Part shown: positions 1 to 64,000 of the stretch, piece by piece | Layout of the letters: the number at the start of each line of letters is the position of its first letter | Numbering within the stretch: the stretch's first letter is position 1 | From: Kangiella sp. HZ709 | GTDB taxonomy: Bacteria > Pseudomonadota > Gammaproteobacteria > Enterobacterales > Kangiellaceae | DNA: 64,000 nucleotides | Direction: 5' to 3' | Assembly: GCF_009674675.1 (NCBI RefSeq) | Contig: NZ_WKJC01000001.1 | Coordinates: forward strand, 875,031-939,030 | The notes under the pieces: model-generated | What the model was told of the DNA's origin: nothing | Seen by the model: the letters and a program-made list of their open reading frames with translations, nothing else | The model's database searches: none | Position numbers and translations under genes: made by a program

Positions 1-84
1 AAAATGAAAGAAGATGGGTTACCAGTCATTTCATTAATTGCAAATAAGGATGACTTAGGTATTTATATAGGAGAGCTTTATTAA
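1..84 (+). CDS. C-terminal fragment of an unknown gene
   Basis: The first 28 codons read without a stop from the window edge to TAA at 82-84 and encode the end of a protein finishing in NKDDLGIYIGELY. The start lies outside the window and I do not recognise the family. The stop is separated by one base from the ATG of the patatin-like gene (TAAtATG), so the two are very probably co-transcribed and perhaps translationally coupled. The ribosome binding site of the next gene (AGGAGA) lies inside this fragment. Its identity would help explain what the phospholipase does. Confidence 0.55.
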   Translation, partial: KMKEDGLPVISLIANKDDLGIYIGELY

Positions 85-85
85 T

Positions 86-1159
86 ATGTTGGTTAATAAA
101 CCTAAAGAGATTGCATTAGCTTTATCTGGCGGAGGAGTAAGAGCTATGGTTTTTCATTTAGGGGTTATTAAATTCTTAGCTGAAGAAAACTTATTAGAAC
201 GAGTATCCAATGTTTCCACCGTCTCCGGCGGTAGCTTATTAATTGGCTTATTACTACAAAATAATAAAATGAGCTGGCCTACTTCTCAAGATTTCATTCA
301 AAGATCTTTACCTTATTTCCAAGAAAATCTATGCACCAGAAATATGATGACAGATATTCTCTTACAACTCCGGTATCCTAAAAATTGGAAATATCTTTTT
401 TCAAGAGCAAATCTACTATCGAAAGCACTGAAAACAAATTGGGGAGTTAATGCGCAGTTATCCGAGCTTCCATCAAAGCCAGAGATATCCATAAATGGAA
501 CTACCGCTGAAACAGGTAAGAGATTTCGATTTAAAAAGGAAAACATTGGCGAGTACGTATTGGGGTATTCAGCATCTGAAAAATTCAGCTTGTCAGATGC
601 TTTAGCTGTATCAGCTGCTTTTCCAGGAGGAATTGGACCTCTTGTAATAGAGGCGTCAAAAAAAAGCTGGTTTAAAAGAAAATGGGGAGAGCCCATAGAA
701 AAAAATTCGGAGGTAGTCTTGCCGTATAAACGCCTCCACCTATATGATGGTGGCGTTTACGACAACTTAGGAATTGAGCCTTTCTTTGATAATGGTAATC
801 TAGAAAAGAAGCCATTACTAAACGCTGAAACTAAAATTATTGTATCTGATGCAGGAGCTCCCCTAGTAGACGGCTTTTCATTATCTAAACTAAACCCAAA
901 AAGATTGAAAAGAGTTGCAGACATTATGTCTGAACAATCAAGAGCACTACGAGTGAGATCTTTTATGAGCTACCTTAATAAAGGTAATAATGGAGCTTAT
1001 TATTGTATTAAAGAGTCTATTAGTAATCTTGGTGATTGTGAATCAGCAAGTTTTGCCTCAAACTTTCCCACAACTCTAAGAAAGTTAAAAAACAAAGAAT
1101 TTGAAACTTTACTTAACCACGGATATCAAGTTGCTAAGAAAATCAGCTCTCGAGATTAA
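86..1159 (+). CDS. Patatin-like phospholipase
   Basis: Predicted serine acyl hydrolase of the patatin family (357 residues), expected to cleave acyl chains from membrane lipids. The glycine-rich oxyanion motif SGGGVRA is at residues 14-20. The nucleophile is probably Ser47 in T-V-S-G-G, with the first Gly of the GxSxG elbow replaced by Thr, as in many bacterial members with SGGS. The partner Asp of the dyad is Asp221 in D-G-G. There is no signal peptide or membrane segment, so it should be cytosolic. The ATG at 86 is preceded by AGGAGA and follows the upstream stop by one base. Patatin-like enzymes include secreted virulence factors (ExoU) and cytosolic antiphage effectors (CapV of CBASS); this one cannot be assigned to either because the upstream partner is cut off. 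Confidence 0.85.
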   Translation: MLVNKPKEIALALSGGGVRAMVFHLGVIKFLAEENLLERVSNVSTVSGGSLLIGLLLQNNKMSWPTSQDFIQRSLPYFQENLCTRNMMTDILLQLRYPKNWKYLFSRANLLSKALKTNWGVNAQLSELPSKPEISINGTTAETGKRFRFKKENIGEYVLGYSASEKFSLSDALAVSAAFPGGIGPLVIEASKKSWFKRKWGEPIEKNSEVVLPYKRLHLYDGGVYDNLGIEPFFDNGNLEKKPLLNAETKIIVSDAGAPLVDGFSLSKLNPKRLKRVADIMSEQSRALRVRSFMSYLNKGNNGAYYCIKESISNLGDCESASFASNFPTTLRKLKNKEFETLLNHGYQVAKKISSRD

Positions 1160-1472
1160 TATATTCACAACTTAATATTACAATAAGTCACACCGTAACT
1201 AATAAATAAAGCGGTTTAAATTAGTAATCTTAAGCAAAAAAAACCTGCGCATTGCAGGTTCTTAAATTATGAAACGTGACATTTCCACTCTAATTCCGTG
1301 GTGTGAGAGGTTCCATATGCAAATGATATAGATCTTTCCCTGATTATTCAACGCTACCGATATTAACTCTACTTTTAAAAAACTTGTTGCACATATTAAA
1401 ACTTCCTATATGAAAATAGTTTTGAGATAATAAGATCAAGAAAAACACCTGATTTTTATTATCTATAACAAA
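1160..1472. other. Non-coding stretch between patatin gene and small hypothetical gene
   Basis: About 313 bases without a convincing gene. It contains the hairpin at 1242-1260 (listed separately) and is AT-rich near its right end. A weak promoter-like pair, TTGTTG and TATATG with a 17-base spacer, lies around 1384-1412 and could serve the gene starting at 1473. I see no RNA gene, attachment site or gene remnant that I could defend. Confidence 0.5.
1236..1260 (-). terminator. Intrinsic terminator, stronger on the minus strand
   Basis: Inverted repeat AACCTGC (1242-1248) and GCAGGTT (1254-1260) with a five-base loop. An uninterrupted run of A precedes it on the plus strand (1236-1243), giving a run of eight T after the hairpin on the minus strand. 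It can therefore stop minus-strand transcripts arriving from the Rhs/immunity genes, and more weakly the patatin transcript on the plus strand, where only CTTAAA follows. Confidence 0.7.
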
Positions 1473-1817
1473 ATGAAAAACTCATTGATAGCAATTTTTC
1501 CATATAAGTATGAAGGTACATGGGTCTTTGATGACGAGCACTTCGACCTCGTTAAAGAGCCTTTTGTATTTGGAATTCCTGAAATGATAGAGGAACTAGT
1601 TACTGAAGTTGAAAATGCAGAAAAAGGTTTTAAGCTTATTTTCTCACAAAAACCTTTCCCTGGTTTTCAAATGAAGATTAATTGGTTGAGAGAGGAATGC
1701 GAAGGAAACTGGTATGAATTGGAAGGTACTAATGAAGAAGGCTGGTTATGTCCAGCCTTAATGCATTACTTTGAAAGCCCGCCAATTCATATTTATGCTA
1801 AGGCAGAAACTAAATAG
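1473..1817 (+). CDS. Small conserved hypothetical protein (DUF6717-like)
   Basis: A 114-residue soluble protein with no signal peptide or membrane segment. It is rich in aromatic residues (FPYKYEGTWVFDD near the N-terminus, GNWYELEGTNEEGWLCPAL near the C-terminus). The start, with the pattern IFPYKYEGTWVFDD followed by VKEPFV, resembles what I remember of the DUF6717 family; I am only moderately sure, and no function is known. It is convergent with the immunity candidate: its stop at 1815-1817 directly abuts that gene's end at 1818. There is no strong ribosome binding site before the ATG. A housekeeping passenger beside the toxin locus is as likely as any link to the toxin. Confidence 0.65.
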   Translation: MKNSLIAIFPYKYEGTWVFDDEHFDLVKEPFVFGIPEMIEELVTEVENAEKGFKLIFSQKPFPGFQMKINWLREECEGNWYELEGTNEEGWLCPALMHYFESPPIHIYAKAETK

Positions 1818-2255
1818 TTATTTAGTACCTAATGGAAACATTCTCAAAATACTCATAAGACCAAACATTTCTGCGCCTGACGGAGCCCATACCAAAACAT
1901 CTTCATTTATTAAATGTAAGAAATTTGAATGTCTTTTGATCTCTTCTTGAGTAGCATTTTGGGGATGAAATACTTCTATGTCTTTAGCAATTAAATCTAA
2001 ACTAGCAGAGTGTATCTCATCGTTAAAAAATGAATAAATATTTTCGACACCTAATACTGTCCAAGTATATTTATTATTAACAAAAGCCAAAACAAGCTCT
2101 TCATCCTCAATCCTTAATTTCTCTAAAATTAAGGATTTGATAGTTGGAGACAAACTTGAAAACAGTTCAGCAGACTTATCAAATAAGTCATGCTTACCAG
2201 CTTTCCATAAAATCCGTTCTTTATACCTTTCGTATTTATCTATTACTTTCGTCAT
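1818..2255 (-). CDS. Candidate immunity protein for the Rhs toxin tip
   Basis: A 145-residue cytosolic protein of unrecognised family, acidic and mostly helical in character, without signal peptide or membrane segments. Its ATG overlaps the TGA of the Rhs gene in an ATGA arrangement (2252-2255), which is typical of translationally coupled toxin-immunity pairs. In Rhs, CDI and other polymorphic toxin systems the gene immediately after the toxin tip normally encodes a protein that binds and neutralises that tip. The immunity role is inferred from position, size and coupling only; no motif proves it. The transcript probably ends at the hairpin near 1236-1260, running antisense through the small gene at 1473-1817. 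Confidence 0.7.
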   Translation of the reverse strand: MTKVIDKYERYKERILWKAGKHDLFDKSAELFSSLSPTIKSLILEKLRIEDEELVLAFVNNKYTWTVLGVENIYSFFNDEIHSASLDLIAKDIEVFHPQNATQEEIKRHSNFLHLINEDVLVWAPSGAEMFGLMSILRMFPLGTK

Positions 2256-5200
2256 AAGTCATAATCCAATATATAATCAGAGCCCTTAACATCACTCAAT
2301 CTAACTTTACCGCCAACAAAAGTCCTTCCAGCACTAGCTTTTTTAAATAAAACTCTATCAAGTCCCGTATTCGCTATGAAGCCTGTTTGTACTTGAATAC
2401 TTTTAGCTCCACTAGCTCTTAACGCATCCTTCATTGCTAACAAATCATTAGGGTTTAAACTATCCGTCAAATTTATTTTGATATGGGCTACACCATCTAT
2501 TATCTTAACAGAGCCCAAATCAACACCCAGTCGTTTCGCTGCACCTCGTAAGTTTTCTAAACCTTTTGTTCCTTTTAATCCAGCAGATGCTGCATCACCT
2601 ACAAAAGGCAAAATTCCTAATACTGCTCCACCTATATTAACAGCTGAAGGATCATTAGCAGCATCATAAATTGCTTTTATATCTCCTACTATCGGGGTTA
2701 TATCGACCAAAAACTCCGGCGAGGCACCACTACCTACAGGCATTCCTCCTGCATCTTTTTGCTTACTGCTATAATTACAGCCAGAACGGTTTGCCCTACC
2801 ACAGCCACCTTTTTTAGATGTACCACCAGAAACATATGTGTACGATCTAGTCCTTCCATCTTTAGTTACATCTATATAGCCTCTTTTATTTTTTTCAATA
2901 GTGGTTTCACTACCGTCCTTGCCTTTAATTATAATTTTCTCACCTTTTTGAGCTCTTTTAAGTAGCTCTTCAATAGTAACTTTTTTCTTCTCTTTTTCAC
3001 CTTTACCATTGTCATCTTCGGGATCTGGTTTCTCTGGCTGTTCAGGGCCTCCAGTCCCACATTCCATAACTGTACCGCCACAATTTGCGGTATAGCCGGT
3101 AGGGTCTGTCCCCGCCAAAGGATTATTCATAATATATGAATATGGATTCATAGATTGTGAGTTACCAGGTGCTTGAATCACAGGGTCGACTGAGAGGAAT
3201 CGTCCTAAGTTATAGTCATATGCTCTGCCATTCATATGAATGAGTTCATGGTCATCCAAATGCTCATGGTCAGTGAAGCCGCGCTCAGTGGTTCGGTTCA
3301 TTTGCGTTAAGCCAGTGATACTGGTGAAGGTATTTTGGCTTGGCTCAACAAAGTCACCTTTACGCGGTTTACCAAATGGGTCAAAACTGCGGTGCTCTTT
3401 TAAGTTACCCATATGGTCAGTTATGGTCACCACTGAGCCTAAGCGGTCACGATGGGTAAAACCAATCTCCCAAGTGGAGTTCTTCTTAGTTTGAATGGCC
3501 ACATCACCAATATAGTGCTTGTACTTGGTAGTACTGCCCTGCACTTCTTTTTCTAAAAGCTTATCAATGTAGTAAGTGGTGATAGTGCCACCAGCTGCTC
3601 CAGTCTTGACCTGCTTATAACGCATCAAATCAACACCGTAAGAGAAGCCCGAAGTGATGTTACCCTTCTTAATGGTTAACGGCTTGTTGAACTCGTTATA
3701 AGTGATGATTTTTTCTTGCGCCGTTTGTCTAACACCTGAAGCGTTATACACCAATTGATTTTTTAAATTGCCATTATTGTCGTAATAATACGTCATTGAA
3801 CCTAAGTTATTAGGACGGACGATTCGACTCACCGCATTAGGCCCAGCCTTACGAACATCTTTACCTAAAACGCCATAGGTATAAGTATTGGCGTAATCCG
3901 ACTTCTTAGTGAAGTTACCCACTGCATCGTAGTTGTAAGTGATGGTGTTGTACTGACCAGTAGTATTTAAAGTACGGTCACTTTGAATCAAACGGTGTAA
4001 GCTATCGTATTGATAGTCTTCACTGTTGGAAACGCCATTCGAAGCAATCATCACCTGCATGTTGAGGTTACTGAAATCATCGTACGAATAAGTCAACTCA
4101 TGCAAGCGAGTAGCACCTGAAGTCTTCTGCGACTTAATCATGGTCATCTGAGCAGTCGCTGGGTCGTAACTCGCCGTTTGAGTCATAACGCCATGCCCCA
4201 TCCACTGACTGGTGACTTTACCGTGATTATCCAAGTCTTTAATCTCTTGGTATACATAACCACCGTTAGCATTCTTAACCCTAGACATGTAACCCTGAGG
4301 GTTGTAGTCATAAGCGAGGGTTAAGCCCGTGGTGTTGTATTTCATGCCCTTAGGGCGGCCAAAGTTGTTATCGACGTAGTGAATAATGTCGTAATCGGTG
4401 AAGCTGCCACTTTCGTTATGACGATACTTGGTTTGAGTTTCGTAGAGCTTACCGCCAGTAGTTTTGCCGTAATAATGATACTTCACGCGAGCATTGGCGG
4501 TAGAAGGTCCATCATAAGACCAGCGCAACAAGCCTTGGTAATTTGCAACATTCCCATTATCCCAATACCAGTAGCCTGAGCGTGTTCCATTGGTCCAGCG
4601 CTGGGTCATTCTGCCTAAGGTATCGTAGGAATAAGTTAACTCAGTTAAGTTTGCGTCCTTCTCTTTTTCCACTTCACCAAAGGTGTTGTACCAGAAGAAT
4701 TTCTTACCCATGTTCGGGTCATCAACGTACTCCTTCTGACCTAAGGCGTTGTACTTGGCGTAGATAGGATTGCCGTTAGCATCTTGCAAGGTAATCGGAT
4801 TACCGGTGCCATCGTAGGCATAGCGTGTGTAGTTGTTATGCGCATCTTTAGTCCAGACCAATTGACCCAAGCCGTTGTACTTACGAGCCATCAATAAACC
4901 GCCAGCATTGATGTTGGTTACAAAGCCATCGTATTGGTAAGTCGTAGGTAAATGACCGCCATCCGACTGTGGTGTTTGCTTCTTGGTTAAACGACCTAAG
5001 GCATCGTAAGAATTAAAGTAAGTATACTGCCAAGTCGTAACACCACCGTTTAAAGTGGCTTCATGAGTTTTCTGACCTTTGTTATTAAACTTATTCCAAG
5101 TGTAATACCAATGGTCATCTTCAAAATTACGCGTAATTGAATAGTTTTCTCTATTAAATCCATCGAAATATTTTAAGTTTCTTGGTGTGCCATTTTTTAT

Positions 5201-8200
5201 AGTGTAAACACGATATTTCTTTTCTGGAAAACTAAAGCACCAAGCACTACCACCGTTCACCCCGCTACACCAATCATAGGCAACCCACTGAGTCGGCTCA
5301 CCTGGAAGCTTAGTCGAACGGACTCGACCAAAGGCATCGTAGGTCATAGTTGTGACTTGACCATTAGGGTCAATCACTTTAGTTGCTTGACCATGAATTG
5401 GATCAACTTCAGTTGCCGTTACGTGTCCTTTTGAGTTGGTCACGCTATTAACGAAATAACCATCTGCTGTGTAAGTGGTCGACACATTACGGTCAGCCAT
5501 ATCGGCGCCCGTATAGTGCTCACCATCACTGATTACTGAGATAGGCAAACCATGAGAGTTGTAGGCAGTGTGCACTACCGAATCTAAACCAGCTGCCGTA
5601 CCCTGACCTTGTGTCGCTATGGTTGTGATTTGTTTCGGCTTGCGGTGTGAATTATCAAATACGTACGTTGTCTTCACTTGTTTCTGGAAATCCGTACCCG
5701 ATTGAATAGCTGCATAGTCAGTTGCTCGACCTGAAACAGCTTTAGTGGTGGTTAATGAATAATTCGGCTTACACAACCACCAACTAGAGGTGTTCGGAGT
5801 ATGATAATAATTATTACTCACTGCCTCTGAACGATTAACATTACCTGGTTCATGACTGAACTTTCTTTCGTAGGTTTGACAACCATTAGTATCAAAAACA
5901 AAGTTTTGATAAGTATGATTAATCCAATCACTAACTGTCATTGCTTGGTTATGACCTGACTTGGTTAGGTAATCATAAGAAAACTGGTTATAAGGACTCA
6001 CCCAATAACGGTTGACACTTGTTTGGCCATCGAAAACTTGAGCAGAGAAGTCTTCAGCAGCATTATCGACCGTTTGCTTTTTAACTCCATCACGCCACAA
6101 ATCCCATTTGTAATAGGCTTTATTAATCAACCCAGAATTACAGGCCTCGCTACCTGAGCTGACTAAACATGTACGAGTCTGCTCCAGCTTACCCGCCAAC
6201 GGGAACTTCTGATGGAAGTCTGATACCGAACGAATGTGCTTGTTGGAATCTACATCCGATAAATCATCTACGATTACCGAACGGAAACCTTGGAAGCCTC
6301 GACCTTGGCGGTTGTATACCGCTTCTCGATAACCGTATTGAGTTTTGTTAAAGCCACCTATACCATCACTTTTATCCATAGCACTAACCACATGCATCGA
6401 AGAACCAAAGTAGAAGTATTTACTATTAGGTTGCCCGCCAACATAACGTTGATTGTCCGCAGTTGGGACTTTGTATAATTGTAGATCTGAAGCACTACGA
6501 CCTGCATTATGCGCAATAGGTGAGTATTGCCATTTAACGGTATTATCTAAACCATTGGTAATCGACTGAATACTATCCACTGCGCTATAAGTATTTGCGG
6601 TTGTTTTAGACGTAGTGTTGTATTTAATGACCAACTTTCCGGCATTAGGAGGAACTGGAGAAAAAGCGCCTACTGTAAAGTCATCGGATAAACCGCCACA
6701 CCAATTTTTGTTACGGTTATCTATGCAGTAGCCCTTAGCCATTTTAATCACAAAGTCTACTAGACCATCACCATTAACATCTTTCACTTTAAATGATGCA
6801 TGCTCGGCAGTATTTAAGGGGGCATTAACTACATCAGGAGTAACCGTTGATGAGAAACTTCCGTTAGAGTTTTGATCAAACTTCAGAACACTCCATTTAA
6901 ATCGACGAACGTCTTTTGTAGCATAAAAGCCTTTGTCCGCTCGAACTTTCGGATCTGCGCTGACTTTATTAATAGTTCGATGCAGATTGTCATTACAAAT
7001 CGGGGCTTCTGACACGTCTGGAATAACATGGGTGTAACAGAACCCATCTATAGCTTCAGTCGGCACTAAAATTTCATCTTTACCATCAGCATCATAATCA
7101 GCCACAATTGCTCCACCAAAATATGGTTGAGCTTTTGAGTACTGGCTTTGGTAAGTTAGAGGCTTTGCAGTTAGGTCTGTGTGGTTCCAAGTTTTTACAA
7201 CAGCATAACCATCCCAATAGTGGGTTCCAACGGCTGTGCCTAAACTTTTTACCGCATCAAAGGTTCCATTACCTTTATTAATTCTGACTGCCCAATAAGG
7301 AGATGATGTACCTTCTACAGAAACATAATCTTGTAAGCCATCACCATTAATATCAGCCCAAGTAAAATAGTTATAAAACGTATTCGCAGGGAGGCCGAAG
7401 TTAGATGCGGACTGTTTTGGGCCGAAGCTTAAAACGCCAGAATTAGAAATAGAACCTAAGACGTATTTATTCACTTCCGCTTTAGACAATTCCGTTCGAA
7501 GCGACAAAACGATATCGCTAATTCCATCACCGTTAATATCTTGTATTGAATAACGCTCCCAAACCGTTGGTTCATAAGCGCCAGCAAAGAAACTACCGGT
7601 ATCTAAATTGGTAACAATACCCCAATAGTTAAAGTTAGGGCTTGTGGCATTACCATTGTGTAAATAAAGGGCTAATTTTCTTTGCGAACCTTGAACGGTT
7701 TCAACCAACACATCTTGAAAACCGTCATTATTTACATCTGAGAATGTTGCTTCTGGACGCGGAGAAGTTGGATGTTTAGTCACTGTTATAGCACTAGGAA
7801 ATGCTACTTCTACTCCCTTTATTTGACTACCATCTATCCAGTCATAAGTAATTCCGGTCGCTAAAAAAGTTTTATAGTTAGCATCTGAAATTTTTTGCCA
7901 TTTAAGCTTAGCTCTTTCACTTTTACCGTTTAGATCTAAATCAACCGTTTGTCCTTCATAGACATAAGGATTATTGATTTGAATAGTATTTTGAGCATTA
8001 CCGCTTTCGTCTTTGACAATCACAGTACTATAAGCTGGCAAGCCAAATAAATAAGAAAGAATACTTCTTTTTAATTTAATAAATTCTGGAATACCGTCGC
8101 CATTTAGATCCGCAGCATCCAAGTCGTCGTATGGCTCAAAATCGCCTAAATAAGTGGGGATGTTTTCACTAGAATGAGTAACAGAATCATCGTACCAATC

Positions 8201-10069
8201 AAATGTGGTTTCTGGTAAACAGTAAGTCCCGCCAGTTAGGCCACATTCAGTTACACCTTGAATTAAACTTCTTTGGCTGGTTCCACTGGCTGCGTAACGT
8301 AAACGGTACTCTCTAATATAACTAGATTGATATTGTGTTTGAACTTTTAATAAACGTTTACTGCTTTGAGTTAAACCTCCGGCTAAGTAGGAGCGGCTCA
8401 CATCAGGTCGGTTGTCATAAATCATTCGAACGTGACGATCACCATCAGAACCATTAGAACCAGTATAGTGGATAGCTGTTAGAAGATGTTCACCATTTCC
8501 ATAATTATTGTAATCGTAGGTGATCGTATTTTTTGATGGATCTTGTACTTCTGCAATTGCCCAAGTCAAAATTTGAGATTTGCCGCCAGCTTTATGTTGC
8601 GAATTACTGCTTAAGCCATATTTAGAAATTCGACCGTCTTTATGGTAAACGGTAAAATTGGATGATGAGTTAATATTACCTGACTGAACAACTTTAGCGA
8701 AATTATCTAACTCGGTTCGGTATACTGCTCCTGAAACTCCGTAGGTTCCAGAGGTTCTGATTAACCTCTGTCCATCTAAGCAAAGTTTATCTGACGCTGA
8801 ATAATTAACACCTCGACTATAACCATCTTGAGCAAATGTCGCGCCACAACGATGAATGGATGAGCCCCCAGATAGTGACCAACCCACACCAGCTACGCCG
8901 TTGCTTGAGCGAGACGAGTAACCTAACGATACTGACGGCTGCATACCAGCACGTCCCGGCGGAATGACGATTGGGATATTGTAAGTCGCTGCACCGCCGG
9001 ATACACCGCCAGAGCCCTCAAGCGCTCCAACATTAGTATTACCACTTAATACCGGCGTATCTCCCGACCATGCCGCATCAGGAACTGTGCCGCCGGTATT
9101 TTGCCAATTAATATTACCTTGAGGAATGCTTACCACGACATTCGAAGAGCCTTTGGCGCTGCCACATCCAGCTGAATTACAACCTCTGGCTTGATAGGCA
9201 TAAGTACCGTTGATTTTACCTGAGATAGACTTAGTACGAGAAGCACCGTTACTTATCCAAGCACCCCAAGTACCATTAGTGGCTTCTCGGTATTGATAGG
9301 AAGCGGGGCTATTCGATGAAGCTCCCCAAGACACTGTATAAGCTCCATCAGTACTTGAAGAACCATCGCTAATTGTTATTGATGAGGGCGGCCCAGGAAC
9401 AACGGGAATATTGACTACAACATTTGAGGAAGTCTTAGCACTGCCACAACCAGCGGAGTTACAACCTCTAGCTTGATAAGCATAAGTTCCGTTAGCTTTA
9501 CCCGTTATAGATTTAATGCGAGAAGTGCCGTTACCAACCCAAGAACCCCATGTGCCATTGGTGGACTCTCGATACTGATAAGATGTTGGACTATTTGATG
9601 AAGCGCCCCAAGATACTGTGTAAGCGCCATCTGCGCTTGAAGAATCATCGCTTATTGATATCGAAGAAGGCGTCCCTGGAATTAAAACTACCGATACAGC
9701 TATTGAACCACTGGTTGTGGCATCACTGCATTGAGGGCTGGCTAAAGCGTGGCAGCCTTTCACTTGATATCGATAGGTACCCGTTGAGCGACCACTGATA
9801 CTAACACTGGTGCCAATAACGGTATTCCAGCTTGGTGACCAAACGCCATTAACTTCCTCTCGCCATTGGTAGTTCGCGGCATGATTGGAAGTCGTCCAGC
9901 TAACAGTATAGTTTCCTGTAGAAGATGAGCTAGGAACTGTTACTGAACTAATTGGCCAAGGTTGCGGCTGACTGGGAATACCTCCTCCACCAGGAAAAGC
10001 ATGAGTGAATTGAGTTAGTGACACTAGAAGCAGCGTCATCGAGTAGATAATACGTTTGGAATTCAACAT
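2252..10069 (-). CDS. SpvB/Rhs-family polymorphic toxin with FnIII-like repeats
   Basis: Giant exported protein of 2605 residues. In order: Sec signal peptide (about 1-24, ending FTHA); three fibronectin-III-like units (about 35-125, 129-222, 223-316), the last two nearly identical; an SpvB-type N-terminal domain from about 350 (Y-N-I-P-I-V-I-P-P-G-R-A-G and S-L-S-Y-like GYSSRSSNGVAGVGWSL); a propeller with six D-x-N-G-D-G-type FG-GAP motifs between about 650 and 1105; a long YD/Rhs repeat shell (about 1400-2200); and the Rhs core ending GRFLSVDP...NPLAGTDPTGY at about 2326. The last 279 residues form a variable tip containing a linker rich in K, a hydrophobic pre-toxin-like stretch (ITPIVGDIKAIYDAAND... 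GILPFVGDAAS) and an unrecognised terminal domain. This is the layout of Tc/Rhs cocoon toxins that carry a releasable C-terminal effector. The signal peptide suggests Sec export rather than a PAAR-type VI secretion partner. The gene following it by ATGA overlap is the immunity candidate. Confidence 0.9.
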   Translation of the reverse strand: MLNSKRIIYSMTLLLVSLTQFTHAFPGGGGIPSQPQPWPISSVTVPSSSSTGNYTVSWTTSNHAANYQWREEVNGVWSPSWNTVIGTSVSISGRSTGTYRYQVKGCHALASPQCSDATTSGSIAVSVVLIPGTPSSISISDDSSSADGAYTVSWGASSNSPTSYQYRESTNGTWGSWVGNGTSRIKSITGKANGTYAYQARGCNSAGCGSAKTSSNVVVNIPVVPGPPSSITISDGSSSTDGAYTVSWGASSNSPASYQYREATNGTWGAWISNGASRTKSISGKINGTYAYQARGCNSAGCGSAKGSSNVVVSIPQGNINWQNTGGTVPDAAWSGDTPVLSGNTNVGALEGSGGVSGGAATYNIPIVIPPGRAGMQPSVSLGYSSRSSNGVAGVGWSLSGGSSIHRCGATFAQDGYSRGVNYSASDKLCLDGQRLIRTSGTYGVSGAVYRTELDNFAKVVQSGNINSSSNFTVYHKDGRISKYGLSSNSQHKAGGKSQILTWAIAEVQDPSKNTITYDYNNYGNGEHLLTAIHYTGSNGSDGDRHVRMIYDNRPDVSRSYLAGGLTQSSKRLLKVQTQYQSSYIREYRLRYAASGTSQRSLIQGVTECGLTGGTYCLPETTFDWYDDSVTHSSENIPTYLGDFEPYDDLDAADLNGDGIPEFIKLKRSILSYLFGLPAYSTVIVKDESGNAQNTIQINNPYVYEGQTVDLDLNGKSERAKLKWQKISDANYKTFLATGITYDWIDGSQIKGVEVAFPSAITVTKHPTSPRPEATFSDVNNDGFQDVLVETVQGSQRKLALYLHNGNATSPNFNYWGIVTNLDTGSFFAGAYEPTVWERYSIQDINGDGISDIVLSLRTELSKAEVNKYVLGSISNSGVLSFGPKQSASNFGLPANTFYNYFTWADINGDGLQDYVSVEGTSSPYWAVRINKGNGTFDAVKSLGTAVGTHYWDGYAVVKTWNHTDLTAKPLTYQSQYSKAQPYFGGAIVADYDADGKDEILVPTEAIDGFCYTHVIPDVSEAPICNDNLHRTINKVSADPKVRADKGFYATKDVRRFKWSVLKFDQNSNGSFSSTVTPDVVNAPLNTAEHASFKVKDVNGDGLVDFVIKMAKGYCIDNRNKNWCGGLSDDFTVGAFSPVPPNAGKLVIKYNTTSKTTANTYSAVDSIQSITNGLDNTVKWQYSPIAHNAGRSASDLQLYKVPTADNQRYVGGQPNSKYFYFGSSMHVVSAMDKSDGIGGFNKTQYGYREAVYNRQGRGFQGFRSVIVDDLSDVDSNKHIRSVSDFHQKFPLAGKLEQTRTCLVSSGSEACNSGLINKAYYKWDLWRDGVKKQTVDNAAEDFSAQVFDGQTSVNRYWVSPYNQFSYDYLTKSGHNQAMTVSDWINHTYQNFVFDTNGCQTYERKFSHEPGNVNRSEAVSNNYYHTPNTSSWWLCKPNYSLTTTKAVSGRATDYAAIQSGTDFQKQVKTTYVFDNSHRKPKQITTIATQGQGTAAGLDSVVHTAYNSHGLPISVISDGEHYTGADMADRNVSTTYTADGYFVNSVTNSKGHVTATEVDPIHGQATKVIDPNGQVTTMTYDAFGRVRSTKLPGEPTQWVAYDWCSGVNGGSAWCFSFPEKKYRVYTIKNGTPRNLKYFDGFNRENYSITRNFEDDHWYYTWNKFNNKGQKTHEATLNGGVTTWQYTYFNSYDALGRLTKKQTPQSDGGHLPTTYQYDGFVTNINAGGLLMARKYNGLGQLVWTKDAHNNYTRYAYDGTGNPITLQDANGNPIYAKYNALGQKEYVDDPNMGKKFFWYNTFGEVEKEKDANLTELTYSYDTLGRMTQRWTNGTRSGYWYWDNGNVANYQGLLRWSYDGPSTANARVKYHYYGKTTGGKLYETQTKYRHNESGSFTDYDIIHYVDNNFGRPKGMKYNTTGLTLAYDYNPQGYMSRVKNANGGYVYQEIKDLDNHGKVTSQWMGHGVMTQTASYDPATAQMTMIKSQKTSGATRLHELTYSYDDFSNLNMQVMIASNGVSNSEDYQYDSLHRLIQSDRTLNTTGQYNTITYNYDAVGNFTKKSDYANTYTYGVLGKDVRKAGPNAVSRIVRPNNLGSMTYYYDNNGNLKNQLVYNASGVRQTAQEKIITYNEFNKPLTIKKGNITSGFSYGVDLMRYKQVKTGAAGGTITTYYIDKLLEKEVQGSTTKYKHYIGDVAIQTKKNSTWEIGFTHRDRLGSVVTITDHMGNLKEHRSFDPFGKPRKGDFVEPSQNTFTSITGLTQMNRTTERGFTDHEHLDDHELIHMNGRAYDYNLGRFLSVDPVIQAPGNSQSMNPYSYIMNNPLAGTDPTGYTANCGGTVMECGTGGPEQPEKPDPEDDNGKGEKEKKKVTIEELLKRAQKGEKIIIKGKDGSETTIEKNKRGYIDVTKDGRTRSYTYVSGGTSKKGGCGRANRSGCNYSSKQKDAGGMPVGSGASPEFLVDITPIVGDIKAIYDAANDPSAVNIGGAVLGILPFVGDAASAGLKGTKGLENLRGAAKRLGVDLGSVKIIDGVAHIKINLTDSLNPNDLLAMKDALRASGAKSIQVQTGFIANTGLDRVLFKKASAGRTFVGGKVRLSDVKGSDYILDYDL
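9125..9685 (-). repeat. Tandem 282-base coding repeat (FnIII-like units 2 and 3)
   Basis: Two adjacent copies of a 94-residue unit within the Rhs gene. Both contain SSxSISD/SSITISD, DGAYTVSWGASSNSP, SYQYRE.TNGTWG, GTYAYQARGCNSAGCGSAK and SSNVVV at the same spacing. DNA identity between the copies is high by eye, which points to a fairly recent duplication or ongoing gene conversion. The first FnIII-like unit (about 9700-9960) is clearly related but more diverged. Confidence 0.85.
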
Positions 10070-10299
10070 CTTAATACCTTTATAACTAATTAAAGCAAAG
10101 CAATTTCAATTGGCGGTATTATCCGTTGTATATAACAAAGTCAGATATCAAGAGAGGGACATAAAATATAGAAATGTCCATAAAAAGTTACGAATTTAGG
10201 ACTAAAAGTATCGATTTATGTAAGTCATATTTGACTTTGATAAAAGATATAACTATTCTCGGCTGGAATTTAAAACAAGTACCGATTAGAGGAATTCAT

Positions 10300-10629
10300 A
10301 TGACTAAATTCTATAAATTATTTTTTATAGTTGCCGTTTTTTTATTAAGTGTTAATGCTAAAGCTAGCTTTTTTGATAATCCGCCACCTTTTTACCAGTT
10401 TCAACAATGCACTCATAATGGAATTGCATATAAGGTTGTGGCGTTTGGTGCAAAGTGCCCTTCTTTTAGCCACTCAAACCCTGCAATTCGAACAGTTATT
10501 GATGACCCAGAAGGGTTGATTAATCAACATCACGACCAAGATCATGTTATGGGAGTCTCAATAAATAAGGATGAAGACATTCATGATCCTAGTTGTGCAC
10601 TAGGAAAAGAACCTATTGAAACTGTTTAG
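10300..10629 (+). CDS. Small secreted protein of unknown function
   Basis: A 109-residue protein with an N-terminal signal peptide: MTKFYKLFF, a hydrophobic core, and a likely cleavage after VNAKA. I chose the ATG at 10300 because AGAGGA lies just upstream and the signal peptide starts there; an upstream in-frame ATG at 10174 would bury the signal peptide behind 42 residues. The mature part is small, contains His/Asp-rich segments (NQHHDQDHVMG) and three cysteines, and resembles no family I know. It is divergent from the Rhs gene and lies directly upstream of the hybrid sensor gene, whose TTG start falls inside its last codons. A terminator hairpin begins 16 bases after its stop. Confidence 0.7.
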   Translation: MTKFYKLFFIVAVFLLSVNAKASFFDNPPPFYQFQQCTHNGIAYKVVAFGAKCPSFSHSNPAIRTVIDDPEGLINQHHDQDHVMGVSINKDEDIHDPSCALGKEPIETV

Positions 10630-13600
10630 TTCGATACTTGTTACAACAGCCATACCAAATTTTGTAAAACAGGTATGGCTGTTTTTTATTGTTCTATTTA
10701 CCTTCCCTTTCAGCGCTCAATCCAAACAGTTCAGTAACTTTTCGGTTAATGAAGGCCTGCCAGATAGACTAGTAAGAACCATCGCTCAAGACGAACTAGG
10801 CTTTATCTGGATTGGAACGCCTCAAGGCTTAGTAAGATTTGATGGTTATAACTTTAAATACTTTAAAACATCTAACAATGACCCTTATATACAATCAATA
10901 CATAAAGATAACTTTAGTAATTTTTATCTGGGCCATAGAGCAAAGGGGCTGTCATTAAAAGAAAAAGCACTTTTCCGCTCTAGTTCGATAATTCACAATA
11001 ACCTCAGTGTTTACAACATAACAAGTAACAAAACAAACTTATTCTTATCTACGACCGAAGGACTGTTTATCTACCCTTATACAGATGGTCAAGTTAACCT
11101 CGAAAAAAACACAACATTATTAGAAAAGAACGAAGCTGTAATAACCGCTTTAGAGTCAAATGATTTTTTATTGGTGGGAAAAAGAAAAGGATTAAGTATT
11201 TATAAGAAAGCTCCCAATCAACAATATCGATTAGCGAAAACAAAATTTAAAAGCCACAAGATTAACGCCATTGAAAGATTCGAAGATAAAATTTACGTCG
11301 GAACAAATAAAGGCCTTTATTTATTAAAAAAAGGCCTTGGAGTTGACTCACCAGAACAACCCATCATTAGAGAAACTGTGTCTAGATTAACAGTTATCCA
11401 TGATGAATTATGGGTGGCTACTCAATTAAATGGGGTATATAAGCTAAAAAACACTTCACTTTCTCATATGTCACATAAGCCATTCGTTAAAAATTCGCTA
11501 CCAGATAATACGATCAATACGAGTTTCCTAGATTATTCTAATAACATTTGGTTAGGCACTTTCGAAAAAGGAGTGATAGCGACTAATAATCAAAAGCTTG
11601 CGTTTAATAATATCGAATATGAGCAAAGCTGTATTTCCCAAAGAGTCATCAAAGCTTTTTTAAAAATTGATAACAGTTTATTAGTTGGTACTGATTCAGG
11701 TTCTTATTTACTAACAAAAGCTAGCTGCACACCTATCCAGAATATCGAGAAACCAAGTGAGAAACTTGCCATTTACTCATTCAGTGAACAATCTGACTCT
11801 GTAATATTGATGGGAACAAATTTGGGGTTAGCAAAAATAAATCTTGAAGAAACACCATCTTATTCATTACTAAACACACATAGAAAGCCCAATTACTTTA
11901 TTTTTCCTTTTGAGAAAAACAACTACCTCGTAGGTAGTTATGATGGCCTATACTCTTATAACTCTGATAATCATCATTTTTCAAAAGTAACTGGTAGCAA
12001 AGCTATTGCTAATGCAGCCTTTTATCAAGCTGCAATATATTCAGGCTCAGTAATATTTGCCACATCTAACGGCATAGCTGAGTTAAATTCTGAACAGAAA
12101 ATATCAAAATTTGCCGTCACCTCTGATATCAAGGAAAAGATTTTTGGGCTTTTAAATCATAGTGATGAACTGTTATTTTTTGGTGAGCTAGGGAAACTAT
12201 ACAAATACACTAAGCATAATAAAAAATTGGAAACCTTCTCATTACCATTAGCGGCTACCAATATTAAAGTTCTTTCTGCCAGCCAAGCTAATAATAAACT
12301 ATGGCTTGGAACTTCCAATGGTTTATACACATTCACACTCTCTGATAGTACCTTTAAAAGATACACTATTGATGACGGTCTCATTGATAATAGCCTTGTA
12401 CTAGCTAGTTCCTACCAAAGCCCTGATGGAAAACTTTATTTCGGTGGCCGTAATGGCTTTAATGCCTTCTATCCTGAGGATATCAAAGATAACTTGGTGC
12501 CACCGAAGGTGGCTTTAACCAAACTGACTCGCTTTAATGAAGAAGTCGTTGTTGGTGAAGATTACGAGGGCTTTTCGATTGAATCGCCCATTGAGTATTT
12601 GGATGAGCTGGAGATAGCCCATCGTGATTACGTGATGGGCTTTGAGTTTGCTGGCTTACACTTTGCCGACCCTATGCGCAATCAGTATCAATACAAACTC
12701 GAAGGCTTCCATGAAGACTGGGTGTCCACCGATGCCAAGAATAGAACGGCGACCTTTACCAATCTTTCTCCTGGCGATTACACCTTTAGAGTCCGCGCCG
12801 CCAATAAGGATGGTATCTGGTCATTAGAAGAAGACAACGTCGCTTTGAAGATTAAAGTCCACCCTGCTCCGTGGCTATCTTGGTGGGCTTTTACTTTGTA
12901 TGGCTTAATAGTTTTAGGCTCCATTCTTTGGTTTATCCGCTATCGCACTCAAGCAGCCATTGCCCGCTCTCGGGAGTTAGAGCTTGAAGTCGCTTCACGC
13001 ACCAAAGAGATAGCCACCCAGAAGAATGTGATTGAGTCACTGCTGGAGCGTAAGAATGAGCTGTTTGCGAATATCTCCCACGAGTTCAGAACGCCATTGA
13101 CTCTAATCTTAGGACCACTGGAGAAAGAGCTCAAAGCCTTGGATTCCCCGAAGAATCCTAAACACCTGCAAATGATTCAACGTAATGCCACTCGATTGTT
13201 AGGCATGGTGGAGCAAATCTTAAAGCTGACTGAGCTGAAAAAAGAAGACACGGTCAATAAGGTGCCGCATGCGGTGAATCCTGCCCTTGAAGCCATTGTG
13301 GAATCCTTTGCCTCATTAGCGGAGTCCAAGCAGATAGCGTTATCGCTAAGCTTGGATACAGACGCTAACGTCATGGCCGCTAACGATGCCTTAGAGGTAA
13401 TGGTGGGTAATCTCGTCTCTAACGCCATTAAGTACACCCCAGAAGGTGGGCAAGTCTTTGTTCAATCCAAGCTATTGGATAATACTATCCAAATACAAGT
13501 CACCGATACGGGTGTGGGCATGACCAAAGCCCAGCAAGACGAGGTGTTTGAGCGCTTTGTTCGTTTGGATAAAACCAGTGACATTGCCGGAACCGGCATT

Positions 13601-14614
13601 GGCCTTTCCATCGTCAAAGAGCTTATCCTTGCTCATGACGGACAAGTGCAGGTCGAGTCAGTCGATGGTCAAGGCTCAACCTTTACCATAACCTTGCCGA
13701 CAACCGAGCAGGCAGCGCTCTCCGATACGCATTCGATTAAGTCCATTGAGCATTTAACCCAAGGCGACACTGCTGCTTCTGAGGTAACTCAAACTAGCGA
13801 AGAGAGTCTAACCGATACTCAACAAGAGCTGGTCCTTATCATTGATGATAATCCTGACATGAGGGATTACATCCAAGAAGTCTTAAGTTCAAACTATCAT
13901 TGCATCACCGCCGATAGAGGCGAAGCTGGGATTGAGCTTGCCAAAGCACAAGTTCCTGACCTGATTATCTGTGACATTATGATGCCGGGTATTGATGGCT
14001 ATGAAGTGGCTAAGCGATTACGAGACGATATCATCACCTCACACATACCACTGGTACTCCTCACCGCTAAAGGCGACAAAGAATCCCGTATTCAAGGCTG
14101 GAATGAAAACATCGATGACTACATGACCAAGCCTTTTGATGAGGAGGAGTTAAGAGCACGTGTCGGCAACATTATCGACATCCGAAATATCTTAAGCCGT
14201 AAAGCAGGACAAGAAGTTACATCGACTGAAAGCAAGCTTGATAAAGCAAGTCAGCCAGAAACACAAAAACCACCTGCTAAAACACTTAACAAAAAAGAGC
14301 AGGCCTTTGTCGATAAGCTCATGACTGTCATTGAAGACAACTACCAAAATCCCGAGCTAAAGCGACAAGATATAGCTTCTTTAATGGCCATCAGTGAGCG
14401 GCAATTGCAGCGTAAACTTAAGTCGCTTATTGATCAGAGCTCAATTGAAATTTTAAGAGAGTTGAGACTTGAAAAAGCTGCAGCTAAATTACAAGATGGC
14501 CTTCAAGTAAATTTGGTTGCGGATTCATGTGGCTTTGGCTCTCCATCTCATTTTATCTATAGTTTTAAAGCAAAATTTGGCAAGACCCCCAAGCAGTTTC
14601 AAACGCAACATTGA
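10616..14614 (+). CDS. Hybrid two-component sensor kinase/response regulator (HTCS)
   Basis: A 1332-residue one-piece signalling protein. N-terminal hydrophobic export signal (about 20-36, WLFFIVLFTFPFSAQS); repeated two-component propeller blades (LGFIWIGTPQGLVRFDGYNF and similar) to about 640; a Y_Y_Y domain (YQYKLEGFHEDW, SPGDYTFRVRAANKDGIW); a membrane segment near 757-780; a HisKA domain with His822 in S-H-E-F-R-T-P; a HATPase domain with the N box and GTGIGLSIV; a receiver domain with acceptor Asp1120 in CDIMMPG; and a C-terminal AraC-type DNA-binding domain with GFGSPSHFIYSFKAKFGKTP. Such proteins sense a periplasmic ligand, often an oligosaccharide, and activate nearby genes; no carbohydrate genes are visible here. 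The start is TTG at 10616 with AGGAAAAG upstream, and no other in-frame ATG, GTG or TTG precedes the propeller. Base composition jumps near position 12450. Confidence 0.9.
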   Translation: MKLFSSILVTTAIPNFVKQVWLFFIVLFTFPFSAQSKQFSNFSVNEGLPDRLVRTIAQDELGFIWIGTPQGLVRFDGYNFKYFKTSNNDPYIQSIHKDNFSNFYLGHRAKGLSLKEKALFRSSSIIHNNLSVYNITSNKTNLFLSTTEGLFIYPYTDGQVNLEKNTTLLEKNEAVITALESNDFLLVGKRKGLSIYKKAPNQQYRLAKTKFKSHKINAIERFEDKIYVGTNKGLYLLKKGLGVDSPEQPIIRETVSRLTVIHDELWVATQLNGVYKLKNTSLSHMSHKPFVKNSLPDNTINTSFLDYSNNIWLGTFEKGVIATNNQKLAFNNIEYEQSCISQRVIKAFLKIDNSLLVGTDSGSYLLTKASCTPIQNIEKPSEKLAIYSFSEQSDSVILMGTNLGLAKINLEETPSYSLLNTHRKPNYFIFPFEKNNYLVGSYDGLYSYNSDNHHFSKVTGSKAIANAAFYQAAIYSGSVIFATSNGIAELNSEQKISKFAVTSDIKEKIFGLLNHSDELLFFGELGKLYKYTKHNKKLETFSLPLAATNIKVLSASQANNKLWLGTSNGLYTFTLSDSTFKRYTIDDGLIDNSLVLASSYQSPDGKLYFGGRNGFNAFYPEDIKDNLVPPKVALTKLTRFNEEVVVGEDYEGFSIESPIEYLDELEIAHRDYVMGFEFAGLHFADPMRNQYQYKLEGFHEDWVSTDAKNRTATFTNLSPGDYTFRVRAANKDGIWSLEEDNVALKIKVHPAPWLSWWAFTLYGLIVLGSILWFIRYRTQAAIARSRELELEVASRTKEIATQKNVIESLLERKNELFANISHEFRTPLTLILGPLEKELKALDSPKNPKHLQMIQRNATRLLGMVEQILKLTELKKEDTVNKVPHAVNPALEAIVESFASLAESKQIALSLSLDTDANVMAANDALEVMVGNLVSNAIKYTPEGGQVFVQSKLLDNTIQIQVTDTGVGMTKAQQDEVFERFVRLDKTSDIAGTGIGLSIVKELILAHDGQVQVESVDGQGSTFTITLPTTEQAALSDTHSIKSIEHLTQGDTAASEVTQTSEESLTDTQQELVLIIDDNPDMRDYIQEVLSSNYHCITADRGEAGIELAKAQVPDLIICDIMMPGIDGYEVAKRLRDDIITSHIPLVLLTAKGDKESRIQGWNENIDDYMTKPFDEEELRARVGNIIDIRNILSRKAGQEVTSTESKLDKASQPETQKPPAKTLNKKEQAFVDKLMTVIEDNYQNPELKRQDIASLMAISERQLQRKLKSLIDQSSIEILRELRLEKAAAKLQDGLQVNLVADSCGFGSPSHFIYSFKAKFGKTPKQFQTQH
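10645..10687 (+). terminator. Intrinsic terminator hairpin inside the sensor ORF
   Basis: Perfect 12-base inverted repeat AACAGCCATACC (10645-10656) and GGTATGGCTGTT (10672-10683) with a 15-base loop, followed at once by a run of six T ending at 10687 and then ATTGTT. It lies 16 bases after the stop of the small secreted protein gene and has all the hallmarks of a Rho-independent terminator. It also lies within codons 10-24 of the hybrid sensor gene that starts at 10616, so full-length sensor mRNA starting upstream must read through it. Confidence 0.85.
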
Positions 14615-14647
14615 AATAAAAAACTTCTACAGTTAGTCGATAAAAAA

Positions 14648-14671
14648 AGCCTCATCGTGTTAGATGAGGCT
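14648..14671. terminator. Bidirectional intrinsic terminator
   Basis: Nine-base inverted repeat AGCCTCATC (14648-14656) and GATGAGGCT (14663-14671), loop GTGTTA, flanked by a run of A on the left (14642-14648) and by TTCTACTTTT on the right. It lies between the convergent sensor gene and DUF885 gene and can end both transcripts. Confidence 0.85.
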
Positions 14672-14701
14672 TCTACTTTTAGACTAGAACTAAAGTAAGG
14701 T

Positions 14702-16474
14702 TTACTTTTTTATTTCTTCCTTCTGAGCTTTGATAAAGTCGTCAATCTGCTCCTCTAGGACAGATAAAGGCACTGAGCCTTGGCCTAATACAGCATCATG
14801 AAATTTACGAATGTCGAAGTTGCCTGCTAATGCCTTTTCAGCTTTTGCTCTTAATTCACGGATTTTAATTTCGCCCAATTTGTAAGATAAAGCCTGACCC
14901 GGCCAGGAAATATAACGATCAATTTCTGTTCTAACATTGTGCTTTGAAAGGGCTGTGTTTTCCTCCATCAATTTAATGGCTTCATCACGACTCATGCCCA
15001 TCGCATGCATTCCTGTGTCCACGACTAAACGCATTGCTCGCCACATTTCATAAGTCAGGCGACCAAAATTTGAATAGGGATCTTGGTAAAAACCAGCCTC
15101 TAAGCCTAAACGTTCAGAATACAAACCCCAACCTTCACCAAAAGCAGAAATGTAGGTGTTTTGGCGAAAACTAGGCAACTCTGTTAATTCTTTTGATAAA
15201 GCAATTTGTAAGTGATGCCCAGGAACCGCTTCATGAAGGGATAGCGCCTCTAAATTATACAATGGGCGCGTTTTCAAATCATAGGTATTAACCCAGTACT
15301 CACCAGCTCGGTCACTATCAAGTGGAGCACCAGAATAACGACCAGTGGTATATTTGGGCGCAATTTCAGGTGCCACTGGCACAACCCCGTATGGTTGCCT
15401 TGGTAACTTTCCAAAAAACTTTGGCAGCTTGTGATCCATTTTTTTAGAAATATAGGCAGCTTCTTTTAACAACTCTTCAGGAGTTTTGGCATAAAACTGC
15501 GGATCAGTACGTAAGAAAGCTAGAAAGTCCGAGAAACTTCCTTCAAAGCCGGTATCAGCAATTACCTGCTCCATCTCAGCCCGAATTCGTTTAACTTCTT
15601 TCCGACCTATTTCATGAATTTCCTCTGGTGTTAAATCCAGAGTAGTATAACGCTTTATTTGCGCTAAATAGAATGCTTTGCCATCTGGGTAATCAGTTGC
15701 AGCAATAGTCTTTTTAGCACTTGGGTAATACTCTGTTTCAAAGAATTTCTTGTAGTCTTTAAATTCTTTAATAACTTTGTTGTTAATAACCATCTTGGCT
15801 TTACTAGACAATTTTTCAGCATCTTTTTTACTAATAGAGTCCGGGAAAGTTTTAAACGGTTGATACCAAACACTTTTTACTGGGTCTTCTTGAATATAGG
15901 CACTAATGCTATCGGTATAGCCTTCTAGGACTGCCTGCGGAACAGTGAAATTTCGAACTATACCCGCTTTCATATTATCAATATTTTGTTTAAAGAAATT
16001 TGGCGTTTGCTCAAGTAGAGTTAAATAATTTTGATAATCATCTAAATTCTTAAAAGGTAATTGAGTAGCGATAGATGCAGATTGAGCATGGAAACCATAC
16101 TCAGCTGTTAGTGGCATTTCATAGGTTTTATAAGAAATATCTGAAATACCTATTTCAAGGTTTCTCATCATCATTTGATAACTGACTTTATCGGTTTTTG
16201 ATAAATCAGTAGGCTCAATGTTAGCAAGTTGATTTTTGAAACTGGTAAGTTGATTGAGCTGAGCGCTATAAGCTTTTGGTCCTAAATCTGCAATTTTTCC
16301 TTTAGCACTTTCATCCCCTCGATTTGCAGCCGCAATTGGATTAAGCGACAATTGATAAGCCGAAACTTCATCGAAAAGTTTGTGCAAGGCTTCGCTCTTA
16401 GAAACTTCTTTTGCAGTAAGGCTGTAGATCATTGTCAGTGCTGACAAAGCTATAAGGGTTTGTTTAATGCGCAT
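14702..16474 (-). CDS. DUF885-family metallopeptidase-like exported protein
   Basis: A 590-residue protein with a signal peptide (MRIKQTLIALSALTMIYSLTAKE). It belongs to the DUF885 family, whose members carry a thermolysin-like zinc motif. Here the motif is H-E-A-V-P-G-H-H with His414, Glu415 and His420/421, followed by the typical AFGEGWGLYSERLG segment that supplies the next conserved glutamates. The length matches the family (about 550-610). It is expected in the periplasm or envelope, probably as a peptidase or amidase; substrates of most DUF885 proteins are unknown. The gene is monocistronic, sharing a terminator with the sensor gene downstream and a 183-base divergent spacer with the RDD gene upstream. 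Confidence 0.85.
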   Translation of the reverse strand: MRIKQTLIALSALTMIYSLTAKEVSKSEALHKLFDEVSAYQLSLNPIAAANRGDESAKGKIADLGPKAYSAQLNQLTSFKNQLANIEPTDLSKTDKVSYQMMMRNLEIGISDISYKTYEMPLTAEYGFHAQSASIATQLPFKNLDDYQNYLTLLEQTPNFFKQNIDNMKAGIVRNFTVPQAVLEGYTDSISAYIQEDPVKSVWYQPFKTFPDSISKKDAEKLSSKAKMVINNKVIKEFKDYKKFFETEYYPSAKKTIAATDYPDGKAFYLAQIKRYTTLDLTPEEIHEIGRKEVKRIRAEMEQVIADTGFEGSFSDFLAFLRTDPQFYAKTPEELLKEAAYISKKMDHKLPKFFGKLPRQPYGVVPVAPEIAPKYTTGRYSGAPLDSDRAGEYWVNTYDLKTRPLYNLEALSLHEAVPGHHLQIALSKELTELPSFRQNTYISAFGEGWGLYSERLGLEAGFYQDPYSNFGRLTYEMWRAMRLVVDTGMHAMGMSRDEAIKLMEENTALSKHNVRTEIDRYISWPGQALSYKLGEIKIRELRAKAEKALAGNFDIRKFHDAVLGQGSVPLSVLEEQIDDFIKAQKEEIKK

Positions 16475-16563
16475 AGTGGTGTCCGAATGATTTGCATGCC
16501 TTTTTATAACAGGAATGCGTATTTGACGAAAGATGTTAATTGTAATTCAGGGAAACGCTTCGT

Positions 16564-16596
16564 CTAAACTAACTCCCTAAACTCTCCATCTAAACT
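16564..16596 (+). repeat. Three phased CTAAACT repeats upstream of the RDD gene
   Basis: The heptamer CTAAACT occurs at 16564-16570, 16577-16583 and 16590-16596, exactly 13 bases apart each time, and a related TTAAACT lies at 16620-16626. The block sits in the divergent spacer between the DUF885 and RDD genes. Regular spacing suggests a binding site for an oligomeric protein, but chance or a decayed microsatellite is possible. Confidence 0.4.
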
Positions 16597-16657
16597 CTAG
16601 TGGCATTACTAAGGTTTTGTTAAACTAGCGCCAACTCACTATTTATCTGCTAACTTT

Positions 16658-17137
16658 ATGAGTAATACTCCGGTCACCACCCCTGCCCCACTTGGCAAAA
16701 AGCTAGGCGCATGGCTTTATGATGCTTTAATATCGGTAGCTATTTATTTTTTGTGGGTGACCTTTACATCACCGCTAATACGCTGGATTATTGGCGGAAA
16801 TAAAGACTGGCTAGCTGATACCAGCTGGAAAGATACCACTATTTATCAGTACTACATGATAACGCCTTGGTTATTTGTGCTGCTTTATTTTGTCTATAAC
16901 CACGTTAAGTCGGGGCAAACCGTTGGGATGAGTGCTTGGAAACTACGTTTAGTAAAACTCGATGGAACTCGCGTAACTTGGCTGCAAGCGACCGCAAGAT
17001 CGATACTTTCAATATTAGGTGCAGGAATGATTTCCAGTGTTTTTAATGCACAAAAACGTGGCTGGCACGATCTAATGACTAGAACACGAGTAGTGCTAAT
17101 GCCGGATCCAAAACCTGACCCAAAAAAAGATGCTTAG
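16658..17137 (+). CDS. RDD-family inner-membrane protein
   Basis: A 159-residue membrane protein with the RDD-family layout. It starts with a segment equivalent to R-x-x-A-x-x-x-D (KKLGAWLYDALIS), then a first transmembrane segment (about 22-42), a second one around WLFVLLYFVYNH, the conserved GQTVGMSAWKLRLV stretch, a third hydrophobic segment, and the final KRGWHDLMTRTRVV motif. RDD proteins are poorly characterised; some act in ion antiport or accompany other envelope genes. It converges on lptG with only ten bases between the stops, and no terminator hairpin fits there. Confidence 0.85.
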   Translation: MSNTPVTTPAPLGKKLGAWLYDALISVAIYFLWVTFTSPLIRWIIGGNKDWLADTSWKDTTIYQYYMITPWLFVLLYFVYNHVKSGQTVGMSAWKLRLVKLDGTRVTWLQATARSILSILGAGMISSVFNAQKRGWHDLMTRTRVVLMPDPKPDPKKDA

Positions 17138-17147
17138 CGATTTGTTA

Positions 17148-18212
17148 CTAGCCAGCTTTCCTTAAAAGATACCAAGCCAGCCCAGCAAATAATAATGGCG
17201 GTAACAAAGCTCCGAAGAATGAAGGCAATCCGAAAACCAGGCTAACTGGACCAAAAGCTCTGACCACGAAGAAGTAAATTAATCCTGTCACTACACCAAC
17301 TAAAACTCTAGCCCCCATAGAGACACTTCGCATGGGTCCAAAGATAAACGAAGCTGCCAATAAGATCATGACCGCAGTGCTTAAAGGTTGGAATATTTTT
17401 CGCCAAAAGGCTAAATCATAACTGGTGGAATCTTGACCATTTGATTCAAGGTAGTTTGAGTATTCGTATAAGCTATAGGCATTAAAGTTTTCAGGCTTTA
17501 ATTTCAGAACTGAAATATGCTCCAAAGAAATCTCAGTATCCCAAATTTTCTTATCGAAAGGCTGGCTAGTAATTTGCTCTTTAGAAACAAAAGACTCTTT
17601 ACCGTCAAAAAGCTCCCATGCGCCTTCAACCAAATTAGCGGACTTAGCTTCGGTAATTTGAGAAATAGCTTGCTCGCCATTAAGAGTATAAATATTAATC
17701 CCTTTAAGTTGTTGCTCACCAATAATTTCTTCCAGATGAATCATTTGATTAGCATCTTTTAGCCAAATTCCTTTACCCGATTTAATAAAGGAATCACCAT
17801 GGATAGCCCGATTCCTTAGACTCTCCGCTGCTTGGGAGGACTTCGGCGCCACATACTCACCAATAAAAATAGCTATCGCGATTAATATCAAACCGTAACT
17901 TAAAGCCGCACCAACAATTTGCCCAGTAGTTTTACCTACAGCTCGCATCACCGTTAATTCCGACTTGGAAGCCAATAGACCAAGGCCTGCAATGGAGCCA
18001 ATTAAAACCGCCATTGGAAAGAAGTCATAAATATATTGTGGCGCCAACATTAAGGAATAAACCAGCCCGTCGGTAAAGTCATAATTGCCTTTACCTAAAT
18101 CATTCATCTCGTCGATTAAAGTAAATAAAATACGAATAGCGGCAAGCGCAAACAAAGTCATCAACGAGGTTAATAAAATGGTTTTGCCTATATAAAAGCG
18201 AAGGATATTCAT
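17148..18212 (-). CDS. lptG: LPS export permease LptG
   Basis: One of the two transmembrane subunits of the LptB2FG transporter, which extracts lipopolysaccharide from the inner membrane and feeds the Lpt bridge. The 354-residue length fits. Hydrophobic segments lie at the N-terminus (about 12-32, 55-85, 97-120) and the C-terminus (about 275-350), with a periplasmic jellyroll domain between. The N-terminal pattern FYIGKTILLTSLMTLFALAAIRILFTLIDEM is typical of LptG. The start ATG overlaps the end of lptF by four bases (18209-18212), so the two are translationally coupled. LptB, LptC and LptA are not in this window. Confidence 0.95.
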   Translation of the reverse strand: MNILRFYIGKTILLTSLMTLFALAAIRILFTLIDEMNDLGKGNYDFTDGLVYSLMLAPQYIYDFFPMAVLIGSIAGLGLLASKSELTVMRAVGKTTGQIVGAALSYGLILIAIAIFIGEYVAPKSSQAAESLRNRAIHGDSFIKSGKGIWLKDANQMIHLEEIIGEQQLKGINIYTLNGEQAISQITEAKSANLVEGAWELFDGKESFVSKEQITSQPFDKKIWDTEISLEHISVLKLKPENFNAYSLYEYSNYLESNGQDSTSYDLAFWRKIFQPLSTAVMILLAASFIFGPMRSVSMGARVLVGVVTGLIYFFVVRAFGPVSLVFGLPSFFGALLPPLLFAGLAWYLLRKAG

Positions 18213-19324
18213 GAGGCCACCTCGCTTTTCTTTTTGGATTTATTGTCATGAGTATTGGCGCGGCTATGCAAATACAAAAGTCTCACCGCCAACAAAGCCA
18301 TCGTTAGGTAAATAGGTATATAACCAACCCAACCAGGAATTTGGCCATCTTCAATCCACCGCCTAAAGACTACGATTGCAATGATGTAGCCAATATAAAC
18401 AAATATAGCCGGTAATATTTTGGCAAACTTACCCTCTCTTGGCCGCACTCGACTTAGAGGGATCGCCAATAACAATAAAAATGGAACTGACATCGGAACG
18501 GCCAGCCGCCAATTAAGTTCAGCTAAGCTTAAAGCATCTTGGTCTTGCCAAAGTTCAATGGTTGGCTTTGCGGTAATTTTACGTCTAGAAGTAATACTTT
18601 GCTCGGCATCAAGTCGAGCATAGTAATGTTCAAACTTGGTGATTTTTCTAACTTGCTTATTTTCATCTAACTGGTAAACGTAGCCATCATTCAACTGCAA
18701 AAAGTTTTTATCTTGCTCTTCATCATAAAAGCGTTCAGCACTTTTTGCTGAAACTAACCGACTTTCGCCCTGTTCATCCTCTGGCAATTCAGCTAAGAAG
18801 AAATTACCTAATGCACTTTGTGAGTCTTCACTAGCTTCATCTACATAGACAACGCCCTTAGCTTTTTGGAAAGTTTGAAACTGGCCTGGGGATAACATAC
18901 TCAGCTCTAACTTACTGGCCTGCTCATCTCTTAACTCATAGGTGGTTTCACTCGCCCAAGGAGCAACCCATAAGGTCACAATTCCGCCAATTATCGAAAC
19001 GATAAAAGCAATCGGTAACAACATTTTTATCAGGCGATACTCGCTAACCCCTGAGGAGCGCAAAACCGCCATTTCGCTGTCCACATATAAACGACTGAAA
19101 GCGAGCAAGCAGCCAAGGAAGAAAGCCAGAGGCAATAAGAACCCAATTAAGACCGGCGAGAATAGCCCCACCATTTGCCAAACCATAGTGCCTGAAATAT
19201 CGCCATTAGCTGCTTGGCCCAAATGTTTGACAATTCTTTGGCTGATAAAAATCGCAAACAAAACCCCCAGGATAGCGGTTGTGCTGGTAAAAACTTCACG
19301 ATTTAAGTAACGACTGATAATCAA
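18209..19324 (-). CDS. lptF: LPS export permease LptF
   Basis: The partner of LptG in the LptB2FG LPS extractor. 371 residues with the family start IISRYLNREVFTSTTAILGVLFAIFISQRIVKHL, then three N-terminal membrane segments, a periplasmic domain with LSPGQFQTF, and three C-terminal membrane segments ending near residue 350. The charged C-terminal tail (NKSKKKSEVAS) is cytoplasmic. The gene is divergent from pepA across a 133-base spacer, the same lptFG/pepA arrangement seen in many gammaproteobacteria. Confidence 0.95.
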   Translation of the reverse strand: MIISRYLNREVFTSTTAILGVLFAIFISQRIVKHLGQAANGDISGTMVWQMVGLFSPVLIGFLLPLAFFLGCLLAFSRLYVDSEMAVLRSSGVSEYRLIKMLLPIAFIVSIIGGIVTLWVAPWASETTYELRDEQASKLELSMLSPGQFQTFQKAKGVVYVDEASEDSQSALGNFFLAELPEDEQGESRLVSAKSAERFYDEEQDKNFLQLNDGYVYQLDENKQVRKITKFEHYYARLDAEQSITSRRKITAKPTIELWQDQDALSLAELNWRLAVPMSVPFLLLLAIPLSRVRPREGKFAKILPAIFVYIGYIIAIVVFRRWIEDGQIPGWVGYIPIYLTMALLAVRLLYLHSRANTHDNKSKKKSEVAS

Positions 19325-19457
19325 ATTTGGGCCTAGAAACTTCTACTTTTTATCTAATTGAATTGGACAATAGAGGCTGGATTAAATCCCAATATCGGTT
19401 AAACTAATCCAACTTTTTCAACATTATAACGAAAAATCAATAATTTGCAGGTGTAGT

Positions 19458-20957
19458 ATGGAATTCTTTGTTAAAAGCGGTAGTTCAGATAAGCAAAAGG
19501 CAGGTTGTTTAATTTTAGGGATTTTCGATTCAAGAAAATTAAGCCCGCAAGCACAGCTAGTCGATGAGCTCACTGACGGTTATTTAAGCGGCATTTTGCG
19601 TAGTGGTGATATGGAAGGCAAACTAGGTCAAACCTTATTATTGCACTCAATTCCAAATTCAAATTGTGACCGTATTTTATTAGTGGGTTGTGGTAAAGAG
19701 CGCGAGTTTAATGTTGCGAATTACCAAAAAGTTTCAAAGAAAATCATCAAAATACTACACGAAACAGGAACCACTGATGCCTTAAACTGTTTAACTATGT
19801 TAAATGTTAAAGGCCAAGACTTATATTGGAAGATCCGCTTTGCGATTGAAGCTGCGAATGATGCTTTATACAGTTTTGATCAATTGAAAAGTAAGAAGTC
19901 AGAAACTCGTAAGCCGCTACGTAAAGTAACCTACTTAATCGACTCTCGTGCAGATTTGCCGCAATCAGAATTGGCGATTAATCACGCAGAAGCGATTTCT
20001 AAAGGTCAAAGCTTCACCAAAGATTTAGCCAATTTACCTGGTAATATCTGCCATCCAAGTTACCTAGCAGAGCAAGCTACTAAATTAGCCGAAGACTACG
20101 CTGCAATGAGCGTCGATGTTTTAGATGAATCTGAATTAAAAGAAATGGGCGCTGGCGCTTTTGTTTCTGTTTCCCAAGGTTCTGCTCAACCCGGCAAAAT
20201 GATCGCCATGGAGTATATGGGCGGAGAAAAAGATGCCAAGCCGCTAGTGTTTGTTGGTAAAGGTATTACCTTTGATACCGGCGGTATTTCGTTGAAGCCT
20301 GGTGCTGGCATGGATGAAATGAAATACGATATGGGTGGCGCAGCTTCAGTATTCGGCTTGATGAAATCCATCGCTGAAATGGACCTGCCAATCAATGTTA
20401 TCGGTTTTGTGGCTGCGGCTGAAAATATGCCTGCCAGTAACGCTTCTCGTCCGGGCGACATCGTTACCACTCTTTCTGGACAAACGGTTGAGATTTTAAA
20501 TACTGATGCCGAAGGTCGTTTGGTACTTTGTGACGCCTTAACTTACATTGAAAAATATGACCCAGAAATCGTTATAGATATCGCAACACTCACAGGCGCA
20601 GTGATTATTGCTTTAGGTCACCATGCAACTGGCTTAATGAGCAATAACAATCCTTTAGCGCATGAAATTGAAAATGCTAGCGACATGACTCAAGATAGAG
20701 TTTGGCGCTTACCCATTTGGGACGATTACCATAGCCAATTAAAGTCTAATTTTGCTGACTTTAGCAATTTAGGCGGACGCCCTGCTGGCTCTATTACAGC
20801 TGGTTGCTTCTTAGCTAAATTCACTAAAAAGTACCGTTGGGCGCATCTTGATATTGCGGGTACTGCATGGCGTAGTGGCGCACAAAAAGGCGCCACAGGT
20901 CGACCGGTCCCATTATTAAGCCAGATCGTGCTTAACCGCGTAAGTAAGGCTTCTTAA
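19458..20957 (+). CDS. pepA: Leucyl aminopeptidase PepA
   Basis: M17-family cytosolic aminopeptidase that uses two metal ions and forms hexamers; in Escherichia coli it also acts as an accessory factor in site-specific recombination and as a transcriptional regulator. 499 residues, the usual length. The signature N-T-D-A-E-G-R-L is at residues 348-355, and the metal/catalytic segment VGKGITFDTGGISLKP lies around 263-278. The N-terminal half is the variable regulatory domain. It is the first gene of a pepA-holC-methyltransferase-valS run; holC starts five bases after its stop. Confidence 0.96.
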   Translation: MEFFVKSGSSDKQKAGCLILGIFDSRKLSPQAQLVDELTDGYLSGILRSGDMEGKLGQTLLLHSIPNSNCDRILLVGCGKEREFNVANYQKVSKKIIKILHETGTTDALNCLTMLNVKGQDLYWKIRFAIEAANDALYSFDQLKSKKSETRKPLRKVTYLIDSRADLPQSELAINHAEAISKGQSFTKDLANLPGNICHPSYLAEQATKLAEDYAAMSVDVLDESELKEMGAGAFVSVSQGSAQPGKMIAMEYMGGEKDAKPLVFVGKGITFDTGGISLKPGAGMDEMKYDMGGAASVFGLMKSIAEMDLPINVIGFVAAAENMPASNASRPGDIVTTLSGQTVEILNTDAEGRLVLCDALTYIEKYDPEIVIDIATLTGAVIIALGHHATGLMSNNNPLAHEIENASDMTQDRVWRLPIWDDYHSQLKSNFADFSNLGGRPAGSITAGCFLAKFTKKYRWAHLDIAGTAWRSGAQKGATGRPVPLLSQIVLNRVSKAS

Positions 20958-20962
20958 ACTGC

Positions 20963-21391
20963 ATGACACAGGTTGAATTTCACATATGTGAACAAGTCAC
21001 TGGCGATAAGGCCTATCTAGAATTGATAGGCCAACAAGTTCAACAGCTTTATCGCCAGTCACGCAAGATCTATATTCACGCAGCTTCTGAAGAGCAAGCT
21101 AAAGAGCTTGATGAGTGGTTATGGACGCAAGGTTTAGAAGATTTTATCCCACACAATCTTGTTGGCGAAGGGCCTAATAAGCCACCACCAGTGCAAATTG
21201 GTTTTCAACAACCTCCAGAAAATCAGCATGACTGTTTAATCAATCTCAGCAATGAAGTGCAAAAGTTTTTTAGTTACTTCTTACAGTGTTTTGAAATTGT
21301 ACCGAACCAAGACGATGCTAAAGAAAGTGCTCGCGAACGCTATAAATTTTATCGCAGTCATGGCTATCCTTTGAAACATCATAAGCATTAA
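20963..21391 (+). CDS. holC: DNA polymerase III chi subunit
   Basis: Chi links the clamp loader (through psi) to single-strand binding protein at the replication fork. 142 residues with the chi pattern: VEFHICE near the N-terminus, RQSRKIYIHAASEEQAKELDEWLW, FIPHNLVGEGP, and a C-terminal ARERYKFYRSHGYPL typical of the family. It follows pepA by five bases and precedes the methyltransferase gene by 43. pepA-holC-valS is a widely conserved gammaproteobacterial order, so the assignment is well supported by context. Confidence 0.95.
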   Translation: MTQVEFHICEQVTGDKAYLELIGQQVQQLYRQSRKIYIHAASEEQAKELDEWLWTQGLEDFIPHNLVGEGPNKPPPVQIGFQQPPENQHDCLINLSNEVQKFFSYFLQCFEIVPNQDDAKESARERYKFYRSHGYPLKHHKH

Positions 21392-21434
21392 GTCGTCTAA
21401 GGCCAACTTAACGCAATTACTACTAAGAATAAAA

Positions 21435-21974
21435 ATGAGCCCTAAATTTACCAGAAATGCTATTAGTAATATAAAAAGCACAGGAACCTTTTTCCCAAGC
21501 TCTCGCTTTTTAGCCAACAAAATCAGTCGCCTAATTCCAGATAACGTAACTAATGTGGTTGAATTAGGCGCTGGTAATGGTGCGGTAACCAAAAGTTTAC
21601 TCGCCCATATGTCTGCTGATGCAAGCTTAGATTGCTATGAAATCAATGCCGAATTTATTAAGCTGCTAAAAAATAACGTGTCTGACGAACGCTTGACCAT
21701 TCTTGAGCGTTCAGCGTTGGAAATCGCCAATGACTTTGGTAATGACGCGATTGACGTCGTAGTTTCTTGTTTACCTTTAGCCTTATTTAACGACTCAATG
21801 AAAGAAGAGTTAATGGCTGAGATCCATAAATCCTTGAAGCCTGGAGGTCTATTTATCCAGTATCAATATTCACTAAAAGACCGTAAATTCATCAATAAGT
21901 ATTTTGCCAAGAACACTCTAAAATTCGTTTTGCGTAACGCGCCACCGGCATTTATTTACCTTTGTGAAAAATAG
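21435..21974 (+). CDS. SAM-dependent methyltransferase, PmtA-like
   Basis: A 179-residue class I methyltransferase. The N-terminal segment FTRNAISNIKSTGTFFPSSRFLANKI resembles phospholipid N-methyltransferases of the PmtA type and their relatives. The SAM-binding motif I is VVELGAGNGAVTKSLL (about 41-56), an acidic motif II sits at CYEINAEF, and VVSCLPLALF is the motif IV position. It could methylate a lipid headgroup or be a general small-molecule enzyme; sequence alone does not decide. It lies between holC and valS, which are usually adjacent, so it looks like an insertion into a conserved operon. Confidence 0.8.
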   Translation: MSPKFTRNAISNIKSTGTFFPSSRFLANKISRLIPDNVTNVVELGAGNGAVTKSLLAHMSADASLDCYEINAEFIKLLKNNVSDERLTILERSALEIANDFGNDAIDVVVSCLPLALFNDSMKEELMAEIHKSLKPGGLFIQYQYSLKDRKFINKYFAKNTLKFVLRNAPPAFIYLCEK

Positions 21975-21976
21975 TT

Positions 21977-22000
21977 TAGGTTTGAACCACTTCAAACCTA
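21977..22000 (+). terminator. Perfect stem-loop after the methyltransferase gene
   Basis: Ten-base inverted repeat TAGGTTTGAA (21977-21986) and TTCAAACCTA (21991-22000) with the four-base loop CCAC, starting three bases after the methyltransferase stop. GATAAATC follows instead of a T run, so it may be a weak terminator, an RNA 3'-end stabiliser or an operator rather than a classic Rho-independent terminator. Confidence 0.5.
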
Positions 22001-22020
22001 GATAAATCCCCTGCAAACGC

Positions 22021-22026
22021 TATAAT
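22021..22026 (+). promoter_or_regulatory. Possible -10 element for valS
   Basis: A perfect TATAAT lies 49 bases before the valS start codon and 20 bases after the stem-loop. The -35 position (CTAGAT at a 17-base spacer) is a poor match, so this is a -10 element with uncertain partner. It would give valS its own transcript independent of the pepA-holC run. Confidence 0.4.
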
Positions 22027-22074
22027 TCAAGGTTTTACGCAAAACTGCAGCATAACATTCAGGCCAGTATAACC

Positions 22075-24855
22075 ATGGATAAAGCATACGATCCCAAAGC
22101 CATAGAGCAAACCATATATCAGCAGTGGGAAGATAAGAACTACTTTGCGTCGAACCCGACTAATGAAGCCGGCCAAGATAGTTACAGCATTATGATCCCG
22201 CCACCCAACGTCACGGGCAGTTTGCATATGGGACATGCGTTCCAACATACCATCATGGACGCCTTGACTCGCTATCACCGTATGAAGGGTGATAATACGT
22301 TGTGGCAGCCAGGTACTGATCATGCAGGTATCGCAACCCAGATGGTAGTTGAACGTTTGCTTGGCGCGGAAGGCATCAGTCGCCATGACTTAGGACGCGA
22401 GAAGTTCATCGACAAAGTTTGGGCATGGAAAGACCAATCGGGTGGAACCATTACTAGCCAAATGCGTCGCTTAGGCGACTCATGTGATTGGCAACGCGAA
22501 GCCTTTACTATGGATGAAGAGCTTTCTGCTGCTGTGTTAGAAGTCTTCGTTCAACTGCATGAAGAAGGTTTAATCTATCGCGGGCAACGTTTAGTTAACT
22601 GGGATCCTAAACTCTTAACTGCGGTTTCTGATCTCGAAGTAGAGTCAGAAGAAGAGGATGGCCACTTATGGCATCTACGTTACCCGCTTGCTGATGGCTC
22701 TGGTTATCTAGTAGTAGCGACAACGCGCCCAGAAACTATGCTGGGTGACTCGGCAGTAGCAGTACATCCAGAAGATGAGCGTTATGCGCATTTAGTGGGT
22801 AAGACCATTAAGCTGCCCTTAGCCGATCGTGAAATCCCCATTATTGCTGATGACTATGTTGATAAAGATTTTGGAACCGGTTGCGTAAAAATAACGCCTG
22901 CACACGATTTCAATGATTATGAGATGGGTAAGCGTCATGATTTACCCTTAATAAACATTCTTACCGAAACCGCGCATATCAATAACAATGCTCCAGAAGC
23001 GTTTCAAGGGTTAGAACGTTTCGAAGCGCGTAAAAAAGTAATCGCTGATTTCGAAGCTCTTGGCTTACTAGAAAAAATTGACCCGCATAAATTAAAAGTT
23101 CCCAGAGGCGACCGCTCTGGCGTGGTCATCGAGCCATACCTGACCGATCAATGGTATGTAAAAATTGCACCTTTAGCAGAACCTGCTTTGAAAGCGGTTA
23201 AAGATGGCGATATTAAATTTGTCCCAGAAAACTGGGCTAATACTTACTACCATTGGATGGAAAACATTCAAGACTGGTGTATTTCACGTCAGCTTTGGTG
23301 GGGGCATCAAATTCCAGCTTGGTACGACAACAATGGCGAAGTGTATGTTGGCCGCTCTGAAGAAGAAGTACGCCAAAAATATGACTTAGCTGGTATCGAA
23401 TTAAAGCGGGATCAAGATGTACTTGATACCTGGTTCTCCTCAGCGCTTTGGCCATTTGCTACTTTAGGTTGGCCGGAGAAGAAGCCTGAATTAGAAACTT
23501 TTTTACCGACTAATGTTTTGGTTACTGGTTTCGATATTATTTTCTTCTGGGTAGCCCGTATGATCATGATGGGCTTGAAGTTTACAGGTAAAGTTCCTTT
23601 CAAAGAAATTTACATCACTGGCCTTATTAAAGATGAGCAAGGCCAAAAGATGTCTAAATCTAAAGGTAATGTGCTTGACCCAATCGACTTAATAGATGGC
23701 ATTGGTTTAGATGATTTAGTAGCAAAGCGTACCCATGGTATGCAGCAAGACAGAGAATCAGACAAAGCTAAAATCACTAAACGCACGCGCAAGCAATTCC
23801 CAGATGGTATTGAATCGTACGGTACTGATGCTATGCGCTTTACTTTCTGCGCCATGGCATCGACCTCTCGCGATATTAATTTCGATTTAAATCGCGTCGA
23901 AGGATATCGTAATTTCTGTAATAAGATTTGGAATGCCACTCGCTATGTCTTGATGAATACTGCAGATCAAGATACCGGTCTTGGCGATGACGAGAAAGTT
24001 TTAAGTGTTGCCGATCGTTGGATCATCAGTAAACTACAAAGCACTATTTCAGAATATGAAACAGCTATTGAGCAATACCGTTTTGATCTAGCCGCTAATG
24101 CTCTTTACGAATTTACATGGAATACTTATTGTGACTGGTATCTAGAATTATCCAAGCCGATTTTATATGGCGATAATTACAGCGATGCAGAAAAACGCGG
24201 TACTCGACATACCTTGGTAACTATTCTAGAAGAATTACTACGTTTGCTACATCCTTTCATGCCGTTTATCACTGAAGAGATTTGGCAAAAAGTGGCTCCA
24301 CTTGCTGGAGTTCAAGGCGAGAGCATCATGTTCCAAGCATTTCCAGAAGCGAATTCAAGCTTACAAGATGCCAAAGCAGATCAAGATATCGACTGGCTAA
24401 AAACCATTATCGTCGGCATCCGCAATATTCGCGGTGAAATGAATATAGCTCCTGGCAAGCCATTAAATGCCCTGTTTAAAAATGGTTCAGAGCAAGATCA
24501 GCAACGGTTAAATAACTACTCAAATTTCTTAAGTAAGCTAGCCAAGTTAGAAACGACTCAATGGCTAAATGAAGGTGACTCAGCTCCAATGTCCGCAACG
24601 GCATTGGCTGGCAATATGGAAATTTTAATCCCAATGGCCGGTTTAATCGATGTAGAGCAGGAAATGTTGAGGTTGGCGAAAGAGTCTGAAAAACTCAATA
24701 AAGAACAAGCTAGGATTTCTGGGAAGTTATCAAACGCTAACTTTACTGACAAAGCACCTGCAGCTGTTGTAGAAAAAGAGAAAGCAAAACTAGAAGATAT
24801 TGAAACTGCCTTGACTAAAGTCAAAGAGCAAATTGAAAGCTTAAAAGAGTTATAA
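22075..24855 (+). CDS. valS: Valyl-tRNA synthetase
   Basis: Class I aminoacyl-tRNA synthetase that charges tRNA-Val and edits misactivated threonine. 926 residues, close to the usual 930-950. The HIGH-like motif is H-M-G-H at 51-54 and the KMSKS loop is at 525-529. The editing domain contains [10 protein letters not shown]. The C-terminus ends in an arginine/lysine-rich coiled coil (about 860-925) that is characteristic of bacterial ValRS. A short insert with [33 protein letters not shown] follows the KMSKS loop as in other gammaproteobacteria. Confidence 0.97.
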
Positions 24856-24870
24856 TTTACGAGACTTATT

Positions 24871-25248
24871 ATGAAGCTTAGCTTTCTTTTTGCCTTATTA
24901 ATTTCCTTAGCATCTTGTCAAGCTGCTAAGGATAAGTCTTTTGAAAAAGGACCTGAAAAGAAACTAGCGCATCATGGCATTATTAAGGGCAACAAAGGGC
25001 AGATTGTTGAGATCTGCCCTGAGTTAACTAAAGGGCAATCCATTAGCTTTACCTTCAATAGTAACTTGCCAGTTACGTTTAACTTTCATTACCATCTCGA
25101 TAATGAAACTGTTTATCCAGTTACCGAACGCAACCTCTCAGAGTTCAATTACCGATACAAAGCTGAACAAGATAACGTTTATTGCTTTATGTGGGAGTCC
25201 CTATTGGACAATACCAAAACAAAATACCAGTACAGCCTGATCAATTAA
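24871..25248 (+). CDS. Small putative lipoprotein
   Basis: A 125-residue protein with a lipoprotein-type signal: charged MKLS, hydrophobic FLFALLIS, and a lipobox L-A-S-C with Cys17 as the probable lipidated residue. The rest is a single small domain with beta-strand character (QSISFTFNSNLPVTFNFHYHLDNETVYPVTE). I do not recognise the family. Residue Lys/Ala/Ala after the Cys gives no inner-membrane retention Asp at +2, so outer-membrane sorting is likely by the E. coli rule. It begins 15 bases after valS and converges with the lysC-lysA gene. Confidence 0.65.
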   Translation: MKLSFLFALLISLASCQAAKDKSFEKGPEKKLAHHGIIKGNKGQIVEICPELTKGQSISFTFNSNLPVTFNFHYHLDNETVYPVTERNLSEFNYRYKAEQDNVYCFMWESLLDNTKTKYQYSLIN

Positions 25249-25264
25249 CTATTCGCAACATCAG

Positions 25265-27823
25265 TTAAATACAAAATTCTTCAGCAGGCTCTCGCAAGTT
25301 GTAACGATTACTCATAACGTGGCCATAAGCGCCCACCTTATCGATCAAAACAATATCCCCCTCTTCCGTTGTAGGAAATGGAATTTCTATTCCGAGTTTA
25401 TCTGTGCTTTCACAAATTGGGCCGACGATAGTAGCTAATTTATCTTTCTCCGAATTCATTCGCGTAAGATTTTCTATCGGATGATATGAGCCATATAGAG
25501 CAGGCCTCATAAGCGAATTCATACCCGTATTAATACCCACATAATAATAGTTTTGCTTTTGTTTAACTTGCGTTACTTTGGATATCAAAACCCCAGCATC
25601 CGCAACTAGATACCTTCCTGGTTCTATCCAAAAAGTAAGATCTGGATAATCAGACTTAACCTCATTCAAAGCCAAATTCACCTCGATAAAGTTAAGCGAT
25701 TCTTGTTCCGATTTTTCTTTGATACCAAAGCCACCACCTAAATTAAGATATTTTACTGTTGGTAATTCTGTGGCTAGTCCTGCCAATAATCGCGCATGTT
25801 CCGCCCAATGCTTCGGCGTTAAAATACCACTACCCGCATGGGCATGCAGGCCTACAATAGAAATATTATGCTCTTTAATTACATCTTTAATCAGATCTAA
25901 CTCGTAAATGGGGATACCAAATTTAGAAGTAGCTCCAGCAGTCCTAACGTTTTCATGATGTCCTTTTCCTATATTCGGGTCAATTCTAAGAAACACCGAC
26001 TGTCCTGAAAATATATCAGCCCACTGGGTTAGCGGATAAGTACTGTCTAAGGATAAATTAATACCTAATGATAAAGCTTGTTGATATTCTGCTTTATTAG
26101 CAAAGTTTGGAGTGAAAAATACTTTTTTTCTATCTATGTCAGGAAATAAATCTAAGATTAATTGTATTTCATTTAAAGATACCGTTTCAAAACCTAAATC
26201 TTGGTGATAAATATTTTCTAATATCTGTTTATTGTTATTCGCTTTTACCGCAAAGAAAACTTGCTCAATAGCTTCCAATGAAGATAGTTGCTCTACTTTT
26301 TCGTTTACCGTGTTTTTATGATACACATAGGCCTGATCTGTAGAACTCAAAATTTCCTCTAATCTATCAACTTGTTCTTGCCACCACCTGACTTCTTTTA
26401 GTTGAATATTTTGCTTTAATTCTGAAATTGTAGGTCCTAAGATCGAGCTATTAGGGTTATTGCTAATCAATAACTCATGTAAAGAAGCAATCACCTTTTC
26501 TGTAAATTCATCATCTATCACAAAGGTAAGATTTAGGTCTGATGCTGCTTGCGATAAAAGGTAGACGGGATAAGTTTCAAAGATGCTTAAGGCCGGTGAT
26601 ATTTTGTGTAGGATTGCTCTAACATTTTGACCTACAATAGATACCGCTGTGCAATTTGTCATTAATTCAACATCAGCAACCTCTTCTAAATCACGCATCA
26701 AGCGCGATAGTTCCTTTGTTTTTATCACCTGAGTCAAGCTGTCTAAGGTGACTGTTATGTTGGTTTCAGAAGTAGAAACTAGATCAATCGAAAAGTTGTG
26801 CTTTTTGAATATCGCAAAAATATCCGCTAAATAACCCGCTTGTTGCCACATACCCTGGCTTTCCATTGAAATCAAAGTAACTTTTTCTTTAGCGGTCACC
26901 GCCTTAACCATGCCTTTAGTCGTTTCAGCAGAGTAAATTTTAGTTCCTTTAATTTCAGGTGCCAAAGTCGAGCGAATATAAATTGGGATTTGAAATTCTT
27001 TGGTAGGTTGAATCGCTCTTGGATGCAAAACTTTTGCACCTGCCGAGGCCATTTCCTGAGCTTCAGTATAATCTAGTTGCTTTAATAACCGAGCATTTTG
27101 CACTTGATTAGGGTTGGCAGTAAAAATACCTTCAACATCAGTCCAAATTTCTAATCTTTCAGCTGTAATCTTACTGGCAAAGTAAGCTGCTGAAGTATCA
27201 GAACCTCCACGACCGGTTAATACGGTTTCCTGTTCTCCATTCGCGGCAATAAAGCCTTGTGTTACAACCAAAGATGATTGATTGATAAAGGAGATTAATT
27301 TTTTGTCAGGATCGTAATTACAATTAACCGTTAAATATTGAGAGTCCTCTGAAGTGCTGAGTAGATATCGCCTTGCATCAAGCCAAGTTGCGTTATTATT
27401 TAAAGTGCGATTTAAATACTCAGCGCCTATTGTAGTTGACCATAGCTCTCCTTGGGCTAAAACTTCTGCTCTAATTCGATCAGATACTTCGCCCAATAAC
27501 AAAATACCATCCAACATTTTTTTTAGGTAAGACTGCTGCTCAGTTAACAGCTCCTGAGGTAACTCTAACTCCGAAACTAATTCTTTATGAGCATAAACAA
27601 CCTCATTAAATAAGCTCAGAGTTTTTTTATCTTCACCATTAATAGCGAACTCTATGATTCGCTCTAAAGTATTAGAAATACCGCTTAAAGCGGAATGAAC
27701 AATCATTACTCTTTTATTAGCAACTAGTTTTTTTTTGATAATCTTGACGATATTTTGCCAATTCCTTACCGAAGAAACGCTGGTTCCTCCAAACTTTAAC
27801 ACCTGCCACTGTTGTTGATTCAT
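25265..27823 (-). CDS. Bifunctional aspartate kinase/diaminopimelate decarboxylase
   Basis: An 852-residue fusion that joins the first and last enzymes of lysine synthesis: aspartokinase (LysC) and meso-diaminopimelate decarboxylase (LysA). The kinase half (about 1-470) begins VLKFGGTSVSS, has VLTGRGGSDTSAAYFA and two ACT regulatory repeats. The decarboxylase half (about 500-852) is a fold type III PLP enzyme: the PLP lysine is in VFFAVKANNN, followed by GLHAHAGSG, NLGGGFG, EPGRYLVADAG and the CESTDKLG segment. The same fusion is known from Xanthomonadales and a few other gammaproteobacteria. A ribosome binding site GGTGA precedes the ATG at 27823. An intrinsic terminator lies only about 22 bases upstream, so expression must be controlled by read-through; see the leader and attenuator entries. 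Confidence 0.95.
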   Translation of the reverse strand: MNQQQWQVLKFGGTSVSSVRNWQNIVKIIKKKLVANKRVMIVHSALSGISNTLERIIEFAINGEDKKTLSLFNEVVYAHKELVSELELPQELLTEQQSYLKKMLDGILLLGEVSDRIRAEVLAQGELWSTTIGAEYLNRTLNNNATWLDARRYLLSTSEDSQYLTVNCNYDPDKKLISFINQSSLVVTQGFIAANGEQETVLTGRGGSDTSAAYFASKITAERLEIWTDVEGIFTANPNQVQNARLLKQLDYTEAQEMASAGAKVLHPRAIQPTKEFQIPIYIRSTLAPEIKGTKIYSAETTKGMVKAVTAKEKVTLISMESQGMWQQAGYLADIFAIFKKHNFSIDLVSTSETNITVTLDSLTQVIKTKELSRLMRDLEEVADVELMTNCTAVSIVGQNVRAILHKISPALSIFETYPVYLLSQAASDLNLTFVIDDEFTEKVIASLHELLISNNPNSSILGPTISELKQNIQLKEVRWWQEQVDRLEEILSSTDQAYVYHKNTVNEKVEQLSSLEAIEQVFFAVKANNNKQILENIYHQDLGFETVSLNEIQLILDLFPDIDRKKVFFTPNFANKAEYQQALSLGINLSLDSTYPLTQWADIFSGQSVFLRIDPNIGKGHHENVRTAGATSKFGIPIYELDLIKDVIKEHNISIVGLHAHAGSGILTPKHWAEHARLLAGLATELPTVKYLNLGGGFGIKEKSEQESLNFIEVNLALNEVKSDYPDLTFWIEPGRYLVADAGVLISKVTQVKQKQNYYYVGINTGMNSLMRPALYGSYHPIENLTRMNSEKDKLATIVGPICESTDKLGIEIPFPTTEEGDIVLIDKVGAYGHVMSNRYNLREPAEEFCI

Positions 27824-27845
27824 TACTTCACCTTTTACCAGCCAT

Positions 27846-27870
27846 AAAAAAACCCGCCGAAGCGGGTTTT
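27846..27870 (-). terminator. Attenuator terminator before the lysC-lysA fusion
   Basis: On the minus strand AAAACCCGC, loop TTCG, GCGGGTTTT, then further T (seven T in all after GCGGG): a nine-base stem closed by the extra-stable C(UUCG)G tetraloop. The last T is about 22 bases from the start codon at 27823. No promoter can fit between hairpin and gene, so the gene can only be expressed when RNA polymerase passes the terminator. A segment GCGGGT at 27891-27896 (minus strand), upstream, can pair with the hairpin's 5' arm ACCCGC. Confidence 0.85.
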
Positions 27871-27888
27871 AAATTTAAACTATCTTTT

Positions 27889-27966
27889 TTACCCGCAATA
27901 CGATGCCATAGCTTTATGTTTCAAAGCTTTTTTAGCGAACGATTTATTGCAGATGTTTATATTCAT
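27889..27966 (-). CDS. Candidate lysine-rich leader peptide
   Basis: A 25-codon open frame with ATG at 27964-27966 and stop TAA at 27889-27891. The peptide starts MNINICNKSFAKKALKHK and ends AMASYCG. Five of 25 residues are lysine, four of them within seven codons (K-K-A-L-K-H-K). The final codons TGC GGG TAA contain the GCGGGT that can pair with the terminator's 5' arm, so a ribosome reaching the stop codon would cover it, while one stalled at the lysine codons would leave it free. This fits a lysine-specific ribosome attenuator. The weak point is the ribosome binding site: AAGG ends only two bases before the ATG, so initiation may be inefficient or near-leaderless. Confidence 0.5.
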   Translation of the reverse strand: MNINICNKSFAKKALKHKAMASYCG

Positions 27967-27969
27967 GGC

Positions 27970-28001
27970 CTTATACTTATATAAAATTCTGTAGATGTCA
28001 A
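27970..28001 (-). promoter_or_regulatory. Possible promoter of the lysine leader
   Basis: A perfect -35 box TTGACA occupies 27996-28001 on the minus strand. Candidate -10 boxes downstream are TATAAG at 27976-27981 (14-base spacer), TAAGTA at 27974-27979 (16-base spacer) and TATAAG at 27970-27975 (20-base spacer); none has the ideal 17. Any of them would start the transcript close to the leader ATG. Confidence 0.35.
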
Positions 28002-28085
28002 TCTACTCATTACTTATAGATTAGGAAACTGATAAGAAGTTACAATAAAACTCTTTATAGTTGCTAGTCTTTCTTAGTTAGTGCA

Positions 28086-28625
28086 TCAAATAAACCTTTC
28101 AAGCCATAAGAGCCCAAGCACCAAAAGCAATAAGTAATAAAGCCCTACTCCTACAATTCCAAGCCAACCGGTTATATTAACTAAAGCACTATTTTCAACT
28201 GGTTCATCACCATAGGCATTTTTATGCTGTTCACCTGGCATGATTATTAATGCCAAGCCTATCAAGGGAATTAAGCTTGTGAGTGCAACGAAACCTCTAT
28301 GCCCCATATCATGAGCTCTTTGTATAGAAAGCCAAACACCGTTAATAACGGCCGATATCAGAATCACTAACATACCAATCCAAAGCACAACATCTAAGCC
28401 ATAGGATGTACGATCTGCAAAAGGGTCTCGATAATCTAAATAAAGTATCAGATATATTACAAAAACATAGCCAAAGAAAATGATGCTCGGCAGAAAGTAA
28501 GCCAACTGCAAATACTTCAGTCGATTCATTCGCCCTCTAAAATTGAAATATTTAAAGTGTTGCTTCTGCCCTATTTCCGCAACCTGTATATCTGCTTTCG
28601 GTGCTTGATATACAGAATCATCCAT
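28086..28625 (-). CDS. DUF805-family inner-membrane protein
   Basis: A 179-residue membrane protein. After a soluble N-terminus comes the DUF805 signature FNFRGRMNRLKYL, then four hydrophobic segments (about 45-65, 85-105, 120-135 with the typical RAHDMGHRGFVAL before it, and 155-175). DUF805 proteins such as E. coli YhaH and YhaI have no established function. Its start overlaps the end of tadA by eight bases, so the two are co-transcribed and probably coupled. Confidence 0.85.
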   Translation of the reverse strand: MDDSVYQAPKADIQVAEIGQKQHFKYFNFRGRMNRLKYLQLAYFLPSIIFFGYVFVIYLILYLDYRDPFADRTSYGLDVVLWIGMLVILISAVINGVWLSIQRAHDMGHRGFVALTSLIPLIGLALIIMPGEQHKNAYGDEPVENSALVNITGWLGIVGVGLYYLLLLVLGLLWLERFI

Positions 28626-29097
28626 TTTTTCTTTTCCGCTTAAAAAACTGCTTTAGCTGCTCGCTAGCTTCTGCTTGCAACAAGCCCGACTCTAAATCAC
28701 ACTGATGATTAAAACTGTTATCTTGCAGAATGTTGAGCACAGAGCCCGCCGCACCGGTTCGAGGGTCATGAGTTGCAAAAACAACTCTAGCCACGCGCGC
28801 ATGTACCAAAGCCATAGCGCACATAGCGCAAGGCTCCAAGGTAACATATAAGGTGGTATCTATAAGGCGATAATTATCTAGCTTCTGACCTGCTTGTCTT
28901 AAAGCCATAATTTCGGCATGAGCCGAAGGGTCATGATTTTTAATAGGCTGGTTATAGCCCTCTGCTAGAATCTCATTATTCTTAACTAGCACTGCGCCTA
29001 CTGGAACTTCGCCTTTCTCTTCAGCGACTGCAGCAAGCTGTAAAGCCCGCTGCATAAAGATTAAATCTTGCTTAGAAAAATCCATTCGGCTAGTCAT
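28618..29097 (-). CDS. tadA: tRNA adenosine(34) deaminase TadA
   Basis: Zinc enzyme that converts the wobble adenosine of tRNA-Arg(ACG) to inosine. 159 residues. The deaminase motifs are H60-A-E62 (zinc His and proton-shuttling Glu) and P-C90-A-M-C93 (zinc cysteines). An alternative start at Met5 (MDFSKQDL) cannot be excluded. Its 3' end overlaps the DUF805 gene. guaA lies 76 bases upstream on the same strand, as in many gammaproteobacteria where tadA follows guaBA. Confidence 0.95.
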   Translation of the reverse strand: MTSRMDFSKQDLIFMQRALQLAAVAEEKGEVPVGAVLVKNNEILAEGYNQPIKNHDPSAHAEIMALRQAGQKLDNYRLIDTTLYVTLEPCAMCAMALVHARVARVVFATHDPRTGAAGSVLNILQDNSFNHQCDLESGLLQAEASEQLKQFFKRKRKNG

Positions 29098-29173
29098 TAA
29101 GCATAAGGCTGAAAATAATTTCAGTTGCAGCCTTTAAGTTTCCTTGATGATAGACGGCAAAAAAAGACAAATA

Positions 29174-30745
29174 TTATTCCCACTCGATAGTTGCTGGTGG
29201 TTTAGATGAAATATCATAGGTAACTCTCGAAATCCCATCAACCTCATTAATAATTCTTCCAGAAACATGCTCTAAAAAATCATAAGGCAGGTGCGCCCAA
29301 CGAGCAGTCATAAAATCAATCGTTTCAACCGCACGTAATGCCACTACATAATCGTATTTACGACCATCACCCATAACGCCCACTGAGCGTACTGGCAAGA
29401 AGACCGTAAAGGATTGGCTGGTTTTATGGTAAAGATCCCACTTATATAATTCTTCGATAAAGATAGCATCAGCTTTACGTAGTAAATCTGCGTATTCTTT
29501 TTTTACTTCGCCAAGAATACGAACTCCCAAGCCTGGTCCTGGGAATGGGTGACGGTAAAGCATGTCGTAAGGTAAACCTAGCTCTAAACCAATTTTCCGC
29601 ACTTCATCTTTAAATAGCTCTCGTAAAGGCTCAACTAGTTTCAATTCCATATCTTCAGGTAAGCCGCCAACATTGTGATGAGATTTAATCACGTGCGCTT
29701 TACCGGTTTTAGCTCCTGCTGACTCAATAACGTCAGGATAAATAGTTCCTTGCGCTAACCACTTCGCATTAACTAACTTTTTAGACTCTTCATCGAAGAT
29801 ATCTACAAATACCTTACCAATAATTTTACGTTTGGCTTCTGGTTCATCTTCGCCTTTTAATTCGCCTAAGAAGCGGTCTTCAGCATCAACACGAATAATG
29901 CTTAAGCCAAATTTCCCAGCGAACATATCCATCACTTGATCGCCTTCATTCAAGCGCAGCAAACCATTATCAACAAAGACACAAGTCAACTTATCACCAA
30001 TGGCTTTGTGTAAAAGCATAGCGGTTACTGAAGAATCAACGCCGCCTGACAAACCTAAAACAACTTCCTCATCGCCAACTTGCTGTTTAATTTGAACAAT
30101 CGCATCTTCGATAATATTGGCTGAAGTCCAAAGCTTTTCACAACCACAAATATCTGCAACAAAACGCTCTAAAATTCTTCCGCCTTGTTTAGTGTGAGTA
30201 ACTTCTGCGTGAAATTGAATGCCATAGAAAGGTTTTTCTTTATGTGCCATCGCCGCAATTGGAGCATTGTCACTGGATGCAATAACTTCAAACGTTTCAG
30301 GCGTTTCGACAACCTTATCGCCATGACTCATCCAAACATCTAAAATAGCCTTACCATCAATAATGCGGTCTTCAATACCATTAAATAAATCATTATCGAC
30401 TGCGCTAACTTCTGCATAACCAAATTCTTTCTTATCAGAAGTTCCAACTTTACCACCTAACTGATGGGCCATGGTTTGCATGCCATAGCAAATTCCTAAC
30501 ACAGGAATACCTAGCTCAAAAACTAATTCAGGTGCACGAGGAGTATTTTCTAGAGTAACAGACTCAGGGCCACCTGAAAGAATAATTCCTTTAGGGTTAA
30601 ATTCACGAATAAAGTCATCGCTCACATCAAACGGTACTAGCTCACAATAAACTCCTATCTCACGCACTCGACGTGCAATTAATTGAGTATATTGAGAACC
30701 AAAATCTAAAATTAGAACTCGATGATCATGAATATTCGCTTGCAT
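29174..30745 (-). CDS. guaA: GMP synthase (glutamine-hydrolysing)
   Basis: Converts XMP to GMP using glutamine and ATP. 523 residues with an N-terminal class I glutamine amidotransferase (nucleophile Cys86 in GICYGMQ, His/Glu partners in [10 protein letters not shown]), then the ATP-pyrophosphatase domain with the P-loop motif LSGGVDSSV, and the C-terminal dimerisation domain ending in [15 protein letters not shown], the universal GuaA terminus. It lies downstream of guaB on the same strand, separated by 228 bases that hold a structured repeat and a hairpin. Confidence 0.97.
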
Positions 30746-30798
30746 CAGCTTTACCTTCTTAGGTTAGATAGAACAGTCTAATTAAAATCTTAAATCAA

Positions 30799-30836
30799 AA
30801 AACCGCAGACTATCTACATTTTTAGTCCACGGTTTT
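30799..30836 (-). terminator. Hairpin between guaB and guaA
   Basis: On the minus strand AAAACCG, TG, GACTA, a 10-base loop, TAGTC, TG, CGGTTTT followed by TT. The stem of 7 + 5 pairs has a small internal loop, with short T runs at its 3' side. It can act as a partial terminator, allowing guaA to be expressed less than, or separately from, guaB. Confidence 0.5.
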
Positions 30837-30876
30837 CTTACAACTTTATAGCAACGAGAAACAATTAAATTGAGTG

Positions 30877-30956
30877 AGTTCGAGGCAAAGTTTAATGAGA
30901 CTGCGCAATGTACATCAGTACATGAGCATGATCGATTTAAACTTTAACGAAGAAAT
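30877..30956. repeat. Structured dispersed repeat, copy A (after guaB)
   Basis: An 80-base element beginning AGTTCGAGGCAAAG and ending CTTTAACGAAGAAAT. The outer stem is AAAGTTTAA (30887-30895) with TTAAACTTT (30937-30945). An inner hairpin ATGTAC-ATCA-GTACAT spans 30908-30923. The minus-strand guaB stop codon is only 17 bases from the element. Copy B at 43547-43627 has the same conserved ends but a different, still perfectly paired stem. Confidence 0.65.
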
Positions 30957-30973
30957 CGCTAAATTTAAGCAGT

Positions 30974-32434
30974 TTATCGTCTGTAGTTGGGTGCTTCTTT
31001 TGTGATAGTCACATCATGCACATGGCTCTCGCTCATGCCTGCGTTAGTGACTCTCACAAACTCTGCTTTATTACGCATATCGTCAATAGTGCCACAACCT
31101 GTTAAGCCCATGCTTGAACGTAAGCCACCCATCATTTGATGAATAATTTGGTTCATTGCTCCTTTGTATGGAACACGACCTTCAATACCTTCTGGTACCA
31201 ACTTATCTGCCGCATTTGAGCTTTGGAAGTAACGGTCAGCAGAACTATTCTTTTGGTTCATTGCGCCCAATGAACCCATGCCACGGTACGATTTGTAAGA
31301 GCGACCTTGATAAAGTTCAACTTCACCTGGAGCTTCTTCAGTCCCTGCTAACATTGAACCAACCATCACACAATAAGCTCCAGCTGCTAATGCTTTGCAT
31401 ATATCACCAGAAAAGCGAATGCCGCCATCTGCGATAAATGGAACGCCAGAACCTTTAAGTTCTTTAGCAACGTTAGAAATTGCAGAAATTTGCGGAACCC
31501 CAACACCTGTTACAATACGGGTAGTACATATAGAACCAGGGCCGATACCAACTTTTACAGCGTCAGCACCTGCATCCACTAAAGCGCGTGCACCTGCCGC
31601 GGTAGCAATATTGCCGCCAATCACTTGTACGTCTGGGAATTTTTGTTTTACCCATTTAACTTTATCTAGAACGCCTTGTGAGTGACCATGGGAAGTATCC
31701 ACCAAAATAATATCCAAACCTGCATCAACTAGTGCAGTTACCCGATCTTCGGTATCAGCACCAGTTCCAACTGCCGCACCCACTCGAAGATGACCATAAC
31801 GGTCTTTACAAGCATTGGGTTTATTCTCAGCATGACGGATGTCTTTAACGGTAATCAACCCTTTTAAGTTAAAGTCATCATCGATCACTAGTACTTTTTC
31901 AATACGGTGTTGATGCAATTTCTCTAACACTTCTTGGCTGGAAGCATTTTCTTTTACTGTGACTAAATCGCCTTTAGGCGTCATCACATTAGAAACTGGT
32001 TGATCTAGATTAGTTTCAAAACGAATATCGCGATTGGTTACGATCCCAACTAATTGATCACCATCGACCACCGGCATACCTGAAATACCATGACGTTCGG
32101 TCATAGCTTTCACTTCTCCAATGGTAGTGTTGGGTGGAATGGTAATAGGATCTTTTACGATACCGCTTTCGAATTTTTTAACACGACGAACATTCTCAGC
32201 TTGTTGTTGAATAGTCATATTTTTATGAATAAAGCCAACACCACCTTCTTGTGCTAAAGCAATGGCAAGACGTGCTTCAGTTACGGTATCCATAGCCGCA
32301 GAAACCAAAGGGATATTCAAAGAAAAGTCGCGCGTAATTTGGGTGCGTAAATCCGCATCCGCAGGTAGTACCGTCGAGTGAGCCGGAACTAATAAAACGT
32401 CGTCAAAGGTAAGAGCTTCCTCTATAATGCGCAT
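30974..32434 (-). CDS. guaB: IMP dehydrogenase
   Basis: Oxidises IMP to XMP with NAD, the committed step to guanine nucleotides. A TIM barrel interrupted by two CBS domains (about 95-205; [20 protein letters not shown] and [22 protein letters not shown]). The catalytic loop is [17 protein letters not shown] with the active Cys, and the flap contains [12 protein letters not shown] chose the ATG at 32434 ([17 protein letters not shown]), which matches the normal start of the family; an in-frame GTG at 32446 would add four residues. The gene is divergent from xseA, the standard gammaproteobacterial arrangement. Confidence 0.96.
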
Positions 32435-32515
32435 ATCGTTTACCACGTATTATGTGCCAGTAAATGGGCTGAAAACTATTATTCAATCCGCTACTCTGGC
32501 TTGATGAAGCGCGTT

Positions 32516-32545
32516 ATTATACCTTTTAATGGAACCTTAGGTAAA
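32516..32545 (-). promoter_or_regulatory. Probable guaB promoter
   Basis: On the minus strand TTTACC (32540-32545) and a perfect TATAAT (32516-32521) with an 18-base spacer, about 80 bases before the guaB start. GCGC-rich sequence follows the -10 box, as in stringently controlled promoters, but that is only suggestive. No PurR-like operator was recognised with confidence. Confidence 0.5.
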
Positions 32546-32612
32546 CAATTAAATAACGCCCTTAGTAACTATCTTTAGTTAGCCTATTTCAACCATAAAT
32601 AATGACAGAAAC

Positions 32613-33974
32613 ATGATTCAGCCAATTTTACAGCCACAACAAGCAACGAATTCGCCAGGCGAGCAGCGGAAAGTCTTTTCAGTATCCGAAATGGCGCTGA
32701 CCATTCGGAGGCAGTTAGAAAGAGAAATTGGCCAAATCTGGATCACGGGTGAAATCTCAAACTTCATGCAACCTGCTTCGGGCCACTGGTATTTCACACT
32801 TAAAGATGCCAATGCTCAGTTGAAATGTGCGATTTTCAAAAACCGTAATCGCTCTGCTCGTTTCACTCCTGAAGATGGACAACAGGTTCTGATTCGCGCA
32901 AAACTTAGCTTGTACGAGCCGCGAGGGGATCTACAGTTAATTGGCGAGTATATCGAACCGGCAGGTGAAGGCGCATTACAAGTTGCTTTTAATCGCCTTA
33001 AAGAAAAGTTAAAAGCCAAAGGCTTATTTGACGCTGCTCATAAGAAAACCATACCGAAAGTCCCTAATAAAATTGGTATTATCACTTCCGCCAGTGGCGC
33101 GGCCATCAGAGATGTTTTAACAGTATTGAAACGTCGCATGCCACAAGTACCCATAGTGATTTACCCCAGCCTAGTTCAAGGCGATAACGCTGCACAAAGT
33201 TTAATTCAACAAATCCAGCAAGCAAATCTAGATAAAGCTTGTGATGTATTATTGTTAACTCGTGGCGGCGGCTCGCTTGAAGATATGTGGTGCTTTAATG
33301 ACGAAGCTTTAGCAGAAGCTATTTTTGCCAGCGAATTACCTCTGGTTTCAGCCGTTGGCCATGAAGTAGATATTACTATTAGCGATATGGTGGCTGACTT
33401 ACGCGCTCCTACACCATCGGCTGCCGCAGAATTATTAGTGCCCGACCAAACTGAGTATCGTCAAAAACTAAATCAATTCAAAAGACGATTAGTTAATGAA
33501 ACAGAACATAAGTTAGAAGTAGCTCAAGCACTGCTGGATAGGTTAACCGCGCAAATTGTTCACCCTAAAGAAAAGCTTATTGAATCCCGTTCCGATCTTA
33601 GAGAGCTAACACAAAATCTTTTAGTGGCTTTTAGAGATACTATTTCTGACCGCTCAACAAATTTAGTTGACTTGCAGTATCGGTTAAAAAGTTTCGACCC
33701 ACAGTTTGAGCTAGAACATAAAACAGATGAATTGTTAATAGCCAAAGATAATCTTGTTAAAACATTTAATGATTTACTTAAAAGCAAACAGCAACAAATG
33801 GCATTATCAATGCAAAAACTGAATGACTTTAGTCCATTAGCCACTTTAAAACGGGGCTATACCATTACTGAAGATGAAAGTGGTAACACATTAACCTCAG
33901 TAAAACAGGCTAAAAAAGCTAAAAAATTAACAACTAAGTTTGTGGATGGGGAAATACACAGCAAACTGAACTAA
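32613..33974 (+). CDS. xseA: Exodeoxyribonuclease VII large subunit
   Basis: Catalytic subunit of the ExoVII single-strand nuclease. 453 residues. The N-terminal OB fold includes FSVSEMALTIRRQLEREIGQIWITGEISNF and GHWYFTLKD. The catalytic domain has GIITSASGAAIRDVLTVLKRRMP, LLLTRGGGSLEDMWCFNDE and VGHEVDITISDMVADLRAPTPSAAAEL. A long coiled-coil region (about 270-400) follows, ending in LKRGYTIT. The small subunit XseB is not encoded here. Divergent from guaB, convergent with der. Confidence 0.96.
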   Translation: MIQPILQPQQATNSPGEQRKVFSVSEMALTIRRQLEREIGQIWITGEISNFMQPASGHWYFTLKDANAQLKCAIFKNRNRSARFTPEDGQQVLIRAKLSLYEPRGDLQLIGEYIEPAGEGALQVAFNRLKEKLKAKGLFDAAHKKTIPKVPNKIGIITSASGAAIRDVLTVLKRRMPQVPIVIYPSLVQGDNAAQSLIQQIQQANLDKACDVLLLTRGGGSLEDMWCFNDEALAEAIFASELPLVSAVGHEVDITISDMVADLRAPTPSAAAELLVPDQTEYRQKLNQFKRRLVNETEHKLEVAQALLDRLTAQIVHPKEKLIESRSDLRELTQNLLVAFRDTISDRSTNLVDLQYRLKSFDPQFELEHKTDELLIAKDNLVKTFNDLLKSKQQQMALSMQKLNDFSPLATLKRGYTITEDESGNTLTSVKQAKKAKKLTTKFVDGEIHSKLN

Positions 33975-33984
33975 ACACTATTAT

Positions 33985-34051
33985 TCCCTCGAAAGTCGGA
34001 ATCGATTCGTTAGATATCACAGTCGTTCATTGATTCCAGATTTCGCAGGGA
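33985..34051. repeat. Decayed palindromic intergenic repeat
   Basis: Imperfect inverted repeat: TCCCT, GAAA and GGAATC on the left (33985-34002) pair with GATTCC, TTTC and AGGGA on the right (34032-34051) around a 29-base loop. The arms resemble a degenerate form of the widespread proteobacterial palindrome built on TTCCCGCGAAAGCGGGAATC. It lies between the convergent genes xseA and der and may also help end transcription. No T run follows. Confidence 0.55.
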
Positions 34052-34062
34052 TGGCAAAAGTC

Positions 34063-35463
34063 TTACTTTTTACCAAATCTTTTAATAGCTCTTTTACGCT
34101 TAAGCCTTTGACGGCGAGTTATCTCGTTTTTACGACCCTTAAATGGGTTATCCCCTTCCTTCAGCTCTAAACGAATAGGTGTGCCGATTAACTTGAGTTT
34201 ATTTCTAAAGAAGTTAATCAAATAACGCTTATAACTATCACCTAGCTTAGAGCAAGCGGTTCCATGAATAACGATAATAGGCGGGTTATGGCCACCTGGA
34301 TGCGCATAGCGTAGTTTTACCCGACGGCCTTTGATTAAAGGTGGTTGATGTTTTTCGTAGGCTTCTTCTAATAAAGAAGTGAGTTGAGAAGCAGACATTT
34401 CAACTTGCGCTGATTCCCAAGCTTCGTCAACCGATTCCCACAAGTTACCCACGTTTGAGCCATGCAAAGCAGAAATAAAGTGTATCTTAGCAAAATCGAT
34501 AAAGCCCAAACGACGATCGATTTCATTTTTAACTTCATCGCGCTCTTCTTCGGTCATGCCATCCCATTTGTTAATGGCAATGACCATTGAACGACCTGCA
34601 TCCACAATATAACTAATCAAGCTCAAATCTTGATCCGTAATCGGCTCGCGAGCATCCATCACCATAATGGCAACATTAGAATCATTAATTGCTTGAAGGG
34701 TTTTTAATACTGAGAATTTTTCAACTGCTTCTTTAACTTTACCGCGACGACGAACACCTGCCGTATCAATCAAGGTATAGTTTTTGTCACGGCGTTCCAT
34801 TTCAATGTAAATGGAATCACGAGTCGTGCCAGGCATGTCATAAACCACCACTCGGTCCTCGCCTAAAAAGCGATTAACAAGCGTTGACTTACCAACGTTT
34901 GGACGGCCAACAATCGAAAGCTTAACGCCTTTAGCGGTTTCTTGTGGTTCTGCATCCGCATCCACTTCTTCAAGCTCGAGCTGCTCAAAAATATTATCGA
35001 CAACGTTATTAACGCCACGACCATGTGCCGCAGCCATCGGTAAAACATACTCATAACCAAGGCTGTAATATTCAGCCATAGCCGCTTCTTCGTGTACACC
35101 ATCAACTTTATTGACTAGCATTAATACAGGCTTATTTTTACGACGAAGATGTTCTGATACAAACTCGTCAGCACCTGTCATGCCAGTTCTTGCGTCCACT
35201 AAAAATAAAACAATATCGGCTTCTTCGATGGCCTGTAACGATTGCTCAGCCATTAAGCCATCAATGCCTTCTTCATCCCCTGCTATACCGCCGGTATCTA
35301 CCACGATAAATTTCTGGCCTTTGAGTTTTGCTTGCCCATACTGACGATCACGTGTCAGCCCTGGTAAATTTGCAACCAAAGCATCTCGAGATTTTGTTAA
35401 TCGATTAAAAAGCGTCGATTTACCAACGTTAGGACGGCCAACTAAGGCTATAACAGGTAACAT
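34063..35463 (-). CDS. der: Ribosome-associated GTPase Der (EngA)
   Basis: Essential GTPase with two tandem G domains, needed for 50S ribosome assembly. 466 residues. Domain 1 has P-loop [14 protein letters not shown] (about 8-21), DTGG and NKVD. Domain 2 repeats them: [18 protein letters not shown] and NKWD. The C-terminal KH-like domain contains [22 protein letters not shown]. The extreme C-terminus is very basic ([24 protein letters not shown]), as usual in proteobacteria. It follows bamB on the same strand by 41 bases, a conserved neighbourhood. Confidence 0.97.
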
Positions 35464-35504
35464 ACAAGAGTACCGAAATTAAAAAATATTCTATTCTAAA
35501 AAAT

Positions 35505-36713
35505 CTATTCAGAATCCAAAACAGGTCTGGTATCTATAGATTGAAAATTAGGATTTTTAAATGCATACAAATAACCATAGCGACTAGTCGCATAGATCAT
35601 TTCAGAAGTGACGATTGGAGCCCCTGCGACACCGTAATCATCAAGGTGTATTCGAGCAACGATTTCACCCGTAGATTTATCTAACCAGTGCAAATAACCT
35701 TCGAAATCACCTACGATAATGCTATTACCATTATCAGCAGCGCCGGTTAAGTTACGATACTTCAAGCCTTCAGCTTTCCATACTAACTCACCTGAAAGTC
35801 TATCTAACGCTTCAACTTCACCATCAGTATTGACTAAGTAAACACGATTGGTATCTACTAACGGCGCGCGTAATACTGAAGTAGAATGGCGCCATAAGAA
35901 GCGACCATTTTGTAAGTCTAAGGCAATCGCATAGCCATCATAACCAGCTGCATAGAGATTCGCGCCATAAATAACTGGGTTAGCATCAACGTCTACAATA
36001 CGCGAAATATCAGAACTACCACGAGGAGTTGATAAACGCTGTTCCCACAAAAGGTCGCCATTTTGAATGTTAAAGGCCGCAATTTTACCGTTAGCAAAAC
36101 CAGAAACTGCCAAACCGCCAGTGGCGATTGGTGCTGAGGTACCACGCAAAGTTAACTTTGGTAACACACGATCGTAGAACCAATCCTGCTTACCCGTTTG
36201 CAAATCTAAACCAAAGATTTGACCATCCGCAGTTCTAACCACAAGCTTACCACCATCAATGGCTGGTGGAGCCAATACTTCACTAGTCACTTCCGAGCGC
36301 CACTGTTCGGAACCATCTTTGACATCCAACAAAATAACTTCAGCATCTTTGGTACCAAGGGCTACCACACCAGCATCAGCTGTCACACCACCAGAAAGCG
36401 CTAATTCAAGGTTCTTTTCCCAAATCACATCGCCAGTCATTTTATTAAAGGCAGTGACTAAACCAGTAGGATCAGCGGTGATAATTTTATCTTCCCAAAT
36501 CGCAGGAACTAAACTATTAAATTGTTCGTCGTCACTATTACCAATAACTTCACGCCACTCACGATCGAGTTCAAATTTTTCTTGAATGTCGGCTAACTCA
36601 GTTGGCTCATTCAATGGCGCTTCGGCACAAGCGGCTAATAAAGCAATGGAACTAATCATTGCCAACTTTGATATAGTGACTTTAGCCGTTGATAATTGAT
36701 TTTTAAGTGACAT
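35505..36713 (-). CDS. bamB: Outer membrane assembly lipoprotein BamB
   Basis: Accessory lipoprotein of the BAM complex that inserts beta-barrel proteins. 402 residues. A long basic N-region leads into ISSIALLAACAE, with the lipobox L-A-A-C giving Cys29 as the lipidated residue. The rest is an eight-bladed PQQ-like propeller with repeated units such as GDVIWEKNLELALSGGVTADAGVVALGTKDAEVILLD broken by conserved Trp/Gly (for example GSEQWRSEV, DLLWEQRL, GRFLWRHST). It lies between yfgM and der, the conserved order hisS-yfgM-bamB-der. Confidence 0.95.
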   Translation of the reverse strand: MSLKNQLSTAKVTISKLAMISSIALLAACAEAPLNEPTELADIQEKFELDREWREVIGNSDDEQFNSLVPAIWEDKIITADPTGLVTAFNKMTGDVIWEKNLELALSGGVTADAGVVALGTKDAEVILLDVKDGSEQWRSEVTSEVLAPPAIDGGKLVVRTADGQIFGLDLQTGKQDWFYDRVLPKLTLRGTSAPIATGGLAVSGFANGKIAAFNIQNGDLLWEQRLSTPRGSSDISRIVDVDANPVIYGANLYAAGYDGYAIALDLQNGRFLWRHSTSVLRAPLVDTNRVYLVNTDGEVEALDRLSGELVWKAEGLKYRNLTGAADNGNSIIVGDFEGYLHWLDKSTGEIVARIHLDDYGVAGAPIVTSEMIYATSRYGYLYAFKNPNFQSIDTRPVLDSE

Positions 36714-36745
36714 AAGTATTCCTAATAAGGGCTTAAATTGTTTAG

Positions 36746-37372
36746 TTATTTGATGCCAAATTCAGTTAAACGCATAGAAAGCAAAGGCTCTACGGCGCCA
36801 TCCGACGCTTCTTTTGCTTGCTTATACATAGCAATAGCTTCGTCTTTTTTATCTTGTCCAAGCAGCGCTTCGCCTTGCAGTAATAAACTGGTAGCTTTAT
36901 TAGCATCAAACTCTACAGCTGCAGCAACGGTTTGCGCTTCAGCATATTTTTCTTGTTGTAATAAAACTTTAGCTAAACGAACTTGTGCTAAAGATTTAAA
37001 GGTTTCATTACCTTTGTCAGCAACCCAAGCCAATTGTTCCTCAGCTTCTGCATATTTATCTTGTTCAACGTATTGTTGGGCAAGCTTTAACGCAGCCATA
37101 GTGGCATAGCTAGTATCTGGGTAAGCTTTAATTAGTTCGCTGGCTTTTGCTACAAACTCAGGATTTTCAGCCTGACCTGCAGTAATTGCCGCAATTGCTT
37201 GGTTATAACTTTCTGAAGCCATTTCAGCCTGTTCTTTTTGGACACTCTGATAATACTTCCAGCCGAACAAACCGCCAAATCCGATGATTGCACCTAAAAT
37301 AATGGCATTACCATTTTCTTTCCAAAAACTCTTTATCGCTTCCACTTGTTGTTCTTCAGTTTCATAAGCCAT
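36746..37372 (-). CDS. yfgM: YfgM-type periplasmic TPR protein
   Basis: A 208-residue inner-membrane anchored protein. The cytoplasmic start MAYETEEQQVEAIKSFWKENGNAIILGAIIGFGGLFGWKYYQ has the YfgM pattern with one transmembrane helix (about 23-42). TPR repeats in the periplasm follow (AMAALKLAQQYVEQDKYAEAEEQLAWV, LLQGEALLGQDKKDEAIAMYKQA). In E. coli YfgM works with PpiD at the Sec translocon. It lies 28 bases after hisS and 32 before bamB, so it is part of the same operon. Confidence 0.93.
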   Translation of the reverse strand: MAYETEEQQVEAIKSFWKENGNAIILGAIIGFGGLFGWKYYQSVQKEQAEMASESYNQAIAAITAGQAENPEFVAKASELIKAYPDTSYATMAALKLAQQYVEQDKYAEAEEQLAWVADKGNETFKSLAQVRLAKVLLQQEKYAEAQTVAAAVEFDANKATSLLLQGEALLGQDKKDEAIAMYKQAKEASDGAVEPLLSMRLTEFGIK

Positions 37373-37400
37373 GAATGGCCTCCTGCATCTTTCTAATATT

Positions 37401-38675
37401 CTATAAATTTAAAATTTGTTTAATGGTTTCAATCAAGTCAGACTGCGAAACCATTAATTGTTCTTTATGCTCACGCAAAAACTTTACGCCAACTTGTTTA
37501 TCTTTAACTTCTTGTTCACCAATAACCAAGGCTAGCTGAGCACCACTTTTATCGGCACGTTTAAATTGTTTTTTAAAATTACCACCGCCAAAATTATTTC
37601 TCACTCTTAATTGCGGCAACTCAGTTCTTAACTGCTCAGCAACTTGAATCGCGCTAATTTCAGCGTCTTCACCAATCGCAACCAAATACAAGTCTGCATC
37701 GCTAATTTCAATTGGCGCTATTTCTTCCATTAAAGCTACAATTCGCTCAATACCCATAGCAAAGCCGCTGGCACAAGTTGCATGACCACCAAGTTGCTCG
37801 GTCAATCCATCGTAACGGCCGCCGGCACAAATAGTACCTTGCGCGCCTAGTTTATCGGTCACCCACTCAAACACGGTTCGATTGTAATAATCCAAACCAC
37901 GGACCAACTTTTGATTCACTTTATAAACTATGCCATTAGCATCCAAAATCTGGCGCAAACGAGCAAAATGCTCAACCGATTCAGTATCCAAATAATCTGC
38001 TAACTTTGGCGCATCAGCGACTAACTGTTGAACTTCTGGATTTTTGGAATCCAAAATTCGCAATGGATTCGTTTGCAAACGCTTCTGACTATCTTCATCC
38101 AATTGTTCTTTGAGTGGAGATAAAAACTCCACTAGGGCATCGCGGTAGTTTGCACGCGCTTCATTCGAACCTAACGAGTTCAACTCCAGCACCACCGAAT
38201 CGTCGATTCCTAAAGCTTTCCATAATCGCGCGGTCAGCAATATTAATTCTGCATCTACATCTGGGGTAGCAATACCAAAAGTTTCTACCCCTAACTGGTG
38301 AAACTGGCGATAACGACCTTTTTGCGGGCGCTCGTGGCGAAACATAGGTCCCATATACCAAAGACGTTGTTCTTGGTTGTATAACAGTCCATGCTCAATA
38401 CCAGCACGTACACAAGAAGCCGTTCCTTCTGGACGCAGACTTAAGCTGTCACCATTACGGTCGTCAAAAGTATACATTTCCTTTTCAACGATATCGGTGA
38501 CTTCACCAACTGCACGCTTAAACAACTGAGTCTTTTCAACGATTGGCATGCGAATTTCGTTATAGCCATAGGCCGCCATTAGCTGACGCAAAATAGCTTC
38601 CAACTTATGCCAATAAGGAGTTTGCTGCGGCAAAATATCGTTCATGCCGCGAATTGCTTGAATTTTCTGACCCAA
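37401..38675 (-). CDS. hisS: Histidyl-tRNA synthetase
   Basis: Class II synthetase for tRNA-His. 424 residues, the family length. The start is TTG at 38675 ([16 protein letters not shown]), which aligns with the usual N-terminus of the family; the first ATG would lose ten conserved residues. Motif 2 is in the region [23 protein letters not shown], the His-specific loops are [15 protein letters not shown] and [10 protein letters not shown], and motif 3 is [11 protein letters not shown]-terminal anticodon-binding domain follows. A TATAAT lies about 45 bases upstream. Confidence 0.97.
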
Positions 38676-38719
38676 AGCCTGTGTTCGCTCGAATATTCTA
38701 TTTTTTAGATAAGAGCGAG

Positions 38720-38725
38720 ATTATA
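38720..38725 (-). promoter_or_regulatory. Possible -10 element for hisS
   Basis: A perfect TATAAT on the minus strand, 45 bases before the TTG start of hisS and after the end of the DUF3224-type gene. Sequence at the -35 position is a weak match. If real, hisS-yfgM-bamB-der would have its own promoter and not depend on the ispG transcript. Confidence 0.4.
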
Positions 38726-38795
38726 GCGGATTTCTAGGAAAACAGTAGGTTTTTAAAGCGATAAAAGGATAATTTTAACTCGAGACTAATACAAA

Positions 38796-39272
38796 TTAAT
38801 CGAATTGATAATTTAAAACATAAAAGTGCTTACCATCTTCAATTTTAATCTCCATATTGCCGGAAATACCTAGAAGCTCTTTAGTGCCAGAATCAGCAAC
38901 GATATTCACTTGGAGTGAGCTTACGCCTTTATCCATTAAACCTTTATGCACCAAGGAAAAGCTTCCTTTTTTACCCTTTAATTCACCCTCAAAGTGCTCT
39001 AAGGCCACGTAAGCTGCTGAACCTTGAACTTCGGTTCGATGGCTGAGCATTTGCCCTTTAGCCTTTCCTGATAAAGCGCCAGAATAACTTTTGTCTAAAA
39101 TCATTCTGCCAACACTAGTTTCATCTTCGGCTGGGCTAATCTTAACGTCAAAACTTCCAGTGACACTGTGCATAATATTTCCTGACTCTTTAGCGAATGC
39201 TTGTGGAAGCAGTAGTTGTAAGCACATCAACGCCAAACCTATTGAGAATAAACTAAATCTGCTTAATCGCAA
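38796..39272 (-). CDS. Exported DUF3224-like protein
   Basis: A secreted protein of about 158 residues that resembles the DUF3224 family (small beta-barrel-like; no function known): [38 protein letters not shown], then [28 protein letters not shown] and a final [27 protein letters not shown] signal peptide ends at LPQAFA. I prefer the TTG at 39272, which gives a normal signal peptide starting RLSRFSLFS and overlaps ispG by 20 bases. An upstream TTG at 39323 would add a very basic 17-residue extension and overlap ispG by 71. It sits between ispG and hisS, which are usually adjacent, so it appears to be inserted. Confidence 0.75.
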
Positions 39273-40389
39273 CTTCTGCTTCGCCCTTGGTTTTAGTTTC
39301 TTTTTGCGCCTGTTTGACCGCAATCTTATCGCGAATTTGTTTTTCTAACTCGTCCACTAGATCTTCGTTTGCCACCTTATGACTCTTCTCGCCATTGGTA
39401 TAAAGCATCGATTTCTTATGGCCACCAGTTAAACCCACTTCAACTTCTTTCGCTTCACCAGGACCGTTCACTACACAACCAATCACTGCAACATCCACGT
39501 GCTCATTCACATCTTCCAAGCGCTCTTCAAGAGCATTCACGGTTTTGATCACATCAAACTGTTGACGCGAACAAGATGGACAAGCGATTAAGTTTATTCC
39601 ACGCTGACGTAAACCAAGGCTTTTTAATATATCAAAGCCCACTTTTACTTCTTGTACCGGATCTGCTGCCAGCGAAATACGAATGGTATCACCAATCCCT
39701 TCAGCCAATAACATACCTAAGCCTACTGAAGATTTAACGGTTCCTGAACGGAAAGAGCCAGCTTCGGTAATGCCCAAATGTAAGGGGTTATCTATCTCTT
39801 TGGCCAAGATTCGATAGGCAGAAACGGTCATAAATACATCGGAAGCTTTCAGACTAATTTTATAATCTTTAAAATTATGTTTCTCTAAGTATTCAATATG
39901 ACGATAAGCAGACTCTACTAGTGCTTCTGGTGTTGGCTCACCATATTTCTCTTGCAAATCTTTTTCTAAAGAACCGGCATTTACGCCAATTCTGATAGGT
40001 ATATTACGCGCTTTAGCAGCATCGACCACTGCTTTAACGCGAGCTTCTGAACCAATATTTCCTGGGTTAATCCGTAAGCAATCCACACCGTATTCAGCAA
40101 CTTGCAATGCAATCCGGTAATCAAAGTGAATATCGGCAACCAAAGGAACTGGCGATTGCGCTTTAATTAACTTAAAAGCCTCAGCAGCCTTCATCGTTGG
40201 TACCGAAACTCGTACAATATCTGCACCGGTATCTGCCAAGGCATTGATTTGAGCTAAGGTAGCGTCAACATCGCACGTTTCAGTGTTAGTCATGCTTTGC
40301 ACTGCAATTGGTGCATCCCCACCAACTGGTACATTGCCGACCATAATCTGACGAGATTGCCGCCTTTTAATCCAAGAATTGTTGTTCAT
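39253..40389 (-). CDS. ispG: HMBPP synthase IspG (flavodoxin/ferredoxin-dependent)
   Basis: Penultimate step of the MEP isoprenoid pathway: converts MEcPP to HMBPP using a [4Fe-4S] cluster. 378 residues. The TIM-barrel half starts [28 protein letters not shown]. Cluster cysteines are in [13 protein letters not shown] and in [14 protein letters not shown], followed by the conserved late Glu. The C-terminal tail is basic and slightly longer than usual, and overlaps the next gene. It lies downstream of rodZ in the conserved rlmN-pilW-rodZ-ispG-hisS order. Confidence 0.97.
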
Positions 40390-40444
40390 AAAAAACTATT
40401 AATTAAGTACTAATGGTAAAATTGCGAAGCTATTCTAATCGATT

Positions 40445-41383
40445 TTAGTCGCCAATGGTGAATTTTGCTACCTTAGCAGCTGAATAAGACGAAAGATCAT
40501 ATGGTTGACCATCTAAATTCATGGAAACTACGGAAGGATCACCTAAGGTTATTTGATAAGGCAGTTGGCCGGCCACATTAGAAATATGGCCTGAAGATTT
40601 AACGCCAGAAACTAGAATACGGCCAGTCCCATCTGAAATCTCAACCCAACAATCACCACTAAAAAACAAACTTAAACCGGATAAGCTATCTGAACTAACG
40701 ACTGAACTATTTATATTATTAGCGTCACTAGTTACTGAGGTTTGTGAAGCTTCATTCTCCAATGGTAATTCATTAGTAATACTTAGTTCATTAGCTTGAT
40801 TATTCGTTGATATGGCTGATTGTTCCAATAATGGAAGTGAGCCAGACATTGAAGCTTCAGGAATTAACTCACCTTTATTTGATCCTTCAGTATCATTTGA
40901 ATCAATAGGTAATTCCTGCTGAGCTTCTGGTTTGTCAAAACTATTAATAAATTTATTCCAGTAGCCTTTTTCAACCAGTAAGTAATAAATCGAATACACA
41001 AATGCCAAAACTAACAAGAAAGAAATTAGCTTCATAAAAATACGAACGGCTTGCATATTTCTTTTTCGTTTGGCAGATTCGTCACGATAAGTTGGAGTTA
41101 TTAGAGTTTTAGACGCTAAACCATGTTTTTTTGCATACTCATCGAAGCTTTGGCAGGCTTTTTCTGGATCAAGAGACAGTAACTGGGCGTAATTTTTAAT
41201 GTAGCCTTTATAGAAGGTGAGAGGTATATCTTTGTAATCATCAGCTTCTATATTACGAACCGATTGCTCCATCAGTTTAAGCCGATCGGCAACCTCTGTA
41301 ACACTCAATCCTTGTTGTTCACGTACTTCCTGTAATAAAGAGCCTGGACCTTGTTCTACTGGTTTAGATTCTTCGTCACTCAT
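40445..41383 (-). CDS. rodZ: Cytoskeletal/morphogenesis protein RodZ
   Basis: Bitopic membrane protein that links MreB filaments to the cell-wall elongation machinery. 312 residues. The cytoplasmic N-terminus is an HTH_25 domain (LLQEVREQQGLSVTEVADRLKLMEQSVRNIE, then FYKGYIKNYAQLL). A basic stretch precedes one membrane helix (about 114-133, FMKLISFLLVLAFVYSIYYLL). A Ser/Asn-rich, low-complexity periplasmic linker (about 155-225) leads to the C-terminal DUF4115 beta domain (LFFSGDCWVEISDGTGRILVSGV). It starts 10 bases after pilW. Confidence 0.94.
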   Translation of the reverse strand: MSDEESKPVEQGPGSLLQEVREQQGLSVTEVADRLKLMEQSVRNIEADDYKDIPLTFYKGYIKNYAQLLSLDPEKACQSFDEYAKKHGLASKTLITPTYRDESAKRKRNMQAVRIFMKLISFLLVLAFVYSIYYLLVEKGYWNKFINSFDKPEAQQELPIDSNDTEGSNKGELIPEASMSGSLPLLEQSAISTNNQANELSITNELPLENEASQTSVTSDANNINSSVVSSDSLSGLSLFFSGDCWVEISDGTGRILVSGVKSSGHISNVAGQLPYQITLGDPSVVSMNLDGQPYDLSSYSAAKVAKFTIGD

Positions 41384-41393
41384 AAGAATACCG

Positions 41394-42188
41394 TTAACCG
41401 TTCATCCTGCGATAAATCAAAGCTTGTTCAGAATTTGGGAAAAGCTGAGTTAATTTTTCGCCATAAGATTCCATAGAAAAGCGATCATTTAAGCGTCGAC
41501 CAATTTTATAACCCAACAATAAGCTGTCAGCATTGGGTTTAGATTTTGCTTCAAATTTTAATAAATAATTTTCAGCTTTATTGTATTGGGTTTGTTCAAA
41601 TGACATTAACGCTAAACCATATAATGGACGCGTCAAACGAGGATTAAAGGTCATGGCTTTTTGGAAATAAATAGCTGCCATATCAAAATCTCCAGCTTCC
41701 AAAGTACAAAAGCCTGCGTTTTCATAGCTTTCACCCACTGAAGTGTATTCAGGCTTATCAACCGCTTTTAGGAAATAGGTTACCGCTTTTTCGTACTCTT
41801 TTTTTGAAGTACATAAAAAAGCGCCATAAGCATTGAGGTAATCTGGGTTTTTGGGATCAAGTCTTATCACTTTTTTGTAATAAGACTCTGCTTTTTCAAC
41901 TTCTAATACACGTTGATAGTAATAAGCCAAACCGAATTGAACATCCGCAGAGTCTGGCGCATACTCTTCTGCTTTGAGTAGATTTTTTTTGGCTCTTTCA
42001 AATAAACCACGGTTGATATAGCCTAAACCTAAAGCAAGTCTTTTCTCTGCCGCAGCATCAAGATCTTGAGTTCTACCACTCGTCTGAATTTGATCATTGG
42101 TGGCATTTTGAGTAGTAGTCTTTTGCGTGGTCTCACAACCCATTAAAAGTGTTATAGCTAATAATGATGGCACTAGGACTAACTTCAT
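41394..42188 (-). CDS. pilW: Type IV pilus biogenesis lipoprotein PilW/PilF
   Basis: Pilotin-like TPR lipoprotein that helps the PilQ secretin reach and assemble in the outer membrane. 264 residues. The lipobox is in ITLLMGCETTQ with Cys18 lipidated. About six TPR units follow (ALGLGYINRGLFERAKKNLLKAEEYAPDSADVQFGLAYYYQ, then the PKNPDYLNAYGAFLC unit typical of PilF/PilW). It lies between rlmN and rodZ, the conserved position. No other pilus genes are in the window. Confidence 0.93.
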   Translation of the reverse strand: MKLVLVPSLLAITLLMGCETTQKTTTQNATNDQIQTSGRTQDLDAAAEKRLALGLGYINRGLFERAKKNLLKAEEYAPDSADVQFGLAYYYQRVLEVEKAESYYKKVIRLDPKNPDYLNAYGAFLCTSKKEYEKAVTYFLKAVDKPEYTSVGESYENAGFCTLEAGDFDMAAIYFQKAMTFNPRLTRPLYGLALMSFEQTQYNKAENYLLKFEAKSKPNADSLLLGYKIGRRLNDRFSMESYGEKLTQLFPNSEQALIYRRMNG

Positions 42189-42205
42189 TTATGGACTTCC
42201 TTTAA

Positions 42206-43372
42206 TTAATTGCTGAGCTCCACCGGAATTTGTTTTTTGTACTTTTTATTTGAAACAGTTTCCGCAGAGCTACTCTGTTCTCTTCTTGTTTGACGCTTAG
42301 TTTTGTCATTAATTTTGCCCGCTAACTGACCACAGGCAGCATCGATGTCATCACCACGCGTTCTTCTAGTAACAACAACATACCCTTTCTTGATTAAAAA
42401 ATCACTAAAAGAATCAATGCTTTGTCGAGTCGATGTCGCATAATCCGATTGCGGGAAAGGGTTGAACGGAATAAGGTTTATTTTACAAGGTGTATTTTTC
42501 AATAATGTTGCAAGTTCTTTAGCATGTTGTAACGAATCATTGACCCCTTTTAACATCACATACTCAATAGTAACTTTACGCGCAGCATTCGAGTTATCTA
42601 AATAATGATGAATGGCCGGCATGAGCTCTGCAATCGGATATTTTTTATTAATAGGCACTAAGATATCTCGAAGCGCATCGTTCGGCGCGTGCAAAGAAAT
42701 GGCTAGAGCTACGTCAATATCATCAATTAAACGCTTAAGCTGTGGCACCATTCCTGAAGTACTTAAAGTCACACGACGCTTGGATAAGCCGTAAGCATTA
42801 TCATCCATCATCAATTCCATTGAATTAACCACTGGCTGATAATTTGCCAATGGTTCGCCCATGCCCATCATCACAACATTAGTCACTGCCCGATTATCAG
42901 ACTTGTGCAAACCATTTAAATGACGGGCAGCTAGCCAAACTTGGCCAATGATTTCTGCGGTTGATAAATTTCGATTAAAACCTTGATAGCCAGTCGAGCA
43001 GAATGTGCACTCAAGGGCGCAGCCAACTTGCGAAGAAACACACAAGGTCCCACGATGACGCTCAGGAATAAATACGGTTTCAATGGCTTGACCGCCTGGG
43101 ATATGCAAAGCCCATTTAATAGTGCCGTCTGCTGACTCTTGCACGCTGACGATTTCTGGACCTTTGATTTCAGCAACTTCTTTTAGCTTAGCGCGACAAG
43201 CTTTACTGATGTTAGTCATCTCGTCGAAATCTTCAACACCGAACTGATGGATCCATTTCAAAACCTGAGTGGCACGAAATGGTTTTTCACCAAGTTCACT
43301 AAAGAACTCGACCATTCCATCGCGTGTCAGGTTGAGTAGGTTTACTTTTTCTTTAACCTCTGGAGTACTCAT
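42206..43372 (-). CDS. rlmN: Dual-specificity RNA methyltransferase RlmN
   Basis: Radical SAM enzyme that methylates C2 of A2503 in 23S rRNA and A37 in some tRNAs. 388 residues. The radical SAM cysteines are in [20 protein letters not shown], with the SAM-binding [13 protein letters not shown] after it. The catalytic accessory Cys lies in the late [12 protein letters not shown] segment, where an N-terminal partner Cys is also expected. The final 25 residues are a basic, Ser/Gln-rich tail longer than in E. coli. First gene of the rlmN-pilW-rodZ-ispG run. Confidence 0.96.
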
Positions 43373-43475
43373 TATTGATACCTTTTTGCGATAATTTCTT
43401 CTTGGGACCTAAAACTTTTCTACAGTTTAGCTCGCCAATTCCGTTACCTATAAATAATTGTATGTATTTTACACT

Positions 43476-43506
43476 AAAAAAGGCTTTCCATCGAAATGAA
43501 AAGCCT
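43476..43506 (-). terminator. Intrinsic terminator downstream of ndk
   Basis: On the minus strand AGGCTTTTCAT, loop TTCG, ATGGAAAGCCT, then TTTTT. The stem has 11 pairs with one G-T wobble and a run of six T. It lies about 140 bases after the ndk stop and 104 before rlmN, so ndk is transcribed separately from the rlmN run. Confidence 0.85.
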
Positions 43507-43546
43507 CTTTCACATTAAATCTTTTAAGAATTAGATGATTTGCTTT

Positions 43547-43627
43547 AGTTCGCGGCAAAGCCTTTTGTGAGACTTGGAGTTAAGTGCTCGTTAATGAAAC
43601 TCGAACAAAAGGCTTTAACAAAGAAAT
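43547..43627. repeat. Structured dispersed repeat, copy B (after ndk)
   Basis: An 81-base element beginning AGTTCGCGGCAAAG and ending CTTTAACAAAGAAAT. The outer stem is AAAGCCTTTTGT (43557-43568) paired perfectly with ACAAAAGGCTTT (43605-43616). Shared with copy A are the ends, TGAGACT after the left arm and TCGA before the right arm. The middle of the stem differs between copies yet is fully complementary in each. The ndk stop lies 18 bases away. Confidence 0.65.
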
Positions 43628-43645
43628 AAAGTAAAGCAGCAATTC

Positions 43646-44077
43646 TTAACGAGTTCTTGGGCAAATTTCATCCGCACTAAAGAAATAGCTAATTTCGCGC
43701 TCAGCAGACTCAGGGCTATCAGAACCGTGAGCGGCATTCTCATCTACTGATACCGCGTAATCTGCACGGATAGTACCACGTAAAGCTTCTGCCGGGTTAG
43801 TAGCCCCCATGATTTCACGGTTAGCTTTGATAGCATTTTCGCCTTCTAAAACTTGAACCATAACTGGGCCAGAAGTCATGAAGTCAACTAAAGCGCCAAA
43901 GAAAGGGCGTTCAGCGTGCTCTGCGTAAAAGCCTTCAGCTTTTTCACGAGATAAGTGCATCATTTTAGATGCAACAATGCGTAAACCAGCGCGTTCGAAA
44001 CGGCTGTAGATTTCGCCAATTACGTTTTTCGCAACTGCATCAGGTTTTACGATAGAAAAAGTACGTTCGATAGCCAT
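43646..44077 (-). CDS. ndk: Nucleoside diphosphate kinase
   Basis: Transfers the terminal phosphate between nucleoside triphosphates and diphosphates through a phospho-histidine. 143 residues with the chosen ATG at 44077 ([18 protein letters not shown]); GGAG lies six bases upstream, and an upstream in-frame ATG at 44098 would add seven non-conserved residues. The catalytic His is in [20 protein letters not shown]. Length and start match proteobacterial Ndk. It has its own promoter and terminator. Confidence 0.97.
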
Positions 44078-44163
44078 TTCGGACTCCGTTAAATTCATTA
44101 AAAATCAATAGGTTAAAATAAAAGCTCATAGGTTAACGCTAGCTAACCTTGAAATTGCGCGGT

Positions 44164-44192
44164 ATTATACGAAAAGGATATAAATTGAGCAA
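44164..44192 (-). promoter_or_regulatory. Probable ndk promoter
   Basis: On the minus strand TTGCTC (44187-44192) and a perfect TATAAT (44164-44169) with a 17-base spacer, about 87 bases before the ndk start at 44077. This is one of the best sigma-70-type matches in the window. Confidence 0.6.
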
Positions 44193-44216
44193 TGAAATAA
44201 ACACAGATAATAAATC

Positions 44217-45455
44217 ATGAAAAAAATAACTGTAAATATACTCATATTACTTTCGTCTTATTTATCACAGGCCAATGCGGAACTCAGTCCAGAAACAGCT
44301 ACAAAATACAAACAAGATTTAGAATTTTACTTGTCTACAGTAAAAAACAATTATGCGTACTTTGATAAAAAAAAAACTGATTGGGGCAAAGTAACTGATT
44401 TTGCTTGGCAAAATTTTGACCAAGTCACCAATTACGCAGACTTTCTCACCTTGATAGAGCGCTTGCAATTAGAGCTCTATGATAATCATGTACAATTGCT
44501 CAACAGTACTCCCTACTCACCTAAACTTCTACCTTCTTCAGCTGACATATATGCCGAATATAAAAATAACAAAGCCAGTGTAATTAATTTGCTACGAGGT
44601 TCAGCTGCACATCAACAGTTAGAGCTTGGTGATGAAATTATTGCCATTAACCAAAAACCTACTTTAAAAGCGATAGACAGATATATTGGCACCAGTTTTG
44701 ATTCAATCGATGACGAAATACGAACTTGGGCACTCAATGTCACTTTAGCGGGCGATAGAGGTAAACCTCGAAGTATTACTGTAAAACGATCCGGTAAGAA
44801 ACTGACATTATCTCTTGCAGAAACACAATTTATGTCTTTCGATACTTCACTATTTTCTGAACAGATTGACTCCATTGGTTATATCAAATTCAATAATTCA
44901 TTAGGTAATAACTCTATACTAGAAGAATTTCCAACCTTATTAGAGTCTTTTAAAGAGACAGAAGGCCTGATTTTAGATCTAAGATTTACTTCCGGTGGAG
45001 GAAACAGTTTAGTAGCTCGTTCGATTTTAGGTCACTTTGTTGATAAAGATAGTTTCTATCAAAAGCATGAGTACCCTAATGACCTAAAAGAGTATGGTAT
45101 TAAAAGAAGCTGGGCAGAAATCGTTAGCCCTCTAAAGCCATACTATTCGAAGCCTGTGGTCGTTCTGGTAAATCAATGGACTGGCAGTATGGGGGAAGGC
45201 ACCGCTTTAGGTTTTGACCATATAGGTGCTACCGTAATAGGTACTAAAATGGGGCAGCTACTTGGTTCAATGTGGGATTATAGGATGCCAAATAGTAATA
45301 TTGGTTTTAAGATATCAACTCAAAAGATGTACCATGTAAATGGCACTCCACGGGAAGACTATCGTCCTAAAATTCAAGTGAAAATTTCTGATAAGAAAGG
45401 TGATGAAATTCTGAAAAGGGCATTAAAATATTTAAAGACTATAAATACAAAGTAG
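44217..45455 (+). CDS. S41-family peptidase-like exported protein
   Basis: A 412-residue protein with a signal peptide ([20 protein letters not shown]). After an N-terminal helical domain and a PDZ-like stretch (about 115-205, with [19 protein letters not shown]), the C-terminal half is an S41/C-terminal-processing-peptidase fold: [29 protein letters not shown], and [20 protein letters not shown] with the probable nucleophile Ser, followed by IGTKMG, which may hold the base Lys. Substrate unknown; probably periplasmic. Its 3' end overlaps the 3' end of queC by 17 bases on the opposite strand. Confidence 0.85.
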
Positions 45456-46122
45456 GATCTTTTATCCCCTGCACCTCAAAACCCTGCGCACGCAAGATAC
45501 AAGAGTCACACTCACTGCAGGCTAAACCGTCATCTGTAGCTTTATAGCAAGATACGGTTTGGCTGTAATCAACACCTAACCTGATACCAGTAGCTATAAT
45601 CTCTTCCTTAGTCATATTTATTAACGGAGCTGCAACAGTTAATTTATTTCCTTCTACTCCAGCTTTAGTTGCTAAATTCGCCATAGCTTCAAAGGCCTGT
45701 ACAAATTCAGGACGACAGTCAGGATAACCTGAATAATCCACCGCATTAACGCCGACATAAATATGACTGGCTTCAAGAACTTCTGCCCATCCAAGAGCAA
45801 TAGATAAAAATACCGTATTTCGAGCAGGTACATACGTTACTGGAATAGCTTCTTGCTCAGCAATTTGCTCATTAACCGGAACATCAATTGAGTGATCGGT
45901 TAATGCAGAACCACCAATTTCTGTCATGTCCAGATTTACTTCTATATGCTTAGTAGCATTAAAGGTCTTAGAAATGTTTTTAGCTGCATTTAATTCAGCC
46001 AAACTGCGCTGACCGTAATTAAAGCTCATCGTATAGCACTCAAAACCTTGCTCGACTGCCATGGCCAAAGCCGTAGTGGAATCTAAACCACCTGATAGTA
46101 GAACTACGGCTATTTTAGACAC
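45439..46122 (-). CDS. queC: 7-cyano-7-deazaguanine synthase QueC
   Basis: Makes preQ0 from carboxydeazaguanine, ammonia and ATP in queuosine synthesis. 227 residues. The PP-loop motif [11 protein letters not shown] is at the N-terminus, and the zinc cysteines are in the C-terminal C-x-x-C-x-x-C cluster (LACSECDSC), with one more Cys upstream ([10 protein letters not shown]). The start overlaps the end of queE by eight bases. The queE-queC pair after cpoB is common in gammaproteobacteria. Confidence 0.96.
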
Positions 46123-46756
46123 CAGTTTTCTCTCCCCAAATAATTTTATGGAGCTGCACCTGCATTCTCACTTTTAACTTATCTCTTAAAATCCACTCTG
46201 CTAATTCTTGATATTCTACTTGCCCATAGCTCGGTGAAAATAACACTTCACACTTATTAGCAATGGCATGCTGCTCAATAGCCATTTTTGCCCAGTCGAA
46301 ATCTTTACGGCTACAAATAACAAACTTAACCTGATCGCCAATTTTTAAATGATCGATATTTGAATAAAGATTTTTATCCATCTCACCAGAATCAGGGGTT
46401 TTTAAATCCATCACCGTCATTACTCGTGGATCTAGCGGCGATATATCATTGGCACCACCGGTTTCAGTTGAAACCTTAAAGCCCTTATCACAAAGCAGAG
46501 TAAAGAAGTCGAAAACTCTCTTTTGGGCTAATGGCTCACCACCGGTAATACAAACATTGTCACAACCATATTGAGCAATTTGCTGGAGAATTTCATCATA
46601 AGTCATCCATTCACCTCCGCCAAAAGCATAATCCGTATCGCAATAGACACAGCGTAACGGGCAGCCTGTCAGACGGACAAAAACCGTGGGCAGGCCAACA
46701 GTTAAGCTTTCACCTTGCAGGGAGTGGAATATCTCGGTAATCCTAAGCTTGCTCAA
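46115..46756 (-). CDS. queE: 7-carboxy-7-deazaguanine synthase QueE
   Basis: Radical SAM enzyme that contracts carboxytetrahydropterin to carboxydeazaguanine in queuosine synthesis. 213 residues. The cluster motif is C32-P-L-R-C36-V-Y-C39-D within [17 protein letters not shown], and the SAM contact is [11 protein letters not shown]. It is coupled to queC by an eight-base overlap. An intrinsic terminator lies just upstream, between cpoB and queE, suggesting a separate promoter, which I could not identify. Confidence 0.95.
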
Positions 46757-46831
46757 AATTCATTACTCATAACAACAATTGCGCGAATTATAGTCGATTA
46801 ATGCCACGAATGAAAAACAAAAGGTAAAGAA

Positions 46832-46852
46832 AAAGGCGCAGAAAGCGCCTTT
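46832..46852 (-). terminator. Intrinsic terminator after cpoB
   Basis: AAAGGCGC (46832-46839) and GCGCCTTT (46845-46852) with a five-base loop. On the minus strand GCGCCTTTTT is followed by CTTTACC. It ends the tol-pal-cpoB transcript before queE. Confidence 0.8.
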
Positions 46853-46870
46853 ATTCATGAGCATTTAACA

Positions 46871-47605
46871 CTAAAGAGCTTCTAGTTTAGCAGAGGCTAA
46901 TTTGCCAGCGGTGGTATCAGGAAACTCCTTTGCTACTCTCTGGTAGTATTGCTTTGCAGCTTTCTTATTACCACGAGCTTCTTCCAGTTGTCCCAATTTT
47001 AAAATGGCAACATCCGTTTTATTAGCACCTGGGAAAGTCTCGAATACAGCCTTAAACTGAATTTCAGCTTGCTGATATTCTTCATCTTTCATGTGAAGCT
47101 GACCTAACCAAAAGTGCGCGTTAGAAGCTAATGCTTCTTTAGGGTAAGTTTCTAAGAAACCTTTAAAAGAACTTTTGGCAAAAGCAAACTCTTTGTCTCG
47201 ATATTGAGTAAAGGCTTTGTTATATGCAGCTTGTACATCAGAGTCTGCAGCCGGTGAGCCTTCGGTGCCAGAATCTGAAGACTCACTTCCGCCTTCAGTC
47301 TGAACCACCCCACCCGCTTGAATACGCTGATCTAAATCAATATAGAGATCACGCTGCTGCTTAGCCAATTGATTCATTCGGTAATCTTGCTCTTCAAGTT
47401 GTCCTCTTAATTGACGAACTTCTTGTTGCAACTGATTAATTTGTAAAACTAACTCTGCAATTAACTGACTTTGCTGATTGGCACGAGCCTGTTGTTTTGC
47501 TCGTGCATCTTGCGCATCAACTACAGGAGCAGCCGCTTGTAAGTTATTTGAAAATAACACCAGTGATAAAGGCGCTACTAACAAGGTCATTAGTTTAAAT
47601 CTCAT
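46871..47605 (-). CDS. cpoB: Cell division coordinator CpoB
   Basis: Periplasmic protein (also YbgF) that couples the Tol-Pal system with PBP1B during septation. 244 residues. A signal peptide ends at NNLQAA, then an N-terminal trimerising coiled coil (about 40-92, LVLQINQLQQEVRQLRGQLEEQDYRMNQL), a Ser/Gly-rich linker (about 102-118), and three TPR units (YNKAFTQYRDKEFAFAKSSFKGFLETYP, AHFWLGQLHMKDEEYQQAEIQFKAVFETFP, AILKLGQLEEARGNKKAAKQYYQRV). It is the last gene of the tol operon. Confidence 0.95.
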   Translation of the reverse strand: MRFKLMTLLVAPLSLVLFSNNLQAAAPVVDAQDARAKQQARANQQSQLIAELVLQINQLQQEVRQLRGQLEEQDYRMNQLAKQQRDLYIDLDQRIQAGGVVQTEGGSESSDSGTEGSPAADSDVQAAYNKAFTQYRDKEFAFAKSSFKGFLETYPKEALASNAHFWLGQLHMKDEEYQQAEIQFKAVFETFPGANKTDVAILKLGQLEEARGNKKAAKQYYQRVAKEFPDTTAGKLASAKLEAL

Positions 47606-47642
47606 AATGCTACCGTTTGAATCCTATTAACTATTACACGGG

Positions 47643-48167
47643 TTACTTATAGTTAAGTTCTACACGTCTATTTTTAGCCCATGAAGACTCGCTATGACCA
47701 GACATTGCCGGTGACTCTTCACCAAAACTTACTACTTGTATTTGGCTATCCGATACACCAAAGGTTTTTAATAATTGTGCAACTGCTTTGGCACGACGCT
47801 CACCCAAAGCCAAGTTATATTCTGGCGTACCGCGCTCATCAGCATGACCTTCTAAGGTTACACTACGATTTTCTGCAACCATACGCTCTGCATGTAAACG
47901 CAACATTTCTGTATACTCAGAATCAATTAAATCTTGGTCATAACCAAAGTAAATGGTAGTGCTATCTAATAAAGCTTGAATACGCGCAGCTTCAGCAGCG
48001 GCAGCACGACGAGCTTCTTCTGCTGCACGTTGTGCAGCTAATTGCTCAGCCGTAGGGCCTGATTGAGTAGTACCCGTGTCAGTCGTGTCCGTTGGCTTAG
48101 TAGTCGTACAAGCAGAGATTACTAAAGCAAAAACTGCTAGCGCGGCCAATTTCGTTAAATGTTTCAT
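47643..48167 (-). CDS. pal: Peptidoglycan-associated lipoprotein Pal
   Basis: Outer-membrane lipoprotein that binds peptidoglycan and, with TolB, anchors the outer membrane during division. 174 residues. The lipobox is LVISAC with Cys20 lipidated. An Ala/Arg-rich helix (about 43-66) precedes the OmpA-like domain with YFGYDQDLIDSEY, VTLEGHADERGTPEYNLALGERRAKAV and a terminal RRVELNYK. The TPR protein CpoB follows by 37 bases and tolB precedes it by 41. Confidence 0.97.
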   Translation of the reverse strand: MKHLTKLAALAVFALVISACTTTKPTDTTDTGTTQSGPTAEQLAAQRAAEEARRAAAAEAARIQALLDSTTIYFGYDQDLIDSEYTEMLRLHAERMVAENRSVTLEGHADERGTPEYNLALGERRAKAVAQLLKTFGVSDSQIQVVSFGEESPAMSGHSESSWAKNRRVELNYK

Positions 48168-48208
48168 TGTTTTCTCCAGTTAGGTTACTGTTTTATTTTA
48201 GTAAAAAA

Positions 48209-49561
48209 TTAATTTAAAAAAGGTGACCAAGCAGGCGCTTTCACTTCACCAGTAGTGCTTGGTATCGGCATCCCAAAGCGCCCATCCATCGAGATAGTAC
48301 TTAATACTTTCTGTCTACCGCTCACTGTCGAGTAAATTATCATACTTCCATTTGGTGCGATAGATAAGGACTCATCTAAGTTGGTCCTAGTTAGAATATT
48401 TATTGCTCCTGAACTTAAATCTTGAGTCGCCAGATGAAACCCTTTGCTAGATTGGTGCACCATAACAATAGAGTTACCGTCAGGAGAGAACTCAGCTCCA
48501 GCATTATAACGACCCTCAAAGGTCACTCGTTTGGTTTCTCCAGAGCCTAAAAACACACGATAAATCTGTGGACGACCACCGCGATCAGAAGTGAAGACAA
48601 TACTTTTTCCATCAGGACTCCACGACGGTTCGGTATCAATCGCATAGTGACGCGTTAAACGAGTTAATTGTTCAGTCGCTAAGTCCATTAAATAAATTTC
48701 AGGATTTCCATCTTTGGATAATACCATGGCCATTTTAGAACCATCTGGCGACCAAGTTGGCGCACTATTAAAACCTTTAAAGCTAGCTAGTACATCTCGT
48801 TGTGCTTTAGCTAAATCTTGCCTAACAATTTCAGAACGGCCATTTTCAAAAGTAACATAGGCTAACTGTTGACCATTGGGCGACCAAGCTGGCGACATAA
48901 TAGGCATTCTAGAAGAAAAGATTCTCTGGGCACCAAAGCCGTCACTATCCGAGACAAATAATTGATACGGGTTTTGCTGGCTTCTATCCACTTCCACATA
49001 AGCTATTTGCGTTGCGAAAGCCCCGCGCTCGCCGGTTAGTGCTTCATATATCTCATCCGCGGCAATATGCGCATTCCAACGATAGTTATCTTGTCCAACG
49101 ATTTTATCTTTAAGTAACATTAGGTGTTGAGACTGAGTTACTAATGCATAACTACCCTCTTCAATTTGTGAATCAAAAATGGCTTTATCGTTATAAGGAT
49201 CTAGCAAGTCGTAAGAAACCTGATATACGCCAGGACTTTTTTCTTTGACCAAGCCATAGACCACAGCATCTACACCCAGAGTTTTCCAAAGATTTAAATC
49301 AACCTGCTCAACAGAAGAAGGATTTTGCGGCAAATCTGCTATTGCAGTTGGTTTAAATTTGCCAGAACGCGCTAAGTCATCAGCGATGATTTTTGCAAAG
49401 TCAAAAGGCGGTGCTGCAATTACTCCAGCGGCCTCAAAAGCAAACGGCACTATGGCAATGGGACGAGCATCATCACGACCTTCGGTAATTAAAATCTCAA
49501 TCTCGGCCTTCACTGGTGATATCACCAATACCATCATTAATACTGCTAAAAACTTTTTCAT
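48209..49561 (-). CDS. tolB: Tol-Pal system translocation protein TolB
   Basis: Periplasmic shuttle between TolA and Pal. 450 residues. Signal peptide MKKFLAVLMMVLVISPVKAEIEI, then the TolB N-terminal domain (about 25-160), then a six-bladed propeller with the repeated signature SPAWSPNGQQLAYVTFENGRSEI, APTWSPDGSKMAMVLSKDGNPEIYLMD and EPSWSPDGKSIVFTSDRGGRPQIY. It lies 12 bases after tolA and 41 before pal, in the usual order. Confidence 0.97.
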   Translation of the reverse strand: MKKFLAVLMMVLVISPVKAEIEILITEGRDDARPIAIVPFAFEAAGVIAAPPFDFAKIIADDLARSGKFKPTAIADLPQNPSSVEQVDLNLWKTLGVDAVVYGLVKEKSPGVYQVSYDLLDPYNDKAIFDSQIEEGSYALVTQSQHLMLLKDKIVGQDNYRWNAHIAADEIYEALTGERGAFATQIAYVEVDRSQQNPYQLFVSDSDGFGAQRIFSSRMPIMSPAWSPNGQQLAYVTFENGRSEIVRQDLAKAQRDVLASFKGFNSAPTWSPDGSKMAMVLSKDGNPEIYLMDLATEQLTRLTRHYAIDTEPSWSPDGKSIVFTSDRGGRPQIYRVFLGSGETKRVTFEGRYNAGAEFSPDGNSIVMVHQSSKGFHLATQDLSSGAINILTRTNLDESLSIAPNGSMIIYSTVSGRQKVLSTISMDGRFGMPIPSTTGEVKAPAWSPFLN

Positions 49562-49573
49562 AGTTTTCCTATT

Positions 49574-50503
49574 CTAATTCTCTTTTTGACTGGGATCGAA
49601 AGTCATTCTTAAACTTTTTAACTCTGCCATGACTTGTGGGTCATCTGACGAAGGCAACGGTGCCGAACGACTGATCGCAGTTTCAGCTGACTCACAATAA
49701 TCAAGCCCACCATCTATTGCTTCAATATTTAAAACAATTCCACCAGGCCCCATGGTAATTCTCATAATGCAACTACCTTCAAAGACTGGCTCATCCCAGT
49801 TTCGAATGATTTTAGCCCTAATAGCTCGTTGAATCTTAGACACCTCACTCATTATTTGAGTTTGTCTCACTTCGCCTTTTGCTGCCTCAAACAACTCATC
49901 ATCCAAAGATTCTTCTAAGGCTTCCAATTCTTTTCGCTTCCGCTCAGCTTCTTTTCGTTTTCGTTCGGCTTCAGCTTTTTTCTTTCTCTCAGCTTCTGCT
50001 TTACGTTTTTTTTCGACGTCCGCCTTACGCTTTTTCTCGGCCTCTTCAGCTAACCGTTTCTTTTCAGCTTCTGCTTTTTTTTGCTGCTCTAACTTTTTTT
50101 GCTCCGCAGCTTTGCGCTCATCTTCTAGTTTCTTTTGTTGTAGTTTCTTTTCTTCAGCCAGTTTTTTATCTTGCTGCAGCTTTTTTTCTGCTTCTGATTG
50201 TTGTTGCTCTATTTCTTTTTGCTTCTGCTCTTCCAGCTTTTTTTGTTCTAACAATTTCCTTTGTTCTAACAGCTTTTTAGCTTCTTCTAGCTCTTTTTGC
50301 TTCTGTTGACGTTTCTTTAAACTGGAAGCATCTTTCTTCGGTGTTTCAGGCGCTGTCACTAAACGAGCTTTTACAGGTGAGTCAACAAACTGCTTGTCTT
50401 GCTCATCAGGTTTGAAAGCGAAATTCCAAAGCAATAAAGCAATCAACACCAAATGCAGTAATACTGCTAAGGTCATTGGAATAATATTTTTTTTATATGA
50501 CAA
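49574..50503 (-). CDS. tolA: Tol-Pal inner-membrane protein TolA
   Basis: Energised by TolQR, TolA spans the periplasm to reach TolB and Pal. 309 residues. Domain I is the N-terminal membrane helix (about 10-28, MTLAVLLHLVLIALLLWNF). Domain II (about 55-200) is a very long Lys/Glu/Ala/Gln-rich helix built of degenerate repeats such as KKLEEQKQKEIEQQQSEAEKK and AEKKRLAEEAEKKRKADVEKK. Domain III (about 215-305) is the globular C-terminus with RAIRAKIIRNWDEPVFEGSCIMRITMGPGGIV. The low-complexity DNA of domain II (roughly 49900-50320) produces long antisense frames that are not genes. Confidence 0.96.
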   Translation of the reverse strand: MSYKKNIIPMTLAVLLHLVLIALLLWNFAFKPDEQDKQFVDSPVKARLVTAPETPKKDASSLKKRQQKQKELEEAKKLLEQRKLLEQKKLEEQKQKEIEQQQSEAEKKLQQDKKLAEEKKLQQKKLEDERKAAEQKKLEQQKKAEAEKKRLAEEAEKKRKADVEKKRKAEAERKKKAEAERKRKEAERKRKELEALEESLDDELFEAAKGEVRQTQIMSEVSKIQRAIRAKIIRNWDEPVFEGSCIMRITMGPGGIVLNIEAIDGGLDYCESAETAISRSAPLPSSDDPQVMAELKSLRMTFDPSQKEN

Positions 50504-50536
50504 CTAGATTACCTTACTCTGTTTCTTTATCACTGC

Positions 50537-50959
50537 TTATTTCACCGGATTCGTCATAAGACTAACCTTATCGACACCCGCCACCTGATTCATCATGCTT
50601 AAAAGCTCAACGACTTTGCCATAGTCTGCGCCTTTATCACCGCCAACTAAAACAAGCAGCTCAGGTTTTTGTTCTAACCTCGCTCTCACTAAATCCACCA
50701 TATCATCAAGGTTATAGGTCACTTCATCATCGGCAAATTTGTATTCGCCTAAAGGCGTTACTTGTAAAATAATAGAGTTCTCATAAGTTGCTTCCGATGG
50801 AGGCGCTGCAGCATTAGGAAGATCAACTTCCACGCCTGCAGTAATGGCGGTGGCAGTTATCATTAAGATGACCATCAATACCAACATCACATCAATGTAA
50901 GGAACTACATTAATTTCAGCTTTAGGTCGGCGCCTTTCTCGGCGTACTAAATAAGCCAA
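50537..50959 (-). CDS. tolR: Tol-Pal proton-channel subunit TolR
   Basis: Partner of TolQ in the proton-driven motor. 140 residues. After a short basic cytoplasmic N-terminus (RRERRRPKAEINVVPYIDVMLVLMVILM) there is one membrane helix (about 20-38) that carries the conserved Asp of the proton path in YIDVMLVLM. The periplasmic ExbD/TolR domain follows (about 45-140). It starts nine bases after tolQ. ExbD homologues share the layout, but the context makes TolR certain. Confidence 0.96.
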   Translation of the reverse strand: MAYLVRRERRRPKAEINVVPYIDVMLVLMVILMITATAITAGVEVDLPNAAAPPSEATYENSIILQVTPLGEYKFADDEVTYNLDDMVDLVRARLEQKPELLVLVGGDKGADYGKVVELLSMMNQVAGVDKVSLMTNPVK

Positions 50960-50968
50960 AGTAACACC

Positions 50969-51655
50969 CTAGCCTTTTTTGCTATGTGCTTTACGATGCA
51001 AAACGCCCGAGAACTCTTCTAAGAAATTCTCATATTGAGTTTCAATGCGTTGCAAGCGGTTAGTGAAGCGGTTGTAAGCAATCACTGCAGGTATAGCAGC
51101 AAATAAACCCATGGCTGTAGCAATCAATGCCTCAGCAATACCCGGTGCAACCATCGCTAATGTAGCCTGCTTTACTGAACCAAGCGCGATAAAAGAATTC
51201 ATAATGCCCCAGACGGTTCCGAATAAACCTATATAAGGCGTTACCGAGCCGACAGTAGCTAAAAATGATAAATTTCGCTCTAACTTCTCAATCTCTCGGC
51301 TATGTGAAACACGCATCGCTCGATGAGTACCGTCCATGACGGCGTCTGGGGAAGTGCCTTGTTGACTACTCAAACGCATAAATTCACGATAACCTGATTG
51401 GAACAGGGACTCTAAACCCGTGGCAGCTTTCGCTCTTTGGTTAAGGTCTGAGAATAGTTTACTTAGATCGATACCTGACCAAAATTGATCCTCGAATTTG
51501 CGGCCGCTTCTTGCCGCTAAATTTAACACGGCACTGCGTTGAAAAATCATAGCCCAAGACACAACGGATATTAATAACAACAATGCCATAATGGCTTGCA
51601 CGACCACACTGGCTTTAAGAATTAAATCTGCTATCGACATTTCAGCACCAGTCAC
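50969..51655 (-). CDS. tolQ: Tol-Pal proton-channel subunit TolQ
   Basis: Membrane motor subunit of the MotA/TolQ/ExbB family. 228 residues with three membrane helices (about 16-36, 132-155, 170-195); the last two contain LATVGSVTPYIGLFGTVWGIMNSF and ATLAMVAPGIAEALIATAMGLFAAIPAVIAYN. The start is GTG at 51655, supported by GAGGAG seven bases upstream; an ATG five codons in is possible. It overlaps ybgC by 14 bases. Confidence 0.96.
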   Translation of the reverse strand: MTGAEMSIADLILKASVVVQAIMALLLLISVVSWAMIFQRSAVLNLAARSGRKFEDQFWSGIDLSKLFSDLNQRAKAATGLESLFQSGYREFMRLSSQQGTSPDAVMDGTHRAMRVSHSREIEKLERNLSFLATVGSVTPYIGLFGTVWGIMNSFIALGSVKQATLAMVAPGIAEALIATAMGLFAAIPAVIAYNRFTNRLQRIETQYENFLEEFSGVLHRKAHSKKG

Positions 51656-52076
51656 TGGCTATCTCCTCTACTAGATAATTTGGTATGGACTTAGGTTTCA
51701 TAGTCTTAAGATCCACACAGGCAACTTTAATCGTTGCTTCATTTAATAATTTTTCTTTACCGTTATCATCCAAAACTGTCTCTGAAACAATTTTTTGATG
51801 AAATACCATACTCGCTTTGCGCGATTTAGTAATTTTCGTGATGACTTTTAATTGGTCATTAAATCGCGCTGGCGCAAAGTACTTTGCATCAACATGTGCA
51901 ACCGCAAATGCCAAACCCTGCTTTATCAAAACGTCCTGATCATAACCGAGGCTTCTAAGCCATTCTGTGCGAGCACGCTCATAAAATTTTAAATAGTTAG
52001 CGTAATAAACCACTCCTGCAACATCGGTATCTTCATAGTAGACTCGGACTGGTAAAATAAATTCTGCTTGACTCAT
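51642..52076 (-). CDS. ybgC: Tol-Pal-associated acyl-CoA thioesterase YbgC
   Basis: Hotdog-fold thioesterase encoded with tolQRAB-pal. About 144 residues with the ATG at 52076 (MSQAEFILPVRVYYEDTD); an in-frame TTG at 52088 would add four. The catalytic Asp is in YYEDTDVAGVVYYANYLKFYERARTEWLR, the standard YbgC motif. In vitro members act on short-chain or longer acyl-CoA or acyl-ACP; a role in phospholipid metabolism at the division site is suggested in other species. It is the first gene of the tol run, and overlaps tolQ. Confidence 0.95.
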   Translation of the reverse strand: MSQAEFILPVRVYYEDTDVAGVVYYANYLKFYERARTEWLRSLGYDQDVLIKQGLAFAVAHVDAKYFAPARFNDQLKVITKITKSRKASMVFHQKIVSETVLDDNGKEKLLNEATIKVACVDLKTMKPKSIPNYLVEEIASDWC

Positions 52077-52153
52077 ATTTAAACGCAAAGATTCAGTAAA
52101 AAGTGTTAATAGTTATGTATATTCTTATCTTATCAAGAGATTTCTTTGCCAAC

Positions 52154-53173
52154 TCAGCCAAATAAACCATCATCACTTGGGATAATATCAAAGTGTTGAT
52201 AAGCCAATTTAGTAGCAATTCGCCCTCTTGGTGTTCTTTGAATAAAACCCTGCTGAATCAAAAATGGTTCTAAAACGTCATCAATCGTATCTCGCTCTTC
52301 GCCAATCGCGGCAGCGAGCGTATCTAAACCGACCGGGCCGCCACTAAACTTTTCAATAATTGTCAGTAATAATTTTCTATCCATCATGTCGAAGCCGCGA
52401 TCATCAACATCTAGCATGTCTAAAGCAAGACTCGCCGTCTCGTGATTAATTACGCCATTCGCTTTAATTTCTGCATAATCTCTCACTCGTCTTAAAAGTC
52501 GGTTAGCAATCCGGGGGGTTCCGCGTGAACGTCTTGCAACTTCACGAGCGCCAGCTTCTTCTATCTCTAAACCTAAAATGGTGCCAGAACGCATGACAAT
52601 AACAGTAAGATCTTCAATATTATAGAACTCTAGACGCTGAACGATACCAAAGCGGTCTCTCAATGGCGAGGTCAATAAGCCTGCTCGAGTAGTGGCGCCA
52701 ACAAGAGTAAAAGGTGGCAAATCCAGTTTTATAGAGCGTGCAGCCGGCCCTTCACCGATCATGATATCCAATTGATAGTCTTCCATCGCAGGATATAAGA
52801 CCTCTTCAACATGCGGGCTCAAGCGATGAATTTCATCAATAAATAACACATCATTCGCTTCTAGGTTAGTGAGCATGGCCGCTAGATCGCCTGCTTTTTC
52901 CAATACTGGACCTGAGGTATGCTTTATCCCAACATTCATTTCATTGGCAATGATGTTTGCCAGAGTCGTTTTACCTAAACCAGGAGGACCAAAGATTAAT
53001 ACATGATCAAGCGCATCTTTTCGCTTTTGTGCTGCTGATAAAAAGATCTCCATCTGCTGGCGTACTTTTTCTTGTCCAACGTAATCTTGAAGCGCAGTTG
53101 GTCGTATCGCGCGGTCGAAGTGATCTTCTTCAGCAATCTCAGTAGGATTTATTATTCTATCGTGCTCAATCAT
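52154..53173 (-). CDS. ruvB: Holliday junction branch-migration ATPase RuvB
   Basis: AAA+ motor that drives branch migration with RuvA. 339 residues. The Walker A motif is [16 protein letters not shown] (about 59-74), Walker B is [10 protein letters not shown], sensor 1 is [11 protein letters not shown], the arginine finger lies in the [10 protein letters not shown] region, and the C-terminal winged helix ends [19 protein letters not shown]. ruvA and ruvC are not visible; in many genomes they would lie immediately upstream, but here the opposite-strand gene at 53313 occupies that position, so ruvB seems to be separated. Confidence 0.97.
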
Positions 53174-53312
53174 CGGGTTTTGCTATAAATTATATGGAGT
53201 TAAGTCTAACAAGGCTGCGAGCGATAAGAAATGCCAATTGTTTAATATTTTTATATTTCCATAATTCGTCAGTTTTGGCTATTCTAAGCAAAATTACTAT
53301 AAAACTAACTTA

Positions 53313-53933
53313 ATGCGCATCATTCCAAAAAATCCTTTTTTGCGAGTTCTATTATCAGGCACACTAGCCTTCTTAAGTTATGGCGCATGGGGATATATAG
53401 CGAATAGCGACGCTGGCCACGATATTGCTTTACGCTCAGGATTAGTCCAAGGCGGAATGAGCTTTTTACTGACTTTTGTAGGTAGCGCCATTATGGAATT
53501 TATGGTGCGTTTATCAAAAGATAATTTAAAGCGCTTTTTAATGGCGGTTATTACCAATCTAACTGCTGTCTACAGCTTTATAATTATTGGCCACCTACTC
53601 AATGGCACCCCTAATATTTTCCTGAGTATTTTGCCCGGTCTAATCATTACCTGTATTTATTGCTTTAGTTACTCTTGGTTTTTAACCTTCGGTCATGCCG
53701 CTGGTGGCGATTATAAGATGGTGCAGTTAGTCAAAGTAATGGATAGCCCTAAATTATTGGATGCACAAAATCTAATCGCGGAAACCACCACTGCCGATCC
53801 CATTCAAGCAAAACGCGTTATTGATGATATAGAAATGGGCCGAAAATCATCGCTCTATGTTAATAATTTTGAGCAGCAAACCAGTTTAATAGAGTCGTTA
53901 CATAAACTTGGTATCAAATCAAAACCCCTTTAA
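53313..53933 (+). CDS. Putative four-helix inner-membrane protein
   Basis: A 206-residue membrane protein of unrecognised family. Four hydrophobic segments are evident: about 10-28 (VLLSGTLAFLSYGAWGYIA), 45-65 (GGMSFLLTFVGSAIMEFMV), 76-98 (MAVITNLTAVYSFIIIGHLL) and 105-128 (ILPGLIITCIYCFSYSWFL). A soluble C-terminus of about 75 residues follows with no cysteine or obvious motif. It lies 140 bases from ruvB (divergent) and 38 before an SGNH hydrolase gene on the same strand, so the two may be co-transcribed. No function can be proposed. Confidence 0.7.
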   Translation: MRIIPKNPFLRVLLSGTLAFLSYGAWGYIANSDAGHDIALRSGLVQGGMSFLLTFVGSAIMEFMVRLSKDNLKRFLMAVITNLTAVYSFIIIGHLLNGTPNIFLSILPGLIITCIYCFSYSWFLTFGHAAGGDYKMVQLVKVMDSPKLLDAQNLIAETTTADPIQAKRVIDDIEMGRKSSLYVNNFEQQTSLIESLHKLGIKSKPL

Positions 53934-53970
53934 CCAAAACCCTTTTAATCAATCCGAAAAGTGATCACTT

Positions 53971-54708
53971 ATGTTGAAAAGAATTCTGTTTTGGCTTTTG
54001 ATGCCGTTCGCCATTCCACAAGGAATTCGTCTTAAAAACAATGCTCCAAGGTTTGAAGAAGCTACAGGCATACCTGAAGGTGTAGTGAAGAGAGAATCGA
54101 CTGACTCTAACCTGGCTGACATTAGTATTTTAGGTTTTGGCGACTCAATCATAAGTGGCGTAGGTATCGATATTACTGAAAATACCTTGATTGGCCAAAC
54201 CGCTAAGCTGTTATCCAGCAATCTTCATCAATCTGTCACTTGGCAACTCGTGGGTAAAACCGGCTATAACTCAGGTCAAATGGTCAAAAAACTCCTCCCT
54301 CATTTACCCGATACTGAGATAGACTTTGTTATCACTTCGGTAGGTGTAAATGACGTCACGAGTTTTACTCGAACTAATGCTTGGCAAAGAAACTTACAAA
54401 CATTATTTGAATCTATCCATACTCAATATCCCAAAGCGCAAATAGTTTTCAACGGTATGCCTCCATTAGGTGGTTTTCCACTATTACCAAAGTTTTTACA
54501 GTTTCTATTTGGGCTAAGAGCCAAAGGTTTTGATAAGCTTTCTAAAGAGCTTTGTCAGGGCTATAATTATGTTCATTACTTAGAGTCTGATTTTGACCCG
54601 CGTCCTGAAAGATTTGCAGGCGATGGCTATCATCCGAATAAAGACAGTTGCACCGAATGGGCTGAAGAAATTAATCAGTTAATCTTACAATTAGTAACCA
54701 AGAGCTAG
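53971..54708 (+). CDS. SGNH/GDSL-family hydrolase
   Basis: A 245-residue esterase or lipase of the SGNH superfamily. Block I is ILGFGDSIISGVG with the nucleophile Ser, block III is VGVNDVTSF with the Asn oxyanion residue, and block V is DGYHPNKDSCTEWA with the Asp/His pair. A short N-terminal hydrophobic stretch (ILFWLLMPFAIPQGI) may act as a membrane anchor or signal. It resembles the GDSL-lipase proteins commonly found alone in marine gammaproteobacteria. Substrate unknown; an acyl ester is likely. Confidence 0.85.
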   Translation: MLKRILFWLLMPFAIPQGIRLKNNAPRFEEATGIPEGVVKRESTDSNLADISILGFGDSIISGVGIDITENTLIGQTAKLLSSNLHQSVTWQLVGKTGYNSGQMVKKLLPHLPDTEIDFVITSVGVNDVTSFTRTNAWQRNLQTLFESIHTQYPKAQIVFNGMPPLGGFPLLPKFLQFLFGLRAKGFDKLSKELCQGYNYVHYLESDFDPRPERFAGDGYHPNKDSCTEWAEEINQLILQLVTKS

Positions 54709-54721
54709 TAAAGCTGTTTAA

Positions 54722-56641
54722 TCAGTCGCTTGATAAGGTTTCTAGCTCCTCATTCAACAAGAACCACTCTTCTTCTTGCAATTCAATTGCTTCCTTAACA
54801 GATTGAGACTGGAGAGTAATGATGAGCATTTTTTCTTTATTCGTTTCTTCGTACAAACTTGGTTCAGCCATAGCTTGATCGAGCTCATCCTTTTCAGTTT
54901 GCAATAACTCCATTTGTTTTTCGATTTTTTTGAGTTTGTTCTTCAATGGTTGTAGACGTTTACGTTTTTCTGCGTCTTGCTTTCTTTGTTCTTTCTTTGA
55001 AAGCGCTCCAGCAGAAGGTTCATCCATTAAATCTTCCCTGCTTGTCTCAGCAAACAACTTAGCCTGCTCAAGAGTCCACTTTGCATAATCATCGAGATCA
55101 CCTTTAAACTGCTTGACAGAACCATCAGCGACCAAGTACAAATCATCGCAAACCGTTTTAAGCATATGACGATCGTGTGAAACCAATAGAATCGCACCTT
55201 CAAAGTTTTGAAATGCTATAGTCATAGCATGGCGCATCTCCAAATCTAAATGGTTAGTCGGCTCATCCAATAACAACACATTAGGTTTAGAGTAAACAAG
55301 TAATGCTAAAACTAAGCGTGCTTTTTCACCACCAGAAAATGGTGCTACAGGTTCCAAGGCTTTATCACCATTAAAGTCAAATCCACCTAAAAAGTTTCTC
55401 AGTTCTTGTTCAGTAGCATCCGGATAGTCACGTTGTAAGTGTTGAATCGGCGACATGTCAGGATGCAATTGATCCAACTGATGTTGAGCGAAATAACCTA
55501 TATTAATCGTTTTGGCTGCAACTCTTTCGCCTGCTAATAAAGGGATATCTTCTACTAATGATTTGATTAAAGTCGACTTGCCAGCCCCATTTTTACCTAG
55601 TAAACCAATACGATCGCCAGGCACTAATGAAAAACCAATCGAATCCAAGATAGTCACTTGACCATCGTTTGTCGAGTAACCTGCCGTTGCCATTTTTAAT
55701 TGCAACAATGGTGCTGGCACATGACCTGATTCAGGAAAGGCAAAATTAAAAGGTGAGTCCACATGAGCAGGAGCAATGAGTTCCATCCGCTCTAAAGCTT
55801 TAACTCGACTTTGCGCTTGCTTGGCTTTACTCGCTTTAGCTTTAAAGCGAGTGACAAAAGATTGCATATGTGCAATTTCTTTTTGCTGTCGCTCAAACTG
55901 ACTTTGTTGTTGTGCTAAATGCTCAGCCCGTTGAATTTCAAAATCAGAATAATTACCCGTATAAAGTTTGACGCCCTGCTGCTCAATATGTGCAATGCGA
56001 TTAACAACTCGATCAAGAAAATCTCTATCATGGGAAATTAGCATCACCGCACCTTGATAAGCCTTGAGCCATTTTTCTAACCAAATCACGGCTTCGAGGT
56101 CCAAGTGGTTTGTAGGCTCATCCAGTAATAAGAGATCTGAACGACACATAAGTGCCTGCGCCAAATTCAAGCGCATACGCCAACCACCAGAAAAACTATT
56201 TACTACTAGATTTTCTTGCTCTGCGGAGAAGCCTAAACCATGCATCAAAGCGCCAGCACGAGAATGTGCGGTATAGGCATCGATATCGGCTAGTTTTTGA
56301 TGTAGTTCACCAATCGCTTCGCCGTTGTTGTTATTTTCAGCTGATACTAACTGGCTTTGTAATTGAATTAACTCCTCATCTCCCTGCAACACATAATCAA
56401 TCGCAGGAATCGCAACACTAGGAGTTTCTTGTCGAACACTGGAAATAACAATACCATTAGACTTTGAGAAATTACCCTCATCCTCTTCCAGTTCATCACG
56501 CACCAATGCAAATAATGACGACTTACCGGTTCCATTAGCACCAGTAACGCCAACTTTATCTTGCGGATTGACAATAAAAGACGCCTGTTCGAACAGCACC
56601 TTTTTACCACGCCTTAAGGAGGTATTCTCGAAGAAAAGCAT
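54722..56641 (-). CDS. ABC-F family ATPase, YheS-like
   Basis: A 639-residue duplicated ATPase without membrane domains. The first cassette has GANGTGKSSLFALV, the signature NSFSGGWRMRLNLAQAL and LLLDEPTNHLDLEA. The second has GKNGAGKSTLIKSL, APFSGGEKARLVLALL and LLLDEPTNHLDLEM. The linker between them (about 235-310) is a charged helical pair, and a C-terminal coiled coil (about 550-635) follows. The N-terminus (FFENTSLRRGKKVLFEQASFIVNPQDKVG) fits YheS better than Uup or EttA. ABC-F proteins act on ribosomes; a precise role for YheS is not established. Confidence 0.92.
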   Translation of the reverse strand: MLFFENTSLRRGKKVLFEQASFIVNPQDKVGVTGANGTGKSSLFALVRDELEEDEGNFSKSNGIVISSVRQETPSVAIPAIDYVLQGDEELIQLQSQLVSAENNNNGEAIGELHQKLADIDAYTAHSRAGALMHGLGFSAEQENLVVNSFSGGWRMRLNLAQALMCRSDLLLLDEPTNHLDLEAVIWLEKWLKAYQGAVMLISHDRDFLDRVVNRIAHIEQQGVKLYTGNYSDFEIQRAEHLAQQQSQFERQQKEIAHMQSFVTRFKAKASKAKQAQSRVKALERMELIAPAHVDSPFNFAFPESGHVPAPLLQLKMATAGYSTNDGQVTILDSIGFSLVPGDRIGLLGKNGAGKSTLIKSLVEDIPLLAGERVAAKTINIGYFAQHQLDQLHPDMSPIQHLQRDYPDATEQELRNFLGGFDFNGDKALEPVAPFSGGEKARLVLALLVYSKPNVLLLDEPTNHLDLEMRHAMTIAFQNFEGAILLVSHDRHMLKTVCDDLYLVADGSVKQFKGDLDDYAKWTLEQAKLFAETSREDLMDEPSAGALSKKEQRKQDAEKRKRLQPLKNKLKKIEKQMELLQTEKDELDQAMAEPSLYEETNKEKMLIITLQSQSVKEAIELQEEEWFLLNEELETLSSD

Positions 56642-56724
56642 ATAGTTTAGATTTTGTTAAATGCCGCTATTATAGTAGGATTTCAAAGGTATGAAACTTG
56701 AATCTTTATAAATTGGAATGATTA

Positions 56725-57531
56725 ATGAAAACAAAAATATTAGCTGCTTTACTTTTATCGATAGCTTTAAAAGGTCATTCTCATGAGCAACAGAAAGTCA
56801 CCTACTTGGGAAACGAAGCATTATTAGTAGAATATGGTGCTTCAAAAGCTTTGTTCGATCCTTTCTTCCATAGCCATTTTGATACCTACTCTTTAGTGCC
56901 CTCTGAAATTAGGGAGAAGATTTTTTCTAAAGAACAGCCTTTCGATAAGATAAATGCTATTTTCGTTAGTCATGCTCACGGCGATCATTTTTCTGATACA
57001 GATACATTAAAATATTTATCAGCCAACCCTAGTATTGCCTTAATCGCACCGCAACAAGCCATTGACATGATGAAAAAGCATGCTGAGTTTTCACAATTGA
57101 AAAACCCAATGATCGCTTTAAAACTAGCATTTAAAGATCCTGCGAAAAACTTTAAAGTTTTAGGTTTTGAAGTTGACGCCATAAGAATCCCACATGCTGG
57201 TTGGCCAGCAAGAGCTGATATACATAATATGGTCTATCGAGTATCCGCTGATAATGCCACTGTGATGCATATGGGTGATGCCGATCCTAATAAAGATCAT
57301 TACCTTAAACATCAAAAAGTTTGGAGTGAAAAAACAACTCATCTTGCTTTTCCGCCTTATTGGTTTTATTTCTCGAAGGAAGGTAATGACATTCTTGATA
57401 AGATCCTAAACATTGAAAAAAGCATTGGCATTCATGTGCCGGTAAAAGTACCAACAGGACTTAATGGTACCGGTAAAGATTATTTTCGTATTCCTGGTGA
57501 AGCAAGAATTATAAAAACTTCAGTGAAATAA
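56725..57531 (+). CDS. MBL-fold metallohydrolase, exported
   Basis: A 268-residue protein with a signal peptide (MKTKILAALLLSIALKGHSHE). The metallo-beta-lactamase fold metal motif is S-H-A-H-G-D-H-F (about 87-94), with later metal ligands in RIPHAG and in VMHMGDADPN. It resembles the UlaG-type/broad L-lactone lactonase-like group with periplasmic localisation. Substrate unknown. It is divergent from the ABC-F gene by 83 bases and shares a terminator with the M28 peptidase gene. Confidence 0.85.
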   Translation: MKTKILAALLLSIALKGHSHEQQKVTYLGNEALLVEYGASKALFDPFFHSHFDTYSLVPSEIREKIFSKEQPFDKINAIFVSHAHGDHFSDTDTLKYLSANPSIALIAPQQAIDMMKKHAEFSQLKNPMIALKLAFKDPAKNFKVLGFEVDAIRIPHAGWPARADIHNMVYRVSADNATVMHMGDADPNKDHYLKHQKVWSEKTTHLAFPPYWFYFSKEGNDILDKILNIEKSIGIHVPVKVPTGLNGTGKDYFRIPGEARIIKTSVK

Positions 57532-57559
57532 AAAAGGCCAGTAAAAACCAGCCTTTTTT
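57531..57559. terminator. Bidirectional intrinsic terminator
   Basis: AAAAAGGC (57531-57538) and GCCTTTTT (57551-57558), with GT and AC able to pair inside the loop, followed by further T. It lies between the convergent MBL-fold and M28 peptidase genes and works in both directions. Confidence 0.8.
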
Positions 57560-57580
57560 ATTTATATTTTTTATATCCTT

Positions 57581-58996
57581 TTATTCTACTTTTTGACCAA
57601 AGTCGCCATTCATTTGAGCTGCTAAGTAAGCTAAAACTACATAAGCAGCAGTATTTTGGTCAAGCGCCTCTTTTTCAATTTTATCTAAAGTATCATCTGG
57701 CGTGTGGTGATAATCAAAATAATCGGTTCCGTCCTGACGTAACGAAAATACTGAAACACCTAGTTGACGCAACGGAATCAAATCAGGCCCACCGCCAGCG
57801 CGGTTATTACCGTATTTAATTCCTAATGGCTCCATCACCTTGGCTATATCTTTTGCCACTGATAAAGCTTCCGGTTTTACACGGGAATCAATGCGCCAAA
57901 TTCTATCTGCCCCAAAATCTGACTCTGCTCCCGTAATAAGATTGGCTAACTTGTCTTTATGCATTTCTGCATAAGCTCTTGCGCCAACCAAACCTTGCTC
58001 TTCATTAGCCCACATAATCACACGAATCGAACGTTTAGGACGCTCTGGCAAACGTGAAATCAGTTCTGCTGCCGCCGTAGTAATGGCAATACCTGCACCA
58101 TCATCTAAAGCCCCAGTTCCAAGATCCCAAGAGTCTAGATGGCCACCAATAAGGACATACTCTTCAGGCTTTTCTGAGCCAGTGATTTCTCCAATGACAT
58201 TATATGACGTGTACTCAGGGCCATCGTAAGAGCCTAAAGTCAATTTTACTGTGACTGGCTTACCGCGAGTTAACATATTCTCTAGAAGATCAGCATCAGG
58301 CGATGATAAAGCCGCCGCTGGAATTTTATTCACATCTTTTGCGTAACGCATCATGCCGGTATGCGCCATTCGATGTGATTGAGTACCAATCGATCGGATC
58401 AAAATACCAACCGCGCCTTTTTTGGCAGCCTCTACTGCACCAGAACCACGGGCAGAAACGGCAGGTCCATAGCCAGAGCCATCGCGCGCTTTTTTCATAC
58501 GATATTTAATAAAAACAATTTTCCCTTTGGCATCATTTTCAGGCGCATCTTTTAAATCTTGAAGCGTTTCATATGCTTTGATTTCAGCCGATAAACCGCC
58601 TTTAGGTGTGCCCACACTAAAGCCTAGCGCGGTGATCACTAAAGGTTGTGGAAACGGAGAAACAACTTCAGCAGTTTCAACACCACGTTTCCAGGTTGGG
58701 AATGTCACAGGTTCCTTCCAAACTTTATCAAAACCTAGCTCTTTTAATTTAGCTTCACCCCAAGCAACAGCTGCAGCATCACCTGCTGTACCTGCCATAC
58801 GAGGACCAACTTCGGTGGTTAATGACTCAACAATGGCATAGCCTTTTGAGGATTTAAGTGCTTCATCCCGCAATTGCTCAGCAATCTTAATATCTTTAGC
58901 CTCAAGGCTTGGAGTTTCAGCAGTTAATAGCGCAGATTGGCTAGCTAAAAGCAAACTGGATATGAATAAGGATTTAAATTTCATAAGCGCTCTCAA
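57581..58996 (-). CDS. M28-family zinc peptidase with PA domain
   Basis: A 471-residue exported peptidase. Signal peptide ends about LLTAETPSL. The M28 metal-binding features are GGHLDSWDLGTGALDDGAGIAI (first His and bridging Asp), WANEEQGLVGARAYAE (catalytic Glu and metal Glu), ESDFGADRIW and the late DYFDYHHTPDDTLDKI (final His). A protease-associated insert lies about residues 130-250 (GAVEAAKKGAVGILIRSI). The closest well-known relatives are aminopeptidases such as carboxypeptidase Q-like proteins. Probably periplasmic and involved in peptide nutrition. Confidence 0.9.
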   Translation of the reverse strand: MRALMKFKSLFISSLLLASQSALLTAETPSLEAKDIKIAEQLRDEALKSSKGYAIVESLTTEVGPRMAGTAGDAAAVAWGEAKLKELGFDKVWKEPVTFPTWKRGVETAEVVSPFPQPLVITALGFSVGTPKGGLSAEIKAYETLQDLKDAPENDAKGKIVFIKYRMKKARDGSGYGPAVSARGSGAVEAAKKGAVGILIRSIGTQSHRMAHTGMMRYAKDVNKIPAAALSSPDADLLENMLTRGKPVTVKLTLGSYDGPEYTSYNVIGEITGSEKPEEYVLIGGHLDSWDLGTGALDDGAGIAITTAAAELISRLPERPKRSIRVIMWANEEQGLVGARAYAEMHKDKLANLITGAESDFGADRIWRIDSRVKPEALSVAKDIAKVMEPLGIKYGNNRAGGGPDLIPLRQLGVSVFSLRQDGTDYFDYHHTPDDTLDKIEKEALDQNTAAYVVLAYLAAQMNGDFGQKVE

Positions 58997-59074
58997 TGAT
59001 TGTTATTGGATTGGCTTGACAGCGATAGGTTGTAAAGGTTGAATACCATTATCACATCTAACGGAGTCAATTCG

Positions 59075-59566
59075 ATGTCTACCATATACGATTATTCAGC
59101 AGTTTTAAATAATGGCAAAGAGATTTCATTAAAAGAATACCAAGGAAAAGTGTTACTGGTTGTTAATACGGCTAGTGCCTGCGGTTTAACCCCACAATAC
59201 GAAGGATTGCAACAGCTTTATAAAAAGTATCAAGAGCAAGGTTTTGAAATCCTGGCTTTCCCTTGCAATCAGTTTAAGAATCAAGAGAAAGGATCTGCAG
59301 AAGATATTAAAAACTTTTGTGATTTAAATTTTAATATCTCTTTTCCTCTGTTCGATAAAATTGAGGTAAATGGCAACAATACCCACCCAGCTTTCGCTTA
59401 CCTTAAAGATAATGCTCGTGGATTTTTTGGCAGTACTAACATCAAATGGAACTTCAATAAATTCTTAGTCGGTAAAGATGGGAAAGTCATCAAGCGCTTC
59501 GCACCGGTGACCAAACCACATAAACTTGCCAGTGCCATTGAAAAAGAGTTAGCTAAGAAATCATAA
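59075..59566 (+). CDS. Glutathione peroxidase-like enzyme
   Basis: Thiol peroxidase of the glutathione peroxidase family, reducing hydroperoxides. I chose the ATG at 59075 (MSTIYDYSAVLNNGKEISLKEYQGK, 163 residues) because GGAG lies eight bases upstream; an upstream in-frame ATG at 59039 adds 12 non-conserved residues. The peroxidatic Cys is in NTASACGLTPQYEGLQQLY, the Gln in FPCNQF, and the Trp-Asn pair in NIKWNFNKFLVGKDG. It uses Cys instead of selenocysteine; the second Cys in FPCNQF is the resolving candidate for thioredoxin-dependent members such as BtuE/BsaA. An SDR gene follows by four bases. Confidence 0.93.
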   Translation: MSTIYDYSAVLNNGKEISLKEYQGKVLLVVNTASACGLTPQYEGLQQLYKKYQEQGFEILAFPCNQFKNQEKGSAEDIKNFCDLNFNISFPLFDKIEVNGNNTHPAFAYLKDNARGFFGSTNIKWNFNKFLVGKDGKVIKRFAPVTKPHKLASAIEKELAKKS

Positions 59567-59570
59567 GCTT

Positions 59571-60416
59571 ATGCCAAATATAAATAACACCACTTTAAAA
59601 GATAAGGTCATAATCATCACCGGTGCTAGTCGAGGTATAGGTAGAGAAATTGCCATTAGTTGCGCCAAAGAAGGTGCCATCGTAATTATTGCCGCTAAAT
59701 CAGCTGAACCGCATCCAAAACTACCCGGTACCATTCATACCGTAGCTCAAGAAATTGAAGATGCCGGCGGTCGAGCAGTTCCAATTCAATTGGACGTACG
59801 TGATGAAAAAGCCATAAAAAAATTATGCAAGTCAGTTGCTGAAGAGTTTGGAGGTATTGATGTAGTGGTCAATAATGCTGGCGCTATCAGCCTAACCAAA
59901 GTCGAGGATACCTCACCGGTACGCTACGACTTGATGCAACAAATCAATTCTCGTGCAGTGTATGCCTTTGCCCATTACGCACTTCCTTATCTGAAACAAT
60001 CCGATAATCCGCATATCTTGAGCTTATCGCCGCCAATCAATATGAATATAAAATGGCTTAAGGGTTACTCACCTTACACCTTATCCAAATATGGTATGAG
60101 TTTATTATCCAAAGGGATGGCTGAAGAATTTAAGGAGTATGGCATTGCTGTTAACACCCTTTGGCCTCAAACTTATATCGCCACAGCAGCCATTGAATTC
60201 GCTGTTGGTAATAAAGACATGCTCAACTATGCTCGTAAACCCGCAATTATGGCTGACGCGACAAAAGTAATACTGTCACACCCCAGTCAGAACTATACAG
60301 GTTTATGGTTGATTGATGAGGAAGTGTTAAAAGCTGCAGGCGAAAAAGATTTTACTAAATATGCTTACAACCCTGAGTATGCACATCAAATAAAAAAGGA
60401 TTTGTTTTTAGATTAA
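59571..60416 (+). CDS. Short-chain dehydrogenase/reductase, HSDL2-like
   Basis: A 281-residue NAD(P)-binding Rossmann oxidoreductase. The cofactor motif is TGASRGIGREIA (about 18-29), followed by VVNNAGAIS, the catalytic Ser in LSPP and the Tyr/Lys pair in SPYTLSKYGMSLL. The family with NMNIKWLKGYSPYTLSKYGM and the late NYTGLWLIDEEVL is the hydroxysteroid dehydrogenase-like 2 group. Substrate unknown. It starts four bases after the glutathione peroxidase gene, so the two are probably co-transcribed, possibly handling lipid peroxidation products; that link is inference. Confidence 0.9.
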   Translation: MPNINNTTLKDKVIIITGASRGIGREIAISCAKEGAIVIIAAKSAEPHPKLPGTIHTVAQEIEDAGGRAVPIQLDVRDEKAIKKLCKSVAEEFGGIDVVVNNAGAISLTKVEDTSPVRYDLMQQINSRAVYAFAHYALPYLKQSDNPHILSLSPPINMNIKWLKGYSPYTLSKYGMSLLSKGMAEEFKEYGIAVNTLWPQTYIATAAIEFAVGNKDMLNYARKPAIMADATKVILSHPSQNYTGLWLIDEEVLKAAGEKDFTKYAYNPEYAHQIKKDLFLD

Positions 60417-60458
60417 TCTAAACTTATTTTTAATCTTGAAAATTGCTCTTTTATTCCT

Positions 60459-60491
60459 GCTTTTGCATTAGCACTCTGCTAATGCAAAAGC
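60459..60491. repeat. Perfect 14-base hairpin over the acpS stop codon
   Basis: GCTTTTGCATTAGC (60459-60472) and GCTAATGCAAAAGC (60478-60491) with a five-base loop. On the minus strand one arm encodes the last residues of AcpS, and the stop TAA lies at the far end of the hairpin's other arm. No T run follows on either strand, so it is an atypical terminator, an RNA-stability element or a remnant of a duplication. Confidence 0.6.
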
Positions 60492-60857
60492 CAGTGCATA
60501 ACTTTTTTCATCTGAAATTGTAACTTGCACTTTTTGGATATGATTCTGTTTAGCCCAAAACTCTGCTTTACCCGACAGTGCAACGAGAGGCTTACCTAGC
60601 GCATCATGAACAATGGATAGTTGCACAAAATCAATCCCTTTCCTCATTCCTGTTCCTAAGGCTTTAGAAATTGCCTCTTTTGCGGCGAAGCGCTTAGCTA
60701 AAAAAGCTACCTTATTATTTGGATGCTGTTCAGAAAGCTGGCGGTATTCTTCTAGTTCTGTTTCAGTAAGAATTCTCTCAGCAAACTTTTCACCATTCCT
60801 TTCTAAGGACTTTTCTATTCGCTCTAAAGAAATAATGTCTGTGCCGATACCAAAAAT
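60468..60857 (-). CDS. acpS: Holo-(acyl-carrier-protein) synthase
   Basis: Transfers 4'-phosphopantetheine from CoA to the acyl carrier protein, activating fatty acid synthesis. About 129 residues with ATG at 60857 (MIFGIGTDIISLERIEKSLERNG), which matches the usual start; an upstream ATG at 60893 would overlap pdxJ and add 12 residues. Magnesium ligands are in GIGTDII and the KRFAAKEAISKALGTGMRKG motif. It starts seven bases after pdxJ. A hairpin covers its last codons. Confidence 0.95.
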   Translation of the reverse strand: MFGIGTDIISLERIEKSLERNGEKFAERILTETELEEYRQLSEQHPNNKVAFLAKRFAAKEAISKALGTGMRKGIDFVQLSIVHDALGKPLVALSGKAEFWAKQNHIQKVQVTISDEKSYALAFALAEC

Positions 60858-60864
60858 CATTGCA

Positions 60865-61626
60865 TTAATCTCTTGCAGCTCGACGAGCTTCAATCATCAA
60901 TTGTTTCATATCATAAACCGCTTTGTCTAAACCTGACAAAACAGCTCTGCCGATAATTGCATGACCAATATTAAGCTCAATAATGTCTTTAATAGCTGCG
61001 ATTGGTTGTACATTATGATAGTGCAAACCATGACCTGCATTGACTAACAAACCTTCTCCTACTGCACGAGAGACTCCATCTTGAATGCGCAGTAATTCTT
61101 GCTGTTGTAGTTTCTCGCTGGTTGCATCAGCATATTCACCCGTGTGCAATTCAATATATTCCGCGCCGGTTCTAGCTGCCGCCGAAATTTGCTCATCGTT
61201 GGCATCAATAAAAAGAGAAACTTTAACACCTACAGCCGACATACGCTGACAAGCTTCTGTAATTTTAGTTTCCTGTCCTTTTACATCTAATCCGCCCTCG
61301 GTAGTCAACTCTTCTCTTTTTTCTGGAACTAAGCAAACGTACGCAGGTTTGATTCTCTCAGCAATGGTAAGCATTTCATCTGTAACAGCCATTTCAAGAT
61401 TCATTCTAGTTTGAATGGTATTGGCTAACAGTTCGACATCGCGATCCGTTATATGACGGCGGTCCTCTCTAAGGTGAATTGTGATACCATCAGCGCCATT
61501 TTGTTCAGCAATAAATGCCGCTTGCACCGGATCGGGATAAACCGTGCCTCGAGCATTTCTCAAAGTGGCAATATGATCTATATTCACACCCAAGAGTATT
61601 GGGTTAATGTTAGTTGTAATGAGCAC
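60865..61626 (-). CDS. pdxJ: Pyridoxine 5'-phosphate synthase PdxJ
   Basis: Closes the pyridoxine ring from amino-acetone phosphate and deoxyxylulose phosphate, the last step of DXP-dependent vitamin B6 synthesis. About 253 residues. I chose GTG at 61626 because GGAG lies six bases upstream and the resulting [27 protein letters not shown] start fits the family; an upstream ATG at 61692 would add 22 non-conserved residues and overlap recO. Active-site segments include [30 protein letters not shown] and [10 protein letters not shown]. It lies between recO and acpS in the classical era-recO-pdxJ-acpS run. Confidence 0.96.
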
Positions 61627-61675
61627 TACTAGCTCCAAAAAAGTAAATATAAACGTTAGTAATAGGCTAGTGGGC

Positions 61676-62392
61676 TTAGGCTTTAAGTGCAAGAGTTTGT
61701 TGTAAAAGTTTACGGCTATTCAGCTCTTTTCCGTCCAACAAATGGTCAATCAAAGATTTTGATACTTTTCTAGCAAGCCCAACTGCTCCTTTGGTTTGCC
61801 AATCATACTGCGCAACCGAGTGAATCAGCTTTCCGCTAATAACTAAAACGCCTTGCTTGAACTGCTGCAAAACAAAGCCCTGTTGCGGTATGAAAGCATA
61901 ATCTTGATTGATATCAATTAAATCACCATCGATGTCACAATTCCAATCAATCGAATAGCCCAATTCATCCAATAAATAGAGTTCAAACTCTCGCAATATA
62001 ATTTGCGGTGTTTGATTAGCGGCTAACCACTCCAATGCTTTTTGATAACTTTTGAAAATCTCAGGGTGGGGATCCCACTGAGTCAAAAGCTTTAATAATA
62101 ACTCATTAAGATATAAACCGCATATACTCGGGGTAGAGTGTAATTTAAAAGGCAGGCCTTTGGCTTCTATTTGATTTAGATTTTTTAAATTACTTTTGCC
62201 AGACCAACTTATTTCTAGAGGAGTAAAAGGTTGTAATAGAGCTCGCTTTTGATTTTTTTTAGAGGCGGAGCGCGCGCCTTTTGCAACTAAGCTAACTCGT
62301 CCTTCCGCATGAGTAAAAGCCTCGACTAACAGGCTGGTTTCCTTAAATGGTCTAGTATGCAGAATAAAAGCTTGGGTAGAGGTTTTTTGCAT
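61676..62392 (-). CDS. recO: DNA repair protein RecO
   Basis: Recombination mediator of the RecFOR pathway that loads RecA on gapped single-stranded DNA bound by SSB. 238 residues. The N-terminal OB fold includes [35 protein letters not shown]; the C-terminal half is helical with [31 protein letters not shown] and [18 protein letters not shown]. No zinc-cysteine cluster, as in the E. coli type. It follows era by 17 bases and pdxJ follows it by 49. Confidence 0.95.
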
Positions 62393-62409
62393 TGTAGTTA
62401 AGAAACGAG

Positions 62410-63324
62410 TTACAGGTGATCTTCAAAACCTAACGATCTCAAAGCACGCTCATCATCTGCCCAACCATCTTTCACTTTAACCCAAACCTCTAAAAATACC
62501 TTTTGCCCAAATTGTTCCTCCATGTCTAAACGAGCGTCACGACCAATTTGTTTCAAACGAGAACCTTGCTTGCCAATAATAATGGATTTTTGACTGTTAC
62601 GTTCCACTAGGATCAATGCGTTAACGTGCAAAACTCCATTATCCTGTTGTTTGAACTGCTCAATTTCAACAGTAGAAGAATATGGGATTTCATCCCCTAA
62701 AGTACGCATCAATTTCTCTCGAACTAACTCTGCCGCCATAAAACGAGAACTGCGATCGGTAATATAATCTTCTGGATAAAATAAATCACCTTGCGGTAAC
62801 CATTGTTTTAATGTTTTCAATAACGAATCTAAGTTATCACCTTTTAACGCTGAGCCAGGATAGACAATATCAAAGTTATGCTTCTGTCCGACTTCTTCTA
62901 AAAATGGTAGTAATTCTTCTTTGTTCTTTATCTTATCGACTTTATTGACAAACAAAATGCTTTTGCAGTTTGCCTCTTTGAGCTTAGTCAGCGCATGCTC
63001 ATCATCTTCCGACCAAATGGTTCCATCGACTACAAACACAACAATATCAACATAATCAATCGAACTGGTTGCAGCTCGGTTCATATAGCGATTGATGGTT
63101 CTGGCTTCTTTCTTATGGATTCCGGGAGTATCAACAAACAAAATCTGCGCATCATCATCAGTATAGATACCCAGAACGCGATGACGGGTAGTCTGTGGTT
63201 TACGCGAAGTGATACTGACTTTTTGGCCAAGAATATGATTCATCAAGGTGGACTTACCCACGTTTGGCCGGCCTAAAACAGCCACATATCCGCAACGAAA
63301 ATCAGGATTGGAATCTTGTCCCAT
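62410..63324 (-). CDS. era: GTPase Era
   Basis: Essential GTPase for 30S subunit maturation that binds the 3' end of 16S rRNA. 304 residues. The G domain has [41 protein letters not shown] and NKVDKI. The C-terminal KH domain carries IIIGKQGSRLKQIGRDARLDMEEQFGQKVFLEVWVKVKDGW. It lies 10 bases after rnc on the same strand, and the rnc-era-recO-pdxJ-acpS order is the standard one. Confidence 0.97.
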   Translation of the reverse strand: MGQDSNPDFRCGYVAVLGRPNVGKSTLMNHILGQKVSITSRKPQTTRHRVLGIYTDDDAQILFVDTPGIHKKEARTINRYMNRAATSSIDYVDIVVFVVDGTIWSEDDEHALTKLKEANCKSILFVNKVDKIKNKEELLPFLEEVGQKHNFDIVYPGSALKGDNLDSLLKTLKQWLPQGDLFYPEDYITDRSSRFMAAELVREKLMRTLGDEIPYSSTVEIEQFKQQDNGVLHVNALILVERNSQKSIIIGKQGSRLKQIGRDARLDMEEQFGQKVFLEVWVKVKDGWADDERALRSLGFEDHL

Positions 63325-63334
63325 AAGTAAATCC

Positions 63335-64000
63335 TTATTGACTCTTTTGCAAGTCGAGCAATAAATTTAGCATAGTTTCTGCTGCTATTTGTTCAGCACT
63401 ACGACGACTTGCACCAGCTCCAACAGTAAGTTTTTTCCCCGAATACTCTACTTCACACTTTACCTCGAAATGTTGCTCATGAGCTTCACCAGTAACATTC
63501 GTAAGTTGATACTCTGGTAACTCCAGCTTTCTTGACTGTAGCCACTCTTGCAGGCGAGTTTTAGGATCTTTTACTAAGGTATCTATCGATAGTTGCTTCA
63601 ACCTATCTTCATATAAACCTAACGTGATGTCTTTTACTGATTCAAAACCAGAATCTTGATAAATAGCGCCTATTAGCGCTTCAAACGCATCGGCTAAGAT
63701 AGAGCCTCTGCGATAACCGCCAGTTTTGAGCTCTCCATCACCTAAAAACAAGCAATCTCCAAGTTCTATTTCTTGAGCAATAACCGATAAGGTTTTTCCT
63801 TTGACTAAGCTAGCCCTCAGACGGCTGAGCTTTCCTTCATCTACTTTAGGAAATTTTTCAAACAAGGCTTCGGCAATAACCATCCCCAAAATAGCATCAC
63901 CCAGAAACTCTAATCGTTCATTATGCTGACTGGAAGCGCTTCTGTGAGTTAAAGCTCGTTTAAAAAATGAAGTGTTTCTGAATTGATAACCAAGACGCCT
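63335..64000 (-). CDS. rnc: Ribonuclease III (N-terminus beyond the window)
   Basis: Double-strand-specific endoribonuclease that processes rRNA precursors and many mRNAs. 221 codons plus the stop are visible, and the frame continues past the right edge, so the start is not seen; only a few residues should be missing from a usual length near 225. The signature HNERLEFLGDAILGMVIAEALF holds the catalytic acidic residues, and the second catalytic Asp/Glu pair is in ILADAFEALIGAIYQDSGFE. The C-terminal double-stranded RNA-binding domain begins about PKTRLQEWLQSRKLELPEYQLTNV. It precedes era by 10 bases. Confidence 0.97.
   Translation of the reverse strand, partial: RRLGYQFRNTSFFKRALTHRSASSQHNERLEFLGDAILGMVIAEALFEKFPKVDEGKLSRLRASLVKGKTLSVIAQEIELGDCLFLGDGELKTGGYRRGSILADAFEALIGAIYQDSGFESVKDITLGLYEDRLKQLSIDTLVKDPKTRLQEWLQSRKLELPEYQLTNVTGEAHEQHFEVKCEVEYSGKKLTVGAGASRRSAEQIAAETMLNLLLDLQKSQ

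Follow-up and report, generated by a model that had tools for sequence, protein, structure and literature searches.

The lysC-lysA gene of Kangiella sp. HZ709 is very probably preceded by a lysine-specific transcription attenuator of the classical ribosome-mediated type, a reading that draws on comparative and computed evidence. Comparison of genomes and computation show a conserved short open reading frame (ORF) with conserved lysine codons, a terminator, alternative pairings, a recurrent promoter geometry and the absence of an L-box riboswitch in the DNA before this gene. These observations support the proposal of lysine leader-peptide attenuation made in a preliminary description of the same DNA, with conservation, modelled folds, riboswitch absence and promoter position all pointing in that direction.

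Organization of the element

The element lies on the minus strand of the window, by which is meant the whole stretch of 64,000 nucleotides that was analysed, and is composed of the following parts.

27996..28001, minus strand: -35 element TTGACA, from the sequence
27973..27978, minus strand: weak -10 element AAGTAT (3/6), with a spacer of 17 nt, ending 6 nt before the leader ATG
27889..27966, minus strand: lysine-rich leader peptide ORF of 25 codons, MNINICNKSFAKKALKHKAMASYCG, stop TAA, from in-frame pN/pS and comparison
27945..27954, minus strand: segment 1, AUCUGCAAUA, 5' arm of the anti-antiterminator in the computed folds
27891..27900, minus strand: segment 2, UAUUGCGGGU, 3' arm of the 1:2 pairing in the folds, overlapping the end of the leader ORF
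27896..27891, minus strand: GCGGGU within segment 2, 5' arm of the antiterminator in the folds
27862..27867, minus strand: segment 3, ACCCGC, 3' arm of the antiterminator and 5' arm of the terminator in the folds
27846..27870, minus strand: intrinsic terminator with a 9-bp stem, a UUCG loop and a T7 tract, from sequence and fold
27828..27834, minus strand: likely Shine-Dalgarno sequence AAGGTGA of lysC-lysA, from the sequence by eye
25265..27823, minus strand: lysC-lysA fusion of 852 amino acids, the regulated gene, from NCBIfam NF006515 (PRK08961)

The preliminary description had reported a UUCG-capped terminator of nine base pairs with seven T about 22 bases before the start codon, and upstream of it a 25-codon ORF with five lysines, four of them in KKALKHK. 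Both are present on the minus strand, the ORF running from 27966 to 27889 and containing no arginine. The terminator arms read AAAACCCGC-TTCG-GCGGGTTTT and are followed by T7; 18 nt separate the leader stop from the terminator stem, and 22 nt separate the terminator from the lysC-lysA start codon at 27823. The complementarity proposed between GCGGGT (27896..27891) and ACCCGC (27867..27862) in the terminator arm is also found as described. The minimum-energy fold of positions 27820-28005 has a z score of -3.95 relative to shuffled sequences. An automatic terminator scan of the window listed another site and not the terminator of the lysC-lysA leader.

The downstream gene was correctly recognized as an aspartokinase/diaminopimelate decarboxylase: its product matches the NCBIfam model for the bifunctional aspartate kinase/diaminopimelate decarboxylase (PRK08961) with 1165.6 bits, compared with a cut-off of 802. 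One other PF00278 protein was found in the genome of the window (G000) and is of the exosortase-associated type (TIGR03099, 517.3 bits, cut-off 478.45), making the fusion the likely sole lysine-forming decarboxylase of this organism. On the single-domain lysA model (cut-off 297.9) the fusion scores 297.4 and the other protein 280.8, below the cut-off.

A gene for a 179-residue membrane-like protein, with a start of the form MDxxxYQxPxAD and without an NCBIfam match at 1e-10, is located at window positions 28086..28625; in G000 and G011 it is flanked by tadA and lysC-lysA. Near the locus in G004, G015 and G017 there are genes for proteins that begin similarly.

Conservation within the genus

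A search of 41 genomes with the fusion protein found the full-length lysC-lysA fusion in 19 of the 20 genomes of the same genus. A covariance model of the element matches immediately before the fusion in all 19 (E from 6.8e-25 to 4.4e-14), 18 of these loci having been used to build the model and thus matching by construction. Each genome contains one strong site, the next-best having E above 0.001; the sole second match of comparable strength is an additional piece at a contig end in G012 (E 2e-6). The G012 contig starts inside the leader, the remaining part of which reads FKKHSKKALKKRVSIGCG followed by a stop, and this genome is left out of all counts of 18 given here.

A short ORF of 24 to 32 codons followed by an RCCCGC...GCGGGT terminator with a T tract is present in 18 of 18 genomes, and a terminator of this kind precedes the fusion in all 19 genomes that have it. 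From the AUG to the T tract the leaders span only about 120-160 nt, and the ORF and terminator take up this length. Alignment of the relatives, which had been suggested as a check, thus shows the lysine-rich ORF, the pairing of segment 2 with segment 3 and the terminator to be conserved within the genus.

The one genome of the genus from which the fusion is absent, G017, has no match to the covariance model at E 0.001. Its single PF00278 match is presumably the exosortase-associated decarboxylase, and the organism may be a lysine auxotroph.

Coding and promoter features of the leader

Lysine accounts for 108 of the 440 residues of the 18 leaders (24.5%), compared with 6.4% in the long ORFs of the window genome. 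Six main lysine columns are apparent in a codon alignment, with lysine in 16, 15, 17, 18, 18 and 14 of the 18 leaders, and the last lysine codon is found 8 codons from the stop in 14 of 18 (range 6-10). The leader of G015 is an exception, with three lysines in 29 codons (binomial P 0.26). Pooled over pairs of leaders that are not independent, pN/pS is 0.48 in frame (0.52 without the ends) versus about 0.85 and about 0.83 in the shifted frames; such in-frame selection argues for translation of the leader ORF, which we infer. The C-terminus of the peptide is CG in 15 of 18 leaders and CVW, CAW or CAR in three genomes, where other bases maintain the pairing with segment 3, suggesting that the 3' end of the ORF is held by RNA pairing and the lysine run by coding.

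Richness in lysine would not identify such a leader in one genome. In 424 kb of the window genome, which hold 165 terminator-like sites, five of 62 short ORFs just upstream of such sites contain at least five lysines, and the lysine count of the window leader has a binomial P of 0.016. This null comparison led to the rejection of lysine richness as sufficient evidence in a single genome, and the reality of the leader therefore rests on its conservation among relatives.

A -35 element TTGACA or TTGACT, a spacer of 16 or 17 nt and a -10 element ending 6-8 nt before the leader AUG are observed in 17 of 18 genomes. Of the 17 leaders other than that of the window, 16 have TTGACA or TTGACT 28-30 nt upstream of their ATG; the differing genome is G008, in which 33 nt lie between the end of the -10 element and the AUG. 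The -10 element is the poor AAGTAT in G000 and G011 and TATATT or TAGACT in the remaining genomes, and a stricter promoter scan found none in the leader region of the window. As a rule transcription begins some 7 nt downstream of the -10 element, which would place the AUG at or very near the 5' end of the transcript, and the leader mRNA is probably leaderless. The poor ribosome-binding site of the leader, listed as a weak point in the preliminary description, is indeed seen and would be a consequence of the predicted leaderless start. The promoter predicted here is situated upstream, and not downstream, of the leader ORF, as the model of that description requires. The -10 geometry and the leaderless leader mRNA that it predicts are new here.

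Alternative RNA structures

The antiterminator had been considered weak in that it comprises only six base pairs. This is true of G000, G011 and G004, whereas longer pairings are predicted in the other 15 of 18 genomes. In most of these other leaders segment 3 pairs with UGUGGGU or GUGGGU, and an additional helix lengthens the pairing, such as UUCUG with CAGGA in G007; a third solution is found in G008, G015 and G016 (e.g. UAGUCUGUGC with GCAUAGACUG in G015). The CCCGC core of segment 3 is invariant in all 18. In every one of the 18 leaders the natural antiterminator exceeds the mean strength of random synonymous recodings, with 8 to 136 of 300 recodings being as strong as the real sequence and no genome being extreme.

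A helix of 5 bp inside the leader is unbroken in 18 of 18 genomes, with four of its pairs changed on both sides. For the whole structure, none of 500 shuffles reaches the paired percentage or the covariation score, while 19 of the 500 reach the number of pairs changed on both sides and 210 reach that of pair types. The terminator helix is nearly invariant and hence uninformative for covariation. As the alignments displace segment 2 by three columns in G000, G011 and G004, covariation was left uncounted for this segment.

Stalling was modelled by folding the RNA to just before segment 4 (the 3' arm of the terminator) with all RNA masked as far as 12 nt beyond the first base of the A-site codon. 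In this model the competing folds, the computation of which had also been proposed, switch as in a classical attenuator. With the ribosome stalled at a lysine codon, segment 2 occupies segment 3 at a level of at least 0.75 for 105 of the 108 codons, the weak cases being the early lysines K2 of G001 (0.01), K2 of G009 (0.41) and K9 of G002 (0.52). With the ribosome at the stop codon all 18 leaders keep an intact terminator, the zero occupancy of the 2:3 pairing at this position arising by construction from the masking of segment 2. Stalls at 212 of the 278 non-lysine codons also give at least 0.75, so that the specificity for lysine lies solely in the composition of the leader; the special feature suggested by the model is that the lysine codons are packed into the permissive stretch. 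In the absence of a ribosome the modelled 2:3 occupancy is under 0.5 in 14 of 18 leaders, and it leans to 2:3 in G016 (0.77), G015 (0.69), G014 (0.81) and G004 (0.58). The minimum-energy fold holds the 2:3 pairing in five of 18 (G016, G015, G014, G009 and G013). Where the ribosome-free fold favours 2:3, an untranslated leader would be expected to read through.

Histidine and tryptophan leaders of the same genus

Weak matches of the lysine model led to two further sets of leaders, in which the identities of hisG and of the DAHP-synthase gene were each checked by family search of one representative. Histidine leaders precede hisG at 19 of 19 loci (L163-L181), G002 being without a hisG match; an example of the histidine-rich ORF is NHHHHHEKLMAG. 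Tryptophan leaders precede the DAHP-synthase gene in all 20 genomes of the genus (L182-L201) and consist of two tandem tryptophan-rich ORFs with GC-rich T-run sites downstream (L199 being that of the window genome, G000:C3). Tandem tryptophan attenuators would be unusual. Tandem tryptophan-rich ORFs, followed by trpE, are also seen by eye in a relative from another genus (L141).

The promoter picked automatically has its -10 element 6-8 nt before the AUG at 16 of 19 histidine and 14 of 20 tryptophan loci, and the histidine leaders with this spacing are probably leaderless as well. The remaining gaps are -2, 5, 13, 26, 38 and 47, among them cases in which an upstream in-frame ATG or another promoter was picked.

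Mechanism and alternative explanations

In the proposed mechanism, transcription would start at the leader AUG or a few nucleotides from it, and the peptide would be translated from a leaderless mRNA. When lysine is plentiful, the ribosome would pass the lysine codons, reach the stop codon and cover segment 2; alternatively, a free leader would fold with segment 1 paired to segment 2. In either case segment 3 would pair with segment 4, giving termination before lysC-lysA. When charged tRNA-Lys, the presumed signal, is scarce, the ribosome would stall in the lysine codons and cover segment 1, leaving segment 2 to pair with segment 3 once this has been transcribed. With the terminator thus blocked, read-through would allow transcription of lysC-lysA, whose product catalyses the first step of the aspartate pathway and the last step of lysine synthesis.

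A different signal acting on the same terminator switch is conceivable and unlikely: a polybasic nascent chain or runs of AAA could stall the ribosome, so that the leader would sense, for example, general translation stress. The leader consensus KKHSKKALKKR is strongly basic and includes arginine and histidine, two of the six lysine columns contain only AAA, and the modelled switch works at most codons upstream of segment 2. However, lysine is the only consistent feature, since the histidine and arginine columns vary and the window leader is without arginine. Both AAA and AAG occur in the other four lysine columns (for example, in 8 and 8 or in 9 and 8 leaders), an interchange that speaks against this alternative. 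The downstream gene makes lysine, and the sister histidine and tryptophan leaders likewise precede genes of their own pathways, all of which favours a lysine-specific attenuator.

It is very improbable that the hairpin merely terminates transcription of the upstream gene and that the lysine-rich ORF is a chance frame. Such ORFs do occur near terminator-like sites by chance at the rate given above for the window genome, and the gene just upstream of the element is tadA (assigned by eye) in 15 of 18 genomes. Nevertheless, the ORF is separated from the upstream gene by a promoter-like TTGACA site and is under in-frame purifying selection. In addition, the element keeps its place before lysC-lysA in the three genomes (G000, G011 and G004) in which the upstream gene is another one. 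In G017 the gene order is otherwise kept, with tadA (80% identical), a membrane-protein gene and a homologue of the gene at window positions 24871..25248, which is the gene following lysC-lysA; the stretch examined between these neighbours contains no lysC-lysA, leader or GGGTTTTT run. On the basis of promoter position, in-frame selection, the upstream-gene exchanges and G017, assignment of the hairpin to the upstream gene was rejected.

An Rfam scan of the window gave no family reaching its gathering score, including T-box, Trp_leader, Leu_leader and Phe_leader. For positions 27600-28300 at E up to 5, the lysine riboswitch (RF00168) is not among the 16 matches listed, and Trp_leader scores 20.8 bits against a cut-off of 41. 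RF00168 was found in none of the 20 genomes of the genus, while four of the 14 control genomes matched, confirming the earlier impression that there is no trace of an L-box here. Control of the terminator by a lysine riboswitch or another metabolite-binding RNA, with the ORF being incidental, is therefore the least probable of the alternatives and was rejected: a passage of PMC2659441 does list Shewanella lysC with the lysine riboswitch, but RF00168 is absent where the controls work and the leaders of about 120-160 nt are occupied by the ORF and the terminator.

Comparison with known systems

Textbooks describe leader-peptide attenuation for a fixed set of amino acids, with Escherichia coli trpL as the type example of a ribosome-mediated attenuator, and lysine regulation is assigned to riboswitches and T-boxes. 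According to a passage of PMC2659441, the trp, his, leu, ilv, thr and phe attenuators share codons for the end product in the leader ORF, overlapping 1:2, 2:3 and 3:4 pairings and a terminator before the first gene. Unlike these, the window element is of a lysine type, has no evident ribosome-binding site, is apparently leaderless and precedes a fused gene. The L-box likewise places lysC under the control of lysine; it does so by direct ligand binding and without a leader peptide, unlike the window element. In a passage of PMC1262725 lysine is described as L-box controlled, with no conserved element before lysine operons in Actinobacteria.

Two systems of Sinorhizobium meliloti offer partial parallels. 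The trpL leader ORF (rnTrpL) is situated at the 5' end of its transcript and yields a leaderless small mRNA, as described in a passage of PMC10117765; this leader is for tryptophan, belongs to an alphaproteobacterium and is described as leaderless, whereas the Kangiella lysine leader is leaderless by prediction only. The small ORF SEP5, located before an aspartate dehydrogenase gene, is leader-like, has lysine codons and possibly encodes a leader peptide (PMC10117765). It has three lysines and six threonines, being mainly a threonine ORF, and precedes a different gene, and the passage concerned states no attenuator structure. Searches of an open-access library brought up no published lysine leader-peptide attenuator.

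On balance, it seems that this genus has replaced control of lysine synthesis by a riboswitch or repressor with a lysine attenuator, and that the lysine, histidine and first tandem tryptophan units are leaderless. If this is true, the element would be the first lysine member of its class and part of a genus-wide regime of leaderless attenuation, in which the ribosome must load on a 5' AUG and translation be coupled to transcription from the first nucleotides. A leaderless start, as predicted, matters for the question of how ribosomes are recruited early enough for attenuation, and lysine, histidine and tandem tryptophan units occur side by side in the single background of this genus. A conserved attenuator for lysine would mean that this amino acid too can be served by the same type of switch, and that control by the L-box has an alternative.

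Occurrence outside the genus

Searches with the covariance model, which is mostly sequence-driven, suggest that the element is confined to the genus. At E 0.001 the model matches 20 of 40 genomes in the family search, namely the 19 described above and G052; at E 1e-4 it matches 18 of 394 genomes in a sample of the order, 17 of them in the genus together with G214; and in a sample of the class it matches one of 369 genomes, which is the genome of the window. Both outside matches were rejected. The G052 match is a tryptophan attenuator before DAHP-synthase and trpE genes in another genus, and the terminator matched in G214 precedes an aspartate kinase/homoserine dehydrogenase gene; no lysine-rich leader was recognized there by eye.

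Eighty distant loci were fetched, and up to 450 nt of upstream DNA was scanned for the 60 with a whole or nearly whole fusion, L077 being without upstream DNA. Some lysine-rich short ORF is present upstream in 14 of the 60. Inspection by eye of the upstream DNA of 12 distant loci, including four of the 14, revealed no such leader, and none was found at four fusion loci outside the genus (L020-L023). In L066, from a Woeseiaceae metagenome-assembled genome (MAG), the lysine-rich frame runs through the terminator. Lysine leaders may nevertheless precede fusions elsewhere, for example at the 10 further loci with lysine-rich ORFs.

L066 and L039 (a Chromatiales MAG) each have a strong GCGGGT terminator with a long T run about 90-110 nt before the fusion, following the apparent end of another gene; terminator control without a lysine leader is possible at these two loci. 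In an Rfam scan of 18 fusion loci from elsewhere, no lysine riboswitch was found in the DNA examined. At L036 a SAM riboswitch is present 1.2 kb past the lysC-lysA fusion.
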